Shown: positions 1 through 64,000 of the stretch, in pieces
Layout of the letters: each line of letters begins with the position of its first letter
How positions within the stretch are numbered: position 1 is the first letter of the stretch
Position numbers and translations under genes: made by a program
The notes under the pieces: model-generated
What the model saw: the letters and a program-made list of their open reading frames with translations, nothing else
The model's database searches: none
What the model was told of the DNA's origin: nothing
Source: an uncultured bacterium
GTDB taxonomy: Bacteria > Planctomycetota > Phycisphaerae > Phycisphaerales > SM1A02
Direction: 5' to 3'
Assembly (NCBI GenBank): GCA_903831295.1
Contig: CAIKXA010000061.1
Coordinates: 1-64,000, forward strand
DNA: 64,000 bases

Positions 1-91
1 GTCGATAAAGGTACAAGTATGTGCGGAGACGCTACTGTTACGCAGCGCCTCCTCACTCCGACAACCTAGCGTAACGCATGGGAGCCACACA

Positions 92-154
92 ATGGCTAAG
101 AAGAAGAAGGCTGCTAAGAAGAAGGCTGCTAAGAAGACCACCAAGAAGCGCTAA
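92..154 (+). CDS. Lys/Ala-rich 20-residue microprotein
   Basis: A 20-codon frame, ATG to TAA, encodes a peptide made almost only of Lys, Ala and Thr, with an Arg at the end. It has a good Shine-Dalgarno (gggag at 79-83) about 8 bases before the ATG, and a strong terminator follows 40 bases after the stop. The composition resembles the basic AKKA-type tails of bacterial histone-H1-like DNA-binding proteins, so nucleic-acid binding is a reasonable inference but is not shown. The frame is also open upstream to base 2, so a longer protein entering from outside the window cannot be excluded. The ribosome-binding site argues for the short form. Confidence 0.55.
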   Translation: MAKKKKAAKKKAAKKTTKKR

Positions 155-193
155 TAGCGTTTCGGTCTGATTAGAACCTTACTGAACAGTTCC

Positions 194-229
194 GAAAGAG
201 TCGACTTTAAGTCGGCTCTTTTGGTTTTT
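194..229 (+). terminator. Rho-independent terminator after the microprotein
   Basis: A 10-bp stem (196-205 with 211-220, one G-T pair) closes a 5-base loop and runs straight into a T-rich tract ending at 229. It separates the microprotein from the ferredoxin gene. Confidence 0.85.
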
Positions 230-357
230 ATAAATAACATGCGACTTTGCTTGTTGCGTATATGATGGATGCGCATGTGATGGATAAATTATTTTTGGGT
301 ATCATCCCGCACCGAACGCTTAGGAATGTTTAGAGTAGGAATGTTGAGAGATAAATT

Positions 358-621
358 ATGGCCCACGTGATCGCTGAACCTTGTATCGCAACCAAAGACG
401 CCTCCTGTGTGGAGGTCTGTCCCGTTGACTGCATCCATCCCGTAAAGGGCGCCACCACATTCGCCGACGCCACTCAACTTTATATCGATCCGGAAACTTG
501 CATTGATTGCGGTCTCTGCGTTGATGAATGTCCAGTGCGGGCTATTTTCCCAAGCGAAGATTTGCCAGCCGAATGGCAGAAATACGTGCAAATCAACGCG
601 GATTGGTTTAAGAAAAAATAA
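358..621 (+). CDS. fdxA: 7Fe ferredoxin (FdxA type)
   Basis: An 87-residue electron carrier. Cysteines at 9, 17, 21, 25, 48, 51, 54 and 58 form C-x7-C-x3-CP and C-x2-C-x2-C-x3-CP. The first motif lacks the usual second cysteine (Ala11 at the Azotobacter FdI Cys11 position). That is the arrangement of ferredoxins with one [3Fe-4S] and one [4Fe-4S] cluster. It has no signal peptide and is a cytoplasmic one-electron carrier. The C-terminus is short compared with the 106-residue Azotobacter protein. It is monocistronic: the preceding terminator isolates it and the next gene is on the other strand. The redox partner cannot be deduced here. Confidence 0.92.
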   Translation: MAHVIAEPCIATKDASCVEVCPVDCIHPVKGATTFADATQLYIDPETCIDCGLCVDECPVRAIFPSEDLPAEWQKYVQINADWFKKK

Positions 622-735
622 GCTCGGCCAATGCCAGTGGCGAACTTTGGTTCTGCGAAACCATGGCGCGTTTGTAAAACAGCGACGCCACAAAAAAGTT
701 GGGAACTATTTTATTTCACGTAGCCGTTGGTGCGA

Positions 736-1140
736 TCAATCTTTTTGATCGTGAGCCAACTTGTTCACGCCAATCGCCGCATCCGCATGCTCGGTCCAAT
801 CCACGGCGCGCGAACCCAGGGCAATTTCGCTTTTCAGCGTCTTGCGGTATCCAAGCTTTCGAATGATCTCAAGCACATCGGTCCATGTTGGAAATGATTT
901 GTGATTCACGCGCTTGAATGTGTCAATGGCAAGCAGGAACAAAAATTGCTCCTTATTCATCTCGCCTTCCTCGGCGGTCTTCACAAAGTCAGTGAGTCGT
1001 CGGCCAGGACCACGGCGGCGCTCCAAATTGGATGCCTTTGCAATTTCAATGTCACGGCGGTCAAGACCAATGCGGCGGTCGGTGACATCTTGGGAGTATA
1101 AATTTTTATTCGGCTCAGGCGTGGATGGAGGTGTTGTCAT
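736..1140 (-). CDS. Conserved hypothetical protein
   Basis: A 134-residue soluble protein starting at the ATG at 1140, which has an aagaga ribosome-binding stretch about 6 bases upstream. An earlier in-frame ATG at 1272 would add 44 residues but overlaps the start of the divergent gene at 1271, so the internal start is preferred. The N-terminus is Pro/Thr-rich. Two Arg-rich segments (DRRIGLDRRD and ERRRGPGRR) are followed by a helical region containing NKEQFLFLLAID and a short FPTW element. No signal peptide or membrane segment is seen. It resembles short planctomycete proteins of unknown role; no function is assigned. Confidence 0.7.
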   Translation of the reverse strand: MTTPPSTPEPNKNLYSQDVTDRRIGLDRRDIEIAKASNLERRRGPGRRLTDFVKTAEEGEMNKEQFLFLLAIDTFKRVNHKSFPTWTDVLEIIRKLGYRKTLKSEIALGSRAVDWTEHADAAIGVNKLAHDQKD

Positions 1141-1270
1141 GGGATTCTCTTTACGTAAGTTGGACGCCGGATTCAGTGGGCAGATTGCTAGATACACTGT
1201 ACCACTCAAGGCAATTTTGCCTATAGAGTGACTGCTCGGCGCAAGTTTGGCAAGTTCGTGAAGGAATGGC

Positions 1271-1732
1271 ATGACTGAAGATTTTCAAGATAGACCTTTC
1301 AACATTTCAGCCGCAATTCTTGGATGGTTGTTGCCAGGAGTGGGTCACATGAAAGTGGGCGAAAAGGCGCGGGGAAGGCTTATTTTGCTGGGAGTTGGGG
1401 GTCTTTTTCTTCTTGGTGTTTTGGTGGGCGGCCTAGATTGCGTGGATCGCCGTGAAGACGGCATGTGGTTTATTGCGCAGGGCGGAGCGGGCGCTTTTGC
1501 GTTTGCCACGGACTTTCTCAACACAAATTTGTTGAAAAGCGGAAGCTTTGGGGAGTTGATGCCTCTTGCCGTTCAAAATGGAACCGTGATGGTGAGCAGT
1601 TTTAAAAGCGCGGGTCCCGCCAACGAAGTTGGAACTCTTATGTGCGGCCTCGCTGGCATGATGAATGTGATCGCCGTGCTTGATGTGTTGCATCGGCCTT
1701 ACCGATCCTTAAAGAAAGACGCGACCGAATGA
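1271..1732 (+). CDS. Small membrane protein (DUF6677-like)
   Basis: A 153-residue protein with an aagga ribosome-binding site just before the ATG. Its N-terminus (AAILGWLLPGVGHMKVGEKARG) resembles the TM2-like G-x-G-x-x-Y-x-G type of small membrane proteins, followed by a glycine-rich hydrophobic helix (about residues 36-54) and another hydrophobic stretch near 120-140. It resembles the planctomycete family DUF6677. That family name is from memory and unverified. It overlaps the next gene by ATGA (1729-1732), so the two are probably translated together. Function unknown. Confidence 0.75.
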   Translation: MTEDFQDRPFNISAAILGWLLPGVGHMKVGEKARGRLILLGVGGLFLLGVLVGGLDCVDRREDGMWFIAQGGAGAFAFATDFLNTNLLKSGSFGELMPLAVQNGTVMVSSFKSAGPANEVGTLMCGLAGMMNVIAVLDVLHRPYRSLKKDATE

Positions 1733-1980
1733 TGTGCGCGCTTGCCTACATTCCGTTTTTGCAACCAATGCCAACAGTCGCGCACTGGTGGTGGCTTTGT
1801 TTGATTCCGGTTTGCGCCGCGATTAGCGTGACATGGAAAGCTGTTCGTCTAGAAACTCTCGAGCACTTTTGGCGCGAGTCGATCACCATGACGGTGCATT
1901 CTGTTTTGGCGATGGCCGCTCTTGCCGCGGCTCTTATGGTGTTCTTGCGTCTGGTGATACCGCTGTTGCCAATGTCTTAA
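1729..1980 (+). CDS. Small membrane protein coupled to the preceding gene
   Basis: An 83-residue protein with two hydrophobic segments (about residues 19-36 and 55-78), the first preceded by a WWW cluster. Its start codon overlaps the stop of the preceding membrane protein (ATGA), implying translational coupling and possibly a two-subunit complex. No catalytic motif is visible. The short connecting loop carries Lys/Arg/Glu residues. Confidence 0.72.
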   Translation: MMCALAYIPFLQPMPTVAHWWWLCLIPVCAAISVTWKAVRLETLEHFWRESITMTVHSVLAMAALAAALMVFLRLVIPLLPMS

Positions 1981-2007
1981 GTTGCGACTTGGGATGATCG
2001 TTGGTTC

Positions 2008-2613
2008 TTAAAGCTCGGCTTTGAGTTTGGCCTTGAGTTTGGTCTTGAGTTGGGCCTTGCGGTCGCCGCGGCGGCGATACAGGCGCAGGCCAACGAACAA
2101 TAATGCGAACCACGGAATTGCATCAATTACCGCTGTAATTGGGGTAAATATAAATTTGAGCGGTTCCTCCCACAAGCGATCTTTTCCCATTTCAAGGCAG
2201 GCGCCACTCACGTCAAACTCCGCGCTGGGGGGAAAAATTTCATCGTTGCGAGTGGTGACCCACACACGAACCACTTGCACCATTGGCCAACCGGCGCCAA
2301 GCACCGCCACTCGGGTGCTGCGTTCATATTGATCCATGGGCGCCATCGCGTTGACAGCCCACCATGGCGGCGCGCCTGCTTCATCAATTGGCGACACAAG
2401 TGGCGCGTACATTTTCGCCGCATTGACCCAGCCCACGCCAAGAGCTTCGTGATGCGAAACAGTCCAAGGGTCGCGGCCGTCGGCCACCCATGTGTCGATA
2501 TCGACAAGATGCACGCCAAATACCATGTACACGCACCACGCCGCGACGCATAACGACACCACGAACGCGCTGATCAAGGCCAGCGCAGCATCAGCGATCA
2601 ATCCGCGCGTCAT
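2008..2613 (-). CDS. Hypothetical membrane protein with basic repeat tail
   Basis: A 201-residue protein with an N-terminal transmembrane helix (about residues 7-36) and a second near 160-177, leaving a roughly 120-residue extracytoplasmic domain containing several Trp residues. The C-terminus is an alternating Lys-Leu-Lys-Ala tail encoded by near-identical 12-base repeats at about 2009-2060, which suggests recent repeat expansion. The ATG overlaps the stop of the helicase gene by ATGA, so it is co-translated with it. I do not recognise a family. Confidence 0.72.
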   Translation of the reverse strand: MTRGLIADAALALISAFVVSLCVAAWCVYMVFGVHLVDIDTWVADGRDPWTVSHHEALGVGWVNAAKMYAPLVSPIDEAGAPPWWAVNAMAPMDQYERSTRVAVLGAGWPMVQVVRVWVTTRNDEIFPPSAEFDVSGACLEMGKDRLWEEPLKFIFTPITAVIDAIPWFALLFVGLRLYRRRGDRKAQLKTKLKAKLKAEL

Positions 2614-4004
2614 CGCGCCCCCGGGTTCGACTTGATTCCCTTTCCAACGTTTACTTTCGCGCCAATTGGTTTGTTGGATTGTTTTCCGCGCAAGCGGCCC
2701 TTTTGCGCCGCCGCATTTTCGCGCGCGGTCTTTGCCACTTTCAAACGACCGCGCAACGCAAGAATTACTTTCGTGCTGCGGCGCAAAGGTCTATTCACGC
2801 CGGTGGGCGCGGGCTTTGGAGCGGGTGTGATTCCGCGTTTTTTAGGGGCTAAACGCGCGGCTTCTGGATCGGGCGTCAAAGCCTCTGGAATCTCAAGCGC
2901 AAGCGCCACGCGACTCCATCGGGCGCGATCTTGCACATCCACAAAGACAAACGACTCGGCAAAATCACTGGCGTGGCCCGCGCGGCCAATGCGATGAATC
3001 ACATCGTCGTCCATGGGTGGCAAATCATAATTCACCACGCAACGAATCGCTGGCACATGAAGCCCGCGCGCCGCGACATCGGTGGCAACAAGCACGCGGT
3101 TGGCGCCAGTGCGAAGTCCATCCAGCGCGGCCTCGCGTTGCTTTTGTGAGCGGTCGCCATGCAGCAAGCCAGTGGTGATCTTGTGGCGTTTCAGCGCGCC
3201 CGCCACCCAGCCCGCGCGACGGCGCGTGCGCGTGAACACCAACACGCCCGTGCGCGTGGGTTCTTTCAACAAGTGCAGCAGCAGGGGAGTTTTCGCCGCG
3301 TCGCGGCAGTCATACGCGGTTGGAATTGTGCGCGCCGCCGTTGAATTGCCGCCATATCGAAATGGTTCGCGCACCACTTCATTGGCAAGATCTTCCACGG
3401 CGCGTCGCAGCGTGGCGGTGAATAAAAATGTTTGTCGCTCGGCGGGCATGCGCTCCATCAGCGCGCGGACTTGCGGAGTGAAACCCATGTCAAGCATGCG
3501 GTCGGCCTCGTCGATCACAACCATGTTGATCCATGCCAACGAGCAGGCGTCCAAGTCCAGCAATTCACGCACGCGCCCAGGTGTTCCAACCAAAATATCC
3601 GCGCCCGCTTTCAGCGCCGCAACTTGCGTTGAGATGGCGCTTTTGCCCCACACCACCACTGATTTTAAAACCGTACCGCCAAGAAGTTGCTCCGCCTCTT
3701 TGCCGATTTGCTGAGCTAACTCTCGGGTGGGCGCCAACACAATCGCGCGAAGCCGCGCGCGCTGATCAGCAAAATGTTTATTGTCGGGGCTGGGTTTGTC
3801 GGCGCGCAAACGCGTGGCGATGGGCAACAAGTACGCCAAAGTTTTTCCAGTACCCGTTGGCGCAACGGCGACAATATCGCGGCCAGTGATCGCGGCGGTG
3901 ATTGTTCCCGCCTGCACCTCGGTGGGCTTGGTGATATTGGAACGCGTCAGAAACGCGATTAAAAGTGGATCAACGCCGAGGGTCTTGAAGTCTTGCACAA
4001 CCAC
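2610..4004 (-). CDS. DEAD-box RNA helicase (RhlE-like)
   Basis: A 464-residue ATP-dependent RNA helicase with the full motif set: Q-motif region (residues 6-31), motif I APTGTGKT (48-55), Ia PTRELA (92-97), TPGR (141-144), II DEAD (165-168), III as TAT instead of SAT (196-198), and in RecA domain 2 GLLHGD (279-284), ATDVAARG (307-314) and VI HRIGRAGH (337-344). A basic, Pro/Lys-rich tail of about 85 residues follows, common in RhlE-type proteins for RNA binding. The start must be GTG (4004 or 3998): a stop codon lies two codons upstream and no ATG precedes the motifs. It probably acts in ribosome assembly or RNA turnover. Confidence 0.93.
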   Translation of the reverse strand: MVVQDFKTLGVDPLLIAFLTRSNITKPTEVQAGTITAAITGRDIVAVAPTGTGKTLAYLLPIATRLRADKPSPDNKHFADQRARLRAIVLAPTRELAQQIGKEAEQLLGGTVLKSVVVWGKSAISTQVAALKAGADILVGTPGRVRELLDLDACSLAWINMVVIDEADRMLDMGFTPQVRALMERMPAERQTFLFTATLRRAVEDLANEVVREPFRYGGNSTAARTIPTAYDCRDAAKTPLLLHLLKEPTRTGVLVFTRTRRRAGWVAGALKRHKITTGLLHGDRSQKQREAALDGLRTGANRVLVATDVAARGLHVPAIRCVVNYDLPPMDDDVIHRIGRAGHASDFAESFVFVDVQDRARWSRVALALEIPEALTPDPEAARLAPKKRGITPAPKPAPTGVNRPLRRSTKVILALRGRLKVAKTARENAAAQKGRLRGKQSNKPIGAKVNVGKGIKSNPGAR

Positions 4005-4039
4005 AGGCTAGCGACTGATGGGCGCGGGGTTCTCGGGGT

Positions 4040-5410
4040 TCAGGCTGGCTTCAGAACTGGCTCGATGGGCGCCGCCGCTGCGGGCACCAAACCCATCCGT
4101 CGATATTTTTCGCGGTACTTCACATCCAAGCGCTTTTGGCGATCTCCAAAATCAACACGACGCCCTTCGGAGAAAATCACAACTGGCTCGGTTGTCATTT
4201 CCAAAGGTTCGCCCGATGAAATTTGCAGCGTGGCAAGTTTGCCAGGCGCGAGTGAGCCAACTCGATCGCCAATGCCGGCGATTTGCGCCGCGCCACTGGT
4301 CACGCTTTGCAACGCCATGTCGCGCGACAAGCCATACGCCACGGCGGTGGCGGCGTGATCGGGCAAATGACGCTCGTTGCTGGGATCGCTTCCTGTGGCG
4401 ATGCAAAATGGAACGCCAGAGTCCGCCAATTTTTTTGGAATCGCGTAAATGGAATCCACGGAATCTGCGCGGCGCGCGGGCAATCTATGAATGCCGGCGA
4501 TCACAACAGGCGCTTTCATTTCCTTCAGAATGGAAATGCAACTCGCCGCGCCGGCGCCGCCCCAGATAATTGGTTTCAAGTTTTTACTTTTAGCCCACAA
4601 CAGCGCGCTTTCAATTTGTCCCGGAGAATTCGCCACAAAATACACGGGCTCCTCGCCCTTGAGCGCGCTGATCATATTTTCAAATCGCAAATCGCCTTCG
4701 GTCTTGGGATCTTTCTCTCGCGCCAACATCCACGTCTTGGCGTTATTAAAAAACGTGTCGATCTCTTTTAGATTTTTCGCCGCGTCTTTCTTTTGATCGT
4801 CCACGCTTTTGTCCATCCATGGCGCCACGATTGGCTCCGTCATTGGCCAACGCACAATCAGACCCGCGCGCGGCACCATTGTTTGATCCTCGCTGGTCCA
4901 GCCATCAATGCGCATCGCGCTGGCGTGGCCGGCGACAACGCCGCTTTGCGGAAACACAACAGTATTTAACACGCCGCCCGAGCGCGCCACCGGAATTAAA
5001 TCGCTGTCTGGATTCACCGCCACGCACGCACGAATTTCAGGGTGATACGCGCCAAATTCGTCGCGGTCATCGGTGGCGGACACTTGTTGCACTTCCACAA
5101 TTCCCAGTTGGCTTCCAACATGCACAAAGCCAGGAAGGACGCTGAGTCCAGCGCAATCAAATTTTTCGCAACCCGCAGGCAGTGACGGAGCATCGCCCGC
5201 GCCAACCGCGGTGATGATGCCCTTGTCAAAAATCACATAGCCGCGGTCAATGGCTGCTTGTCCCGGCACCGCGGTGAACACGCGCGCGTTGAGCAACGCG
5301 ATTGGTTTTTGCTGCGGCACCGCTGGAATCTGATCGCTTTGCGCTGCGGAAAAAGTAGCCATGCCCAATAAATTTGCCAGACTAAAAATAATGCGTGTTG
5401 AGCGTTTCAT
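4040..5410 (-). CDS. Secreted amidohydrolase-like protein (degenerate active site)
   Basis: A 456-residue protein beginning at the ATG at 5410, which has a ggagag ribosome-binding site and overlaps the upstream stop as TGATG. Residues 1-24 form a signal peptide ending in SAAQ. The architecture is that of imidazolonepropionase/amidohydrolase-like proteins: an N-terminal beta-sandwich (ALLNARVFTAVPG), then a TIM barrel and a C-terminal sandwich with VGSLAPGKLATL. The metal-binding HxH at the end of strand 1 is replaced by HVGS, so it may not be catalytic. It is probably a partner of the larger amidohydrolase encoded upstream in the same operon. Confidence 0.82.
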   Translation of the reverse strand: MKRSTRIIFSLANLLGMATFSAAQSDQIPAVPQQKPIALLNARVFTAVPGQAAIDRGYVIFDKGIITAVGAGDAPSLPAGCEKFDCAGLSVLPGFVHVGSQLGIVEVQQVSATDDRDEFGAYHPEIRACVAVNPDSDLIPVARSGGVLNTVVFPQSGVVAGHASAMRIDGWTSEDQTMVPRAGLIVRWPMTEPIVAPWMDKSVDDQKKDAAKNLKEIDTFFNNAKTWMLAREKDPKTEGDLRFENMISALKGEEPVYFVANSPGQIESALLWAKSKNLKPIIWGGAGAASCISILKEMKAPVVIAGIHRLPARRADSVDSIYAIPKKLADSGVPFCIATGSDPSNERHLPDHAATAVAYGLSRDMALQSVTSGAAQIAGIGDRVGSLAPGKLATLQISSGEPLEMTTEPVVIFSEGRRVDFGDRQKRLDVKYREKYRRMGLVPAAAAPIEPVLKPA

Positions 5411-8400
5411 CAGCGGCTCTCCTGTAAAAGAATTTTCCAACCTTCGCTTGAACCACCACAACCACAATCACCAGGGCCCATGCTTTCTGGATCGCGACCG
5501 CGTCGCACTTCATCCACCATCGCTTCGCGGCGAACGTTCAGCATGCGTGAAAGCAATGTCGCGGGCGCGGGCTTGGCGTCTTTTGCGGGCTCAACTTTTG
5601 GCGGCTCAATGGTTTTTAAATTACCGCTCTTCTCGCCTTCGGCAACCGCAAGTTCAAGCAAGCGGGCGCGCAACTTTGAATCGCGCTCTCGCATGGCGCG
5701 TTCTTGAGTGCGGTCGAAATAGCACGCGCCCTCAATCCAAGTGCTGTCAGCCAATGTAAAACTACTGAGTGGATCTCCAGACCAAATCACAAAGTCGCCG
5801 TCCTTTCCAACTTCAAGGCTGCCCACGCGGTTGTCAATGCGCAATTGCTTGGCGGGATTCAGCGTGACAAACTTCAACGCCTCATCTGGAGTGAGGTCGC
5901 CGTACTTCACGGCTTTGGCGGCCTCCATGTTCATGCGCCGCGCCATCTCGTCGCTGTCAGAATTAAAACTCACCACCACGCCCACGTCGTGCATCATCGC
6001 GCCGTTGAAAGGCACCGCGTCCATCACTTCCATCTTGTAGGCCCACCAATCGCTGAACGTGCTCGCGCCGGCGCCATGCTTGGCGATCAGATCCGCAACT
6101 TTGTAACCCTCAAGCACATGCTGAAGCGTGCCAATACGGAATCCAAAATCTTCCGCCAAGCGCAGCAACATCAGGATTTCATCTTGGCGGTAACTATGGC
6201 AATGGATCAATCTTTTGCCCGCAAGAATTTCCGCGAGCGTGTCCAGTTGTAGATCGCGCCGTGGTGGCATGGTTGTGGCGCGCTGCTCCTCGGTCAGCGC
6301 GGCATACGCGCTTTGTTTGGCGGCATATTCGCGAGCCTCACGGAAACTATCGCGCAGCAACGCCTCCACGCCCATGCGAGTATTTGGATAGCGCCCGCGC
6401 GGACGCGTGACATTTTCACCAAGAGCAAATTTAATTCCAGGAATCGCGTCGGCGATGCGGAAATCATTGGCGCTGCGGCTCCACTTTAATTTCACAACGC
6501 TGTTTTGGCCGCCAATTGGATTGGCGCTGCCGTGCAATTGATTGGCAACGGTGAGACCGCCCGCAAGTTCGCGGTACCAACCCGCGGCATCTGGATCAAT
6601 GCAATCACCAATGCGGCACTCCGCCGTGTCATTCTTGGTGCCCTCATTCACGCCGCCCTCAATTCCCGTGTGGCTGTGACAATCAATCAGACCAGGCGTG
6701 ACATGTTTTCCGGCGCCATCTATCACAAGCGCGTCGGCGGGAATATTTTGCAAGTTGCTTCCAACGGCTTGCACTTTTCCATTCACCACCAGCAGGTCCG
6801 CGTTTTTCAAAGTGCCCGCGGGTCCACTGGTCCAGATGGTGGCATTCTTCACCAATACTATTTGAGCGACAGGCGATTTCTCAAAACCATATTCGCCCAG
6901 TGGCATGATCGCTGGAATGAACGCCAGTGGGTCTTCGGTTTTCGCATCCGCGACTTTCGCATCCGCGACTTTCGCATCCGCGACTTTCGCATCCGCAGCT
7001 TTCGCATCTGCGACTTTTGCATCCGCAACTTTTGCGTCTGCGACTTTCGCATCGACTGGCGGAGTTACTTCACGCTTTGTCAACACAAACGCAATTGATT
7101 TTCCATCACGGGTTTGGGCTACACCTTCAACACGATCACCCATTCGTACCGCGGTGCAACGCAGTAAGCCTTCGCTGGCAAGCGCCTCGCCTGGCAACGT
7201 GAAACCCACGCGATCAAGATCAAAATCAACGTTTCCCGCTGCGTATTTCTTGGGTTCAAACGGTTTTGCTGCAACAACGGGGGCGTCCGCAACCGCCGTC
7301 GAAGTCGCAGGCGCAACCACTGGAGCAGCGGCTGGCGCAACAACCGGCGCCGCCGCAATCACTGGAGCAATTGTCTCAAAATGAATGGCCTTGGTCTCTG
7401 GATCAAATGTTCCCGCCAATTCGATCGCATCGCTCTTCAATGTGCACGTACCTTTAAAACCAAAAATCACAGGCTCGTACACGTTCACGCGATCGCCCGC
7501 CACGATGGTCGCCATCACGTGGGTCTTCTCGCCAAATAGCGGTCCATCAAGCAACACCATGTTGGCCATGCGACCAACCTCAATCGTTCCCGCAACCAAA
7601 CTCAAACCAAGCTGTTTCGCGGGACGCGTGGTCAGGCATGAAAGCAATTCATCCTCGGACAAACCGCTCAACATTGCGCGCCGCGCTCGCGCCGGAAAAT
7701 CCGCGCGGCTTTTCAACTTCACGGTGCTCACGCTCACATCCACGCCAGCGTCAATAAGCTGCTTCACGTTGCGCGGGGCCAACGCCCAAGTCTCCAAGTC
7801 GCGCAAAGAAACCGACTCATCTTTTCGTGGATCACTTACTTCTGGAGTTTTTGGAAACTCAAATGTTTCAACAATTGGCAAGTGGGTCGCGGCGATTTCA
7901 TTCAGCCTGCGGAATTCATTTCCACAACCAATCACGCGCGCCTTCAATCCAAATTCTTGGGCCAAACCAGCCGCGCGCAAAACATCTTGCTCATTGTTGC
8001 AATCAAAAATCACCGTGTTTTTGCCTTGTATTGATGATTCAAGCGCCGCCAACGCCGCCGACGCCTTTGGCGGATCATTGCCCTGGGGATGCGCTTTCCA
8101 CACCGCGTTGGATTGTGAAAGCCACTTCGCATCCAACAGGCCTTGGCGAATCAACGCCATCGTTCCCATGAGCGCGGATGGATAGCGACTGTCATCTGGA
8201 CCATCGTCGCCCACATGCGTGAATGAAATATTTTGTCCCGCATTGGGGATCAGTTGCTCCACTTTTTGATCGTCATTGGAAAGCAACAGCACCGCGCTTT
8301 CGCCACGAAAAATTCCAGTGTTCGGGTGCGCCGCTGCAACAGTGAATCCCAAGTCGCGCAACTCTTTTCTAACACCCGGAGCCAAAGTTGCCATGTTGCT

Positions 8401-8781
8401 CACACGAACCTGCGGGGTCACCTTGTCATTCCAATAGTGGGTCGCATCAGCATGGGCCGCGCGCGACTCGGCCGCGCTGTCAATCATCAGGCCCGCGTCG
8501 ATCAGTCCGGGATACAGCGTCAATCCCTTCGCGTCGATCACATTTGTTCCGGCTGGCGCAATCACGGCCCCACTTTTTCCAACCGCGGTGATCCATCCAT
8601 CCTCAACCAACACCGCGCCATCTTCAATGCGTTCTCCAGGCTTCACAACAACGGTGGCGTGTTCGATTAAGTCGCGGCGAACCTGAGCTGGGCGCATGGC
8701 CACTGGCGGCGGATTTTGCGCGTAAATCGTGGCAACGCAACTGAGCGATAGAAATCCAAACGCAATCAAGACTCGGTTCAT
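5410..8781 (-). CDS. Secreted two-domain amidohydrolase
   Basis: A 1123-residue protein starting at the ATG at 8781, preceded by aaaggag; residues 1-22 form a signal peptide. It holds two amidohydrolase modules. The first (about residues 30-440) has lost the HxH motif (DAGL instead). The second (about 640-1060) keeps it (PGLIDCHSHTG near residue 698), with further His/Asp residues including CHSYRQDE and SFNSDSDE. They are joined by an Ala/Pro/Val-rich linker and a VADAK repeat. The C-terminus has an unusual GDCGCGGS cysteine cluster. It is coupled to the downstream amidohydrolase by TGATG. The substrate, perhaps a cyclic amide or peptide, is unknown. Confidence 0.87.
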   Translation of the reverse strand: MNRVLIAFGFLSLSCVATIYAQNPPPVAMRPAQVRRDLIEHATVVVKPGERIEDGAVLVEDGWITAVGKSGAVIAPAGTNVIDAKGLTLYPGLIDAGLMIDSAAESRAAHADATHYWNDKVTPQVRVSNMATLAPGVRKELRDLGFTVAAAHPNTGIFRGESAVLLLSNDDQKVEQLIPNAGQNISFTHVGDDGPDDSRYPSALMGTMALIRQGLLDAKWLSQSNAVWKAHPQGNDPPKASAALAALESSIQGKNTVIFDCNNEQDVLRAAGLAQEFGLKARVIGCGNEFRRLNEIAATHLPIVETFEFPKTPEVSDPRKDESVSLRDLETWALAPRNVKQLIDAGVDVSVSTVKLKSRADFPARARRAMLSGLSEDELLSCLTTRPAKQLGLSLVAGTIEVGRMANMVLLDGPLFGEKTHVMATIVAGDRVNVYEPVIFGFKGTCTLKSDAIELAGTFDPETKAIHFETIAPVIAAAPVVAPAAAPVVAPATSTAVADAPVVAAKPFEPKKYAAGNVDFDLDRVGFTLPGEALASEGLLRCTAVRMGDRVEGVAQTRDGKSIAFVLTKREVTPPVDAKVADAKVADAKVADAKAADAKVADAKVADAKVADAKTEDPLAFIPAIMPLGEYGFEKSPVAQIVLVKNATIWTSGPAGTLKNADLLVVNGKVQAVGSNLQNIPADALVIDGAGKHVTPGLIDCHSHTGIEGGVNEGTKNDTAECRIGDCIDPDAAGWYRELAGGLTVANQLHGSANPIGGQNSVVKLKWSRSANDFRIADAIPGIKFALGENVTRPRGRYPNTRMGVEALLRDSFREAREYAAKQSAYAALTEEQRATTMPPRRDLQLDTLAEILAGKRLIHCHSYRQDEILMLLRLAEDFGFRIGTLQHVLEGYKVADLIAKHGAGASTFSDWWAYKMEVMDAVPFNGAMMHDVGVVVSFNSDSDEMARRMNMEAAKAVKYGDLTPDEALKFVTLNPAKQLRIDNRVGSLEVGKDGDFVIWSGDPLSSFTLADSTWIEGACYFDRTQERAMRERDSKLRARLLELAVAEGEKSGNLKTIEPPKVEPAKDAKPAPATLLSRMLNVRREAMVDEVRRGRDPESMGPGDCGCGGSSEGWKILLQESR
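6940..7056 (-). repeat. 15-bp coding tandem repeat (VADAK units)
   Basis: Seven consecutive 15-bp units encode (V/A)ADAK within the linker between the two amidohydrolase domains, plus a partial eighth. Units are nearly identical in DNA, differing mostly by C/T substitutions. The repeat number is therefore likely to vary between strains by slippage and to set linker length. Confidence 0.9.
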
Positions 8782-8878
8782 GGAGACTCCTTTGAGGTCC
8801 ATGATGGTAGAGGGGGCAACCCAATTTTGAGCTAGGGAAGTTGCCGAAAATTTTGATGGGTAAAGTTCGCCACGACCT

Positions 8879-8908
8879 CAAACAAAAATGCAAATCCGTG
8901 AATTTGCA
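8879..8908 (-). terminator. Rho-independent terminator of the FlgM-like gene
   Basis: Read on the minus strand, a 7-bp stem (8902-8908 with 8889-8895) with a 6-base loop is followed by a TTTTTGTTT tract. It lies 38 bases beyond the stop of the FlgM-like gene, upstream of the amidohydrolase operon. Confidence 0.75.
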
Positions 8909-8945
8909 AGCCTAGAACTAAATGTGGTTGTGCCCGAAAGACGCT

Positions 8946-9242
8946 TTAGCTTGGGTCAATTTCATCAAGTAAACGCAAAAGAGCCGCGCGAAGCCGATCG
9001 GGAGTTTCGTAGGTTCCCTGGGCAATTTCAGAGCGTGCGGCGTCAATTTTAGTTTGGCGAATATCTGGCGACTGGCGGAGTTTTTCAAGGTGGCGCGCGT
9101 GTTCAGAAATTTCCACGCGGTCCTGAATTTCCGAATGCTTTGGCGTGTTGGCCGTTGAAGCGGGGGCGTCAACTTGCGTTCGCTGAATTGAAGCGGGGAC
9201 GGAACTGCCTTGAAGACTATTGATCGGTGATATATCAGGCAT
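8946..9242 (-). CDS. FlgM-like anti-sigma-28 factor
   Basis: A 98-residue protein with a strong aaggag ribosome-binding site. The N-terminal half is polar and low-complexity, as expected for the disordered half of FlgM. The C-terminal half has the FlgM signature: DRVEISEHARHLEKL, then a helix containing KIDAARSEIAQGTYETPDRL and a terminal leucine-rich helix. Known FlgM binds the flagellar sigma factor FliA until the hook is complete. No flagellar or sigma gene is nearby, so it may control another sigma factor. It is monocistronic, with its own terminator. Confidence 0.82.
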   Translation of the reverse strand: MPDISPINSLQGSSVPASIQRTQVDAPASTANTPKHSEIQDRVEISEHARHLEKLRQSPDIRQTKIDAARSEIAQGTYETPDRLRAALLRLLDEIDPS

Positions 9243-9391
9243 AAAAAACTCCTTGTCATCTTCGGCCCAATCCTTTGGGTCGATTCAAACAGGTGTAACA
9301 AACGCATCCTGCGTCTTAAATAAGGTCGCGGCAATTCGCTTCCGTGAGGATAAGATCGACCACTTCACACTCCAACCTTGAGCAAATTGTT

Positions 9392-10480
9392 ATGCAAAAT
9401 AAAATCTTTAACTTCCCACAGAGTAAGCCATTGAGTCGCTGTTTCAAAGCGAATTTAAGCGTCAAAATGGCAGGCATTTTGTGCGCCGCCGCCCTCTGGT
9501 GTTTCTGCGCGAATGTCTTGGCGCAAAGTTCGCCGTCGCCCTCTCCCAGTGGCACCTCTGGCGCGACATCCGGTGGGGCTTCTGGAAATTCTTCGGAGGC
9601 GGCCAAAGGCAACACAGCTAAGCCTGACCCAAATAATGACTTGATGAATGAGGGCGATGAGGTGGACGGCAACGTCACTGGCCAAGGCAAGGGCAAAAAT
9701 AAAAACGCCACACAAAACAGTGGAGCGAATTCCGCGCCCGCCACTCCTTCAAAGTCCCAAGAAAAAAACAGCACGTCAACGGGCGAACAAAAACCTGAGT
9801 GGTCTGTGTGGTTGGCGTCATTCACCGAACAAGGTCACGCCGCCGCTGCCGCCACAATGCGCGAAGCGATTGTGAAGCGCTATCCCATGCTTTCGGCGGC
9901 GCGCGTGCGCTCGCTCGAGAGCGGCAGCGTGATTGTGTACGGAAGTTTTGTTGGCCTTGATGATCCCAAGGCAAAGCCCGCGATCAAAATGGTGAAGGAC
10001 ATAGAGGAGAATGGAGTGCGTCCATTCGCGCGCTCGTATTTAATCCGGTTGCAGACCACATCCAACAACATCAAGCAAGGTCCCTATGACTTGTCCAAAG
10101 TGCGCGTGCGATTTCCAAACGTGGTTCCGCTGTTCACGGTGAAGGTTGCAACATGGAGTGATTTTAAAAGCGATGAAATTCCGTTCGCGGAAATTCAGAC
10201 CAAGGCCGAGGCGTATTGCTCTAAGCTTCGCTTGCAGGGCTTTGAGGCCTACGTAAAGAACGACGCTGATGATCGATCAAGCACAGTCACGATTGGCGTG
10301 TTTGATTCCACCGCGTATGACGCACGCACAACATTGTTTCACCCTGATGTTGAAAAAATTCTAAAAAAGTTTCCCGTGCTCCTTGTGAATGGCGAACCGC
10401 TTTTAGAGCCGCCGCCGCGCGGATTGCAAAATGCAAAACCCACTGCAAAACCCTGTATTTTAATAGAAATTCCTCGATGA
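9392..10480 (+). CDS. Secreted protein with two SPOR-like repeats
   Basis: A 362-residue protein from the ATG at 9392; alternative ATGs are 9344 and 9467. A signal sequence ends near CANVLAQ, about residue 45. A Ser/Pro/Gly/Asn-rich region of about 85 residues follows, then two repeats resembling SPOR domains: VWLASFTEQGHAAAAATMRE and, later, FTVKVATWSDF with GFEAYVKN and VTIGVF. SPOR domains bind denuded peptidoglycan; that function is inferred from the fold pattern. The stop overlaps the start of the next gene (ATGA at 10477), coupling it to DNA polymerase III delta-prime. This is an odd pairing that probably reflects dense packing rather than shared function. Confidence 0.7.
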   Translation: MQNKIFNFPQSKPLSRCFKANLSVKMAGILCAAALWCFCANVLAQSSPSPSPSGTSGATSGGASGNSSEAAKGNTAKPDPNNDLMNEGDEVDGNVTGQGKGKNKNATQNSGANSAPATPSKSQEKNSTSTGEQKPEWSVWLASFTEQGHAAAAATMREAIVKRYPMLSAARVRSLESGSVIVYGSFVGLDDPKAKPAIKMVKDIEENGVRPFARSYLIRLQTTSNNIKQGPYDLSKVRVRFPNVVPLFTVKVATWSDFKSDEIPFAEIQTKAEAYCSKLRLQGFEAYVKNDADDRSSTVTIGVFDSTAYDARTTLFHPDVEKILKKFPVLLVNGEPLLEPPPRGLQNAKPTAKPCILIEIPR

Positions 10481-11589
10481 GCCACGCCACTCAAAGCCCG
10501 TTGCTTGGGCAGCCAAAAGCCATCCGCGCGTTGACCAACGCGTTCGCCAGCGAACGCTTGCATCACGCGTGGATCTTGCATGGCTCCATGGGCGTGGGCA
10601 AATTGCTCGCCGCAAAATTGTTCGCGGGCTTGGTGCTTGATCCCGAAACAACGCCAGCCGACATTGCCGCATTCGCTCCGCCGCTTAACACAGAGGACGC
10701 CGCGTTGATCAACGCGGGTTCGCATCCAGACTTTATTGTGATCCGCAAGGAGTTGGCGGCGGTAAGCCAGAGCCGTGAACTGCGCGACAAAAAGCAGCTG
10801 AATATTCCCGTTGACTTGCTGCGTGAAACTTTGATTGGCGGCGTGGACGGCGAGGGGCGCATGTTGGATTCCGCCGTGCATCGCACGCCGGCGCGCGGCC
10901 GCGCCAAAGTGTTCGTGATTGATGAGGCCGAATTACTGGAGAGCGAAGCGCAAAATGCGCTCTTGAAAACATTGGAGGAGCCGCCTCTCGGAACGTATCT
11001 TTTCTTGGTCACTTCGCGAGAGGATCGATTGCTGCCAACCATTCGCAGTCGCTGCCATCGCGTGGCGTTTGGTCCGCTTTCGGAGAACGCCATGCAACAG
11101 TGGGCCACACAACATGATTGGCAAGTTTCCAATGCGGAGCGCGCGTGGTTGCTTCAATTCGCGGAGGGAAGTCCAGGCCTTGCGTTGGTGGGTTCCAAGT
11201 TTGGTTTATATCAATGGTGGCAGACGCTGCAACCACAATTCAAGCAATTGGATCAAGGCAATTTTCCGCCTTCTTTAGCCGAGGAAATGACCAAATATGC
11301 GGAGCAATACGCCGAGCAGTTGGTCAAAGAAAATGAAAGCGCCAGCAAGGACGCCGCCAATCGACAGGGCGTGGCCATGTTGGTGCGCATCGCTGGATTG
11401 CATCTTCGCCAACGATTGATGAACGCCGCCGCCGCCAATGATCGCGATGCTCTTGACGCCATTCAACGCGCCATGCGCACGTTGGACACATTCGAGGAAG
11501 CCGTGCGCGCCAACGTGAATTTAAAACTGGTCATGTCATCGCTTGTGGCGGCGTGGAGCAACGCGTGCGCGCCAGTTTCGCAGCGGTGA
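10477..11589 (+). CDS. holB: DNA polymerase III subunit delta' (clamp loader)
   Basis: A 370-residue AAA+ protein. It contains the opening LLGQPKAI, a Walker A-like loop GSMGVGKLL (residues 36-44) with Leu instead of Thr/Ser after the Lys, a DEAE Walker B (149-152), the NALLKTLEEPP helix and the sensor SRC motif (191-193). A degenerate P-loop is typical of delta-prime, which is the stator of the clamp loader and does not hydrolyse ATP. The four-cysteine zinc module seen in many DnaX/HolB proteins is not evident. The gene starts inside the stop of the SPOR-like gene and is followed after 7 bases by the CYTH gene. Confidence 0.9.
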   Translation: MSHATQSPLLGQPKAIRALTNAFASERLHHAWILHGSMGVGKLLAAKLFAGLVLDPETTPADIAAFAPPLNTEDAALINAGSHPDFIVIRKELAAVSQSRELRDKKQLNIPVDLLRETLIGGVDGEGRMLDSAVHRTPARGRAKVFVIDEAELLESEAQNALLKTLEEPPLGTYLFLVTSREDRLLPTIRSRCHRVAFGPLSENAMQQWATQHDWQVSNAERAWLLQFAEGSPGLALVGSKFGLYQWWQTLQPQFKQLDQGNFPPSLAEEMTKYAEQYAEQLVKENESASKDAANRQGVAMLVRIAGLHLRQRLMNAAAANDRDALDAIQRAMRTLDTFEEAVRANVNLKLVMSSLVAAWSNACAPVSQR

Positions 11590-11596
11590 AAAATCC

Positions 11597-12097
11597 ATGA
11601 GCACCACGCAAGAAATTGAACGCGTTTGGATTTTGCGCGCCATGCCAAAGATTCCTGCGGGCGCCGTGATCTGGAAAATCCAGCAGGGGTATCTGCCGGA
11701 GCATTCCGTCAACGACCAATCCTTCCGCGAGGGCCGCATTCGAAGTGTTGAACTTGCCAATGGTCACGCTGAATATTTTCACACCATCAAGCAAGGCCAA
11801 GGAGTGGTGCGCCAAGAAACCGAGCACGCACTGGACCAGGCGACCTTTGAAAAACTTTGGCCGCAGACGCTAAACCAGCGCATTCGCAAAGTGCGCCACC
11901 GCGTGAGCGAGGCGGGTTTGACTTGGGAAGTGGATCAATTTCTTGATCTGCCTTTGGTGATGGTGGAAGTTGAACTTCCAAGCGAGCATGCGGCGTGCGA
12001 ATTTCCACATTGGCTCGCCGCGGAAATTGATCGTGAAGTTTCAAGTGATCCTCGATATAGAAATCACGCTTTGGCAGTGCGTGGCTTGCCGAAATAA
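11597..12097 (+). CDS. CYTH domain protein (triphosphatase-like)
   Basis: A 166-residue protein from the ATG at 11597; a longer frame back to 11543 overlaps holB and is not preferred. The N-terminus carries EIERVWILR, a variant of the ExExK signature of the CYTH/triphosphate tunnel family with the Lys replaced. Alternating beta strands follow with conserved charged residues (KQGQGVVRQETE, RIRKVRHRV, VEVELP), matching the tunnel fold. Family members hydrolyse inorganic triphosphate or related compounds using divalent metal. The changed ExExK makes activity less certain. It probably shares a transcript with holB. Confidence 0.82.
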   Translation: MSTTQEIERVWILRAMPKIPAGAVIWKIQQGYLPEHSVNDQSFREGRIRSVELANGHAEYFHTIKQGQGVVRQETEHALDQATFEKLWPQTLNQRIRKVRHRVSEAGLTWEVDQFLDLPLVMVEVELPSEHAACEFPHWLAAEIDREVSSDPRYRNHALAVRGLPK

Positions 12098-12163
12098 TCC
12101 CCAAATAATCCCTGAATAATCGCTCGAATCCTTGCTAAGATCACCGCCCTCGGAGTTCAACAC

Positions 12164-12592
12164 ATGGCCACACCAATCCACTGCACCGTCGTCACCCCAA
12201 ACGCAATCAGCCTTGAAGAAAAGGCCACCTATGTTTCATTTGAAGCTTGGGATGGCCAGGTTGGCGTGATGCCAGGAGCAAGTCCGTTTCTCACGCGCCT
12301 TGGAACTGGCGTGCTCACGGTGACAAGCGAGACAGGATCAATCAAGCAGATTTTAACCGACGGCGGTTTCGCGCAAATGCAAGGCGACAATTTAACTCTG
12401 CTCGCCGACAGCACTGTGGATATTTCAAGCATCGACGCCAAGCAGGCGGAGGCGCTTCTGTTGCAAGCCAATCAAAAAGCGGTTGAGCCCGGCGCCACTA
12501 CGCCAGCCGCCCGCGAATCAATCGAGCGCGCTCAACGCGTGGCTCAAGCCAAAGTCAATGCCGCTGGTCGACGAGTGGGTCAGCGCGCGTAA
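12164..12592 (+). CDS. atpC: F1Fo ATP synthase epsilon subunit
   Basis: A 142-residue protein of normal length for epsilon. It has the N-terminal beta-sandwich (CTVVTPNAISLEEKA, WDGQVGVMPGASPFLTRLG, DGGFAQMQGDNLTLLAD) and two C-terminal helices that in the family regulate ATPase activity. The usual 'LPGHxP' loop reads MPGASPF. It acts as part of the F1 central stalk at the membrane. No other atp gene is adjacent, so the subunit is either split from the main operon or the window begins after it. It lies 66 bases after the CYTH gene. Confidence 0.92.
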   Translation: MATPIHCTVVTPNAISLEEKATYVSFEAWDGQVGVMPGASPFLTRLGTGVLTVTSETGSIKQILTDGGFAQMQGDNLTLLADSTVDISSIDAKQAEALLLQANQKAVEPGATTPAARESIERAQRVAQAKVNAAGRRVGQRA

Positions 12593-12655
12593 TTTATTTC
12601 CGCGAACAAGTTAGACGCCGCACGGACATGGAAATTCGCGGTACAAAGGTGATGC

Positions 12656-13279
12656 ATGGAACAGCAAGAAGCCACGGAACAATCTCAAGCCTCACCCTTC
12701 AAGAACGCGCCCGATGAAACACCCTGCGCCGATCAGTCGATCGAGTCGCGCGTGGAAGCCATTTTGCTTTCTATAAGTCGGCCCGTGAGTGAAACTAAAT
12801 TGGTGGAATTTCTTGGTCTAGGCGCGCTGAACTCCAAGGACAAAATGCCCGCCACCATGGTGAAGCAAGCGATTGACCACCTGAACGCGGAATACGCGCA
12901 ATCTGGCAGGGCATTTCGCATTGAACGATTGGCCGGCGGTTGGCAACTACTCACGTTAAGCAAATTCGCGCCGTTAATGACGCGCGTGCATGGAGCAAAG
13001 TTGCAAGGGCGTCTCACGCCGGCTTCGCTAGACACTCTTGCCATCATTGCATATCGCCAGCCCACATTGCGCTCCGAACTGGAAGCCGTACGCGGCGTGG
13101 CGTGCGGGGACGTGTTGCGTGGCTTGATGGAGCGACGATTGGTGCGCATCACTGGCCGCGCCGAGGAGCTAGGCCGCCCCATGTTGTACGGAACCACCAG
13201 CGAGTTCTTGCGGGTCTTTGGCATTTCACGCATTGAAGATTTGCCGCAAGCGCGCGAGCTTCGCAATCCCGCCGGCTGA
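12656..13279 (+). CDS. scpB: Segregation and condensation protein B
   Basis: A 207-residue kleisin-associated protein with an aaggtg ribosome-binding site. After about 30 polar residues it shows the two winged-helix domains of ScpB: IESRVEAILLSISRPVSE at the first, then TPASLDTLAIIAYRQP and a RSELEAVRGV element that is nearly invariant in the family, ending with GRPMLYGTTSEFLRVFG. ScpB dimers bind ScpA and SMC in chromosome condensation and segregation. scpA is not next to it in this window. Confidence 0.95.
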   Translation: MEQQEATEQSQASPFKNAPDETPCADQSIESRVEAILLSISRPVSETKLVEFLGLGALNSKDKMPATMVKQAIDHLNAEYAQSGRAFRIERLAGGWQLLTLSKFAPLMTRVHGAKLQGRLTPASLDTLAIIAYRQPTLRSELEAVRGVACGDVLRGLMERRLVRITGRAEELGRPMLYGTTSEFLRVFGISRIEDLPQARELRNPAG

Positions 13280-13383
13280 TCACGCTTCACACATATTCAA
13301 ATCTGACGCTCTTGAATCATGTCTATCAATCTGCCATAGACGGAAAATTATATGCATACGATAAGCGATTTATGCGCACGGTA

Positions 13384-13417
13384 TAAAAACGAAACGAGTC
13401 CTGTTTGAAGGACTCGT
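13384..13417 (-). terminator. Rho-independent terminator of the sorting-signal gene
   Basis: A perfect 8-bp stem (13394-13401 with 13410-13417) around an 8-base loop. Read on the minus strand it is followed by TTCGTTTTTATA, giving a T-tract downstream of the gene that ends at 13492. On the plus strand no T-run follows, so it does not obviously terminate scpB. Confidence 0.8.
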
Positions 13418-13491
13418 AACGCAAACGGGGGAGTGATTTGAGCGGGATTGCCGGAAAAATCTCACGGCGCGACCGCAATATTTGTGAATGT

Positions 13492-14220
13492 TTAGGTCAT
13501 CCGACGACGACGAACGAGAAGATTGACACCAGAAAGACCAACCAACGCAAGCGCACTTGGAGCAGGAACTACATTTGCGCCCCAAACACCACCGAACGAC
13601 GCGGTTGAACCACCTGAAAGATCAAATTGAAACTGGTAACCAAGACTTGAGCCCAACCCACCTGCAACGGTGTACGGCGTGATATTGGCCTGCGGAATAG
13701 TGGCGCTGGTTCCGCCAGGACTTGAGAAAGTAAAGTCGCGCAATAATTCTGAATTAGGTCCAGGCGAGGTGCCGCCGCGAAGACCTTGCCAAAGTGGATT
13801 TGTTCCATAGGAAGAAAGCGTGGAACTCGCGTCAGTATCGCTCGCTAAAGTTCCGCCGAGATTTCCAAAGAATTGCCAAGATGCAGCTCCGCCTCCACTC
13901 GGGAGTGGATTTGGAATTTCGAGAGTGATATTAAATCGCTTGGTGCTCGCGCTTAGGTTTGCAATTGTGAATCCATTGGTCACAAATGATGTTGCTGCGA
14001 AATTGGAGGCAAGATTCCAACCCACAACCCAACTCGCGCTTGGGTATCCATCTCCAATTGATCCTACATAACTGAAATCATTGAACGGAGTGAGTTCGCC
14101 TTCTTGTCCAACGGATGTTCTTTTGCCGTCCACATCAAACTTGATATTAAGAATTGGTCCAGCAAATGCTGACCCAGAGATGGCAGTTGCAACCCCCAAA
14201 ATAAATGTAAATTTGCGCAT
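13492..14220 (-). CDS. Secreted protein with PEP-CTERM-like (VPAP) sorting signal
   Basis: A 242-residue protein with a signal peptide (residues 1-20, ending SAFAG) and a gagga ribosome-binding site. The body is Ser/Gly/Thr-rich and predicted beta, with no recognisable enzyme domain. The C-terminus is a sorting signal: VPAPSALALVGL, a short hydrophobic stretch, then RRRR. Such tails are cleaved by exosortase/archaeosortase-type enzymes in PEP-CTERM systems. No exosortase gene is in this window. Likely an exported surface or matrix protein. Confidence 0.8.
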   Translation of the reverse strand: MRKFTFILGVATAISGSAFAGPILNIKFDVDGKRTSVGQEGELTPFNDFSYVGSIGDGYPSASWVVGWNLASNFAATSFVTNGFTIANLSASTKRFNITLEIPNPLPSGGGAASWQFFGNLGGTLASDTDASSTLSSYGTNPLWQGLRGGTSPGPNSELLRDFTFSSPGGTSATIPQANITPYTVAGGLGSSLGYQFQFDLSGGSTASFGGVWGANVVPAPSALALVGLSGVNLLVRRRRMT

Positions 14221-14311
14221 TTTCCAGTCCTCTCTAAATATTCAATTCTTAAAAAACAAGACTTGTAATTTCAATATTTCCAACACGTGATTTAACCATG
14301 CATTTCAAATT

Positions 14312-14330
14312 TCCCATTGTCAAAATGGGA
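14312..14330 (-). terminator. Weak terminator-like hairpin
   Basis: A 7-bp stem (14312-14318 with 14324-14330) with a 5-base loop lies 23 bases after the stop of the minus-strand gene ending at 14353. On that strand it is followed by AAATTTGAAAT, which lacks a strong T-run, so termination is uncertain. Confidence 0.35.
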
Positions 14331-14352
14331 TTTGATCAATTTTGTAAATTGC

Positions 14353-14934
14353 TCAGTAATTCATTCGCCTTCGCCCGCGCAGACCAACCCCCCCAGCTAT
14401 GCAAATCAATGCAAACGCGCCCGGTGCGGGAACAGCCGAAACAACAACAAAGGTTCCAGAGACAACCGCTTGATCACCCGCGGAAAGAATAAATTTTAAT
14501 TGGGTTTGTAGAACGTCATTCACGTTTGCTACGGCACCAAAATATTCCCGTGCAAAATTATCGGAATACGACATTTGGCCGAATGTTCCTGCCATAACTG
14601 CAAACGGTGCAAAAGAGTTCGTACTCGCTAATTCTCCCACTTTCGTGCTCTGCACAAACGTTGAGAAGACAGGCGAAGATCCAACTCCCTTTAAATATGC
14701 GCCACCACCGCGGATATCGGATACCACAATTGCGAGCGATCCGGATCCGCCAGTGTTTCCTAAAGAGTGTGAAAGCGTAAGAAAATTGCTTACGTCAAAG
14801 ACCTTATCGGCCGCAGTGTTGTTTGTGAATACAGTCGAAAACGACACCATGGCGGCGTTTGCGGCACTTGCAATAAGCGTGGTCGCAAACAACGACATAG
14901 CAAATCCTCTTCCAATCCCTATTTGTAAATTCAT
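14353..14934 (-). CDS. Secreted protein with PEP-CTERM-like (VPAP) sorting signal
   Basis: A 193-residue protein with a signal peptide ending near ASAANAA and an agga ribosome-binding site before the ATG at 14934; an internal ATG at 14898 is possible. The middle is a small hydrophobic/Ser-Thr-rich beta-like domain. The C-terminus VPAPGAFALICIAGG followed by GRRR is the same type of sorting signal as in its neighbours. Sequence similarity to them is confined to the two ends. Function unknown. Confidence 0.78.
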   Translation of the reverse strand: MNLQIGIGRGFAMSLFATTLIASAANAAMVSFSTVFTNNTAADKVFDVSNFLTLSHSLGNTGGSGSLAIVVSDIRGGGAYLKGVGSSPVFSTFVQSTKVGELASTNSFAPFAVMAGTFGQMSYSDNFAREYFGAVANVNDVLQTQLKFILSAGDQAVVSGTFVVVSAVPAPGAFALICIAGGVGLRGRRRMNY

Positions 14935-15397
14935 AACTTTTCCTTTTCCTCAGTTCTCTAGTTTTTCAAGCATTTGACGCCGCGAACAGCGCACACTCCC
15001 TCAACCTACAATCCGCCAGCTTGCGCTAAGCGAATACCTCTTCAAAGATGATTACGCACCGCCAACGTGAAGTGTTGCGTTAAATAAAAATTCCCAAAGG
15101 ATTTGGGTTTCACAAGCAAATTCACGGCTTGTATTTGGATCCCATGACCAAATTGCTCCTTCATCCAGGGCAACAATCAAATCCAAATTGAATTGCGCAA
15201 GCAAAAATGTAGATAGTAGGGCGTTATTTTGGTTATAAGACGCAAAATTAGCATCGCCTTGTGAGTTTTAATCCGCCTTTTCAACGCCAAGATTAAAGTA
15301 ATTACCTGCAAAATACAGATTCTCACTAATTGGCATCTCGCTGCGTATGTGGTTCGCAGTAGACATGAATTTTGGGGGCTTTCAAGAGGGACAAGCA
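14935..15397. other. Intergenic region between divergent secreted-protein genes
   Basis: There is no supportable gene in these 463 bases. A 6-bp hairpin (15093-15098 with 15102-15107, loop gga) has T-rich sequence on both sides (15086-15092 read on the minus strand) and could act as a weak terminator for an unrecognised minus-strand transcript. The rest should contain the promoters of the two divergent genes, but no clear -35/-10 pair stands out. Confidence 0.4.
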
Positions 15398-16129
15398 ATG
15401 GGACAGAAAAGGGCAGACGCAACATCTAAATCAACGTTAAGAATCAACCCCGGGGCCAACTTGCAGTCCACTGGCCGGGCAAGTTCCAAACAACTCAACG
15501 CGCTCCTTGGCGTGGTTGTCGTGGGGGCATTTACAGGTGTACTTCAAGCGGGATATATGGGTGGACCAACTCCGCCTGAATCCACCGATTTGCAATTGCA
15601 AAGCCAAATGCAACCCCTCACAATTTATAGCGCTAACGGTTTTGCTCCGCTTGCAACGGATCAACCCAATAGCGCATTTGGTTTTAGTGGTGGCTCTGGC
15701 AGGGGCAACCGAAGTGATGGAACTGTTTCAAAACCATTTGATGGCTGGGCCGACTTTGCGTTGACTGATAGCCAAAGTGTCACAGTGCAATGGAATTACA
15801 CATCGATTTCGCCTGATAAATATGAGACTTGGTCGATTGTGTTATTGAGCAATCCAAACCAAGTGTTAGCGGGCATGCGCTTCAGCGCAGATCAAGGCAC
15901 GTCCCTTGGAGCTATGTACATAACCCCTGGCGTTATAGGTAGCGCGGATATGTCACTATTGCCGCCAGGCGGCACGCAACTCTACCGCGTGAATTTCAGC
16001 GGAATTTCACTAGGAATTGACCAAAGCGACATGGTTGGCGCGACATTTACTTCATCAATGGTGCCATCGCCTGGACCACTTTTATTGATGGGAGTTGCTG
16101 GACTCATTTCAAAGCGTCGACGCAAATAA
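15398..16129 (+). CDS. Secreted protein with VPSP-type sorting signal
   Basis: A 243-residue protein. The ATG at 15398 is chosen because agaggg lies just upstream; earlier in-frame ATGs at 15347 and 15365 lack one. A basic, Ser-rich leader of about 35 residues precedes a hydrophobic signal segment (LLGVVVVGAFTGVLQAGY), longer than usual. The body has a beta-rich domain (WADFALTDSQSVTVQWNY). The tail VPSPGPLLLMGVAG ... SKRRRK is a sorting signal. Third in a local group of three such proteins. Confidence 0.75.
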   Translation: MGQKRADATSKSTLRINPGANLQSTGRASSKQLNALLGVVVVGAFTGVLQAGYMGGPTPPESTDLQLQSQMQPLTIYSANGFAPLATDQPNSAFGFSGGSGRGNRSDGTVSKPFDGWADFALTDSQSVTVQWNYTSISPDKYETWSIVLLSNPNQVLAGMRFSADQGTSLGAMYITPGVIGSADMSLLPPGGTQLYRVNFSGISLGIDQSDMVGATFTSSMVPSPGPLLLMGVAGLISKRRRK

Positions 16130-16314
16130 ATTCGCCACAAACTAAGGCGTTATACGAATTCGGAAAAAAAATCTATTTATTTGGTGTGCGATGCACACAA
16201 CTTAATTTTGCAGACGTAAATACAAGTACTTCACTTCGTTTCATGGTGTAGAGCTTCGGCTTTGGATTCCTTCGGGATTTCCGCCACCAACAGAGTGCTT
16301 GGAAGGGCAACCCT

Positions 16315-17361
16315 TTAAGAGAAAAAGGATTGCGCTGGAACTGCGGGAATCGGTTGGATTGGAATTGACTCTACAGAGCGGGCGCGCCAATCCGCAATCA
16401 CTTGGCGCATTTGCGTTGTGGTGTTGGAGGTTCGAATGCCTTCTTTGAGCGGCTTTACATGACCCATATTTTTTCCGTACCAACTAATGCGTTTGCGCAT
16501 GCATTCCACGGCGCTTGAGCCGGGGCTGTATTGCTCAAGCAGTTGAATGTGCCGATCAATCACTTGGCACTTTTGATCGGGCGTTGGTTCGGGCAGCAAT
16601 TCGCCCGTTGCGATTAAGTGACTAGCGCGCTTAAATAGCCACGGCGTGCGCAGTGAACCGCGGCCAACCATGACGCCCTTGCACCCGGTCTGTTTCATGA
16701 TTTGCACCGCGTGCTCGGGCTCGGTCACATCGCCGTTGCCAATGATGGGAATGTTTTTTACTGCCGCAACAACTTCGCCAATGCGATTCCAATCGGCGTG
16801 ACCACTGAACATTTGACATGTGTAGCGACCATGCACGGTGACGGCGGCAATGCCGACATCTTCAAGTTGGCGCGCAAGGTCAGGGGCCACAAAGCGATCG
16901 GGGTCCCAACCCAGGCGAACTTTTGCGGTGACAGGCACGCGGCCGTTGGTGTGCTTGGCCACCGCGTCAACAATGCGCTTGGCTAATTGCACCGTGTCGC
17001 ACACGTGGCACAACAGCAGCGAACCACCGTGTTTTTTGGCGACTTTGTCAACGGGGCAACCCATATTTATGTCGATTAACTTTGCGCCGTGATCAACCGC
17101 CCAGATTGCGGCCTCCGGAAGTGGATCGGTCCAATTGCCGTACAACTGCATGCCGCAGGGTTGATCGAACTCATTGGTTTGCGCAAGTTCAAGCGAGCGG
17201 CGCGCACCGCGCAAAAGCGCGTGGCTATTTAATAGATCAGTGCTGGCAAGTCCAACGCCGCCTTGCTCGCGGCAGAGAATGCGAAATGCAAGATCGCAGT
17301 GGCCGGCCATGGGCGCAAGCAACATGGGAGTTTGAAGTGTGAGTGCGCCAATGCGAAGCAT
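16315..17361 (-). CDS. dusB: tRNA-dihydrouridine synthase
   Basis: A 348-residue flavoenzyme that reduces uridine to dihydrouridine in the D-loop of tRNA using NADPH. Visible motifs: MLLAPMAGHCDLAFRIL at the FMN-binding N-terminus, QLYGNW, DINMGCPVDKV with the catalytic cysteine, KHGGSLLL, AVTVHGR and IPIIGNGDV, then GVMVGRGSLRTPWLF near the phosphate-binding loop. The C-terminal helical tRNA-binding domain (VECMRKRISWYGKNM) matches DusB. The last 20 residues are a nonconserved proline-rich extension. It is a single gene, divergent from the kinase gene. Confidence 0.93.
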   Translation of the reverse strand: MLRIGALTLQTPMLLAPMAGHCDLAFRILCREQGGVGLASTDLLNSHALLRGARRSLELAQTNEFDQPCGMQLYGNWTDPLPEAAIWAVDHGAKLIDINMGCPVDKVAKKHGGSLLLCHVCDTVQLAKRIVDAVAKHTNGRVPVTAKVRLGWDPDRFVAPDLARQLEDVGIAAVTVHGRYTCQMFSGHADWNRIGEVVAAVKNIPIIGNGDVTEPEHAVQIMKQTGCKGVMVGRGSLRTPWLFKRASHLIATGELLPEPTPDQKCQVIDRHIQLLEQYSPGSSAVECMRKRISWYGKNMGHVKPLKEGIRTSNTTTQMRQVIADWRARSVESIPIQPIPAVPAQSFFS

Positions 17362-17483
17362 GATGGGAGTCTATTGCTTTACGGCGCGGAATAAAAATGC
17401 GCGGGGAATGCGTTGGGAATGCGCGGGGAGTTGGAATGCATTTGCACTCGAGTGAGGCGTTCACCTGATATGTTGATTGACTC

Positions 17484-20400
17484 ATGGATACTGGCGCACT
17501 TGATTCCACGGATCCACCAGACCCATCGCCGCAAGCGAATGAGTCGGACTTGCCAACAATTGTGGGCTTGAACGCGCGCTCGGGACAGAAAAATCCTTTG
17601 GAACTTCTGGGTGAATTGGCCAAGGCTTCAAGTGTTTCACCGATGCCCGAGCCAATGCCTGAAACAATTGGGCGCTACCGTGTAGAGCGGTTGCTTGGTG
17701 TGGGAAGTTTTGGGCGTGTGTATTTAGCCCATGATGATCAACTCATGCGCGACGTTGCGATCAAGGTTCCGCGCAACACCTTGGTTATGGATCCAGCGAG
17801 CATGGAAGAATTTTTGCACGAGGCGCGCGCCGCCGCCAAGCTGAATCATCCAAATATTGTTCCTGTGTTTGATGTTGGCAGCAGTGACAGTTGCCCGTGT
17901 TTTGTGGTTTCGAAATTTATCGAAGGGTTTGATTTGGAAGTCCGAATTCAAACTCAGACGCTTTCGATGATGAAGAGCGTGGAGATTGTGGCGACGGTGG
18001 CGGAGGCGTTGCATTACGCGCACAAGCAAGGAATGGTGCATCGAGACATCAAGCCTGGAAATGTATTGATTGACAATGAAGATGATCGGCCCATGATTGC
18101 CGACTTTGGTTTGGTATTGCGCGAGCAAGATCTGGGCACAGGCGCCAGGCTTGCGGGTACGCCTTCGTATATGTCGCCGGAACAGGCGCGCGGCGAGGCG
18201 CACCGCGTTGATGGTCGCGCCGACATTTTTAGTTTGGGTGTTGTGATGTACGTGTTGCTGACAGGACGTCGTCCATTTACTGGAACAACACAAGAGGAAG
18301 TTCTTGAACAGGTTCGCAACCTAGATCCGCGGCCGATGCGATCGATTGATGAAAATATTTCCAAAGAGCTTGAGCGAATTTGCTCGAAAGCAATGTCCAA
18401 ACGCGCGGCGGATCGATATTCGGTGGCCAATGACATGGCCAATGATTTGCGGGCGTATTTGGCTGATTCTCAGGCAAAATCGGGCGCTTTGACGAATGCG
18501 GGCAACGAGGCAACGCCACCGTCACTGGAATTATTGACGGAATCCAAGACCGTGGCGTCGACAGGAACCCAACCCAAAAACAGCGCTGCGAATCAGATTG
18601 TGCCCAAAGGCTTGCGGTCATTCGACGCATCGGACAGTGAATTTTTTCTGGACTTGTTGCCTGGTCCCCACGGACGCGATGGACTTCCGGAAAGTATTCG
18701 CTTCTGGAAGTCACGCATTGAAACGCGAAATCCCGATGAGGGCTTCGCGGTTGGAATGATTTACGGGCCATCGGGTTGCGGCAAAACATCGTTGGTGAAG
18801 GCGGGACTTCTGCCGCGCATTGATCCATCGGTGAAGGTGATTTATGTAGAGACATCATCCGACAAGACTGAAACCACATTGCTGAAGATGCTGCAACGGC
18901 GATTTCCAGAATTATCGCAAACGCTTTCACTTGCGGACTCGCTCAACGCGATTCGCCAAGGCAAGGCGCAGCGTGGCGATGAGAAGGTTTTGCTGGTGCT
19001 TGATCAATTTGAGCAATGGCTGCACGGCAATGGCGCAAAAAATGACACGGAATTGGTTCAAGCGTTGCGTCAATGCGATGGCTCGCGCTTGCAGGCGATC
19101 ATTATGGTGCGCGACGATTTTTGGATGGCGGCCACGCGCTTTATGCGCGAGTTGGAAATTCCAATTTTGGATGGAGTGAATTCCGCCGCGGTGGATTTGT
19201 TTCCTTTGCGACACGCTCAACGCGTATTGACTGCCTTTGGGCGCGCGTATGGAGAATTGCCGGCGACTGGCGAACTTTCAAAGCCGCAGCAGAAATTTAT
19301 CGAAGACGTAGTGGCTGGTTTGGCGCAAGATGGCAAGGTAATTTCGGTGCGCTTAACGCTGTTTGCGGAGATGTTTAAAGGGAAACGGTGGGATTCAAAT
19401 ACGCTGCGCGATATTGGTGGAACAGAGGGTGTTGGCGCGGCATTTTTGGAGGAAAATTTCAGCGAACGTTCAGCGCTGCCAGCGCGTCGGGCGCAACGTG
19501 TTGCCGCGCAAGCCGTGCTGCGCGCGCTGTTGCCGGAATCTGGAGTTGATATTAAAGGCCACATGCGTTCACGCATGCAGTTGCAGTTGGTGGCGGGTGA
19601 TGAAAACAAGCCGCGCGACTTTGAGGAGCTGATTCAAATACTTGATCGCGAGTTGCGCTTGATCACGCCGGTGGATTTGGCAATCACAAGTGATGGCAAA
19701 GCAACGGTCGCTACCTCGGATGGGTACTACCAACTCGCGCATGATTATTTAGTTTCCTCTCTGCGCGATTGGCTAACGAGCAAGCAGAAAGAAACCGCCA
19801 AAGGGCGCGCGAGGTTGTTATTGATTGAGCAGGCGAACAACTGGCAACAACGGCAAGATCAACGACAACTTCCCTCGCGATTTCAATGGCTACAAATTCG
19901 GCTGCAAACTTCGCGCTCAACTTGGACGCAATCACAACGCCTCATGATGCGAACTGCTGGAAAGAAATACGCGGTGCGATTTGCAATCAATATGGTGTTG
20001 CTCATCGCATTGGTATACGGTTCACGTGAGTTCTATTTACATACACGCGCGCAAACGCTTATGGAAAAATTAAGCACCGCCAAAATAGATGAAGTGCCGA
20101 AAATCTTGGGCGAAATGGCGGATTATCAAAAATGGCTCAGCTTGTCACTTGCTGAAAAATTAAATTTGGCGCAGATCGAAGGCAAGAAAAGCAAGCAGAT
20201 GTTGTATCAGTTGGCGTTGCTCCCGTCTGATTCTTCGCATGCGACCGAACTTTGCGACGTGATGTTGCGCGCCGATCCCGGCGAGTTTGAGGTGATTCGC
20301 GACGCGCTGGTGGAAACCCAAGAGCGGCACGTAGATAAGCTTTGGAAAGTTCTTGGATCGCAAGCCGCTACTAAACACAGCGAACGCTTGCGTGCGGCGG

Positions 20401-22058
20401 CGGCGCTTGCCAAATATGCGCCGCATGATCCGCGCTGGAATGAAATGAACACAGTTGTTGTGAGTGACCTTGTTCAGGAAAATTCCATATTTATTGGCGC
20501 ATGGAGCAAGGCGCTTTATTCTGTGAGGGAGCCGCTTTTGAAACCCCTCGTAGCAGTTTTTAATCAGCACGACAATGATCACTCCAATCAACGAACTGTG
20601 GCGACCAGTTTATTGTTGGATTTTTCCGCGGACAACGTGCCTGTGTTGTTCGACCTGTTGTTGAGCGCGGACAAGGAGCAATTTCATGAAGTGCTTTCGG
20701 TTTTGATGCCGCATAAGGAAAAAGTAATTCAACTTCTTTTGGACAAACTCGATGTGCAATCGCCACCCAACGCGCTTGCTGCGCAAAGAGACGAGCGAGC
20801 CAAGCAACAAGCCAGCGCCGCGGTGGCGCTTGTGCAACTTGATTACGCGGCCAAGATTTGGCCTCTCTTAAAGCACTCGCAGGATCCAAGTTTGCGCAGT
20901 TACATTATTGACCGTTTGGCTAGTTTTGGCGTGGATCCAGCCCTTCTTGTTGCGCAGGAGGCCGTGGCGAAAGATGTCTCCATTCATTGCGCGATTTTGT
21001 TGGCGCTGGGTGAATATCCACTTGAGCAAATTCCAGCGGACTTGCGTGAAGCCGTGACGAAGCGCGCGAAAGATATTTTTCAGACTGATCCAGATGCTGG
21101 GTTGCATGCCAGCGCACAGTGGTTGTTGCAACAGTGGGGCGAAAAGAAATGGCTGGACACCACTCGCGCCGTCATGCGCGACAATCCGCAAACGCAGGCG
21201 CAGAGAATTGCGACATTAAAATTAGCGTCTGAATCCAGCAAAGATGCGGCGAATATTTTCGCGCCGCGCTGGATTATGAACACGCAAGGTCAAACCGAGG
21301 TTGTGATCTTTGGTCCCGTTCAATTCATGATGGGTTCCAGCGAAAAAGTCGGTGGCACTTCTGCCGAGACTCAACATCCAGTGAAAATTTCCCATTCATT
21401 TGTGATGGGCGCCATGGAAATCACGCTGGCGGAATATCGCCGTATGAGTCCCGATTATTTAAATGATCCGAATGAGAAAGGATGGAATGTGAGATCGGGA
21501 GATATTCCAGTGGTGGCTTTGAATTGGTTTATGGCGGCTCGATATTGCAATTGGTTGAGTCAACAAGAGGGGATTGCCAAGGACCAGTGGTGTTTTGAAA
21601 TTGGCAATAATGAAAATGATGTGCAAATCAAACCCAACTATCAGAATCTCAAGGGCTATCGATTGCCCACGGAAGCTGAAATGGAGTTTGCGGTTCGCGC
21701 CAACTCAGCGACCGATTATTATTTTGGAGACGCGCCCGAATTGCTGGGAAAATACGCTTGGTATCAAGCCAATTCACAAAGCAAAGGATGGCCCGTTGGA
21801 ATGCTGAAACCAAATGACTTTGGTTTATTTGATTCGGCTGGAAATGTTTGGGAGTGGTGCGCTGATTGGTTGGGCCCGTATCCAAGCACACTCGTGGTTG
21901 ATCCACAAGGTCCAGCGACTGGAACCAAGCGGGTGTTGCGCGGCGGTGACGAGTACTACGGTGCCGAGACCGATCTTTGTCGTGCGTGGTGTCGTGGCAG
22001 TCGCACGGCGGATTACCGCGGATTGTTCAGCGGGTTTCGCGTGGCGCGGACTCCGTGA
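17484..22058 (+). CDS. Ser/Thr kinase - STAND-like ATPase - FGE-domain fusion protein
   Basis: A 1524-residue multidomain protein. Residues 64-325 form an active-looking Hanks-type kinase: G-loop GVGSFG, Lys94, HRD 187-189, DFG 207-209 and an SPEQ motif at 231-234. Residues about 385-780 are a STAND-like NTPase with Walker A GPSGCGKTS (428-436) and Walker B LLVLDQFEQW (503-512). A transmembrane segment lies near 831-850, followed by about 400 alpha-helical residues resembling HEAT repeats. Residues about 1265-1524 are an FGE/sulfatase-modifying-factor-like domain ending in GFRVARTP. The topology suggests a cytoplasmic kinase/ATPase and an external C-terminal sensor or ligand domain. The FGE-like end resembles the two downstream proteins but lacks their NNC-codon variable block. 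Confidence 0.9.
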   Translation: MDTGALDSTDPPDPSPQANESDLPTIVGLNARSGQKNPLELLGELAKASSVSPMPEPMPETIGRYRVERLLGVGSFGRVYLAHDDQLMRDVAIKVPRNTLVMDPASMEEFLHEARAAAKLNHPNIVPVFDVGSSDSCPCFVVSKFIEGFDLEVRIQTQTLSMMKSVEIVATVAEALHYAHKQGMVHRDIKPGNVLIDNEDDRPMIADFGLVLREQDLGTGARLAGTPSYMSPEQARGEAHRVDGRADIFSLGVVMYVLLTGRRPFTGTTQEEVLEQVRNLDPRPMRSIDENISKELERICSKAMSKRAADRYSVANDMANDLRAYLADSQAKSGALTNAGNEATPPSLELLTESKTVASTGTQPKNSAANQIVPKGLRSFDASDSEFFLDLLPGPHGRDGLPESIRFWKSRIETRNPDEGFAVGMIYGPSGCGKTSLVKAGLLPRIDPSVKVIYVETSSDKTETTLLKMLQRRFPELSQTLSLADSLNAIRQGKAQRGDEKVLLVLDQFEQWLHGNGAKNDTELVQALRQCDGSRLQAIIMVRDDFWMAATRFMRELEIPILDGVNSAAVDLFPLRHAQRVLTAFGRAYGELPATGELSKPQQKFIEDVVAGLAQDGKVISVRLTLFAEMFKGKRWDSNTLRDIGGTEGVGAAFLEENFSERSALPARRAQRVAAQAVLRALLPESGVDIKGHMRSRMQLQLVAGDENKPRDFEELIQILDRELRLITPVDLAITSDGKATVATSDGYYQLAHDYLVSSLRDWLTSKQKETAKGRARLLLIEQANNWQQRQDQRQLPSRFQWLQIRLQTSRSTWTQSQRLMMRTAGKKYAVRFAINMVLLIALVYGSREFYLHTRAQTLMEKLSTAKIDEVPKILGEMADYQKWLSLSLAEKLNLAQIEGKKSKQMLYQLALLPSDSSHATELCDVMLRADPGEFEVIRDALVETQERHVDKLWKVLGSQAATKHSERLRAAAALAKYAPHDPRWNEMNTVVVSDLVQENSIFIGAWSKALYSVREPLLKPLVAVFNQHDNDHSNQRTVATSLLLDFSADNVPVLFDLLLSADKEQFHEVLSVLMPHKEKVIQLLLDKLDVQSPPNALAAQRDERAKQQASAAVALVQLDYAAKIWPLLKHSQDPSLRSYIIDRLASFGVDPALLVAQEAVAKDVSIHCAILLALGEYPLEQIPADLREAVTKRAKDIFQTDPDAGLHASAQWLLQQWGEKKWLDTTRAVMRDNPQTQAQRIATLKLASESSKDAANIFAPRWIMNTQGQTEVVIFGPVQFMMGSSEKVGGTSAETQHPVKISHSFVMGAMEITLAEYRRMSPDYLNDPNEKGWNVRSGDIPVVALNWFMAARYCNWLSQQEGIAKDQWCFEIGNNENDVQIKPNYQNLKGYRLPTEAEMEFAVRANSATDYYFGDAPELLGKYAWYQANSQSKGWPVGMLKPNDFGLFDSAGNVWEWCADWLGPYPSTLVVDPQGPATGTKRVLRGGDEYYGAETDLCRAWCRGSRTADYRGLFSGFRVARTP

Positions 22059-22145
22059 CGAAAGTTTTTAAGCGAGTGGGGGTCAGGCAATTTGCGCTGC
22101 GTAAATACCGGGCTTTGGCGCTGAGATAACGCATTCTTATATAAG

Positions 22146-22234
22146 AGTGAAACGCTTTGCAGAAAGGGTGGCACTAGGCGCTCCGATAACGCACCTTTGC
22201 AAGACAGTGAAACGCTTTGCAGAAAGGGTGGCAC
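22146..22234 (+). repeat. Tandem left-arm units of the palindromic element (60-bp period)
   Basis: The 29-base block beginning agtgaaacgctttgcag occurs at 22146 and again at 22206, exactly 60 bases apart. The second copy is the left arm of the complete 119-bp element. A weaker trace of the unit end (gctgagataacgcat) precedes the first, so the element appears to have grown by partial tandem duplication. Confidence 0.85.
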
Positions 22235-22325
22235 CAGTCGCTCAGACAACGCACCCCGCGCAAGCGGGGCTTGCGCGGGTGCTAAACTCGCTTGTGGTGC
22301 CACCCTTTCTGCGACGCGGGAATTT
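22207..22325 (+). repeat. 119-bp palindromic element, copy 1
   Basis: Outer arms 22219-22236 and 22295-22312 are perfect 18-bp inverted repeats. Inside is a perfect 11-bp hairpin (22255-22265 with 22269-22279, loop ggg). The same element recurs at 24101 and, inverted, at 26091, always 119 bp. Small open frames across it are by-products of the palindrome. It could be a REP/MITE-like mobile element or a structured RNA. Confidence 0.9.
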
Positions 22326-22524
22326 GGTCTGCGGTTACGCGGTTGCTCAAAGGTCTTAACCACTGCTGAAACGCCCATAAAATTCGCAGAACGCAACAGG
22401 TGCCGGCTTGCGCCTAAATCTCGTGCACCACATTTAATTCATAATTTTTTGCTTGATTTTATGCGTTTAGCCGCTATTTTTGGCAATTCTTATGTCCATA
22501 ATTTCCAAGTATTTGTGCACCACA

Positions 22525-23871
22525 ATGAAATTTTTTTTTAATTTCCAATTCCTAAGCGCCACCACTCGTCTGAACAATATCTTGCGCCTTGCCACGCTGG
22601 CCGCGGCATTCCTTGCGCTGCCAACACACGCGCTTGCGCAATCAAGTTGCCCCGAAGATTTGAACTTTGACCGTGTTGTGAATGGCGCAGACACGATGAT
22701 TGTGATGAATGCGTTTGGAAATTGTCCAGCAAGTCCAGCAAGTTGCCCCGCAGATTTGAACGGTGACCGCGTGGTGAATGTCAACGATGTTTTTATTGTT
22801 TTAGATGCTTACGGAAATTGTCCAGGTCCTGTGACAACTATTACCTCGGTTAGCCCTCCTAATCAACCAACTTCGGGTGGCAGGCCAATTTTTATTACCG
22901 GAACAAACTTCACTAGCACAAGCAGAGTGCAAGTGGGTGGCATCAATGCAACTGGCTTTCAATTTATCAACCACACATACGTAACCGCGATTACGCCCCC
23001 TGGCGCGGTGGGCTTGGCAACTGTGACAGTGACCACAGCGGGCGGTACTGCCACACGTGTGGGTGCCTTCAGATACTTTGATTCATCGTGGTACACGGTT
23101 ATTAATGAATTCCCCACCATCTCCCCAAATGCCACCGTGCGTCAGAATATCATTGCAACTGGATTTCCATGGCACGTGCGTGACAATTCTTCCCAGATTG
23201 AAATGTTGCTGGTTCCCCCTGGAACATTCACAATGGGTTGCAATGCGTTTGACCTTGGTAGATGCCATTCTAATGAGTCTCCCAGACACCAAGTCACGCT
23301 CACCAGAGCGTTCTATTTGGGTAGGTACGAAGTAACGCAGGCGCAGTGGCAAGCCAGGATGGGCAACAATCCAAGCTCATTCAGAGGCAACCCCAACAGA
23401 CCAGTTGAGCAAGTAAGTTGGAATGATATTGTTGGCTTTAGTACCGCAACAGGATTGCGCTTGCCAACTGAAGCGGAGTGGGAGTACTCCTGCCGAGCGG
23501 GAACAACAATGGCGATACACCAGTCGCGGCCACGCCCCAACGGCAGCAACAGCACTGTGTATCTTTATAATATTGCTTGGTTTCTCGGGAATGCTGGTGA
23601 GCGCACCCACGCCGTTGGCGGCAAAGACCCCAATGGGTTTGGATTTTACGACATGTCAGGCAATGTGTATGAGTGGGTCAATGATCGGTTTGGAAGTTAC
23701 TCCGTGGGCGCCGCGACGGACCCAACCGGACCTTCGACAGGTACTCGCCGCGTGCTGCGCGGCGGCGGCTGGGTCAGCAACTCCGACAACTGCCGTTCGT
23801 CGATCCGTGGCCGCAACGATCCCGACTTCCGCTTCAACGGCAACGGCTTCCGTGTCGCGAGGACTCCGTAA
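22525..23871 (+). CDS. Secreted dockerin-IPT-FGE protein, probable DGR variable protein (copy A)
   Basis: A 448-residue secreted protein. Signal peptide 1-39 (THALAQ). Two dockerin/EF-hand calcium loops follow (DLNFDRVVNGAD near 45 and DLNGDRVVNVND near 78), then an IPT/TIG domain (about 104-188) and an FGE-sulfatase/C-type-lectin-like domain (about 225-448) with GTFTMGCN, RLPTEAEWEYSCRAG and MSGNVYEWVNDRFG. The C-terminus RVLRGG...W...CRSS...R...P...GFRVARTP matches FGE-type DGR target proteins, where a lectin-like fold displays variable residues. Only one of the two FGE active-site cysteines seems present (NCRSS), so binding rather than catalysis is likely. Earlier ATGs at 22480 and 22492 exist; 22525 gives the best signal peptide. 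Confidence 0.85.
   Translation: MKFFFNFQFLSATTRLNNILRLATLAAAFLALPTHALAQSSCPEDLNFDRVVNGADTMIVMNAFGNCPASPASCPADLNGDRVVNVNDVFIVLDAYGNCPGPVTTITSVSPPNQPTSGGRPIFITGTNFTSTSRVQVGGINATGFQFINHTYVTAITPPGAVGLATVTVTTAGGTATRVGAFRYFDSSWYTVINEFPTISPNATVRQNIIATGFPWHVRDNSSQIEMLLVPPGTFTMGCNAFDLGRCHSNESPRHQVTLTRAFYLGRYEVTQAQWQARMGNNPSSFRGNPNRPVEQVSWNDIVGFSTATGLRLPTEAEWEYSCRAGTTMAIHQSRPRPNGSNSTVYLYNIAWFLGNAGERTHAVGGKDPNGFGFYDMSGNVYEWVNDRFGSYSVGAATDPTGPSTGTRRVLRGGGWVSNSDNCRSSIRGRNDPDFRFNGNGFRVARTP
23767..23844 (+). other. Probable DGR variable region (VR), copy A
   Basis: These 26 codons encode residues 415-440 of the upstream FGE-type protein. Compared with copy B (25676-25753) there are 22 base differences and no indel. 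They fall in 16 codons: 15 are amino-acid changes at codon positions 1 or 2 of NNC codons, and the other is CGT/CGC. The pattern is that expected from adenine mutagenesis of AAC codons in a template repeat. Invariant codons between them encode W, S, C, R, SS, R, N, D, P and R. Confidence 0.82.
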
Positions 23872-23930
23872 TTCCCTTTACCCTTGCTGAGTCCGCGGTG
23901 TTTTAAACGAATCCGCAGCGTAGCTGCGGG
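23845..23930 (+). other. Probable IMH-like 3' end of VR with GC hairpin, copy A
   Basis: Directly after the variable codons, 86 bases are identical to copy B, covering codons GFRVARTP, the stop and 59 bases of untranslated DNA. They include an inverted repeat with 7-bp stems (23913-23919 and 23923-23929, loop gta). DGR targets carry an initiation-of-mutagenic-homing site at the VR 3' end and, in the Bordetella phage case, a downstream hairpin needed for homing. No T-run follows the hairpin, so it is a poor terminator. Confidence 0.68.
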
Positions 23931-24418
23931 TGAGTCCGCGGAATCAGCTTCTCTTTTACTTTTTCCATTTCACTTGTACCTCTCTCCGCCAAAATTGCGG
24001 AAGTAGGTTTAGGAAAAAGTAAGCCTGGATTTGCGCGTGCGCAACAGGGGAATGGTTGTTCATTGCGGCTTCAGTGTGCAAATTTTAAAAATGCAGGCAA
24101 GTGAAACGCTTTGCAGAAAGGGTGGCACCAGTCGCTCAGACAACGCACCCCACGCAAGCGGGGCTTGCGCGGGTGCTAAACTCGCTTGTGGTGCCACCCT
24201 TTCTGCGACGCGGGAATTTGGGTTGCTTGCGCGGTTGCTCAAACGCTTCAAGTCACCGCTGAAGCGCCCATAAAATCTGCAGAACGCAACAGGTGCCGGC
24301 TTGCGCCCATATCTCGTGCCCCCACATTTAGTTCATAATTTTTTGCTTGCTTTTATGCGTTTAGCCGCTATTTTTAGCAATTCTCATGTCCATCATTCTC
24401 AAGCATTTGTACCCCACA
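23872..24418. other. Spacer between the two FGE-type genes
   Basis: Contains the 3' flank of copy A (to about 24019), about 80 unique bases, palindromic element copy 2 (24101-24219) and the copied leader of gene B. No other gene is supportable. The small frames here lie in the palindrome. Confidence 0.7.
24101..24219 (+). repeat. 119-bp palindromic element, copy 2
   Basis: Same orientation and length as copy 1. Outer arms 24113-24130 and 24189-24206 are perfect 18-bp inverted repeats. The inner stem 24149-24159 with 24163-24173 has one A-C mismatch, an intermediate state between the fully paired stems of copies 1 and 3. Confidence 0.9.
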
Positions 24419-25780
24419 ATGAACAAAAAATTCAATTTCCAATTCGTATGTTTTACAACACGCCTGAACAATATCTTGCGCCTTGCCACGCTGGCCGCGG
24501 CATGCTTTGCGCTGCCAACGCACGCGCTTGCGCAATCAAGTTGCCCCGAAGATTTGAACTTTGACCGCGTAGTGAATGGCGCAGACACGATGATTGTGAT
24601 GAATGCGTTTGGAAATTGTCCAGCAAGTCCAGCAAGTTGCCCCGCAGATTTGAACGGTGACCGCGTGGTGAATATCAACGATGTGTTTATTGTTTTAGAC
24701 GCTTACGGAAATTGTCCAGTTGCTGCGCCAACTATTACCTCGGTCAATCCTCGTATGCCCCAACCAACTTCGGGCGGCATGCCAATTACAATTACTGGAA
24801 CAAACTTCACTGGCGCAAGCGTGATGGTTGGCGGAGTTGCCGCTACACGCGTGCAAGTGAATAGTGCCGGAACATCCTTGACCGCGGTTACGCCATCTGG
24901 CGCGGTGGGCTTGGCGACTGTGACAGTGACCACCGCGGGCGGTACTGCCACACTTGCGGGTGCGTTTAGATACTTTGATTCATCGTGGTACACCGTTCTT
25001 GAGCAAAACCCCAGCGCCGCCGTGGTGCCAAATGCCACCGTGCGCGCGAATATCATTGCAACCGGATTTCCATGGCGCGTGCGCGACATAGGCACAGGAA
25101 TAGAATTGTTGCTGGTTCCCCCTGGAACATTCACAATGGGTTGCAATGCGTTTGACCTTGGTACATGCTCTACTTGGGAGTCTCCCAGACACCAAGTCAC
25201 GCTCACCAGAGCGTTCTATTTGGGTAGGTACGAAGTAACGCAGGCGCAGTGGCAAGCCAGGATGGGCAACAATCCAAGCTATTTCAGCAGGAATAACCCC
25301 AACAGACCAGTTGAGAGAGTAAGTTGGGATAACGTTGCAGGCTTTAACACTGCAACAGGTTTCCGCTTGCCAACCGAAGCGGAGTGGGAGTACTCCTGCC
25401 GCGCGGGAACAACCAGGGCGATACACTACACGTCGAGGCAACACCCCAACGGCAGCAACAGCTCTATTTATGCTTATAATATTGCTTGGTTTGGGGGGAA
25501 TGCTGGTGCTCGTACCCACAACGTTGGCGGCAAAGACCCCAATGGGTTTGGCTTTTACGACATGTCAGGCAATGTGATGGAGTGGTGCAATGATTGGTTT
25601 GGAAGTTACTCCGCGGGCGCCGCGACGGACCCAGCAGGACCTTCGACAGGTACGTCCCGCGTGCTGCGCGGCGGCAGCTGGGGCATCAGCTCCTACTACT
25701 GCCGCTCGTCGGCCCGTTACGACAACGATCCCGCCACCCGCACCGACTACATCGGCTTCCGTGTCGCGAGGACTCCGTAA
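24419..25780 (+). CDS. Secreted dockerin-IPT-FGE protein, probable DGR variable protein (copy B)
   Basis: A 453-residue paralogue of the protein at 22525 with the same order of parts: signal peptide (about residues 1-38, THALAQ), two dockerin EF-hand loops, an IPT/TIG domain (GTNFTGASVMVGGVAATRV), and an FGE/C-type-lectin-like domain ending in GFRVARTP. The signal peptide, dockerin pair and FGE core are nearly unchanged, while the C-terminal block of 26 codons differs at 15 residues. It keeps CRSS and lacks the other FGE active-site cysteine. The ATG at 24419 is chosen for the signal peptide; 24386 is an alternative. Probably a surface-displayed binding protein anchored through dockerin or calcium contacts. 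Confidence 0.85.
   Translation: MNKKFNFQFVCFTTRLNNILRLATLAAACFALPTHALAQSSCPEDLNFDRVVNGADTMIVMNAFGNCPASPASCPADLNGDRVVNINDVFIVLDAYGNCPVAAPTITSVNPRMPQPTSGGMPITITGTNFTGASVMVGGVAATRVQVNSAGTSLTAVTPSGAVGLATVTVTTAGGTATLAGAFRYFDSSWYTVLEQNPSAAVVPNATVRANIIATGFPWRVRDIGTGIELLLVPPGTFTMGCNAFDLGTCSTWESPRHQVTLTRAFYLGRYEVTQAQWQARMGNNPSYFSRNNPNRPVERVSWDNVAGFNTATGFRLPTEAEWEYSCRAGTTRAIHYTSRQHPNGSNSSIYAYNIAWFGGNAGARTHNVGGKDPNGFGFYDMSGNVMEWCNDWFGSYSAGAATDPAGPSTGTSRVLRGGSWGISSYYCRSSARYDNDPATRTDYIGFRVARTP
25676..25753 (+). other. Probable DGR variable region (VR), copy B
   Basis: The counterpart of 23767-23844, with no length change. All fifteen substituted amino-acid codons end in C in both copies (for example AGC, TAC, GCC, GAC, ACC and ATC here), which fits random replacement of template adenines at positions 1 and 2. 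It is embedded in FGE domain residues that would form the exposed face of a lectin-like fold. Confidence 0.82.
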
Positions 25781-25839
25781 TTCCCTTTACCCTTGCTGAG
25801 TCCGCGGTGTTTTAAACGAATCCGCAGCGTAGCTGCGGG
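25754..25839 (+). other. Probable IMH-like 3' end of VR with GC hairpin, copy B
   Basis: Identical over 86 bases to 23845-23930, including the hairpin stems at 25822-25828 and 25832-25838. Perfect conservation here, next to 22 changes in 78 bases, is the asymmetry expected of a DGR target. Confidence 0.68.
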
Positions 25840-26291
25840 GGAGTCCGCGGAATCAGCTTCTATTTTACTTTTTCCATTTCACTTTTACTTCTCTCCGCCA
25901 AAACTGCGGAAGTAGTTTTGGGAAAAAATCCCGCCCGAAATTGTCCCGTGAAATAAAAGAGTTTGCCACAAAATGGGCAAGCAAAAAATTGTCCCGCGAA
26001 GTAAAAACCGAGCTCGTAAGGCGCAAGTAGTTCGCGCGTAGTGATCATGGCTTCTACCACAAGCGAGTTTCGCAACCGCGCAACCCCCACAAATTCCCGC
26101 GTCGCAGAAAGGGTGGCACCACAAGCGAGTTTAGCACCCACGCGAGCCCCGCTCGCGTGGGGTGCGTTGTCTGAGCGACTGGTGCCACCCTTTCTGCAAA
26201 GCGTTTCACTTTCTTGCGCTAGTTGCTTGACCCACCCGTGGCAAACTCTTTCATGCATCGCGAGTTATCTGAGCGCCACACTCGCATGCAT
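25781..26291. other. Intergenic region after copy B
   Basis: Holds the copied 3' flank (to about 25928), two imperfect direct repeats sharing aattgtcccg (around 25939 and 25985), and the inverted palindromic element at 26091. No gene is supportable. The convergent acyltransferase gene ends at 26292. Confidence 0.6.
26091..26209 (-). repeat. 119-bp palindromic element, copy 3 (inverted)
   Basis: Reverse orientation relative to copies 1 and 2. Outer arms 26104-26121 and 26180-26197 are the same perfect 18-bp inverted repeats. The inner stem (26137-26147 with 26151-26161) is perfectly paired, but two base pairs differ from copy 1 with both partners changed, i.e. compensatory substitutions. Confidence 0.9.
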
Positions 26292-27419
26292 TCATTTTTC
26301 AAATCGCGCAAAGCGTTTCAGCCGAGTTGTCATGGGCAATTCAAACCATGCGTAAATAGCCAGGCACACCAGCGGTGAAATCACAATGCATGCGGCAAGC
26401 GCAAGCGTGGGTTGCGCCAATTTTAGTTTAAGCATGAGCGTGCCAAGTAACGGCACGGTGAATGTGTGGAATAAATACAGCGAGTACGAGGAGTCGCCAA
26501 GCGTGGCGAGAATTTTTGGCAGGACTTTGCGCAGGGCTGGTTCGGCTAGCGCGACCACCATGACAATGACCATGGATGGAATGCCCCAATAGGCCCAGCG
26601 CCACCACATGGGTTGCTCTGCGCAATTGAACATGATGGCGAAAGAAATCACAACGGCGACGGCGCCAATGATGGCGCCGGCTTTGGTGGTTGAAATGTAT
26701 TGAAGGAGCTTGTCAATGAAATTTTTTGCGCCAATGTTTAAGCCGGTGTTTATGCCAGCGTTGATGTTGTTCACGCGCATGCAAAGCTTGGCCACCAACA
26801 TGCCCATGACAAACTCCATCAAGATGGGCTCAAGAAATCCGTAGGCGTAGGGGAATTTGGGTGTTGAGAAAAGATTCACTGCCACGGCGAGGGCAAAGAT
26901 GGCGGCGGTGAATTTGAGCGGTGATTTGCCTAGAAATAGCGCCAGCGTGAAGATGGCGTAGAAGAACATTTCATAGTTCAGCGTCCAGCCCACTTTCAGA
27001 AGCGGCGCGGCGAGCAGTGATGTGTCGTCGAATGTTGGAATGAACAAGTACGACGCAATGGTGTTCCACAATTCAAGTGGCGAGTCCAGCGCCAGCGCGG
27101 GCAGCGCGATGATGGTGGCAAGTTTGAGCGTGGTGGCGACCCAATACAGCGGCACAATGCGGATGAGGCGGCGCGTGATGAATATTTTCCAGCCGTTGGC
27201 GCGTTGCAAAAGGGTGCGGGACGAAATGGCCATGACGAAACCAGAGATGACAAAGAAGATGTCCACGCCCGACCAACCCGCGCGCCACTTGAACATGTCA
27301 AGGTGCATGCGTTCATTCACCATGGCGGTGGAGTGGGCCAGCACCACCAACATTGCGGCCACAAATCGCAGCGCTTGAATGCCGGTGTATGTGTTTTTAA
27401 TTTCTTGATTTGGTGTCAT
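26292..27419 (-). CDS. Acyltransferase family 3 membrane protein (OafA/NodX-like)
   Basis: A 375-residue polytopic membrane protein with about ten hydrophobic helices. The family signature is clear: YTGIQALRFVAAMLVVLAHS at the N-terminus with the conserved R and H, GVDIFFVISGFVM, and FITRRLIRIVPLYW. Family members transfer acyl groups (often acetyl) to sugars, lipids or peptidoglycan from the cytoplasmic side. The start overlaps the end of the DUF3299-like gene by 23 bases, so it is the last gene of the long minus-strand cluster that includes the ebo-like genes. Substrate unknown. Confidence 0.88.
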   Translation of the reverse strand: MTPNQEIKNTYTGIQALRFVAAMLVVLAHSTAMVNERMHLDMFKWRAGWSGVDIFFVISGFVMAISSRTLLQRANGWKIFITRRLIRIVPLYWVATTLKLATIIALPALALDSPLELWNTIASYLFIPTFDDTSLLAAPLLKVGWTLNYEMFFYAIFTLALFLGKSPLKFTAAIFALAVAVNLFSTPKFPYAYGFLEPILMEFVMGMLVAKLCMRVNNINAGINTGLNIGAKNFIDKLLQYISTTKAGAIIGAVAVVISFAIMFNCAEQPMWWRWAYWGIPSMVIVMVVALAEPALRKVLPKILATLGDSSYSLYLFHTFTVPLLGTLMLKLKLAQPTLALAACIVISPLVCLAIYAWFELPMTTRLKRFARFEK

Positions 27420-28110
27420 CGGTTTGCGCTTCTTCCAAACGGTACAAGCCGATTAGAAATTTTCCGGCTTTAAACGGCTCAACAATAAATTTACCGCGAA
27501 TGGCGCCGTAACTAATTGTGTGCGCGGCGCCAAGTTTGATGGGCGCGGCAAGTTGCGCCTCGATGCAATCAAATGGAGTTGGCGGCAAGCCAATGCAACA
27601 ACCGTCCCACTTATTGAACATGACAAGCAGTTCCTTGGTTTCTTGACCCCACAGAGGTGGCGCCATATATCCGCTGATTTGCACATAGGTACCGTTGAGC
27701 ATTTCCACGCGTTTGGGCGGCGCGACGCGTTCGCCGTTCAAGTCCATGGTTTCGTAGGCGCTTTTGAGAAGTTCCCAGGTGATGCGGTATGGATCAAGTT
27801 CCGTGCCAGAGCCAAGAATTGTGTATCGACCGTCAACTTCAATTTGATTGTTGCTGCCGCGCGTCAGCGTGGTGGGTGGCGCGGGAGTTGTGGTGGCGGT
27901 CTGCGTTTGTTGCGGCGGTATGGACTGCGTAGATGCGGTGGTGGGTGTTGGCGGATTGATTTGTACCGCTTGCGGAGCTGGAGCGATTTTTGTTTCTATG
28001 GTGTCGTTGAGTGAAAATTCCGTGTTGGATTTATTTTGGCTACGCGGCCACAGAAGCGCGGCGGCTCCCGCAATGATGGCAATCACAAGAATGGATGAGA
28101 AAATTTTCAT
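27397..28110 (-). CDS. Exported DUF3299-like protein
   Basis: A 237-residue protein with an N-terminal signal or anchor helix (about 4-21), a 70-residue Pro/Thr/Gln-rich spacer, and a globular C-terminal domain. The domain shows VQISGYMAPPLWGQETKELLV, then WDGCCIGLPPTPFDCIE. This is the 'GFM-PL ... CC-G-PP' pattern of the DUF3299 family, which often sits near ABC exporters in other bacteria. The Cys pair could bind metal or form a disulfide; this is inference. It lies 12 bases after the EboF-like gene and overlaps the acyltransferase gene. Confidence 0.72.
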   Translation of the reverse strand: MKIFSSILVIAIIAGAAALLWPRSQNKSNTEFSLNDTIETKIAPAPQAVQINPPTPTTASTQSIPPQQTQTATTTPAPPTTLTRGSNNQIEVDGRYTILGSGTELDPYRITWELLKSAYETMDLNGERVAPPKRVEMLNGTYVQISGYMAPPLWGQETKELLVMFNKWDGCCIGLPPTPFDCIEAQLAAPIKLGAAHTISYGAIRGKFIVEPFKAGKFLIGLYRLEEAQTDDTKSRN

Positions 28111-28122
28111 ACAGATCGCGAT

Positions 28123-29643
28123 TTATGGTTGGTCGTTGAAGAGATGCCGCAGAATGATGTCGGAAATATCTTGGCATGAAACGAAATCTTTTTCGGGGAG
28201 GAATACATTTTCCGCCAACACCACGGGCTCAAAGCCGGGCGCAAGTTGGGCGCGGCCATGCGTGCCTTTGACAAGCGACGCATTGAGTGGCGTAAGGTGC
28301 AGCGAGGCGCGAAAGCCTAGGGCGCGCGCGATTTTAAATTTGGCAACGTGTAGCGCCGGCAGCGTGATGGCGGGGTCGATGAGCAATTCGCACGGGTCGT
28401 AGCCGGGCTTCTTGTGAATGTCCACGCAGCGCGCGAAGTCCGGCGCGCGCGCGTCGTCAAGCCACCACGGATAGGCGAACCACGCGCCTGGTTGAGCCGT
28501 GACAACTAAGTCGCCGCTGCGTTGGTGATCTATTTGCAGCGCGGCTTGCGCGGCGCGATCAAGCACGCTTTCAACGCCAGGAAGCGCGGCGAGCACTTTG
28601 GCAACGCGTTGAATGTGCGACGCATGCGTTGGCGAAATTGATTCGACGTGTTGCACGCGCGACGCATGCGTTGGCGAATTTGATTGGGCATGAACGTGAT
28701 CGTGTTGCGGCGTACCTGTGGTGTCGCGCACATACACATGCGCAATCTGATGGTCGCACACGGCGAAGGCCGGCGACATCATGGGCTCGAGCGCGTCGCG
28801 GCCAAGTTCATCGCGCACCGTAAGAAGTCCAGCTTCACGCAAGGCGCGATTCACATACACCGGCTGAGTTGCGGCTTCAATTCCATATTCACTCAGCACA
28901 ATTGGACGCGCGTTGCGCGCGCGACATTCGTCAATCAAGCCGCCAACAATGCGATCCACTTCGCGAAGCTCTGCCGCAAGATTGGGTGAGTTGGGACCTT
29001 CGCGCTGCAACACGTAGTCAAGGTGCGGAATATAAATCAGCGTGAGCGCGGGATCGTGTTCGCGCATCACTTGAATCGCGGCGCGGGCGATCCAGTCGCT
29101 GCTGCGGATGCCGGCGCGCGGGCCCCAGAAATCAAACAGCGGAAACGCGCCAAGATTATTTTGCAGCGCGTCGCGCAACGCGGCGGGCTGCGTGGAAATG
29201 TCTGGAATTTTGCGGCCATCGTGGGTGTAGATGGGCCGCGGCGTGACCGTGAAGTCGCAGGTGGAATTCATGTTGAACCACCAAAATAAATTCGCCGTGG
29301 TGCATTGGCTGTTGCGCGCCTTTGCCTTGTCCCACACTTTTTCGCCGCGCACCAGCGCGTTTGATTGGCGCCACAAGCGCGCCTCGCCTTGCTCGCGGTC
29401 AAACCAACCGTTGGCGATCACGCCATGTTGACGCGGCGAAATACCAGTGAGCATGCTGGATTGAGAAGTGCATGTGACGGCGGGAAAATCTGGGCGCAGT
29501 GCGCGCGCTCCACCAAGAGAGCGCGCAAGTTCACGCAGGCGCGGCGTGTTCACGCCAATATGACGCGCGGAAAGTCCGACCACATTGATCACCACGGTGC
29601 GCGCGCAGCCAGAGGCGTGATTGGTTGAAGTGGCGGGAGGCAT
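28123..29643 (-). CDS. eboF: EboF-like alkaline phosphatase-superfamily protein
   Basis: A 506-residue member of the nucleotide pyrophosphatase/phosphodiesterase branch of the alkaline phosphatase superfamily. The nucleophile region is FPAVTCTSQSSMLTG, with YIPHLDY and a CVDIHKKPGYDPCEL segment as further metal-site candidates. The usual SDHG site reads LSEYGIE. No signal peptide is evident. Such a protein is the EboF component of the ebo cluster, whose products in cyanobacteria are needed to move a scytonemin precursor to the periplasm. A 14-residue direct repeat (SPTHAS..., 42-bp period) is inserted in the middle. It lies 33 bases after the UbiA-like gene. Confidence 0.8.
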   Translation of the reverse strand: MPPATSTNHASGCARTVVINVVGLSARHIGVNTPRLRELARSLGGARALRPDFPAVTCTSQSSMLTGISPRQHGVIANGWFDREQGEARLWRQSNALVRGEKVWDKAKARNSQCTTANLFWWFNMNSTCDFTVTPRPIYTHDGRKIPDISTQPAALRDALQNNLGAFPLFDFWGPRAGIRSSDWIARAAIQVMREHDPALTLIYIPHLDYVLQREGPNSPNLAAELREVDRIVGGLIDECRARNARPIVLSEYGIEAATQPVYVNRALREAGLLTVRDELGRDALEPMMSPAFAVCDHQIAHVYVRDTTGTPQHDHVHAQSNSPTHASRVQHVESISPTHASHIQRVAKVLAALPGVESVLDRAAQAALQIDHQRSGDLVVTAQPGAWFAYPWWLDDARAPDFARCVDIHKKPGYDPCELLIDPAITLPALHVAKFKIARALGFRASLHLTPLNASLVKGTHGRAQLAPGFEPVVLAENVFLPEKDFVSCQDISDIILRHLFNDQP

Positions 29644-29676
29644 GTGTGTAAGAGTACGAAAACGCGGCCGAAGGTT

Positions 29677-30762
29677 TCAACTGCCAGCGATGCGCCGCTG
29701 CAAAAGCGTTGTGACAATAAAGCAACCGATGGCCGCGTACGCCAAGATGGGTTGATTCAATATGCACAAACTGGCGGCGTCGAGCAGTGAAAGCGCGGCG
29801 ATCCAGTGCATCACGCCAATGTGGGTGGCGCGCGCGGAGGTGATGAGAGCGAGCCCGCGAAAAATGGCTACGCCCGCGAGCGTGATACATAACACATAGG
29901 TGAGCGCCATCAATTGCTCCATTGGATCTAGCGTGCGCGTGGCGATGGCACCCATTGGCGCGAGCGCGGCGATGCCCATGAACGCGGTGGCGATCATGGT
30001 GCGCATGGTTCGGCGTGGCCGCAAAGTTTGCTCGGGCGTGCGTTGAAGTTGCATTTCATTTCGCGCCGCCAATGAAATGGCAAATGTTGCAAGTCCCAGC
30101 GGCAAAGCGAAGAACATCAAGATATTCCATGCCGGCGCGTGGGCGGGCGAAAGCGATATCGCCACCACAATTGGAACAAGTGCGCGGCAGACGGCCATGA
30201 GAAACGGTCCAACAAATTTTGCTAGATGCAACATGTTGTATGCCAGCACCGCGCTGCCCAGCAACATGACCCACGGCAATACATCAAGTGAAACGATCGC
30301 ACATATGGTCATGCCGGCCAACAAGAATGATGAGCCGATCAGCAGTGCGGCGCCCGCGGAAATCTGTCCCGCTGGAATGGGGCGCGTGGGGCGTTCTTGC
30401 GCGTCGACCACTTGATCAAAATAATCGTTGATGGCCATGCCGGCGATGTAGATCAACACAACGCCCACGGTGACGGCAATGAGATGCGTGGATTTTGGAA
30501 ATGAACCGGGTTCGATAGCCGCCGCGCAAGAGGCGCCCACGAAGGCGTTGGTGATGACGGTGGGGGTGTTGGAAATGCGCAACAGTTTCATGAGCGCGCC
30601 AAAGCTGTTGCGCGCCGATGGGGCGGCTGGCGTTGCAAGGGATGGCGATGATGGATTGCTCATGCTGACATTTTGGCGCGGGTGATTGCGGATTGGTTTG
30701 TTCTGTTGTTCATTCTCTAGCATTCGCGCGCGTTGCGGTACAACATTTTCTAGATGACTCAT
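29677..30762 (-). CDS. eboC: EboC-like UbiA-family prenyltransferase
   Basis: A 361-residue membrane protein with about nine helices. The first UbiA aspartate motif is present (INDYFDQVVDAQERPTRPIP, an NDxxDxxxD form). The second Asp-rich motif, expected in the loop near SLAARNEMQLQ, is not evident, so prenyl transfer may be altered. UbiA-type proteins are the EboC component. The ATG at 30762 overlaps the EboE stop by ATGA and is preferred; an internal ATG at 30663 would remove a 33-residue polar leader. It sits between EboE and EboF, as expected for the cluster. Confidence 0.82.
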   Translation of the reverse strand: MSHLENVVPQRARMLENEQQNKPIRNHPRQNVSMSNPSSPSLATPAAPSARNSFGALMKLLRISNTPTVITNAFVGASCAAAIEPGSFPKSTHLIAVTVGVVLIYIAGMAINDYFDQVVDAQERPTRPIPAGQISAGAALLIGSSFLLAGMTICAIVSLDVLPWVMLLGSAVLAYNMLHLAKFVGPFLMAVCRALVPIVVAISLSPAHAPAWNILMFFALPLGLATFAISLAARNEMQLQRTPEQTLRPRRTMRTMIATAFMGIAALAPMGAIATRTLDPMEQLMALTYVLCITLAGVAIFRGLALITSARATHIGVMHWIAALSLLDAASLCILNQPILAYAAIGCFIVTTLLQRRIAGS

Positions 30763-31937
30763 CCAAGGTCGCTGGTGGTTTGCGCGGCCTGCGCGCAAGC
30801 TTGAGCGTAGCGAATTTCCTGCACAATTCCCGCGTCAATTTCATCTTGAGTGGACATGCGATCCAAATGCGGAAGTTGCGTCCATGCGTAGGTTTCAACT
30901 TCGATCAAGGGCGCGTTGGGCAAGCGCATGGCCGCTTCAAGCGTGCCCGTGATTGCGCTTGAAGTTGTTTCAAGTCCGTTGATCATGGCGTGATGAATGG
31001 GCACATGCCAATGACAGCGCCAGTGTTGATCGTTTGTGTTGGCGTTGGCGTCCACAAGAAAATTTGGAATGTCGTCCCACATGCGCCGCGCCGCGCCGAA
31101 GCCAGTCACCACTTGATGTAAGTAACGCGGCTCGTCAAACTGAGCGAGCGCGGCCAAGTCGTGCGCGGAATTTGTTCCCTTGATGGCGCTGGAAAGTTGA
31201 ACGCGATTGATGGACACGCCCGCTTTTACGCACCGCTCAAAAAATTCATACGGCGGCTCGCCCATGACGGCGCCGTGGCATACATCAACGCACGCGCCGA
31301 TATAGCGGCGCAGGTCAACCGATGCGCGGGTTGTTGCGGGAAGGCAATGCGAGAAAAATCCAACCAGTTCCTCGCTGGTCTCAATTGCGCAACCTGGCTC
31401 GGGCTCGATGTCGAGCGTGATGTGCAGGCCAGTGGATTGCTCAATTGCGTGCAGGCGCGAGGCGATTTGTTCAAGCGCGGTGGAGGCAATTCCAACCGAG
31501 GCGCCGCTGCCACTTGCGGAAAAATTTGCGCGCCAACCAAGTGGCAGCGTGCTGATACTGATGTGATCGGTGCCGTCGGCGACAAGCAGCGGTAAAAGTT
31601 CCGCCACCGCGAGCGTGTAGTGCGTGCGGCGTCCATCGGTCCAGTTGGGTTCATACACGGCTTGCTTCACGCGCTGCGCGTGGAAATTTCCATAGGGAAA
31701 CGCGTTGATGGCAACGAATGAAATTCCAATTTCAGCGGCTTCGTCGCGCAGGCGAGTTGCCAAGCTAGGTTCAGCGGAGAGTTCTCGAATTGTTTCGGCG
31801 GAGAGCCACAGCGAAACCGCAAGCGTGCTTTGACCAAGGCCGCGCGCAACGCTTGCCATTGGTCCCGACAAAGATTCACGCAACTGCGCCACGTTTCGAC
31901 CGGGGTGCACATTGGCGCAGTAGCCGATGGGTTTCAT
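30759..31937 (-). CDS. eboE: EboE-like TIM-barrel metabolite-traffic protein
   Basis: A 392-residue xylose-isomerase/sugar-phosphate-isomerase-like TIM barrel. It opens with IGYCANVHPG, typical of the EboE family. Metal or substrate residues are likely in HITLDIEPEPGC, VDVCHGAV and HWRCHWHVPIHH. Other pieces are FVAINAFPYGNF and IEVETYAWTQLP. No signal peptide. Known family members act in the ebo pathway; the chemical step is not established. Translation is coupled to EboC (ATGA overlap), and a TlpA-like gene lies 28 bases upstream. Confidence 0.85.
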   Translation of the reverse strand: MKPIGYCANVHPGRNVAQLRESLSGPMASVARGLGQSTLAVSLWLSAETIRELSAEPSLATRLRDEAAEIGISFVAINAFPYGNFHAQRVKQAVYEPNWTDGRRTHYTLAVAELLPLLVADGTDHISISTLPLGWRANFSASGSGASVGIASTALEQIASRLHAIEQSTGLHITLDIEPEPGCAIETSEELVGFFSHCLPATTRASVDLRRYIGACVDVCHGAVMGEPPYEFFERCVKAGVSINRVQLSSAIKGTNSAHDLAALAQFDEPRYLHQVVTGFGAARRMWDDIPNFLVDANANTNDQHWRCHWHVPIHHAMINGLETTSSAITGTLEAAMRLPNAPLIEVETYAWTQLPHLDRMSTQDEIDAGIVQEIRYAQACAQAAQTTSDLG

Positions 31938-31965
31938 TTTTAAATTCGTGGAGACTTCAATGGAA

Positions 31966-32649
31966 TCACGCCGCTGGTTTTTTATCCGCGGGTGGCGTGG
32001 GGGCGCTTGGCTCAGTGGTGGGCGAAAGTATTGTGTTGTCTACGGGTTTGATTTCGTCAGCTGGTTTTGCGATTGGTGATTTTTGAGCCAAGGCTTTTGC
32101 AAGTGGTTCATCGATGAATTTGGGATGCCCCACCCAAAGAATTTTTGCGCCTTTTCCCACTAGAAACGCGCAAGGAATTGACCTTTGCTTGGCCGCAATC
32201 ATCCAGTCGCGCGCCATGCTCGCGTCAAAGTCAAACGCCACGCGGTAATTCATTTGATCGCCTTGACTTGTGGTAAATGATTGAACTTTCGCCAGCATGT
32301 TTTGTTTGATCACATTTGGATCGACTGGGTCTTGGGAATTTCCCCCAGAAGGTGTTTGCCTATCCGGTCTTTCAGATGCCGCAACTCCAATCACAACCAA
32401 ATCATCGGGGTGTTCTTTTTGTATTTTTGTAAGGTGAGGTATGGATGTAAGACATGGGCCGCACCACGTGGCCCAAAATTCAATCACGTACACTTTTTCT
32501 GGATCGAAAGATTTTACTTCTTCGCCTTTCACCCATGTATCAACGGTGAGAGAAGGAGTGGGCATGGCCTCGCTCAGCGTTTGCGCTTGATGATTGGCGG
32601 CGGTGGCGTTGAATGAAATAAGAATTGAAAGAAGTGTGGCGAGCGGCAT
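31966..32649 (-). CDS. Exported TlpA-like thioredoxin-fold protein
   Basis: A 227-residue protein. The ATG at 32649 has an aaggag ribosome-binding site and starts a signal peptide (residues 1-18). The thioredoxin domain has FWATWCGPC as its redox centre, followed by IPHLTKIQKEH and a cis-Pro region SIPCAFLVG in which an extra Cys precedes Ala. About 35 Pro/Ala/Lys-rich residues end the protein. It probably acts as a periplasmic reductase or disulfide protein. Placed inside the ebo-like cluster, immediately upstream of EboE. Confidence 0.85.
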   Translation of the reverse strand: MPLATLLSILISFNATAANHQAQTLSEAMPTPSLTVDTWVKGEEVKSFDPEKVYVIEFWATWCGPCLTSIPHLTKIQKEHPDDLVVIGVAASERPDRQTPSGGNSQDPVDPNVIKQNMLAKVQSFTTSQGDQMNYRVAFDFDASMARDWMIAAKQRSIPCAFLVGKGAKILWVGHPKFIDEPLAKALAQKSPIAKPADEIKPVDNTILSPTTEPSAPTPPADKKPAA

Positions 32650-32758
32650 GGAAATCTCCTTGGGCAAATCGTAACAGCGCTTGCTTGTTGCACGAAGGCG
32701 CGATGACGGATGGATGGAATTCTTGGACTCACGGCGAACAGTGCGCTGAGGAAAACGC

Positions 32759-33418
32759 CTATATTTTTGCTGCATTCACGAGTTTTTGAATAATGCCAAG
32801 CCCGAGATTGGTATCGCTGGTGCGTTCGGGGTGCCATTGCACGCCTACATAGAAAGCGCGGTTGGCAAGGCGAATCGCCTCAAGCACGCCGTCATCGCTC
32901 AGCGCGAGTGTTTCAAACGGACCCGCGCTTGCAAGCGCTTGGTGATGGCTGCTGGTCACCGGACCAGAGCCAATGGAACCCGTGATGGGATGAATTTTAT
33001 TTCCCACATGACGGTCGCCGTTTGGAATCACGTCGTGCAAATGTTGAATGAGTGGACAGCCGTGATGCACGCCCATGAGTTGCATGCCAAGGCAAATGCC
33101 AAGCACCGGAAGATTGGGTCGATCATCAAGCGCCGCGAGAAGGGCGAACTCGCCTTGTTGGCGTAGGGCGGGCATCAGGTCCGCTTTGTCGTGAAGATGT
33201 TGGCCGAATTGGCGCACGTCAATGTCGTCGCCGCCAGTGAGCAGAACGCCATCAAGCGCGTCGAGTGTTTCATCGGCCAGGTTGGTGTGGTGTGGAATTA
33301 AAAGTGGAACGCCTCCCGCATCCTTGACACTGTTGACATATGCGTTGTGCAAGATGTAAAAAGTCTTTCCATTTTCTTCTTTGACATTGCAGGAAATTCC
33401 AATGATTGGCCGCGGCAT
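32759..33418 (-). CDS. Peptidase C26 / gamma-glutamyl hydrolase-like (PuuD-type) protein
   Basis: A 219-residue class I glutamine amidotransferase-like hydrolase. The family features are RPIIGISCN at the N-terminus, GVLLTGGDDIDV, the nucleophile elbow VLGICLGMQLMG with the catalytic Cys, VTSSHHQAL, and the GVQWHPE motif giving His and Glu of the triad. PuuD-type enzymes cleave gamma-glutamyl bonds, e.g. gamma-glutamyl-GABA. In this operon it may remove a gamma-glutamyl group from the trafficked metabolite; that is inference. 77 bases after the MFS gene. Confidence 0.88.
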   Translation of the reverse strand: MPRPIIGISCNVKEENGKTFYILHNAYVNSVKDAGGVPLLIPHHTNLADETLDALDGVLLTGGDDIDVRQFGQHLHDKADLMPALRQQGEFALLAALDDRPNLPVLGICLGMQLMGVHHGCPLIQHLHDVIPNGDRHVGNKIHPITGSIGSGPVTSSHHQALASAGPFETLALSDDGVLEAIRLANRAFYVGVQWHPERTSDTNLGLGIIQKLVNAAKI

Positions 33419-33495
33419 TGCCGTAGTTTACGCAGTTGGCTTGCGGGCGTGGCGGCGGGAAGTTGCCGCGGGTTGGATAATTTCAAGTGGTGGAT

Positions 33496-35040
33496 TTATG
33501 AGCGCGCCTGAATATGCGCCGAGTGCGCCATTGAGCGCAATCTTGTGGCGGCAATGAACGCGCCAGCGAGCGCCGCGGTGCAAAGCCACCAGCCATTGGC
33601 CACGCTGTGCGACAAAACTTCGCGCTCAATAATTTGCAATTGAGAATTATTGGCGAGTTCGGCAATGGCAGCGTGATTTCCTTTGGACGCTTGTTGCAAA
33701 AGTTCGCGTGCTGCAGCGCGTTGTTCTTGTGGCAATACTTGCTGCACGCGTTGTTCAATTGCGCCATCATGCGACAACAGAATCGCGGAGCCCACCACGG
33801 CCACGCCAAGTGATCCGCCAATCTGACGCAGCGTTTGAACCAAGCCGCTCACTTGCCCGCGTTGCGCTGGCGGCACGCGGCTCATGGAATCAGTGTTCAC
33901 CGGGCTCATGACAAATCCAATTCCTGTTCCAAGAATCAACATGCCCGTGGCCAACAGTGGATAGTTGGCCAACTCCGCCGCGATGGCTTGCAACGCCATG
34001 CCAATGACACACAAAAACGTGCCAATAATGGCTGGCTTGCGCACACCCACGCGGTCGTACAACCGGCCCGCGAAATGAATCACAATGATGATGGGCGCAA
34101 GCATTGGCAGTAGGCTGGCGCCGGCTTTGAGTGGATCAAAGAGCAAAACACTTTGCGCGTAAATGCTTCCGTAAATCACCAAGCCCGTCATTGCGAATTG
34201 AGTGGCGAACAAAATTGCGGCGTCGATTGCAATCGCGGGGTCGGCGAACAAGTTCACCGCCAACAACGGTGATGGATGTTTTTTTTCCCACCATACAAAT
34301 ATTGGCAGAAGAATTGATCCGATCAATAGCGCGCCGGTGATCGCTGGACTATTCCAACCGCGCTCGCTGCCTTCCATGAGACCCCACACGAAGAGTGGCA
34401 GACTTGTAAGAAGAAGTAGGGCGCCAACGAAATCATTTCCCCGCTTGGGGGCGCGCGCATCAACTGGCCGCGCGATCCATGTGAGCGCAATTGAAACAAG
34501 CGCGATGGGAATGTTCAGCCAAAAGTTCCATCGCCAGTTGGCGTACTGCGTGATGGCGCCGCCAATCACTGGGCCCGCCGCCAGAAAAAGCATTGGAATT
34601 CCCGCATAAACAGCCATGGCTTTGCCACGTTCGCCTGGCGCAAAACTGTTCACAACCAAACTGGCGCTGGCGGGTTGCATGATGGCCGCGCCAAGACCTT
34701 GCAAAACGCGCGCGGCGACAAGTTGTGCGCCGCTGTTGGCCAGCCCGCACCACACACTTGCAAGAGCGAACAGCGTCACACCCGCAAGAAAAACTGGAAC
34801 CCGACCAAACGCGTCGGCCGCGCGTCCACCAACTGCAACAAAACTGGCAAGCACAAGCACATAAGCGTTGATAACCCACTGCAATTGAAGCGGCGTGATT
34901 GCAAGGTCAGTTTGAATAGCGGGCAACGCCACGCCCACCACTGTCGTGTCAAGAAGAATCATGCACAAACTTCCAGTCATTGCAAATAGCGTGAGCCACT
35001 TGCGCGGATTGATTGGATGAGAGTGTGCGAGCGTGTTCAT
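33496..35040 (-). CDS. MFS exporter, DHA2 (EmrB/QacA) family
   Basis: A 514-residue transporter with about 14 predicted membrane helices. DHA2 features are LDTTVVGVALPAIQTDL in helix 1 with the acidic residue, motif A GGRAADAFGRVPVFL, VLQGLGAAIMQPASASLV, and the antiporter motif C AGPVIGG. An extracytoplasmic loop of about 60 residues with many Gln/Ala residues precedes the last helix. The start overlaps the stop of the EboB-like gene (ATGA), so the exporter is co-translated with an ebo component. That supports export of the pathway product. Confidence 0.9.
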   Translation of the reverse strand: MNTLAHSHPINPRKWLTLFAMTGSLCMILLDTTVVGVALPAIQTDLAITPLQLQWVINAYVLVLASFVAVGGRAADAFGRVPVFLAGVTLFALASVWCGLANSGAQLVAARVLQGLGAAIMQPASASLVVNSFAPGERGKAMAVYAGIPMLFLAAGPVIGGAITQYANWRWNFWLNIPIALVSIALTWIARPVDARAPKRGNDFVGALLLLTSLPLFVWGLMEGSERGWNSPAITGALLIGSILLPIFVWWEKKHPSPLLAVNLFADPAIAIDAAILFATQFAMTGLVIYGSIYAQSVLLFDPLKAGASLLPMLAPIIIVIHFAGRLYDRVGVRKPAIIGTFLCVIGMALQAIAAELANYPLLATGMLILGTGIGFVMSPVNTDSMSRVPPAQRGQVSGLVQTLRQIGGSLGVAVVGSAILLSHDGAIEQRVQQVLPQEQRAAARELLQQASKGNHAAIAELANNSQLQIIEREVLSHSVANGWWLCTAALAGAFIAATRLRSMAHSAHIQARS

Positions 35041-35858
35041 GAAATAGTTGGTCGCGGCGCGTTCACGCTGAAGTTTTCACTTTGTGAAAGGAAGGCGCGC
35101 GGATTGTCAAAGCTGATTTTGTGAATATCCGCAGCGGTGTGGCCGCGCGCGCGCATGCTGACGACAGCCTTGGGAACAGCAAGCGGATCGCTGTGCCCCC
35201 AATCGCCCGCGGAATTGATCCAAATACGCTCTGTTCCGTGCATTTCCATGATGTCGATGGCGCGCGCCGCCGTGCACTTTGTATCGGGATACAGCGTCAT
35301 GCCGGCCCACATTCCGCGATCAAGAACCATGCGCACGGTGTGCTCCTCAACATGGTCTACCAAAATGCGCGCGGGATTTATTTTTCCATGCGCGGCGATG
35401 GCGTCCAAGATAAGTCGAGTGCCCTTGAGTTTGTCCTCCAAGTGGGGCGTGTGGATCAGCACCAGCGAATTGTGTTGCGCGGCGATTTCCAAATGCTCCT
35501 CAAAGACAGCGAGTTCTGTTTTGCTGTTGCGGTTTAAACCAATCTCGCCAACACCAAGCACATTGGGCCGCGACAAGAACGCTGGAATCATGCTCATTAC
35601 TTCGCGCGCAAATCCGTGGTCTTCCGCTTCTTTGGGGTTGATGCAAATCCACGCGTGGTGCGCAATGCCATATGCGGCGGCGCGGCGCGGTTCGCTTTCA
35701 GTGAGCTGGCGAAAATAATCTTGAAATCCGGCGGCGCTGCTGCGATCAAAGCCCGCCCAGAATGCGGGTTCGGTCACGGCCACGCAACCCGCGGCGGCCA
35801 TGCGCGCGTAGTCGTCCGTGGTACGGCTCACCATGTGAATGTGGGGGTCTATATACAT
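35037..35858 (-). CDS. eboB: EboB-like TatD-family hydrolase
   Basis: A 273-residue TIM-barrel metal-dependent hydrolase. The start at 35858 gives MYIDPHIHMVSR, placing the HxH metal motif at the N-terminus as in TatD proteins; longer frames to 36068 would overlap the neighbour. Other ligands: GVGEIGLNR, VLIHTPH and ILVDHVEEHT with a later INSAGDWGHSD. TatD-like proteins are the EboB component. No good ribosome-binding site is visible. It lies 88 bases after the 99-residue protein and overlaps the MFS gene. Confidence 0.82.
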   Translation of the reverse strand: MYIDPHIHMVSRTTDDYARMAAAGCVAVTEPAFWAGFDRSSAAGFQDYFRQLTESEPRRAAAYGIAHHAWICINPKEAEDHGFAREVMSMIPAFLSRPNVLGVGEIGLNRNSKTELAVFEEHLEIAAQHNSLVLIHTPHLEDKLKGTRLILDAIAAHGKINPARILVDHVEEHTVRMVLDRGMWAGMTLYPDTKCTAARAIDIMEMHGTERIWINSAGDWGHSDPLAVPKAVVSMRARGHTAADIHKISFDNPRAFLSQSENFSVNAPRPTIS

Positions 35859-35946
35859 AAAGAGGAGAGTTGATTTGCGAGAAGTTGTGTATGTGATGCT
35901 TGTGACGGCACGTGCGCGCGTAAGATTTGTACTGAAATTTTTAGAA

Positions 35947-36246
35947 CTAGCGTGGCAAGTGCGCTCCACGCGCGGCCTTGCCATCGGCGTGTGCAACTGG
36001 TTGTGTGCTTGGATCGCTCCAAGAATTGAGAATGCGCTCGGCGCGCGCGGGCGAAGCATCAAGCGCAATTACAAGCGCGGCGCGAATTGCGTCAACGCGA
36101 AAGTCCGTCATGACATTGGTCGCGGGCGCGCGGTCCAGTCGATCAAGAAATGCGGCGACATCAAGAACTTTTGCGCGTGCTTCAATGAAGCCAAGGTCGA
36201 TCAATGTCTTGCGATCCAGTGGCGGCTTGCCGGTGGGCGTGGTCAT
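35947..36246 (-). CDS. Small helical protein in the ebo-like operon
   Basis: A 99-residue predicted helical protein, with LIDLGFIEARAKVLDVAAFL, LDRLDR and FRVDAIRAALVIAL as the recognisable blocks. The start codon overlaps the EboD-like stop by ATGA, so it is translationally coupled. Its position would suit EboA, but it is shorter than the EboA proteins I know of and I cannot align it with them. It could be a reduced or alternative EboA or an unrelated subunit. Confidence 0.65.
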   Translation of the reverse strand: MTTPTGKPPLDRKTLIDLGFIEARAKVLDVAAFLDRLDRAPATNVMTDFRVDAIRAALVIALDASPARAERILNSWSDPSTQPVAHADGKAARGAHLPR

Positions 36247-37478
36247 GAGGCAAGTGTACGAAGAGTGGTGACAGCTTTGCGGAAATCTTCCGCCTTGATT
36301 CGCGTGACTTCACGGCTTGCGCCAATTGACGTGAGCAGTGGAATAGCGAAATTTCCGCCTAAATGTCGGCGAAATTGCTCTAGGCCCGCGAAGAGTTCCT
36401 CGCCCGCTTCAAGCAATGGATGCCAAATTGGAAGTTGCAGCGAGCGAAGCAGTTGAATGATGCGCGTTGCCACCGACGCGTCGAGTAAACGCATTTCAAC
36501 CGCCAGGAAAGCGTCTAGCGCAATGCCAATGCTGACGGCTTGGCCGTGCGGTACCGCGAAATGGCTCAGCGCCTCCAGACGGTGCGCGCTCCAGTGGCCG
36601 TGATCAAGAGGACGCGCGGAGCCAACTTCAAATGGATCACCGCCGCGCAAAATATGTTCACGGTGAAGCCACGCGCTGCGGCGCAGAATGGGCGAAGCAA
36701 TTTTTAAATCGCGCGAGGTGATGCCCATGGCGTGCGATTCAAGTTGCTCAAACAGATGAGGATCTTTCAGCAGCGCGATCTTCACAACTTCACTGAAGCC
36801 GCCAAGCCAATGTTCGATTGGCAGCGTCGAAAGAAAATGCTCGTCGCACAAAACGGCCCACGGCGCCGCGAAGCAACCCAGAGCATTTTTCTGTTCGAAC
36901 ATGTTCACTCCGCATTTCACGCCCATGGCGGAATCATCTTGAGCAAGCGTGGTGGTTGGAATGCGAATCATGCGCACGCCGCGGTGGGCAATTGCAGCGC
37001 CAAAACCAACGGCGTCAAGCACGGCGCCGCCACCAATGGCAATCACGGCGCCATGGCGACTTACGCCATGATCAAAACATATTTTCGCCACACGCTCCGT
37101 GTACTTCAAGCCTTCTTTGCATGTTTCGCCCCCAGGAATTATTTCGACATGCGCCAATGATGGCGATGTTGCCGAGGCAGTGCGGTGTTGTTCGTGTGAA
37201 GTTGTTTCTTCATGCGAGGGGTGCAACGCGGCGAACGCGCCCATAAGTTGAGGCGCAAGTTCGGGCCAACTTTGGGCCACTCCAGAATCAATGAACGCCA
37301 CGCAATGGCCATGCACCTGCGCAAGAGCGGCCTCAAACGCCGCGTTGCCGGGTGCCAGCACGTGATTGCTCCACCACACGCGATGCTGAAATACGACGTC
37401 GCACGGCGTAGACCAAGCCGAATCCAATTGTGTATTTACATTTGGATTTTTATCTGCATCATGCGGGGGCGCGTTCAT
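36243..37478 (-). CDS. eboD: EboD-like dehydroquinate synthase-family protein
   Basis: A 411-residue protein of the 3-dehydroquinate synthase superfamily and first gene of the minus-strand cluster. NAD-binding and catalytic motifs resemble AroB: IPGGETCKEG, IGGGAVLDAVGFGAAIAHRG, IPTTTLAQDDSAMGVKCGVN and GGFSEVVKIALL. The usual zinc ligands are probably within FSEVVK, HWSAHRLE and VPHGQAVSIGIA. A polar insertion of about 30 residues follows HPSHEETTS. The start at 37478 avoids an unlikely 29-residue leader. Sequence and context fit EboD rather than AroB. Confidence 0.83.
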   Translation of the reverse strand: MNAPPHDADKNPNVNTQLDSAWSTPCDVVFQHRVWWSNHVLAPGNAAFEAALAQVHGHCVAFIDSGVAQSWPELAPQLMGAFAALHPSHEETTSHEQHRTASATSPSLAHVEIIPGGETCKEGLKYTERVAKICFDHGVSRHGAVIAIGGGAVLDAVGFGAAIAHRGVRMIRIPTTTLAQDDSAMGVKCGVNMFEQKNALGCFAAPWAVLCDEHFLSTLPIEHWLGGFSEVVKIALLKDPHLFEQLESHAMGITSRDLKIASPILRRSAWLHREHILRGGDPFEVGSARPLDHGHWSAHRLEALSHFAVPHGQAVSIGIALDAFLAVEMRLLDASVATRIIQLLRSLQLPIWHPLLEAGEELFAGLEQFRRHLGGNFAIPLLTSIGASREVTRIKAEDFRKAVTTLRTLAS

Positions 37479-37597
37479 AAGTTGTAAGAGTAGGTTTGAA
37501 AATAGCCTTGAGCCGCCGTGCGATTTGGATTTATAAATATTGTATGAAGGAGCTTTGTGCACCAAACAACTGGCGTTAAATAGCGCACAATGCCGCC

Positions 37598-39358
37598 ATG
37601 ATCAACGCGATTCTTATATCGATTTGCGCCATGAATGCTGGAGCGCCGCCGGAATCGACCGCCACTCAGAGTGTCGCTGCCCCCGCATCCGCGCCTGTTG
37701 TGTCAACGGACTCGCCGCCACCAACCGCGCCCACTTCATCGGCAGCCGTGTCCGACTGCATGTTGAGTTTGCGGAACATCAGTCGATTTAAAACTGATTG
37801 GTGGAACATGTCTGGCGCGGAAATTCCCGCGTATGACCCTGTGAATAAAAGATTGTGGTTCACCAACAACGCGGAAGGATTGGAATGCATCAGTATTGTC
37901 GATCCAACCAAGCCCGAGCAATTTAAAACCATTCGGCAATACGGACTCAACAGCGTTGCGGTGAGCGGCAATACGATTGCGATTGCAAGCCAGCCACGAA
38001 GCAAGGATGCGCGTGGCTCGGTGACTTTTTTTGATCTCGACGGAAATAAAATTTCCAAAGTGGAAGTTGGTTTCAATCCCGACATGATTAAATTTACGCA
38101 CGATGGCAAGCGAGTGCTTGTTGTCAATGAAGGCGAGGCGCCCATCGACGGTCACATCGATCCTGTTGGTTCGATTGGAGTTGTGGATATTTCTGGCGGT
38201 GCAGACAAGCCTGTTTTTCGCGATTGCGGCTTTGACGCGTTTGAAAATCAGAAGGCGGATTTGGCCAAGCGAGGTATGCACATGGTCACGCCAAACGCAG
38301 GGTTTTCCCAGGAAATTGAGCCTGAATACATGGCGATTGCAGGCGACGACACCAAGGCCTACGCCACGCTGCAAGAAAATAATGCCATCGCGGTGATTGA
38401 TCTTGCGCCTGGGCATGAGCGGGTGGAACGTATCGAACCGCTGGGGTTTAAAAATTTTATGAAGCCCGGTTGCGGGCTTGACGCCAGCGATAAAGATGGC
38501 GCGAATCGCATTCAAAATCTTCCAGTGTTTGGCTTGTACCAACCAGATGGTGTGGCATGTTTTGAAAGTGATGGCGCGCGTTATTTAGTCACGGCCAATG
38601 AGGGAGAGGACCGCGAGCGCGATGATTTTACGGAGGCGGTGCAATTTGGAAAATTGAAGAACGCGCAAAGCAAGGGCGGTAAAAAAAGTTCCGCCATTGA
38701 TGAGGAATCTTTCGCCAAGCAGCTTGGCGCGGACAACACAATGCGCGTACAAGATTTGTCGAAGCCAGAAAATATGGGTCGCTTGAAAGTAAGTTCGTTG
38801 CGTGGCGACGACGATGGCGACGGCGACTTTGATCGTGTGTTCTGTTTTGGAGGCCGTTCCGTGAGCATTTGGAAAGTTTCAGCGGATGGTTCTATCGCGC
38901 AAGCCTGGGATTCCGGCGATGAAATTGAGCGCGTGATTTCGCTGCAAATGCCCAAGGCTTTCAATATGGACAGCGTGAAAAGTCCAAGCCGCGACGCGCG
39001 CAGCAATTCCAAAGGTCCCGAGCCCGAGACGCCAATTGTGGCCACGATCAATGGTGTGCGAATTCTGTTTTGCGTGCTTGAGCGCGCTGGTGGAATTATG
39101 TCGTGGAATATTTCCGATCCGTCACATCCAAAGTTTTTGGCGTATGTGAATCCGCGCGATCCGAATGTTGATTTGGACATTGACACGGACAAAGATGGCA
39201 AGCCCGACAACGCACTGGAGGCTGGCGACATCGCCCCCGAGGGAATTTTATATATCGCGCCAGAGCAAAGCCCAAATGGCAAGCCTTTACTTGTTGTTTG
39301 CAATGAAGGCAGCGGCAATGTCACGATTTATGAAATTGAAGTTACGCGCCCGCAGTAA
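37598..39358 (+). CDS. Secreted beta-propeller-like protein (choice-of-anchor I type)
   Basis: A 586-residue exported protein with a short hydrophobic N-terminus and a Pro/Ala/Ser-rich spacer (residues 13-50), then repeated beta-blade segments (IVDPTKPEQFKTI, VDISGGADKPVF, AVIDLAPGHERV, WNISDPSHPKFL). It resembles secreted LVIVD/'choice-of-anchor I' proteins: LVTANEGEDRERDDF, RVFCFGGRSVSIW, and the closing LVVCNEGSGNVTIYEI. Asp/Gly-rich loops such as RGDDDGDGDFD suggest calcium sites. Role unknown. It is divergent from the EboD gene and sits 119 bases from it, so the promoters face apart. Confidence 0.8.
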   Translation: MINAILISICAMNAGAPPESTATQSVAAPASAPVVSTDSPPPTAPTSSAAVSDCMLSLRNISRFKTDWWNMSGAEIPAYDPVNKRLWFTNNAEGLECISIVDPTKPEQFKTIRQYGLNSVAVSGNTIAIASQPRSKDARGSVTFFDLDGNKISKVEVGFNPDMIKFTHDGKRVLVVNEGEAPIDGHIDPVGSIGVVDISGGADKPVFRDCGFDAFENQKADLAKRGMHMVTPNAGFSQEIEPEYMAIAGDDTKAYATLQENNAIAVIDLAPGHERVERIEPLGFKNFMKPGCGLDASDKDGANRIQNLPVFGLYQPDGVACFESDGARYLVTANEGEDRERDDFTEAVQFGKLKNAQSKGGKKSSAIDEESFAKQLGADNTMRVQDLSKPENMGRLKVSSLRGDDDGDGDFDRVFCFGGRSVSIWKVSADGSIAQAWDSGDEIERVISLQMPKAFNMDSVKSPSRDARSNSKGPEPETPIVATINGVRILFCVLERAGGIMSWNISDPSHPKFLAYVNPRDPNVDLDIDTDKDGKPDNALEAGDIAPEGILYIAPEQSPNGKPLLVVCNEGSGNVTIYEIEVTRPQ

Positions 39359-39511
39359 TGGCTTTCGAATTTCTGGCAACTGTTTTGGGAATCTCTGAAA
39401 GGTGATTCGTAAATTTTATGTGGGACTATTTTTTAAAGCTCTCAGCACATTCATTTCAATTCATGAAATGCCCGCTTCGCAAACAAGCGTTCGCTGCGCT
39501 ATCGTGAACGA

Positions 39512-40372
39512 ATGAAATTTATTCCTTATGCATTGTGCATTGGCGCGCTTCTGATTGCCTCCAAACATTCCCACGCTCAAAACGCTTCAGAAACTGCAAA
39601 TCACTCGCATAATCAAGCAACTTCTACCGCCGTGAGTGATGCGCCAAAGACAGATCCACTGCGTGATGCGGGCGTTGTGCAAACCGAGCGTGTGGCGGCG
39701 CTTTCTGCGATCGCAAAGAGCGCTTCCATCTCCATAGCCGCGGCAACCCTGTCGGAAATTGAAGCGTGCGACGCGTGCCTTGCTCGCAATGATCTTGCCA
39801 CCATTCTTGCGGTTCAACCCGCCGCGGATTTAAAGGCGCTTGCACCAACTCTTGTGAGCAAGGCTATTGAATCCGCAAAAGATTCCACCAAAGATGCCGC
39901 AAATACATCTGCGAGTCGCTTTGTGAAAGCCGCATGCGTGCGCGCCATCTTCGCGCTTCCAGAAAACGAGCGACCCATCGAGGCCGCGGCTTGGAAGCCA
40001 GTCACATTGAAGACCACAGCCGTGCCGGGAAAAATGTCGTGGGATCCAAAAGAATTCATCGTGTCTCCAAATTCAATCGTTGCGATAGAAATGAGCAACC
40101 CAGATTCCATGCAGCACAACATGTTGGTGTGTAGCCCAGGTTCGCTGAGTGAAATTGGCGTGGCCGCCGACAAGCTTGGCGAGGGCGCTATTGGAAAGCA
40201 GCGCCAATATGTTCCCGATTCGCCAAAAGTGCTTGAAATCATGGGCCTTACCGCGCCAAACGCCACCGGCGTGTTGTGGTTCATTGCGCCTGCCAAGACC
40301 GGCACATATCCGTTGGTCTGCACTTACCCCGGACATTGGCGCATGATGAATGGCAAACTGAAAGTGCAGTGA
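39512..40372 (+). CDS. Secreted protein with C-terminal cupredoxin domain
   Basis: A 286-residue protein with a signal peptide (about 1-22, SHAQ), a 110-residue helical Ala/Ser-rich middle, and a plastocyanin/azurin-like end. Copper ligands are visible: His in DSMQHNMLVC, and Cys, His and Met in VCTYPGHWRMMNGKL. Its PNATGVLWFIAP loop resembles azurin-type domains attached to membrane-bound dehydrogenases of planctomycetes. The helical part could bind a partner. Probably a periplasmic electron carrier; the partner is not here. Confidence 0.85.
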   Translation: MKFIPYALCIGALLIASKHSHAQNASETANHSHNQATSTAVSDAPKTDPLRDAGVVQTERVAALSAIAKSASISIAAATLSEIEACDACLARNDLATILAVQPAADLKALAPTLVSKAIESAKDSTKDAANTSASRFVKAACVRAIFALPENERPIEAAAWKPVTLKTTAVPGKMSWDPKEFIVSPNSIVAIEMSNPDSMQHNMLVCSPGSLSEIGVAADKLGEGAIGKQRQYVPDSPKVLEIMGLTAPNATGVLWFIAPAKTGTYPLVCTYPGHWRMMNGKLKVQ

Positions 40373-40519
40373 CCATTGTTGGCGCTTGGTTTGGCGCGCG
40401 CCTTTGGTTCACAAGAATTGAACGCGGCTATGATTTCAAATGCAGTCGCGCGCAATGCTTTGTGAGCCAGCATGAAGATGCATGTTCACAAGCACACATG
40501 CAAATTGTGAATCAACGCA

Positions 40520-42124
40520 TCACCAAAAAACTTGCTTGCCATTTTCAACCGTGAATGGTCGCTCAAGTTTTTTGCCGTCGGGAGTGGTGAGCCACAACAA
40601 TTCATTCGCGGGCACATGGGCAAACGCCACCGCGCTGCCATCTTCTGGCGCCGCAGCTTTGCCAACTTCTTTCCAAGCACCATCACTCCACGCATGCAAT
40701 GTGTATTCAGTGCCAGCTTTCACTGGCAATCGAGGCCGCGTGACCAATGTGTCGTGATCTGGCGTGTCGGGTCGAACCGCGGCAATTTCAATCTCAATTT
40801 CTTTTTTCTCAGCTGGCGCCGCGGCGCCATCAAGCCATGAATGCTCGCTCTTATCCCGCACAAGAACTGGCGGACCCGCGGGCTTCACTTTGCCGTCAAC
40901 AAAATATGCGGGCAAAGCCAGGACATTGGCGCGCAATTTGGTGAAGCGCACCTTGCCATCTTTATCAACTTGAGTCCACGCAAGAGGCGTCCAGTCGCCA
41001 CCATTGAACACGCACAAATACGCAAAGCGATGTCCCGACGGCGCGGCTTCAAGCGTGCGGTCAAGTTCAACCGTGTCGCCATATTGCTCCGTCACGTCGG
41101 AATATGTGTCGCCGCGAAGCCAACCTGGCGCGGCGGGTTCATCCTTGGCGCGAGCGCTGCCAAGCGAATCTGGTTGCGGTGAAAAATTCTTTCGATATAC
41201 CTTGAGCGTGCGATTAAAAAGTCCGGTGGAACCTTTTCCATTTCCATCAAGCAATACATCCCAAGTGTGATTGTTGTCGCGGTCGGCCCACGCGGGAACG
41301 TAATCACTGGCCGCCGCAACGCCCGCCGCATGCAGCGCGTACGTGGTGACATTGCTGATGTCCTCGCAGCGACCAGCTTTGGTTTGACACAACTCGCTCC
41401 ATCCTTGGTCTTGCGGATGCATGTAATAAATATCCTTGAACGCAACCCAAGCAGTGGCCGCACTCATGGCGCTTTGCCCCACACTTTGGGGCGGAGAATT
41501 TTCGCTGATCCAATGTTCACGCAGGGGTTCCAAGCGCGCCAGTACATCGCCGCGCCAAGAGCAAAGCGGCTCATTGGTGCCACGATATGGAAGTATGCGC
41601 TCGCAATATGTTTGGAATGAAATATTTTTGCACCAAGGATTTGTGCGCCATGCGTTCAGGCTCAGGTCAAGATTTGTGGTGAGAAAATCCGCCTGCGCCA
41701 CGCTGAGATCCTCGATGAATTGCGTTACTTTGAAATCCAATTCGCCATGTTCCTTTTCCAATTGAGCCAAGATGGCTTGCGCCGCGGCCAAGTTTTCACA
41801 AGACACCGCGTCAAATGGAATCGGCTTCAGGTCCTTGGTCACAAGTTCGTAGCGTGCAAAACCTTGACCAGCCATATTTGCCACAAGCCAACGCGCCGCC
41901 GCCAACTTCTCGTCGTCTTTACTTTGGGCGGCGTCGTTTAGAAAGCGCTCAATTTGCCATTGATTTTTGCCCGCCTTGAGAAGCGACTCGTTGATCTTGT
42001 CATTGGTCACCGCGATCGCGGCCGGTGGCGGCGGCATAAGCAGTGTTGTTTTCCACGCGCTTTGACAACCAGCAAGCGCCGCGATCGCGCACAGTTGAAA
42101 GGTCTGTCGGAGGCGAAGGCTCAT
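40520..42124 (-). CDS. Transglutaminase-like lipoprotein
   Basis: A 534-residue protein beginning with a lipoprotein signal (ALAGCQSAW, lipobox Cys at about 20). The first half is helical. A transglutaminase core follows: KAGRCEDISN carries the catalytic Cys, and NHTWDVLLDG the His and Asp. The C-terminal half has beta domains resembling carboxypeptidase-regulatory-like folds (YLCVFNGGDWTPLAWT, LRANVLALPAYFV). Bacterial members are usually proteases or amidases; cross-linking is less usual. It is convergent with the cupredoxin gene. Confidence 0.82.
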   Translation of the reverse strand: MSLRLRQTFQLCAIAALAGCQSAWKTTLLMPPPPAAIAVTNDKINESLLKAGKNQWQIERFLNDAAQSKDDEKLAAARWLVANMAGQGFARYELVTKDLKPIPFDAVSCENLAAAQAILAQLEKEHGELDFKVTQFIEDLSVAQADFLTTNLDLSLNAWRTNPWCKNISFQTYCERILPYRGTNEPLCSWRGDVLARLEPLREHWISENSPPQSVGQSAMSAATAWVAFKDIYYMHPQDQGWSELCQTKAGRCEDISNVTTYALHAAGVAAASDYVPAWADRDNNHTWDVLLDGNGKGSTGLFNRTLKVYRKNFSPQPDSLGSARAKDEPAAPGWLRGDTYSDVTEQYGDTVELDRTLEAAPSGHRFAYLCVFNGGDWTPLAWTQVDKDGKVRFTKLRANVLALPAYFVDGKVKPAGPPVLVRDKSEHSWLDGAAAPAEKKEIEIEIAAVRPDTPDHDTLVTRPRLPVKAGTEYTLHAWSDGAWKEVGKAAAPEDGSAVAFAHVPANELLWLTTPDGKKLERPFTVENGKQVFW

Positions 42125-42179
42125 GAATCCATCGTAAACAGAAGTCCAAGGGTAATAAAAGCAATTTCATGGGGCAATC

Positions 42180-42310
42180 TCGAATTTTTTAAAATATTTT
42201 TTCTTTTCATTTCCTTCAATAATTTTAAAACATATATTTTTATTCCTTTTTATTTTTCAATATTTAATTCTTTGCAACTTTTTCTTGCCAATCCATAAAA
42301 ATACATTTTT
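42180..42310. other. AT-rich intergenic block
   Basis: In this window of mixed composition, the 130 bases between the divergent lipoprotein and membrane-protein genes are exceptionally AT-rich, with runs such as tttttattcctttttattttt. Likely a promoter/upstream element region or DNA bending site. No hairpin with a T-run could be defined. Confidence 0.5.
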
Positions 42311-42405
42311 ATGGCATGGGATTAGTATTTGTGCATGCCAAAGCGTTGCCGCAAATTTGAAATAGTTTTTTGCGCTCATTTTTATTATGAGTGGGCTTGA
42401 TCGAA

Positions 42406-42864
42406 ATGATCGACTTCACCCCAAAAGATTTGCCGCAACAATGGCGTTGCTGGCCGGCGCGCGAAAGGCCACTCGCGGGCTTGTTGGCGTGCGCGCTGAT
42501 CCTACTTTTGGCCTGGTCCGTGTTGCTCGCCACGGGCGATTGGATGTGGGGCACGCTCACTTTGATGGGCATGTTTATGGCTCTGATTGGCTTCTTTTTA
42601 CCAACGGATGTTTTGCTGAGCAGCGATAAAATTATTGTGCGCGAACCACTGCGTGTGCGCAGCATGCGTTGGGATTCCATCCAACTTTGCAAGGATGGCG
42701 GCGACGCGTTGTTGTTCATTCAGCAATCCGCGCGGAGATCGCGGCATGGTCGCATGCAAGCGCCTCTTGGCCGTGGCGATCTTGCGCACAAGCGCAAGCG
42801 CGCTATCGAGGATTTGTGGCAGCGATTCAAATTGATTCAGTCCCATGCGGATCAATCCATTTAG
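42406..42864 (+). CDS. Small membrane protein, hypothetical
   Basis: A 152-residue protein with two close membrane helices (about residues 24-42 and 47-63) followed by a beta-like domain (DVLLSSDKIIVREPLRVR) resembling bacterial-PH-type modules, and a basic helix at the end. The ATG at 42406 is chosen; a GTG at 42391 is possible and neither has a strong ribosome-binding site. First of three plus-strand genes with the MutL-family ATPase. Function unknown. Confidence 0.65.
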   Translation: MIDFTPKDLPQQWRCWPARERPLAGLLACALILLLAWSVLLATGDWMWGTLTLMGMFMALIGFFLPTDVLLSSDKIIVREPLRVRSMRWDSIQLCKDGGDALLFIQQSARRSRHGRMQAPLGRGDLAHKRKRAIEDLWQRFKLIQSHADQSI

Positions 42865-42939
42865 TCGCACAAGCATGCGCGGCGTTCCCACAAAAATCTA
42901 TTCAAGGTGTAGATGTGGTGGGGCGGGTAAAGTTTCTCC

Positions 42940-43380
42940 ATGAGTGATGGTCCACATGACAAGACTTTAATCAAGGCTTCAAACAAGACTTCAATAAAGG
43001 CTTCAATGTCATGGCGCGAAAAATTCCGCCATGCCTTTGCGGTGGACGCGCCAGGACCCGCCGAGCCCACTGATTCACAGCGTGTGGTTGTTGAAATGTT
43101 GCTTGGCAAAATTGTGGAGCGTGGCATGGCGCAACCAGCCGGAATTTTTCTGGAAAGTTGGCGACCGCTTGGCGTGTTGACTGGTCAAGGCATGCAAGCG
43201 TTGTCGCCGTTCGCTGGAATTCTCCTTGACCCAAACGCGTGGAAAGAAGTGGCGGATTATTTGGATAAGCGCGGCGCGATTGCATGGATGTTGCAGCGCA
43301 TGGACGAATTGGAAACACAACGCGAAGACAAGTTGCGCGCGAATAAGAACACTGAGCGACCACATGCGCCGCCAAAGTGA
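42940..43380 (+). CDS. Hypothetical protein with duplicated N-terminal segment
   Basis: A 146-residue soluble helical protein. The first 23 residues contain two copies of a K-T-x-IKAS unit encoded by an imperfect 24-bp direct repeat (42961-43008), suggesting slippage. The rest has MSWREKFRHAFAVD, then VVVEMLLGKIVERGMAQPA with FLESWRPLGVLTGQ and a WMLQRMDELE helix. No known family. It lies 119 bases before the MutL-family gene in the same orientation, so may be functionally linked. Confidence 0.65.
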   Translation: MSDGPHDKTLIKASNKTSIKASMSWREKFRHAFAVDAPGPAEPTDSQRVVVEMLLGKIVERGMAQPAGIFLESWRPLGVLTGQGMQALSPFAGILLDPNAWKEVADYLDKRGAIAWMLQRMDELETQREDKLRANKNTERPHAPPK

Positions 43381-43499
43381 AACAAGTGTGAAACAAGCGT
43401 GAAACAAAAAATGATCCTTTTTTCCGCTAGTGAAACTGCATTTACACTTGAACACAGGTGCAAGCGCCACCTTCGTGCGTGTAGGCTTGCCAAATCATC

Positions 43500-45395
43500 A
43501 TGAGCGGCGCCGCAAACACATTAAATAAAGACACTCTTGAAATTGTGGTTGCCACCGATTGCGGCAGTACCACCACCAAGGCCATCATGTTGGAAAAAAA
43601 AGATGGACACTGGCGCCAAACTTTTCGTGGCGAAGCGCCAACCACTGTGGAAGAACCCCTGGCCGACGTGACTATGGGCGTCACCAACGCCGTGATGGAA
43701 TTGCAAGAACTTTCTGGCCGCCGCCTGATTGATGACGATGGAAAAATAATTCGCCGCACTTCGCGCAGCGATCCAATTGGTTGCGACGCGTATGTCAGCA
43801 CATCAAGCGCGGGTGGCGGTTTGCAAATGATGGTGGCTGGCGTGGTGAAAGAAATGACCGCTGAAAGTGCCAAGCGCGCGGCGTTGGGCGCGGGCGCGAT
43901 TGTGATGGACACCATCGCGGGCAATGATCGGCGCAAACCGCATGAGCAAATTCAACGCATCCGTGAATTGCGCCCCGACATGGTGTTGATTTCCGGCGGA
44001 ACTGACGGCGGCGATCAGCGCAAGGTTGTTGAAATCGCCGAGTTGATCGCGCCCGCCAAGCCGCGCCCGCGTTTTGGCGGCGAGTATCAATTGCCGCTTA
44101 TTTATGCTGGAAATCGCGAAGCCGTGGCAGCCATTCGCAAAGTGTTTGACGCGCCTGGCTTTGATTTGTCTGTTGTGGAAAATTTGCGCCCAACGCTAGA
44201 GCGCGAAAATCTTGGTCCAGCGCGTGAGAAAATTCACGATGTGTTTCTAGAGCACGTTATGGCGCACGCGCCTGGCTACGACCGTCTGATCAGTTGGTCC
44301 GACGCGCCCATCATGCCAACGCCTGGCGCCGTGGGCGACATTCTGCAGGACATTGCAAAGCGCCGCGGCATCAACGCGGTGTGTGTTGACATTGGCGGCG
44401 CAACCACGGACGTGTTCAGCGTGTACGACGGGGTGTTCAATCGCACGGTCAGCGCGAATTTGGGAATGAGTTATTCCATTTCAAATGTTTGCGCCGAGGC
44501 CGGCATGGACAACGTGTTGCGTTGGGTGCACGTGGACATGGATGAGCGCGAACTACGCAACCGCGTGAAAAATAAAATGGTGCGACCAACCACGATTCCG
44601 CAAACGCTTGAGGCGCTCATCTTTGAGCAAGCCGTTGCGCGCGAGGCGCTTCGACTTGCGTTTGTGCAGCATCGATCTTTCGCCACAAATCTAAAAGGCG
44701 TGCAACAGCAGCGCACGGTGGGCGATGTATTTACGCAGCAAGACGCGAGTGCCAGCCTTGTTGACCGTATGCGCATGGATTTGCTGGTGGCTTCTGGCGG
44801 CGTGCTTAGTCACGCGCCGCGCCTGGAGCAAACCGCCGCGATGTTGCTGGATAGTTTCGAGCCCGAAGGTTTCACCGAATTGGCCAAGGACAGCATTTTC
44901 ATGATGCCGCACTTGGGCGTGTTCGCAAGTGTTCATTCGCAGGCCGCGCTTGAAGTTGTGGAGAAGGATTGCTTGATCGTGTTGGGTAGCGCGGTCAGTG
45001 CCAAGGGACAAGGGAAAATGTCCAAGCCGTGCTTTACGTGGTCCATGAAGATCACAAAAGCAGGCGATGCACAGCAGGGGAATGCGGCGCACAATTCTGT
45101 TGGCGGCAATGCAATGGCGCAACATAAAGATGCCGACGCAAGCGGAACATTGTTGTGCGGCGACATTGCGCAAGTCGCGCTTTCACCAGGCGCGGAGGCG
45201 GAGATAGAAGTTCGCCCCGAACGCGGATTTGATTTTGGCGCGGGTTCAGGCAAACCCGTCACGCGCAAAGTTCGCGGCGGTCCGCTTGGCGTGATCTTTG
45301 ACGCGCGCGGAAGGCCGCTTGCTTTGCCCACCGATTTGGCCGAGCGCCGCGCATGCTTGAACAAATGGATCAAAGCTTTGCGCGTGTATGGGTAA
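43500..45395 (+). CDS. GlmL/MutL-family ATPase-like protein
   Basis: A 631-residue protein of the family typified by GlmL, the accessory protein of glutamate mutase. It has two ASKHA-type nucleotide motifs: ATDCGSTTTKAIML near the N-terminus and VCVDIGGATTDVFSVYDG in the middle. ISGGTDGGDQRKV, LIYAGNREA and MPTPGAVGDIL are also family blocks. No B12-dependent mutase subunit gene (mutS/mutE) is in the window. With the KOW/barrel-sandwich protein and DUF6754-type membrane proteins downstream, it more likely serves an uncharacterised system. Confidence 0.87.
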   Translation: MSGAANTLNKDTLEIVVATDCGSTTTKAIMLEKKDGHWRQTFRGEAPTTVEEPLADVTMGVTNAVMELQELSGRRLIDDDGKIIRRTSRSDPIGCDAYVSTSSAGGGLQMMVAGVVKEMTAESAKRAALGAGAIVMDTIAGNDRRKPHEQIQRIRELRPDMVLISGGTDGGDQRKVVEIAELIAPAKPRPRFGGEYQLPLIYAGNREAVAAIRKVFDAPGFDLSVVENLRPTLERENLGPAREKIHDVFLEHVMAHAPGYDRLISWSDAPIMPTPGAVGDILQDIAKRRGINAVCVDIGGATTDVFSVYDGVFNRTVSANLGMSYSISNVCAEAGMDNVLRWVHVDMDERELRNRVKNKMVRPTTIPQTLEALIFEQAVAREALRLAFVQHRSFATNLKGVQQQRTVGDVFTQQDASASLVDRMRMDLLVASGGVLSHAPRLEQTAAMLLDSFEPEGFTELAKDSIFMMPHLGVFASVHSQAALEVVEKDCLIVLGSAVSAKGQGKMSKPCFTWSMKITKAGDAQQGNAAHNSVGGNAMAQHKDADASGTLLCGDIAQVALSPGAEAEIEVRPERGFDFGAGSGKPVTRKVRGGPLGVIFDARGRPLALPTDLAERRACLNKWIKALRVYG

Positions 45396-45427
45396 ATCAG
45401 TGGCATTGAACCTGTAAATCTGCGGGT

Positions 45428-45469
45428 AAAAAAGAAGACGGTCACCAGAATGAAACGGTGACCGCCTTC
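45428..45469 (-). terminator. Rho-independent terminator of the large secreted protein gene
   Basis: A long hairpin (stem 45434-45446 with 45457-45469, an 8-bp perfect core and an outer extension with one mismatch) is followed on the minus strand by a TTTTTT tract at 45433-45428. It lies between the convergent MutL-family and dockerin-protein genes. Confidence 0.85.
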
Positions 45470-45493
45470 GTCAATTCCAAATTGTAAACAACA

Positions 45494-48283
45494 TCAATTT
45501 GCCAAGCGAACATCTTCCATGTCAAGCCAGCCATCATTGTTGAGATCGGCGCCGATTAAATCGGTTAGGCCGCGATTAACAAGTTCAGCCACAGAGATCG
45601 CGCTGATCGGATCGGGTGGGCCCATGAACGAAGTACCGCAACCGGTCTCGCCCCGAAGGCCAAAGTTGGCAATGATGATGTTGCCGTCCACTGCGTTGAT
45701 CACGCTGTTGCCATCTAAGTCCGCGTTTGGATTGCCCACGATGTAGGCGCCCCAATCTAGAACGTCGATGACTTCGTCGTCGATCAAATCACCAGCGACA
45801 AGTGTTGCGGTGGATGACCAAATCAAACCCGCATCACTCGTAGTTGCAACGCGTCGCAGAGAACGACCTTGCTCCTCAATAGCAACGCAGTCGTAGTTGT
45901 CGACCGCGAGATCAGTGAGCGAGATGGTTCCAGCACCATTCACAAGCGTGATAGGTTGCGACGCCTTGAGCGTGTAACCGTTGGCGCCGTGAATGTTCAG
46001 CGTGAGAAGTCGCGCGCTATTTGCCGCGTAACTACCGCTGTTGGTGTAGGACACCCCGAACGTGCCGGTGTTGTAGTTGTTCACAGTCACGGAGGTTATT
46101 GCACGCGTTACGTTGCCGCACGGATCAGTGGCGGACCAAGTCACAGTTGTTTCTCCAACAGGGAACGCCGCGCCTAAAGACGCGCCGTCACTGCGTGAAG
46201 AACTTGCCGTCAGACCAGGCGCGCACGCATCAGTTGCGGTTGGCGCAGTCAGCGCAACATTGGCAAATGAGCCCATGCCAGCTTCCGCTTGAACCGTGAA
46301 ATTCGCGGGCACATTGCTCAGCACTGGCGCGCCGTCGTCAACAACAAAGCCGGCGGACGCCAACAGGGTGGGTACTGTTGCTCCACCATAACCATCCGTA
46401 AATTCAGTTTCCATTGGCCCAAATGTGAAGAAATCAACTTCGTTGCCGGTGCCACTACATGAACCACCGATCACGGTGAATTGAATACGCGAGACCACGG
46501 CTGAAGCCGCCGTAGTGCCAGTACCGCCCGCTGTTGTGGACGCCAAAATCATGATGGTGCCAGATTGTTCGTTCAAAGCGTACGCGGTGGTATATGGAGC
46601 GTCTCCGGGCAACACTGTCGCAAAACTCAACTTGGAAACATCCCAAGTCAACAGCAGTTGTCCAGCGACCACATTGTTCAACACGCCGCTTAAGGTTGCA
46701 TCAACGGTCACTGTGCTTCCAACCGTATTGCAATCAGCCGCGTTGGTTGTCAGCCGAAGCACTGGAAATGGATCACACGAATCTGGAACGCCGTTTCCGT
46801 TTTGATCCACCGCGGAGCCGTCAGCAAGTTCGCATGAATCGGGAATGCCGTTATCGTTGCAGTCTGGTAGCGGCGCAATTACTCCCACATCAGTTGAGAT
46901 TCCGTCGATCACCCAGAAGTTCCCTGAGTCATGAACCACAACTGAAGCGATTCGTTTGCCTGCAGGCGCTTCGACACGAAGAGTGCCAGGTCCTGAGTAA
47001 TTCCCTTCATTTAATCGACGATTTGCGGGCTTTACATCGATGTCAATTTGTGCCCCATCTGAGTCGTATGCGATAAGGTAGAGATTTGATCCCGCGCAAT
47101 ACCTAAGCTGGAAGAAGCTTGCACCGTTGCCAAGAAGGCGAATAGTCCCCGAACCACCATAAGGGTCTTGGGGGTAGCACCAAACTTGCCCACAGAGCCA
47201 ATAATTTGGGTAATTTGTAGCGAGGCCTGTCGCGGTCTCAGTCTCGCAGTCCCAACCAACAGCATTCCAATCCCCTTTAGTGACATCGTTGGCTGTCCAC
47301 TTGCTGCCATTAGGACTAGTCTCGAAGACCAACCCCGGGTACTGGTTAGTGATGACAGTTTTATTAACCCCGCGAAACTCCTCAAAAGAAATAGAGGTAA
47401 TAGTTTGCTGTCCAGACAAGTCGCATGAATCTGGAATGTGGTTGTTGTTGCAATCCTTCGCAAAGCCGCTGTCAATATCACATAAATCGGGAATACCATT
47501 GCCGTTGCAATCTTGAGCAGTTCCATTGTTGATGTCGGTTGCATCGGCAATGCCGTTGTTGTTGCAATCAGTCATAATCTGCACAACCACCTGATCCATA
47601 CCCCAACGCGCAGCATCGCCCGAGATCAAAATGGAACGCACAGTGGGGTCTATGGGTTGCGAAAAGTTTGTCCACACGTTGTATGGACCCACAGTGCCGG
47701 GTAAATTTTTCGCCAGCGTATAAGTACTCAGAGCGGTACCAGAACCGTCAACGGAACTGAACGTTCGAACAGTGAGCTTGACTGCGCAGGTGTAGGAAAA
47801 TGCGAAGTTGGTTCCTGTAATATTTTGTAGTGAGACTAAAATCGAGCCAGTATTGGTGTATGCAATTCCAGGATTTGGCTCGTTCGCGCCAAAATATGCA
47901 TTGAGCACTCTTGCGTCGAAATATCCAATGTGAATGTTGGGTTTGACTACGCCCGTCAAACTTGCGCCGCCGGCGTAAGCATTATGAATCACATCATTTT
48001 GCGCGAAGCCACTGAAATCGCAAGTGGCTGTTCCAGCTGTCGACACTTCGCCCGAAGTGGTTCCAGTTGTCGTGTCACCCGTGGTAGCGCTTCCTTCGTC
48101 CGCATTGCGCGCCGTGGTGTTATTACTGGCGCTCACGTTGACAGTCATTTTTGTTTTTATATATCGAAGGTCAGCGATGCCGCCTTTAATTGGAGGAGCT
48201 TCGCCGCCAGCCTGCGCGGACATAATTGCGAGAGTGAAAACTGTAAATGCCGCCACGAAGCCCATCTTGAGTGTGTTGTTCAT
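45494..48283 (-). CDS. Large secreted dockerin / HYR / cohesin-like protein
   Basis: A 929-residue exported protein starting at the ATG at 48283 (cagga ribosome-binding site), with a signal peptide (about 1-25, SAQAGG). It carries Asp/Asn-rich calcium-binding repeats of thrombospondin-3 type (DCNNNGIADATD, DCNGNGIPDLCD, DCNNNHIPDSCD), a cohesin-like beta domain (LLLTWDVSKLSFATVLPGD), an HYR-like module (PTATDACAPG ... VTWSATDPCGN), and a C-terminal dockerin-like EF-hand pair (DLIDDEVIDVLDWG, NADLDGNSVINAVDG). Probably a cell-surface or matrix protein. It interrupts the plus-strand system by running opposite. Confidence 0.86.
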   Translation of the reverse strand: MNNTLKMGFVAAFTVFTLAIMSAQAGGEAPPIKGGIADLRYIKTKMTVNVSASNNTTARNADEGSATTGDTTTGTTSGEVSTAGTATCDFSGFAQNDVIHNAYAGGASLTGVVKPNIHIGYFDARVLNAYFGANEPNPGIAYTNTGSILVSLQNITGTNFAFSYTCAVKLTVRTFSSVDGSGTALSTYTLAKNLPGTVGPYNVWTNFSQPIDPTVRSILISGDAARWGMDQVVVQIMTDCNNNGIADATDINNGTAQDCNGNGIPDLCDIDSGFAKDCNNNHIPDSCDLSGQQTITSISFEEFRGVNKTVITNQYPGLVFETSPNGSKWTANDVTKGDWNAVGWDCETETATGLATNYPNYWLCGQVWCYPQDPYGGSGTIRLLGNGASFFQLRYCAGSNLYLIAYDSDGAQIDIDVKPANRRLNEGNYSGPGTLRVEAPAGKRIASVVVHDSGNFWVIDGISTDVGVIAPLPDCNDNGIPDSCELADGSAVDQNGNGVPDSCDPFPVLRLTTNAADCNTVGSTVTVDATLSGVLNNVVAGQLLLTWDVSKLSFATVLPGDAPYTTAYALNEQSGTIMILASTTAGGTGTTAASAVVSRIQFTVIGGSCSGTGNEVDFFTFGPMETEFTDGYGGATVPTLLASAGFVVDDGAPVLSNVPANFTVQAEAGMGSFANVALTAPTATDACAPGLTASSSRSDGASLGAAFPVGETTVTWSATDPCGNVTRAITSVTVNNYNTGTFGVSYTNSGSYAANSARLLTLNIHGANGYTLKASQPITLVNGAGTISLTDLAVDNYDCVAIEEQGRSLRRVATTSDAGLIWSSTATLVAGDLIDDEVIDVLDWGAYIVGNPNADLDGNSVINAVDGNIIIANFGLRGETGCGTSFMGPPDPISAISVAELVNRGLTDLIGADLNNDGWLDMEDVRLAN

Positions 48284-48652
48284 CGCATTTCCTGTATTGA
48301 ATTTTTTACAAAATTTCATCCCGAAAGCCACCACTAGTTCGTAAGGAAAACTCTCACGCAACTTCCGCTGAACCCAAATATGCGCGCAAAAGATAATCCT
48401 CTGCTGCACGTCAGGTCTGATACTTCGCTTTACTAAATTGTTAGGGTAAACCGCCGAAAAATAACCCTAATTTCCATAACTCTAGATGAATACCTAATAA
48501 ATGCAAATTTTAGTATTGATTTTATTCATTTAAAATATAAATCAACAAACACTAAATTGGTAAGAATGCATCGCGTCGATGACGCAATTATGACTCAATG
48601 CACTTCATAACCCCATAAGCCGCAGCAGTTAATGCCCTGATACCTTCAAGCC
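48284..48652. other. Intergenic region between divergent genes, with inverted repeat
   Basis: No gene is supportable. A 7-bp perfect inverted repeat (48441-48447 and 48464-48470, 16-base spacer) lies between the divergent secreted-protein gene and the barrel-sandwich protein gene, and could be an operator. The rest (48471-48600) is AT-rich and probably carries promoters. Confidence 0.4.
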
Positions 48653-49780
48653 ATGGCTAAGGCATACACACCAGGTCTCCGCGTGAGCGCCCGTTGCATC
48701 TATCGCACGCGCCGCGCTTTGCCAACGGCGGGCAAGGTTCAAGTGGCTTTAGGCGACCGCGTGCAAGGCGCAACCGTGATCGCATTCACGCATTTGGATG
48801 GCGATATCACGCCAATGAAAGTGGCGAGTTTGCTTGCGTGTCCGCCAAAAGATTTGCCTGCATTGATGTTGAAAAAAGTTGGCGAGGCTGTGACCGCTGG
48901 CGAAGTGATCGCGCGCAGCAAAGGCGTGTTTGGCATGATGAAGACAGAAGTGAAAGCCACTGGCACCGGCACTATTGAAAGCGTGAGCGATTCCAGTGGC
49001 ATGGTTTTTTTGCGCGGCGCTCCGCAACCGATTGAAATTTTGGCGCACGTGCCTGGGCGCGTTGTTGAAGTGTTGCCGAGTGAAGGCGCCGTGATCGAAG
49101 CCAGCGCCGCGCTTGTGCAAGGAATTTTTGGAGTGGGCGGCGAGGCGCGCGGACCGATTGCGCTGGCGTGTCGCGCGGCGGACGAGGAGTTGCACGAAGA
49201 TTTGATTCGCCCCGAGATGAAAGCTTGCGTTGTGATTGGCGGCGCGCGCATGACGGCGACTGCAATCGCCAAGGCGAAATCACTTGGCGTGGCGGCGATT
49301 GTTTCTGGCGGCATGGATGACGCCGACCTGCGCGACTTTCTTGGTTACGACTTGGGCGTGGCCATCACTGGCAGCGAGAAGTGCGGGCTCACGCTGATCT
49401 TGACCGAGGGTTTCGGCGAAATCGCCATGGCGCGTCGCACATTTGATTTGCTCGCGGGCCATCAAGGGCGCGAGTGCAGCGTGAATGGCGCAACGCAAAT
49501 TCGCGCTGGCGTGATGCGGCCAGAAATTGTTGTGCCACTTGATGACGCCACTACTTCAGCAATTGAAAATGCGCAGGATTCCGGCGGGGAATTGGCTGCT
49601 GGAGTGGTGGTGCGGATTATTCGAGATCCACATTTTGGTTTGATCGGCGCCATTACAGCTCTGCCCGAAAAGCCAGCGATGCTTGACTCCGGCGGCAAGG
49701 CGCGCGTGTTGGAAGTTGCGCTTGAGCGTGGCGGCGTTGTGACCGTACCACGCGCCAATGTTGAACGCATCGCCACATAA
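48653..49780 (+). CDS. Barrel-sandwich/RnfC-like protein, first gene of a five-gene operon
   Basis: A 375-residue soluble protein. The N-terminal part (KVQVALGDRVQGATVIAFT, KVGEAVTAGEVIAR, ATGTGTIESVSDSSGMVFL) has the lipoyl/biotinyl-like barrel-sandwich pattern also seen in RnfC-type proteins, but no lipoyl- or biotin-attachment Lys motif is obvious. The C-terminal half has a Rossmann-like MKACVVIGGARMTATAIAK, then LGVAAIVSGGMDDADLRDF and ends with a small beta module. It starts the coupled five-gene operon (gap of 21 bases to the next). Confidence 0.76.
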   Translation: MAKAYTPGLRVSARCIYRTRRALPTAGKVQVALGDRVQGATVIAFTHLDGDITPMKVASLLACPPKDLPALMLKKVGEAVTAGEVIARSKGVFGMMKTEVKATGTGTIESVSDSSGMVFLRGAPQPIEILAHVPGRVVEVLPSEGAVIEASAALVQGIFGVGGEARGPIALACRAADEELHEDLIRPEMKACVVIGGARMTATAIAKAKSLGVAAIVSGGMDDADLRDFLGYDLGVAITGSEKCGLTLILTEGFGEIAMARRTFDLLAGHQGRECSVNGATQIRAGVMRPEIVVPLDDATTSAIENAQDSGGELAAGVVVRIIRDPHFGLIGAITALPEKPAMLDSGGKARVLEVALERGGVVTVPRANVERIAT

Positions 49781-49801
49781 AATATTGGTTACATTGTCAG
49801 T

Positions 49802-50845
49802 ATGCGCATCACGCACAAGATCCCACGCAGGATCGTTACGAATCAATCGTGCAAGCGCGTTGCCGCCTTTGTATTTATGTTGATGTGTTACGCTGGTGCG
49901 TTCGCATTTGAAACTCGCGGCGATGGCAGCGTGCCAATAGCGCCAACCGCGCGAATTGTTGTCGCGCAAAATACAAGCACGCCGCCGCAGGAGTCCGCCA
50001 CATCGACGCCAGTTGCAGTCAGCGCAACGCCCGCGCGCCCTTTGTTTAACAGCGAAAAAACCGCGCTTTTACTTTGGATTGTGTTCATTGGCGCCGCCGT
50101 TACCGTGTCAGTGTGGCTGGCCAAAAGTGGTCGACCCATTCGTATTCGCCGCATTGCCGCGCTTGAAGCCGTGGACAACGCCGTGGGCCGCGCCACGGAA
50201 ATGGGTCGATCTATTTTGTTCGTGCCCGGCATTCAAGATATGGACAACATTCAAACGGTCGCCGGCTTGACCATGCTTGGCCGCGTTGCAAAGACCGCCG
50301 CCGAATATGACGCAACCATTGAAGTGCCCACGTGCCGCTCGCTTGTCATGGAAGCCGCGCGCGACACGGTGCGCGCCAGTTATCTTTCCGCTGGTCGCGC
50401 CGACGGTTTCTCCGCCGACCGCATCACCTACATCACCGACGATCAATTTGGATATGTGGCGCACGTGGTCGGCTCCATGGTGCGCGAGAAGCCCGCGACT
50501 TGTTTTTACATGGGCTGCTTCTTTGCGGAGAGTTTAATTTTTGCCGAAACTGGCAACGCCATTGGCGCAATTCAAATCGCCGGCACCGCGGAAAGCAGCC
50601 AGCTTCCATTCTTTGTCGCGGCCTGCGACTACACATTGATCGGCGAGGAATTTTTCGCGGCCAGCGCTTATTTAAGCGGCGAGCCTGCGCAACTTGGAAC
50701 TTTGCGCGGCCAAGATGTTGGCAAATTCGCCGTGGGCGTGTTGATCGTATTGGGTGCGCTAGCGTCCACCATTCTTATCGTGACACCCAATTCCGCGCCC
50801 GTTGTCTGGTTTTTTGACATCTTGCAGAAAGTGTTGGGTGGCTAA
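49802..50845 (+). CDS. Membrane protein, DUF6754-like
   Basis: A 347-residue protein with an N-terminal signal or helix (about 20-36), a Thr/Pro/Ala-rich linker, a transmembrane helix (about 87-105), and a soluble core followed by a C-terminal helix near 315-335. The core contains MGRSILFVPGIQDMDNIQTV, GRVAKTAAEYDATIEVP, and FYMGCFFAESLIFAETGN. It resembles a family I recall as DUF6754, which lies beside MutL-family and KOW/barrel proteins in related organisms. Function unknown. It is followed after 3 bases by the next membrane protein. Confidence 0.75.
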   Translation: MRITHKIPRRIVTNQSCKRVAAFVFMLMCYAGAFAFETRGDGSVPIAPTARIVVAQNTSTPPQESATSTPVAVSATPARPLFNSEKTALLLWIVFIGAAVTVSVWLAKSGRPIRIRRIAALEAVDNAVGRATEMGRSILFVPGIQDMDNIQTVAGLTMLGRVAKTAAEYDATIEVPTCRSLVMEAARDTVRASYLSAGRADGFSADRITYITDDQFGYVAHVVGSMVREKPATCFYMGCFFAESLIFAETGNAIGAIQIAGTAESSQLPFFVAACDYTLIGEEFFAASAYLSGEPAQLGTLRGQDVGKFAVGVLIVLGALASTILIVTPNSAPVVWFFDILQKVLGG

Positions 50846-50848
50846 CAC

Positions 50849-51547
50849 ATGAAGCGCATCATTCCAATGTGGATCGCAATCATTGGCGGCTTCGCCATGA
50901 TGCTGAGTTCATTTGTTCCGCTGGCTGAGAGCGCGGGCGAAATGTTCGCGGATGTTTTCAACGTGGTCGCGGCGATCGCGTTTGTGCTTGGCGCCGGAAG
51001 TTTGGCCAAGCAACATTTGGAAAAACTCAGCAGGCGCGACGCGGGTTGGGGATACAGCATCATCACGCTTGGAAGTTTTTTGATCACGCTATTCATTGGC
51101 TTGTTGAAGATTGGTATTCATCCCAATCCAAGTTTTCCCCAAGCGGCCTACAGCGGTAGCAATGATGCCGAGGGCTCCGCGTGGAGTTGGATTTATGAAT
51201 ACATGATCACGCCGCTCACCAGCACCATGTTTGCGTTGTTGGCGTTCTTTGTGGCCAGCGCCGCGTTCCGCGCGTTTCGCGCCAAGAACACCGAAGCCAT
51301 TTTGCTTTTGGTCACGGCGTTCATTGTGTTGCTCGGTCGCACATTTGCGGGCGTAGTGCTGACGGGTTGGTTTCCTGATTGGGCGTCGGGTTTGCGTTTG
51401 GAAAATCTCAGCATCTATGTCATGCAAGTGTTCAATACCGCGGGTAATCGCGCCATCATGATTGGAATTGCGCTGGGCGTTGCGGCCACGGGCTTGCGAA
51501 TTCTTTTCGGCATTGATCGCAGTTGGCTTGGCGGGGGTGACGCGTGA
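50849..51547 (+). CDS. Polytopic membrane protein of the MutL/DUF6754 operon
   Basis: A 232-residue protein with about six membrane helices. Loops are short except for a 40-residue one after helix 3 (FPQAAYSGSNDAEGSAWSW). No enzyme motif is visible. The stop codon overlaps the GTG start of the next gene (GTGA at 51544-51547), so translation is coupled. Probably a channel or scaffold subunit; function unknown. Confidence 0.75.
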   Translation: MKRIIPMWIAIIGGFAMMLSSFVPLAESAGEMFADVFNVVAAIAFVLGAGSLAKQHLEKLSRRDAGWGYSIITLGSFLITLFIGLLKIGIHPNPSFPQAAYSGSNDAEGSAWSWIYEYMITPLTSTMFALLAFFVASAAFRAFRAKNTEAILLLVTAFIVLLGRTFAGVVLTGWFPDWASGLRLENLSIYVMQVFNTAGNRAIMIGIALGVAATGLRILFGIDRSWLGGGDA

Positions 51548-52467
51548 GTGGTGGAAATGTCAACAGTACAAACGCGTCGGCGCGTCCGTGGTTTGAGCGG
51601 CTGGATCGCGTTGACCGCCGCTGGATTTTCCTGCTTATGTTCCTTGCCGTGTCGGGACCCATTTTGTGGATTGGCGTGACTGGAAAAACTTTGCCCGAGG
51701 CGCCAACGCTTGCCGCGCGCGCGGTCTTTCAAGAGATCAATCAATTGCCAGCGCGCAGTTTGGTGCTGATTTCATTTGATTACGATCCAGCCAGCGCCGG
51801 CGAGTTGCAGCCTATGGCGACTAGTTTGGTGCGCCAGTGCGCCGCCAAAAATCTTCGTATGGTGTTCATCGCGCTCTGGCCACTGGGTAGTCAAGTGGCG
51901 CAGCAAACTATTCAAGATGTAATTCGCGATGATTATCCTGCGCTAAAAGAGGGCGATGATTTTGTGAACATGGGCTATCAAGCGGGCAACGAGGCCGTGA
52001 TGAAATTGTTGCTCACGGATTTTGCAAAAGCGTTTCCAAAAGATTCGCGCGGCGAGGCCACCAGCAATATTCCAATATTGAAGGACGTGAAAATGGTTTC
52101 GCAGTTTCCACTGCTCATCAGCGTCAGCGCTGGCTATCCGGGCAGCAAGGAGTGGGTGCAATATGTCATTAGCGCCTACAACGAGAAAATGAATTTTGTC
52201 ACGGGCTGCACTGGCGTCAGCGCGCCGCAGTTGTATCCATATTTCCCGCAGCAAATCGCTGGATTGTTAGGTGCCATTAAAGGCGCGGCGGAATATGAAT
52301 CCATGGTCAACGAGTCGCTTGCGGTTGATGGCGTAGCCACGGCGCCCAAATATTTGCAGGCGCAGCGGCGCATGGGCCCGCAGTTGGTGGCGCACTTGCT
52401 CATGGTGGGATTGATTATTGTTGGCAACGTTATTTTCTTCGCACGCAAGCGCAGAGGTGCCGCATGA
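51544..52467 (+). CDS. Membrane-anchored protein of the MutL/DUF6754 operon
   Basis: A 307-residue protein starting with GTG inside the upstream stop. One N-terminal helix (about 27-46) and one C-terminal helix (about 280-299) flank a soluble domain. The domain contains SLVLISFDYDPASAGELQPM, IALWPLGSQVAQ and a KEGDDFVNMGYQAGNEAVM segment. This looks like an extracytoplasmic alpha/beta domain. No homologue with known function is recognised. It overlaps the next gene by ATGA. Confidence 0.75.
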   Translation: MSGGNVNSTNASARPWFERLDRVDRRWIFLLMFLAVSGPILWIGVTGKTLPEAPTLAARAVFQEINQLPARSLVLISFDYDPASAGELQPMATSLVRQCAAKNLRMVFIALWPLGSQVAQQTIQDVIRDDYPALKEGDDFVNMGYQAGNEAVMKLLLTDFAKAFPKDSRGEATSNIPILKDVKMVSQFPLLISVSAGYPGSKEWVQYVISAYNEKMNFVTGCTGVSAPQLYPYFPQQIAGLLGAIKGAAEYESMVNESLAVDGVATAPKYLQAQRRMGPQLVAHLLMVGLIIVGNVIFFARKRRGAA

Positions 52468-53540
52468 CGCGCCAGGCAAAAACATGGTTGATCATTGGCG
52501 CGGTCTTTGTGGCGTTGATTGTCGTGCGTGGCATGATTGGTCAAGGTCTTGGTCGCGTGTATGTGAAGCGCACCGATGTCACGGTGACATTGCCGGATGC
52601 GGCGGCGGCGGGGGCGCCAAGCGCTTCAGCCAATGAGTCAATAAACGTGTCACCATCTGCCGCCTCAACGCAAGTAACTGGAGCTCCCTCAAGCGGGACA
52701 ACTTCCGCAACAAGTGCTTCAACAATTTCATGGCAAGAGTGGAAACAAGTTCCGCCACTGGAATTTATCGCCGCGCAAAAGGCAAATCCCGCGCAAACAG
52801 AAATCGCACTGTCGTGGCCGCGCACTATTGGTCTGTGGCTTGCCGCATTCTTCACGTTGGCGATATTTAGTTTCTTGTATGCGGATAATCCGTTCTACAA
52901 AATCGCGGAATCCCTTGTGGTTGGAGTGAGCGCGGCGTACTGGGGAGTGATTGGTTTTTGGGACACGCTGGTTCCCAAAATGTTCGGTGCGCTCACGCCG
53001 GGGCTTGTGAAAAGTTTGGTGCAGCCATCGCTTGTTGCACCAGAAAGGCTTCAGCAAATCAGCATGGTCTTCGCGCTGATTCTTGGCGTGATGATGTTGT
53101 GGCGATTGCTGCCGCGCGGAGGTTGGATTAGCGCGTGGCCGCTCGCGTTTATTGTTGGCGTTACCGCGGGATTGAAAATCGTCAGCCATGTTGAAAGCGA
53201 TTTAATGGCGCAGGCCGCGGCCACCATGAAGCCGCTGGTTGTTTCGGTCACGGACGCGTCGGGCGCAACAAATATGTGGGACAGTTGGTGGGCAAGCGTG
53301 GCGAATGTGTTGTTGGTGACGGGCGTGATTTGCTGTCTTACATATTTCTTCTTCAGCGTTGAGCACAAGGGCGTGGTCGGCGGCGCCGCGCGCGTGGGCA
53401 TTTGGTATCTCATGATCACCTTCGGCGCCTCATTTGGTTTCACCGTCATGGGCCGCATTGCGCTGTTGGCCGCGCGCGTGGAATTCTTGTTCGATGATTG
53501 GCTTTGGCTCATCGATCCAAACCACTTCCGCGGTTTGTAA
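52464..53540 (+). CDS. Polytopic membrane protein, last of the MutL/DUF6754 operon
   Basis: A 358-residue protein with an N-terminal helix (about 8-23), an Ala/Ser/Thr-rich linker of 60 residues, and about six helices after residue 120. Motifs include FFTLAIFSFLYADNPFYKIAE, LVVGVSAAYWGVIGFWDT and VGIWYLMITFGASFGFTVMG. The Trp-rich helix ends suggest a multi-helix core. It is translationally coupled to the preceding gene and ends the operon; two 10-base direct repeats (cttgacaaga, 25 bases apart at 53552 and 53577) follow the stop. Confidence 0.74.
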   Translation: MTRQAKTWLIIGAVFVALIVVRGMIGQGLGRVYVKRTDVTVTLPDAAAAGAPSASANESINVSPSAASTQVTGAPSSGTTSATSASTISWQEWKQVPPLEFIAAQKANPAQTEIALSWPRTIGLWLAAFFTLAIFSFLYADNPFYKIAESLVVGVSAAYWGVIGFWDTLVPKMFGALTPGLVKSLVQPSLVAPERLQQISMVFALILGVMMLWRLLPRGGWISAWPLAFIVGVTAGLKIVSHVESDLMAQAAATMKPLVVSVTDASGATNMWDSWWASVANVLLVTGVICCLTYFFFSVEHKGVVGGAARVGIWYLMITFGASFGFTVMGRIALLAARVEFLFDDWLWLIDPNHFRGL

Positions 53541-53760
53541 TTTCAGTTGGCTTGACAAGAGTTTCTTGAAAAGCACTTGACAAGAAAATAAATCACAAAA
53601 ATCCTCTGGAAAAAAGGCGACAAAATTAAATAGCTCCTGGATTGTGTCGTACAAGTCAACCACGCGAAAATGATCGGGTGATTGTGTTCTAGAAATAGTT
53701 TCTGGGATCAATTTCAAAAATCTTGTCGGCCAAAAAATCTATATATAAAGGAGTTGGAAA

Positions 53761-54522
53761 ATGTCAGTAAGCAAGAAATGGTTCGCCTTCATGGCGGCGG
53801 TGTTGTTCTGCGCTCAAAACGCGTTGGCGGATGTGGTGGCCGCTTGGAATTTCAACGCATTGGTTGACCCAGTCCCATCCATGTTCACGGCAGACAACGG
53901 GCACGGCGGACTTTCGTTGGCCGATTTCACAGGCGGACTAAGCCCGTTGGTTGGAACAGATTTCAATGCCGTTAGTGGAGTTCTTGCGGGACAAGCGCTC
54001 ACGGTCACGGGCCTTTCGCAAAACACAAAGTCGCTTGTGATCGATGTGGACACGCAGGGGATGAATCGATTGCAGTTCAGCGTGGCCGCGCGGCGCAGTG
54101 CCAGCGGATTTTCAAACATGCTTGTGCAAGTTTGGAACGGTCAACTCTGGAATGATGTCGGCGTAATTTCCGCCAGCACCACGCAGTGGCAAATCCATTC
54201 CATGGATCTTTCTTCTTGCACATTCGCTGACAACGGATCGCTTCGATTGCGGGTGCAGTTCTCTGGAGCGACAAGTTCCAGCGGCAACGCGCGCATTGAC
54301 AACCTGCGCGTGGATGGAAGTCTTGTTCCTGCGCCTGGTGCAATCGCCGCCGCGGGGGCAGCCGTTATTGCCGGCGCTCGCCGAGGCGCACGCACAAATG
54401 AAACCAGCGCTGATAAACAAGCAGTCGCGCCGCCAGCAAGCCCGCTGCCAGCAAGCGCGCCCGCCGCGGAACCCGTGCCCGTAAAAATTCGCGCTAAAAA
54501 GATCACGAGAAAGACAAAGTGA
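53761..54522 (+). CDS. Secreted protein with internal VPAP sorting signal and extra tail
   Basis: A 253-residue protein with a strong aaggag ribosome-binding site and a signal peptide (1-23, NALAD). The body resembles the extended beta domains of 'PEP-CTERM' proteins (ALTVTGLSQNTKSLVIDVDT, NARIDNLRVDG). The sorting signal LVPAPGAIAAAGAAVIAG then ARRGAR is not at the C-terminus: about 46 more residues follow, Pro/Ala-rich and ending in KIRAKKITRKTK. Either the signal is processed in a novel way or the tail is cytoplasmic and the protein anchored. Confidence 0.78.
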   Translation: MSVSKKWFAFMAAVLFCAQNALADVVAAWNFNALVDPVPSMFTADNGHGGLSLADFTGGLSPLVGTDFNAVSGVLAGQALTVTGLSQNTKSLVIDVDTQGMNRLQFSVAARRSASGFSNMLVQVWNGQLWNDVGVISASTTQWQIHSMDLSSCTFADNGSLRLRVQFSGATSSSGNARIDNLRVDGSLVPAPGAIAAAGAAVIAGARRGARTNETSADKQAVAPPASPLPASAPAAEPVPVKIRAKKITRKTK

Positions 54523-54655
54523 ATTCAGCAAGGTGACCGGGATGGGCGCGTACGTTCTAGGCTTGGTGGGCACTTTCATGTTGGCGTAAGAAACACGCGG
54601 GCGCCCACTTGAAGACATCGAAGCGAGCAAAGATGGAATCGCCGACCGGCGTATT

Positions 54656-55813
54656 TTATTCCGCTTCGGTGTCTTCAAAGCCAAGCGCGTCAAGCGCGGC
54701 GTCTTTTGCGGCTTGATCTTTCATCGCATGGTCCTTCGGATCGTCTTTGGCCTGCGCGGCTTGGGCAAATTTGGCGTGCGCTAATTTCACCGCCAATTCA
54801 ATCGCGGCCTTCATGCTGTTGGGGCTGGCGGTATTTTTGCCGGAAATATTAAACGCGGTGCCGTGGTCTGGACTTGTGCGAACAATGGACAAACCAATCG
54901 TTGTGTTCACAGCGCGGTCAAATCCCAGCAACTTCACCGGAATCAAACCTTGATCGTGGTACATGGCCACCACTAAATCCCATTTACCAGCGGCGGCGTC
55001 TATGAAAATGGTGTCGCCTGGAAATGGTCCGCGCACATCAATGCCGTTGCGCCGCGCTATCTCGATCGCGGGCGCGATCACGCGCTCCTCCTCATCGCCA
55101 AACAATCCATTTTCACCCGCGTGCGGATTCAAGCCGCACACCGCGATTTTTGGTTTTTCAATTCCAAGTTGTCGGCAATAGTTGTAACCCAGATCAATCG
55201 GATCAAAGACTCGGCCAATGGTGAGCATGTTGCGAATGTCCATCAACGGCACATGCGCCGTGGCAAGCGCCACCCGCAACCGCGGACTTTCAAACAACAT
55301 CGTGTGGCGTGTGGCCTTGCAACGCGCCGCGAATAATTCCGTGTGACCCGGCCATTTGAAACCGGCCACCGACCAACTTTCTTTTGAGATTGGCGCCGTC
55401 ACCACCGCGTCAACGCGCCGCGCATCGCCAATTGGTCGAAGCGCGTCTGCGATCGCATCTTCTACAAACGCTTTGGAAAGCAATCCGCCAACCCGGCTCG
55501 GCGCATGAGTTTGCGGCAGTGAATCTTCGTGACCATAATCAATCACCACAGGTTCTGCGGCAACGCCGCGCGTGGCGGGAATATTTTCCTTCGCAATCCG
55601 AAACCAAAATGGCTGCATGCCAGCGCGATCCGCCGCGTCAACAAGCGGTTGATTTTGCCCGTACACAACAAATTTTCCCAGCCGCAAAATCGCTGGATCA
55701 CACAACGCTTTCGCAACCACCTCGGGACCAATTCCCATGGGGTCGCCCATGGTGACGGCAATCACCGGTTCAAAGCGAGCGGTGTGTTGCTTGGATGTGT
55801 CGTGCGTTGACAT
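54656..55813 (-). CDS. pdxA: 4-hydroxythreonine-4-phosphate dehydrogenase
   Basis: A 385-residue enzyme of pyridoxal phosphate synthesis (DXP-dependent branch), converting 4-phospho-hydroxy-L-threonine with NAD+. Motifs: IAVTMGDPMGIGPEV, VVTAPISKESW, WPGHTELFA, GLNPHAGENGLFG, and AMYHDQGLIPVKLLGF. The His residues in GHTE, NPHAG and YHDQG are the metal ligands. A Lys/Asp/Ala-rich tail of about 35 residues (KDDPKDHAMKDQ) is an extra. The start at 55813 avoids a 3-residue leader. 31 bases after rlmE, so co-transcribed. Confidence 0.95.
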   Translation of the reverse strand: MSTHDTSKQHTARFEPVIAVTMGDPMGIGPEVVAKALCDPAILRLGKFVVYGQNQPLVDAADRAGMQPFWFRIAKENIPATRGVAAEPVVIDYGHEDSLPQTHAPSRVGGLLSKAFVEDAIADALRPIGDARRVDAVVTAPISKESWSVAGFKWPGHTELFAARCKATRHTMLFESPRLRVALATAHVPLMDIRNMLTIGRVFDPIDLGYNYCRQLGIEKPKIAVCGLNPHAGENGLFGDEEERVIAPAIEIARRNGIDVRGPFPGDTIFIDAAAGKWDLVVAMYHDQGLIPVKLLGFDRAVNTTIGLSIVRTSPDHGTAFNISGKNTASPNSMKAAIELAVKLAHAKFAQAAQAKDDPKDHAMKDQAAKDAALDALGFEDTEAE

Positions 55814-55844
55814 GGCATACACATCATAGATGCCATGTCCACGT

Positions 55845-56495
55845 TCATCCGCCGCTTTTCCAACCTGGTCCAGGGGGCGGCTTCACACGCGTGGTCGTGG
55901 TCGCTTGATCAAATTTACGTCCTTTGTATCCGCTGCACACGATGAACATTTCCACGCTTTCGGCGCGGCTTGAAGTGGGCTTATATCCTTGCGCCTCGCA
56001 AAATATATTTTTAGCGCGCGCCAACAATTCCAAATATTCACCGCCTTCAAATACTTTCATGGCCAAATCGCCGCCAACTTTCAGCACTTCTTTGGACAAA
56101 TCAAGCAGTGCATGGCAAAGCCGCACGCTGATTGCGGCGTCGGCCATTGGCACGCCCGTGGTGTCCGGCGCCATATCGGAAAGAATCACGTCGAAATAGC
56201 CGCCAAAATCGGCCAATGAAATTTGGCGCAAATCACCGCACATCAAGCGCACATTTTTGGGAAGTCCTCGTGGATCAATTGGCTTTAAATCCACGCTCAC
56301 AATTTCGCCGCGTTCGCCAACTATTTTAGAGGCCACCTGAGTCCACGATCCAGGGGCGGCGCCGGCGTCAAGCACGCGCATGCCGCGTTTTAAAATTCGA
56401 AAGCGCTCGTCGATCGCCAACAATTTGTAGGCACTGCGCGCGCGATAGCCATCTTCTTTGGCTTTACGAAACCAATGGTCTTGGACTTCTTTCAT
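55845..56495 (-). CDS. rlmE: 23S rRNA 2'-O-ribose methyltransferase (RlmE/FtsJ)
   Basis: A 216-residue SAM-dependent methyltransferase that modifies U2552 of 23S rRNA. SAM-binding motif I is LDAGAAPGSWTQV, with VDLKPIDPRGLP and GDLRQISLAD next. The K-D-K-E tetrad is formed by the Lys of ARSAYKL, the Asp of SDMAPDTTG, the Lys of LAMKVFEG, and the Glu of AESVEMFIV. A short basic/proline tail (KPPPGPGWKSGG) is added. It precedes pdxA. Confidence 0.95.
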   Translation of the reverse strand: MKEVQDHWFRKAKEDGYRARSAYKLLAIDERFRILKRGMRVLDAGAAPGSWTQVASKIVGERGEIVSVDLKPIDPRGLPKNVRLMCGDLRQISLADFGGYFDVILSDMAPDTTGVPMADAAISVRLCHALLDLSKEVLKVGGDLAMKVFEGGEYLELLARAKNIFCEAQGYKPTSSRAESVEMFIVCSGYKGRKFDQATTTTRVKPPPGPGWKSGG

Positions 56496-56525
56496 GATGA
56501 GTATTTCTTGTGGTTGGTCCGCGGT

Positions 56526-57362
56526 TCAAGGCCAATGAAATGTTCCAGTGCTGTGCGGATCCTCCACAATAGTGATGCGGATATCTCCATCCACGTTGCG
56601 CATCACAATTGGATTCTTTCCACCATTTAAATTGGCATGCAGCGAGTTTTGATCATTGCGTTTATCCACCATGATCCACCTTCCGTAGCGGCAATAAGAA
56701 ATAATATTTCCGCCCACGGTTTCGCAATCAAATTCGCCCGCGCTTTCGCCACGCGTGCTCCAACTAATATCCGCATCTTTGTTCACCATGGCGCAAGGTT
56801 GATCCATGGGCCATGGGGTTCGCACACGAATTTCACCACCCGTTGTGCTGAGGTCAACTGGGCCACGATTGTCATCCACAATAATTTTCCCGCGCCGCGT
56901 GTTCACGGTTACGGCGCCCAATCTCGCAACATCCACCTCAATATCAGAGCCAACAAACCAGGCGTCAGGGTCCGTGCTTAAAACCTCGATCATCAATGTG
57001 TGGCCGCCGGATTCATTCGCGTCAATATGCGCCGACCATTTGATTTTCTCCAACTGCATTTTAGGATCGTTGGCGGAGCGAATTTCAATCCGCGGCTCAA
57101 TGCGCACAAGCGAGTCGCCCGTGGCATCTTTGGTCTTGCCGCGGATCACAACATCGCCTGAAGCATTTTTTATATGCACATCAAGCACATCCTCTGAATC
57201 AGCAAAGACAAGATCAATGGGCTTGTCCACCGCGCCAGAAATTCCATCGCTCATTCCGTTGATCACGCGGTTTGCCATTCGTTCCGTGCTGCTGCCACCA
57301 TTGCAAGATGCAAGCAGAGCGACCGCAAGTGATACAAAGATGGGAGTCTTGAGCGAAGGCAC
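56526..57362 (-). CDS. Lipoprotein with DUF4097-like beta-helix domain
   Basis: A 278-residue exported lipoprotein (ALLASCNGGSS, lipobox Cys near 20) with a GTG start at 57362. The repetitive beta pattern (VLDVHIKNASGDVVIRGK, LGAVTVNTRRGKIIV, VDLSTTGGEIRVRT, NVDGDIRITIVED) resembles adhesin-like DUF4097 beta-solenoids. A short helical stretch follows the lipobox. It lies 30 bases before rlmE but on the same strand, so could be part of that operon. Likely outer surface or periplasmic. Function unknown. Confidence 0.75.
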   Translation of the reverse strand: MPSLKTPIFVSLAVALLASCNGGSSTERMANRVINGMSDGISGAVDKPIDLVFADSEDVLDVHIKNASGDVVIRGKTKDATGDSLVRIEPRIEIRSANDPKMQLEKIKWSAHIDANESGGHTLMIEVLSTDPDAWFVGSDIEVDVARLGAVTVNTRRGKIIVDDNRGPVDLSTTGGEIRVRTPWPMDQPCAMVNKDADISWSTRGESAGEFDCETVGGNIISYCRYGRWIMVDKRNDQNSLHANLNGGKNPIVMRNVDGDIRITIVEDPHSTGTFHWP

Positions 57363-57392
57363 AATCGGAGTCTACCGATAGCATGGATGTGA

Positions 57393-59003
57393 ATGCACTC
57401 TTCGCTAGCCCTCTATCTCTTCAGGTATGTTCTTGGCGTTTCATTTGCCGTTTCGATTGGCGCCACGGTTGTCCCCGCGTTTGGCGCGGAATCTGATCGG
57501 ATTGAAGTTGTTCTTCCAAATCAATCCCAAGAACTTGTGAACAAGGGAGTCGCCGCTGGCCGGCTTAAATTGTTTTTAAATAGCACGCGTTCCAAGAATC
57601 ACGGCGACCCCGCGGACGGTCCCTTTTTTGAAGATCCACAGCCAATCTATAGCGTTTTTGTTCAATCGCTCAAGCCCGGAAAGCCCATCGTGATTGATTC
57701 CTCCGCGGCGGGGTGGCCAGTTCCCTTGGATCAACTTTCTGGCGAGTACCAAGTGCAGGCGGTGTTCGACAATCACCACAGCGAACGCGGGCATCATAGT
57801 CCCGGAAATTTATTTTCCAAGCCAGTGACAATCATGTTTGATCCAATCGCGCGCGACACAAATGTGATCGAGCTCACCGAGTCTCTTCCAGAAATGGAAT
57901 TGCCCACGATAGAGAATGTGGTGTGGATTAACGAAGCCAGTCCCATGCTCTCTCTGGCCACCGGAAAAGCAACGCGCCAACGTGCCGCAGTTGTGTTGCC
58001 CAAGGAATACAACAACATCAACTTTCCTCGTAGAGTTTGGCCAACTGTGTATGTCATTCCTGGTTTCGGCGGACGCTTCACCGATATTGATTCCACCATT
58101 CGCATGTTGCGTGCGCCAAGTTCTGGCGCGGTTCCGCAAGCGGTCTGGGTAATTCTGGATCCAGAATCACCGCTGGGGCATCACGCGTTTGCCAATTCAC
58201 AACTGAATGGACCGCGCGCCAACGCGTTTGTGCAAGAATTTATTCCACTTCTTGAGGAGCGATTTCGCCTAATTCGCAATCCCGCCGCACGGTTGTTAAC
58301 CGGCCATTCAAGCGGCGGATGGAGCAGTTTGTGGCTGCTGTTGACGCATCCCAACGATTTCGGCGGCTGTTGGTCCAGTTCGCCGGATCCGGTTGACTTC
58401 AGCGCATTTCAATTAAGCGATCTGTATCGCGATGAAACTATTTTCACGGATGCCCAGGGAAACTTTCAGGGTTCGTATCGCAAATCAATCGGCCCCGTTG
58501 ATGAAAAAGTTCTTATGACTGTTGCGCAAGAAGTTGGAATGGAGCGCGCTCTAGATCCAGATGGCGGCTCGGGCGAGCAGTGGGATTCTTGGGCCGCGTG
58601 TTTTGGTCCGCCAGGAATTCGGCAAGATCTTCCGCAGCGGGCGTTTGATCCCACAACCGGAAAGATCAACCATAACTTGATTGAAAAGTATTGGAGCAAG
58701 TACGACATTGTTCGTCTCGTCACGCGCAACTGGAAGGAACTCGCTCCCGTGTTCGCGACCAAGGTGCACTTGCTTGTTGGCGGGCGCGACTCATTTTATT
58801 TGGAGCGCGCGGTTATGAATCTTCAAAAGAAAATTGCCGCGCTGCAAGAGGCCGATCGGCGCGCCGGTGTTGCGCCCGTAAAGGGCGATGGATTTATAGA
58901 GATCCTTCCCGACGCGACGCATGACACTGCGGCCGTGGTTGCGAACGGGCGGTTCGCCATTTCCATGCGCGAATACCTTAAAAAGCAGGGCTTTGGCGAG
59001 TGA
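57393..59003 (+). CDS. Secreted putative esterase (alpha/beta hydrolase)
   Basis: A 536-residue exported protein with a signal peptide (about 1-31, PAFGAES). The catalytic part has the esterase-D-like nucleophile elbow LLTGHSSGGWSSLWLL, with YVIPGFGG before it and FIEILPDATHDTAAV giving the His. Insert NHHSERGHHSPGNL is His-rich. An N-terminal beta domain (residues about 35-190) precedes the hydrolase fold. Substrates may be acylated sugars or polysaccharides. It starts 30 bases from the divergent lipoprotein gene. Confidence 0.83.
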   Translation: MHSSLALYLFRYVLGVSFAVSIGATVVPAFGAESDRIEVVLPNQSQELVNKGVAAGRLKLFLNSTRSKNHGDPADGPFFEDPQPIYSVFVQSLKPGKPIVIDSSAAGWPVPLDQLSGEYQVQAVFDNHHSERGHHSPGNLFSKPVTIMFDPIARDTNVIELTESLPEMELPTIENVVWINEASPMLSLATGKATRQRAAVVLPKEYNNINFPRRVWPTVYVIPGFGGRFTDIDSTIRMLRAPSSGAVPQAVWVILDPESPLGHHAFANSQLNGPRANAFVQEFIPLLEERFRLIRNPAARLLTGHSSGGWSSLWLLLTHPNDFGGCWSSSPDPVDFSAFQLSDLYRDETIFTDAQGNFQGSYRKSIGPVDEKVLMTVAQEVGMERALDPDGGSGEQWDSWAACFGPPGIRQDLPQRAFDPTTGKINHNLIEKYWSKYDIVRLVTRNWKELAPVFATKVHLLVGGRDSFYLERAVMNLQKKIAALQEADRRAGVAPVKGDGFIEILPDATHDTAAVVANGRFAISMREYLKKQGFGE

Positions 59004-59027
59004 ATTTCATTTCGTAGCATAGCTGCA

Positions 59028-59558
59028 ATGGATATGACATCGCATACCAATCCACTTGTTGGCGTGATCATGGGAAGTCAAAGCGACTGGGAAACCATGG
59101 CGCACGCTTCATCCATGCTCACCAAGCTTGGGGTTGCGCATGAGTGCCGCGTGGTGAGCGCGCATCGCACGCCAGATCTGTTGTTTGAATATGCGTCCAC
59201 GGCGGCCGCGCGAGGATTGCGCGTGATTATCGCGGGGGCTGGAGGCGCCGCGCACTTGCCCGGCATGTGCGCCAGTAAAACAATTTTGCCCGTGCTTGGT
59301 GTTCCCGTGAACACCACCGCGTTGCAAGGAGTGGATTCGTTGTTGTCCATCATTCAAATGCCCGCAGGAATTCCCGTGGGCACGCTGGCCATTGGCCGCG
59401 CTGGCGCGGAGAACGCGGGCTTGCTTGCGGCGTCAATCATTGCGCATGATCATCCACATATTCGCGCGGCGTTGGCGGCGGACCGCGCCGCTCGCGCGCT
59501 TATTGTTCTTAGCAATCCTGATCCATCACTGGCCGGCACAAAGGACGTTACTCGGTGA
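59028..59558 (+). CDS. purE: N5-carboxyaminoimidazole ribonucleotide mutase
   Basis: A 176-residue class I PurE converting N5-CAIR to CAIR in purine synthesis. The signature is [14 protein letters not shown], then [15 protein letters not shown] with the catalytic His, [14 protein letters not shown], and [19 protein letters not shown]. Gly/Ala-rich core and normal length. The stop overlaps the GTG start of purK (59555-59558). Confidence 0.96.
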
Positions 59559-60784
59559 ACATAGGAATTGTTGGCGGCGGTCAACTTGGACAAATGTTGG
59601 CGTATGCTGGCTTGAAACTCGGGCATTCATTCAAGTTTCTTGTTCCCAAGGGCGAGTGTTGCGTTGAAGCATTAGGTGAAGTGATTCGCGGGGATTTTAC
59701 GGATACAAAGTTGCTCAGAGAATTTGCCAGCGGCGTGGATGTATTCACCTATGAATGGGAAAATGTGCCGCAAGCCACTCTTGATGCGCTTTCCGGTTTC
59801 GCGCCTATGCGCCCTTCGCCAAAATGCGCGAAAGTTGCCAAAGATCGCATTCAAGAGAAAAAGTTTTTTCAAGCGGCTGGGTTGAATGTGCAAAAATTTG
59901 CTGCAGTTTCTTGCGAGTCGGATCTTGCGGCGGCGTTGGAGCATGTTGGGACGCCCGCCATGTTGAAAACGCGCGGTCAGGGCTATGACGGCAAGGGCCA
60001 GCGTCGCATTACGGATCCCGCGCGCGCATTGGAGGCGTTTGAGCAACTCGCAAACGTTCCTTGCATTCTTGAGTCGTTCGTTGCATTTGATTTTGAAATC
60101 AGTTTGATCGCCGTGCGCGGGTATCAACTTGGCGCGACTGCCTTGGGCGCAACAACCAAGTCCGCCATACCGAACGCACCTTCAGCGGCCACAATTTATT
60201 TTTATCCGCCGTGTCTCAATCAACACGTCAACGGCATTCTTCACAAGACATCCGTTCCAGCCGAAGGTGTTTTGCCCGAACTTCTTGAGCACACCCAGGC
60301 GGCGGTTGCAAAGATGATGGAAACACTTGATTATGAAGGCATTTTGTGCGTCGAGTTCTTCGTGAGCAACACGCCCGCGGGGCAGCAATTGATCGCCAAT
60401 GAAATGGCTCCACGCGTTCACAACAGTGGACATTGGTCCATTGAAGGCGCCGTGACAAGTCAATTTACAAATCACATTCTGGCCATCACGCGCCAGCCAC
60501 TTGGTTCAACCGCCACGCATGCCAAGGCCGTGATGATCAATCTTGTTGGAACAATTCCTTTGTCCCTTGAGGCGCCACAAAATATCAACGCACACTTGCT
60601 TGTGAAAGAAGCCATTGGCGGGGCGACCGTGGCCCGCACGGTGGTCGTTGATACGCCTGAACAAAATCAAAATGTGACCGCGCACATTTACGGCAAGTCG
60701 CCGCGGCCTGGACGCAAGCTGGGGCACATCACAGCCGTTGGTGAAAACGCTCCCCGCCTTGCGGAGAGCGTCTTGAACGGTTGA
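59555..60784 (+). CDS. purK: 5-(carboxyamino)imidazole ribonucleotide synthase
   Basis: A 409-residue ATP-grasp enzyme forming N5-CAIR from AIR, ATP and bicarbonate. The GTG start at 59555 is fixed by the GTGA overlap with purE. Visible: [17 protein letters not shown] at the N-terminus, [14 protein letters not shown] as the ATP-grasp loop, [15 protein letters not shown], and [26 protein letters not shown] with metal ligands. It is coupled to purE, as in many bacteria. Its stop is 13 bases from the stop of the convergent recombinase gene. Confidence 0.96.
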
Positions 60785-60797
60785 CTCATTGTTCAGT

Positions 60798-61790
60798 TCA
60801 GCTGGCTTCGGCCCGAGGATGCGCCTTGTCATATACCTCGCGCGTGCGCGATGAAGTGAGATGGGTGTAGATCTGCGTGCTGCTTAAACTTTGATGGCCA
60901 AGCAACTCTTGCACTTCGCGCAAATTCACGCCGTCACTCATCAACAGATGTGTTGCGAATGAATGTCGAATGGTGTGTGGGCTGATGTCTGGATCCAAAC
61001 CAGCTTGCACTAAATACTTGGCAACCTTTCGGCGCACCGAGCGTGTGCTTAAGCGAGTTCCATTTTTGTTGACAAACAGCGGAGAACTCGGGGTTTTTGC
61101 AACATTCCGCTCGGCATCAAGTTTGGCAAGATAATGCTGCACGGATTCAACAGCCTTGGGATTCAGCGGAACAACTCGTTCGCGTTTGCCCTTGCCACGA
61201 AGGCTCACACTTTCCGATCCCGCATCAAAGACCACATCGCCGCGATTCAAACCAACCACTTCGCTCACGCGCATGCCGGTTGCATAAAGTGATTCAAGAA
61301 TGGCGCGGTCACGCGCTCCAAGAAGTTCCTCAGCATCGGGAGCCGCGAGCAAGCGCTCGATTTGATCCACGGTGATCGCCTTGGGCAAGCGCTTGGCTTG
61401 CTTTGGCGAGCGAATCATGGTCATTGGATTGTTCTTAGTGAAACCAGTTTTTTCCATCCATTTGTGGAAGGAACGGAGCGTGGCAATTTTTCGGGCCATG
61501 GTGGCAAGCGAATATTTCTTATCGCTCAGCTCCGCCAAGAAACCACGAATGGTTTCAACATCGCAAGCCAACATGCGCGCGGTCACGCTGCGACCGTCAA
61601 TGTTTGCCTTGCGCGATTCCATCGCGGCCATTTCCGCAGCCATGTCCAACGTTATTTTTCCGGTGGTGCATAGCGAATCGGCATACTGACTTAAGTCCAT
61701 GGCGTAACAACGACCGGTGTAAGGGCTGAAGTGCCTCTCATCCGCCAAGTACGCTACGAAACGATCAACAATTGGAATATTTACATGCAT
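60798..61790 (-). CDS. Tyrosine recombinase XerC/XerD
   Basis: A 330-residue site-specific recombinase, probably for chromosome dimer resolution. The ATG at 61790 has aggag 8 bases upstream; a GTG 9 bases earlier is possible. The N-terminal SAM-like core-binding domain is FVAYLADERHFSPYTGRCY. The catalytic residues are Arg in YATGMRVSEV, Lys in GKGKRERVVP, His-x-x-Arg in PHTIRHSFATHLL, His in LLGHQSLSSTQIYTH, and the Tyr nucleophile in the same block. An insert of about 20 residues (MAAMESRKANIDGRSVTARM) lies in the N-terminal half. No dif-like site was recognised. Confidence 0.9.
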   Translation of the reverse strand: MHVNIPIVDRFVAYLADERHFSPYTGRCYAMDLSQYADSLCTTGKITLDMAAEMAAMESRKANIDGRSVTARMLACDVETIRGFLAELSDKKYSLATMARKIATLRSFHKWMEKTGFTKNNPMTMIRSPKQAKRLPKAITVDQIERLLAAPDAEELLGARDRAILESLYATGMRVSEVVGLNRGDVVFDAGSESVSLRGKGKRERVVPLNPKAVESVQHYLAKLDAERNVAKTPSSPLFVNKNGTRLSTRSVRRKVAKYLVQAGLDPDISPHTIRHSFATHLLMSDGVNLREVQELLGHQSLSSTQIYTHLTSSRTREVYDKAHPRAEAS

Positions 61791-62057
61791 GGCTTTCACT
61801 CCTAATTAAATTTGTTTCAAATGCTTTCAGAAATCTCATCCAGACAAGTTGAAACGGGTCTAGAAACATAGTCCGATACAAACACTAGTACTGCAAATTC
61901 AAATACACAGATTTATGGACGTTTCTTTGCTCGAAGTTCAAAAGATCCATAACTAATAATCGGAAGAGTCTATTCTCGGACTTTAGTAAAGTCCTAGAAT
62001 ATTTCAAAAAAAACGGCATAAATTAAAGGGCAGATGTCTGTACCATTGTTCGTTCTT
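61791..62057. other. Intergenic region before tRNA-Lys, with hairpin
   Basis: No gene. A 7-bp perfect hairpin (61978-61984 with 61988-61994, loop agt) extends by three more pairs beyond a mismatch. It is followed by an A-run on the plus strand (61995-62013) and no T-run on either side, so its role is unclear. The AT-rich tract before the tRNA should hold its promoter. Confidence 0.4.
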
Positions 62058-62130
62058 GATTGCGTAGCTCAATTGGTAGAGCAGCCGGCTTTTAACCAGC
62101 ATGTTCTGGGTTCGAGTCCCAGCGCAATCA
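62058..62130 (+). tRNA. tRNA-Lys (anticodon UUU)
   Basis: A 73-base cloverleaf: acceptor stem 62058-62064 with 62123-62129, D-stem 62067-62070 with 62079-62082, anticodon loop 62089-62095 with TTT at 62091-62093, and T-stem 62106-62110 with 62118-62122. The 3' CCA is not encoded. The anticodon stem has one C-A mismatch (62086 and 62098), unusual for tRNA-Lys. Confidence 0.95.
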
Positions 62131-62170
62131 TTCGTGTTCGGCGCATTTTAAAAAAGAATCCGTATCCCTG

Positions 62171-64000
62171 ATGTTTGTACTTCACGCAAATTGGCACGGT
62201 GATCAACTCCACATTTGGGGCGAGTCAAGTTCCCTCTTTCAAAAGTTGTCGCAAGCCGGCGCCCACGAAAAAATTGTCGCGGCGACAGACGATTCAAAAT
62301 CAGAAGTGATCGCGAATCATCCATTCGCATGCGCGGAAGCGGAACTGCGTGAACTTGCGGCGCGTGTTGGATTTGCTGTCGCGGAAAATGCGACAAGCAG
62401 TTCCATGCAACTTCTGCTTCCATTTGACCACAAAAATCCTGCGCCGAGCGATCGACTCGCCGTGGCCATGGATACCGATGTGGACAATGGCGCGGATCTT
62501 CATTTGGAGACGGTGCAAGTTTCAACACTCGTCATTCCGGTGAATGAAGTGCAGGAAAAACTTCTCGCGTTTGAAATAGCTGGCGGACTGAATCACGAGC
62601 ACACCGGCCATGAATTTCAATTTTGGTGCGCCGCCGCGCGATTTGGTTTGGAGTTGATGGAGGATCAGCGCGTGGTTCCAACCGTGCAGCAAGATCGCAG
62701 CGGCGTGGTCAAGGCGCATTGGCGTCCTTGGCTGCATGACGCCGCCATCGCCGAGCGCGCCGCCACGCTTTTAGCGGGAATGCCGCCGATTTGCAGGGCT
62801 GTGACCGATGCGCATGATGGTGAAGGTTGGCTTGTGTTGGAGTCATTTCTAAACGCGTGCGTGGATTCATTCCTGCGCCAAGTGATGCTGGCGGAAAATT
62901 ATGTCGAGGCGATTGAAGACCGCGACCCCACGGTGGATCCACATGTGGCGTGGCTTGGCGGTCTTCTTGGCAACAACATCGAGGTGAAAAATCTCGCGGT
63001 GGGCGATGTCAGTTTGGTGCGCGGCGTGCGTCAATGGTTGGCCATTCTTGAGGACATTGGCGAAGGTCGTCCTATGCATCTTCTGTTGCAACTGGATGAA
63101 CCATCCAGCGCGCTCTTCACCAAGCAAGAGGGCGAAGAGGACAAGCATGCGTGGAGACTTTCATTTCAATTGATCACGAACGAGGACCCGCCAACGATTT
63201 TAGAAGCCGAAACAATTTGGGCGCAAGCATCCGGCCGTGGTGGCGCAAATCAAGCCGCGGAAAAAACCGCCGAGCTGCTGTTGGGCGAACTCGCGCGTGT
63301 CTCGCGTTTGTGGCCAAAGTTTGAAGACGCGCTTGAAGAAACTTCTCCAACCGGACTTGATCTGACAACAGCGGAGGCCTATGTGTTCTTACGCGACATC
63401 AAGCCACTGCTTGAGGAGAGCGGCGTGCAGTGCGCGGTTCCTGATTGGTGGGGCGCTTCAAGCACTCGCATTGGCGCGAAGTTGTTTATCGAAGGCGATG
63501 GTCCAAGCCCTGAAATGCTCACAAACTCAATGGTTGCTGGGCGAAAAGGCGGATTTGGATTGCACAGTGTGGTGAATTATTCCTGGCAAATCGCGCTGGG
63601 AGATCAGCCGCTCACCATGGAGGCCTTTGAAGCGTTGGCGCGCAAAGGTTCGCCGTTGGTGCGCATCAACAATCGTTGGGTTGAAATGCGCAAGGAAGAT
63701 CTTGAGGCGGGCCTGAAATTCTTGAAGCAACATCCAGGTGGACAAATGTCCTTGCTGGAGGCGTTGCGTTTGGCGCACGGCGCTGGCGATGATGCAAATG
63801 GAATTCCAGTTGTGGGAATGGACGCCAAGGGTTGGGTCGCGGAAGTGTTTGGTCCAATCGACGCGATCGATCGCATGCCTCAACTTGAGCAGCCAAAATT
63901 ATTTCAAGGTTCGTTGCGACCATATCAATTGTCAGGTCTTCGATGGCTTGCGTTCCTGGGTCGTTACGGACTTGGCGCGTGTCTTGCGGATGACATGGGT
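62171..64000 (+). CDS. SNF2-family helicase, 5' part (cut by window end)
   Basis: An open frame from the ATG at 62171 to the last base encodes 610 residues without stop. The first 570 or so are the N-terminal region typical of bacterial SNF2/HepA-type proteins with a SNF2-associated helicase domain (WRPWLHDAAIAERAATLLAG, GRKGGFGLHSVVNY, SLLEALRLAHGAGD). The end reads LRPYQLSGLRWLAFLGRYG then GACLADDMG, i.e. the start of the SNF2 ATPase with motif I cut off. The complete protein should be about 1100 residues. It probably remodels nucleic-acid-protein complexes. It follows the tRNA after 40 bases. Confidence 0.88.
   Translation, partial: MFVLHANWHGDQLHIWGESSSLFQKLSQAGAHEKIVAATDDSKSEVIANHPFACAEAELRELAARVGFAVAENATSSSMQLLLPFDHKNPAPSDRLAVAMDTDVDNGADLHLETVQVSTLVIPVNEVQEKLLAFEIAGGLNHEHTGHEFQFWCAAARFGLELMEDQRVVPTVQQDRSGVVKAHWRPWLHDAAIAERAATLLAGMPPICRAVTDAHDGEGWLVLESFLNACVDSFLRQVMLAENYVEAIEDRDPTVDPHVAWLGGLLGNNIEVKNLAVGDVSLVRGVRQWLAILEDIGEGRPMHLLLQLDEPSSALFTKQEGEEDKHAWRLSFQLITNEDPPTILEAETIWAQASGRGGANQAAEKTAELLLGELARVSRLWPKFEDALEETSPTGLDLTTAEAYVFLRDIKPLLEESGVQCAVPDWWGASSTRIGAKLFIEGDGPSPEMLTNSMVAGRKGGFGLHSVVNYSWQIALGDQPLTMEAFEALARKGSPLVRINNRWVEMRKEDLEAGLKFLKQHPGGQMSLLEALRLAHGAGDDANGIPVVGMDAKGWVAEVFGPIDAIDRMPQLEQPKLFQGSLRPYQLSGLRWLAFLGRYGLGACLADDMG

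Follow-up and report, generated by a model that had tools for sequence, protein, structure and literature searches.

Two neighbouring genes with a variable block

The window is a stretch of 64,000 nt, part of contig C61 of a lake planctomycete genome bin (G000; 2.48 Mb, 120 contigs, 83.7% complete). Two neighbouring genes in it, here called targets A and B, share a 26-codon block that varies strongly between them. The genes, their variable region (VR) cores and the repeats that flank them are as follows.

22480..23871, + strand: target gene A, open reading frame; the ATG start is more likely at 22492
24386..25780, + strand: target gene B, open reading frame; architecture as in A
23767..23844, + strand: VR core of copy A, 26 codons
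25676..25753, + strand: VR core of copy B
22206-22324, + strand: 119-nt palindromic MITE-like repeat
24100-24218, + strand: the same repeat
26092-26210, - strand: the same repeat

The product of A has an N-terminus that looks by inspection like an export signal, followed by dockerin-like repeats, an IPT/TIG domain and an FGE/C-type-lectin domain. Pfam matches were FGE-sulfatase (3e-45), TIG (2e-12) and, below the cut-off, Dockerin_1 (2e-4) for A, and FGE-sulfatase (8e-46) and TIG (5e-10) for B. The closest solved structure was that of the Treponema denticola DGR variable protein TvpA (2Y3C, E=1e-39), which bears out a likeness to the Treponema family that the first-pass annotation had guessed. 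AlphaFold, run on 11 sequences, gave a mean pLDDT of 47, too poor for use; the C-type-lectin fold, with the VR at the end of the domain, is predicted from sequence.

Target A is adjoined upstream by a gene for a Ser/Thr kinase - nSTAND1 - FGE protein (17484-22058, + strand), whose FGE end showed no NNC pattern of the kind described below. Kinase- or STAND-FGE proteins are DGR targets in other systems (PMC10907252, PMC7517822).

Codon-level variation between the two copies

Copies A and B were compared codon by codon. The block contained 22 base differences, distributed 10/11/1 over the three codon positions. All non-synonymous codons (15/15) were NNC in both copies, and the one synonymous difference was CGT/CGC; the block had been described in these terms in the first-pass annotation, and our recount gave the same figures. 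In the remaining 430 codons, 173 differences were distributed 56/45/72 by codon position and made 40 codons synonymous and 78 non-synonymous, with NNC in both copies in 15 of the 78. The block therefore departed from the rest of the gene in its NNC bias (Fisher p=2e-9) and in its excess of non-synonymous codons (p = 0.02). When amino-acid changes were counted per 26-codon stretch over the whole gene, the maximum was the variable block (15), and the median was 5.

Template adenines in complete cassettes of the family

A hypothetical template with AAC at each variable codon was used as query against 151, later 181, relatives. The matches in other genera of the family were AAC-rich, template-like sequences directly adjoining a reverse transcriptase (RT). 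Such templates (TR) lie beside DGR RTs in at least ten family relatives, and this supports the original proposal that the block is a DGR variable region and its gene an FGE/C-type-lectin target. The RTs have a common GNLTSQ motif and are 31% identical to Brt of phage BPP-1, and the accessory gene of G056 matched NCBIfam DivGenRetAVD above the cut-off. The cassette order was VR-Avd-RT-TR in G087, G157, G197 and G196, and VR-TR-Avd-RT in G056. These intact cassettes have the target domain, VR backbone, AGG anchor and post-stop pyrimidine tract of the window, whereas Avd, RT and TR stand beside a VR in the cassettes only. At a locus of another genus (L105; G085 C123), the RT frame stops after its N-terminal part and runs into the TR; this RT is either mostly deleted or misassembled.

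Comparison of seven VR/TR pairs of relatives showed changes at 119 of 212 template adenines versus 5 of 418 other bases. Consensus adenines of ten relatives' templates, derived without the window, covered 19 of the 22 differences between A and B (p=7e-8). The VR varies at adenines of the relatives' templates, and the coincidence of template adenines with variable bases, on which the first-pass annotation had staked its reading, was thus found in the relatives. The three other differences were CGT/CGC and the second bases of codons 26 and 32; the second base of codon 26 is A in 4/10 of the templates, and that of codon 32 is T in most and A in some. A template varying at AAC codons, as first proposed, is too narrow, because codons 24 (GAT) and 26 (GAC) vary too in further copies, mostly at their single A. 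The template core predicted for the window's species is CGCTCGTCGAACCGTAACAACAAC.

The 3' anchor and downstream sequences

Both VR cores are followed by an invariant anchor and by two further elements.

23845..23868, + strand: 3' anchor of copy A, IMH-like and invariant, GGCTTCCGTGTCGCGAGGACTCCG; at 23860-23862 it has AGG in place of the AGC/AGT of templates
25754..25777, + strand: 3' anchor of copy B, likewise IMH-like and invariant, with AGG at 25769-25771
23869-23885 and 25778-25794: pyrimidine tract TTCCCTTTACCCTT after the VR stop codon
23886..23948, + strand: inverted-repeat hairpin 3' of copy A; fold -39 kcal/mol, z -4.2; genus-specific
25795..25857, + strand: inverted-repeat hairpin 3' of copy B; genus-specific

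FGE-type templates of the family read AG[C/T]-AC where the VRs read AGG-AC/GC, and each of the four copies in G000 (A, B, C15 and C101; the last two are described below) has AGG. Exceptions were seen among the VRs, in G013 (AAG) and in G010-C136 (CGG), and among the templates, where those of G095 and G218 have different ends. To judge from these sequences, AGG versus AGC/AGT would be the expected contrast of IMH and IMH*, which is known in Bordetella phage and Treponema (PMC4891356).

The hairpin follows both A and B and occurs in congeners as well, but was absent after the VRs of other genera, and we therefore rejected it as a family-wide homing signal. VRs of other genera are followed after the stop codon by a CCCTTTT-like tract of ~50 nt. 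A pyrimidine tract follows the stop in most targets and is absent after templates. Control ORF ends in relatives had a mean pyrimidine fraction of 0.52, and 4/64, which may themselves include targets, reached 0.75. None of the papers listed by a literature search ties such a tract to DGRs.

Further copies and the timing of rewriting

The targets are dispersed in the genome: the variable block was also found in two further G000 genes, on C101 (5473-5588) and C15 (483-566). The C15 copy was A/B-like in its 3' half only, with different, AT-richer codons in the 5' half, and this 3'-limited conversion fits homing started from the anchor end. The C101 copy departed at third positions (GAA, AAA, ATG). 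We consider it almost certain, jointly with the whole DGR explanation, that A, B, the C101 target and the 3' half of the C15 target were rewritten from one or very similar template.

The NNC pattern was absent from the other FGE paralogues of G000 (C94, C43, C91 and C33). As a control, one undiversified C94 paralogue was compared with its G007 orthologue over the same 120 nt, and only two changes were seen, both synonymous. This control bears on ordinary divergence under positive selection on the binding face, with no retroelement, which could in principle enrich a surface domain in amino-acid changes. Selection would not, however, hold the third base at C, leave synonymous sites untouched, or target the adenines of templates that lie beside RTs elsewhere, nor does it agree with the two synonymous changes of the control, and we regard it as extremely improbable.

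When copies from five members of the genus were compared, predicted adenine sites differed by 43-80%, the remaining VR sites by 1-10% and the gene bodies by 9-32%. The VR backbone was shared even by copies with 30% divergent bodies. Since the backbone was kept while the bodies diverged, rewriting from a near-constant template went on after gene duplication, and most likely it continued also after speciation. Between A and B, 1-3 of 81 non-adenine VR sites differ in spite of 13.6% difference in the bodies, which makes the rewriting recent relative to the duplication. From its flank, G011-C196 is likely to be an orthologue of B, and 18/30 adenine sites differ between the two. This gene was also the best match to the hypothetical template, and was rejected as a template because it has an AGG end and lies inside an FGE gene. 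One VR in the window's genus (L118; G015 C27) has a template backbone of the G056/G152 type from another genus, by transfer or by bin contamination.

Several dispersed copies with a common backbone could also suggest that silent cassettes exchange sequence by gene conversion, as they do in pilin and vls systems. The variants are not mutual mosaics, however, as adenine sites differ to the extent given above in every pair, and a search for promoterless silent copies found none; such conversion is therefore a most unlikely source of the variation.

Search for reverse transcriptase and template in the window's genus

No RT was found in G000 (84% complete) by a PF00078 search or by a five-sequence DGR-RT profile, and the same profile had no match in 15 congeners. 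A degenerate VR/TR pattern fitting any such template found no TR in G000 or the 15 congeners, and for Avd nothing above chance was found in G000. An RVT_1 match in G014 was rejected as a DGR RT, as the DGR-RT profile had no match there. The template pattern was absent from IMG/VR, and RT relatives in phages and plasmids were all < 60% identical, so that no mobile donor is indicated.

The first-pass annotation had held that a genome with neither template nor RT, together with the usual rate of synonymous substitution among further paralogues, would speak against its reading. The first part of this pair agrees with the searches of the incomplete assembly; the second does not, as the paralogues lack ordinary synonymous divergence in the block. 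We classed the block as a DGR target and not as a complete DGR, because neither RT nor TR was found and the assembly is incomplete.

The genus set comprised 16 genomes, eight of them >= 90% complete with low contamination. By a rough product of the missing fractions, the chance that random incompleteness removed the RT from all five VR-bearing genomes (G000, G007, G009, G011 and G013) is about 5e-5, and the absence is therefore systematic. Contigs often end near VRs, and of about 14 near-full copies of the 119-nt repeat in G000 several lie at contig ends; a short RT-TR contig could thus drop out in binning.

Remains of a cassette were found in G013. Its VR is followed, in the relatives' cassette order, by an Avd (E 3e-8) truncated after ARHLA, where it is joined to the mid-part of a cupin gene in antisense orientation. 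In C15, G009-C23 and G007-C89, the VR is joined straight to the cupin-side flank also seen in G013. Together with the cut RT of G085, these junctions suggest that cassettes have been pruned in the family while targets persist.

Such pruning raises the possibility that the blocks are recent fossils, that is, genes diversified by a DGR whose RT-TR cassette was then deleted in the lineage, with the variants frozen. The lack of RT and TR in all 16 genus assemblies, the truncated Avd and cupin-flank junctions, and the cut-down RT of another genus are consistent with this. The recent rewriting of A and B relative to their duplication argues against it, as does G013, in which the cassette is visibly cut: there the anchor has become AAG AAT and further non-adenine positions have changed, which sets it apart from A and B. 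We consider recent fossils a serious possibility, although somewhat short of an even chance.

Discussion

We hold with great confidence that A and B are remote DGR targets with the block as their variable region, and that DGR diversification of the two explains the pattern. A template RNA with AAC codons would be copied by a DGR reverse transcriptase with misincorporation at adenines. The mutated cDNA would then replace the 3' end of the FGE/C-type-lectin domain in exported proteins bearing dockerin and TIG domains, and as many as about 18 residues on the face presumed to bind a ligand would be changed while the backbone codons stayed fixed. Points against this reading are that no RT or TR was found in the genus and no Avd in the window's genome, the few non-adenine differences (CGT/CGC and codon 32) and the third-position departures of C101.

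The machinery would work in trans from DNA that the bin does not contain, or would have done so until recently. Two readings of it remain: an RT-TR on unbinned DNA acting in trans, or recent loss. A specific form of the former, which we put forward only tentatively and think rather unlikely, is a genus-wide 'detached' DGR, in which the dispersed targets, from several to eight or more in a genome, would be served by an RT-TR on separate unbinned DNA, with the AGG anchor and the post-stop pyrimidine tract as recognition and no hairpin.

The system shares much with the DGR of T. denticola and its TvpA-type proteins (2Y3C; PMC4891356): FGE-like C-lectin targets that are exported and carry the VR at the C-terminus, one TR for several targets dispersed in the genome, and a VR/TR difference at an IMH-like 3' end. 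In contrast, RT, accessory gene and TR are in the T. denticola genome while none was found in that of the window, and the window's proteins, which are not evidently lipoproteins, have TIG and dockerin-like domains. Thiohalocapsa PB-PSB1 likewise has incomplete, degraded loci, targets diversified in trans, MITE-like elements and FGE domains, but an intact RT/TR lies elsewhere in its genome, and STAND-type putative sensors are among its targets (PMC10907252). A degraded cassette has also been reported from Anabaena sp. 90 (PMC7517822). With the DGR of Bordetella phage BPP-1 the system has in common mutagenesis at adenines and an anchor at the 3' end; BPP-1 needs a hairpin after the VR (PMC3240598), whereas VRs in other genera of the window's family have the pyrimidine tract and no hairpin.

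The finding is firmly a known mechanism in a new place, the neighbouring genes of a lake planctomycete rewritten by a DGR. Three features are less usual: targets and machinery are separated throughout the genus, the anchors of VR and template differ across genera by a single base (AGG/AGC), and a pyrimidine tract follows the VR stop. A full-text literature search combining DGRs with Phycisphaer* gave no paper, and remote targets are missed by RT-centred surveys, as acknowledged in PMC8144416.

The targets most likely serve in recognition, at the cell surface or beyond it, through a rapidly varied predicted binding face, and the variable face would bind a ligand. The finding extends DGR diversification to exported dockerin/TIG/FGE proteins of planctomycetes. 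Because related cassettes are intact, truncated or absent, the loss of machinery versus the persistence of targets can be traced in this family.
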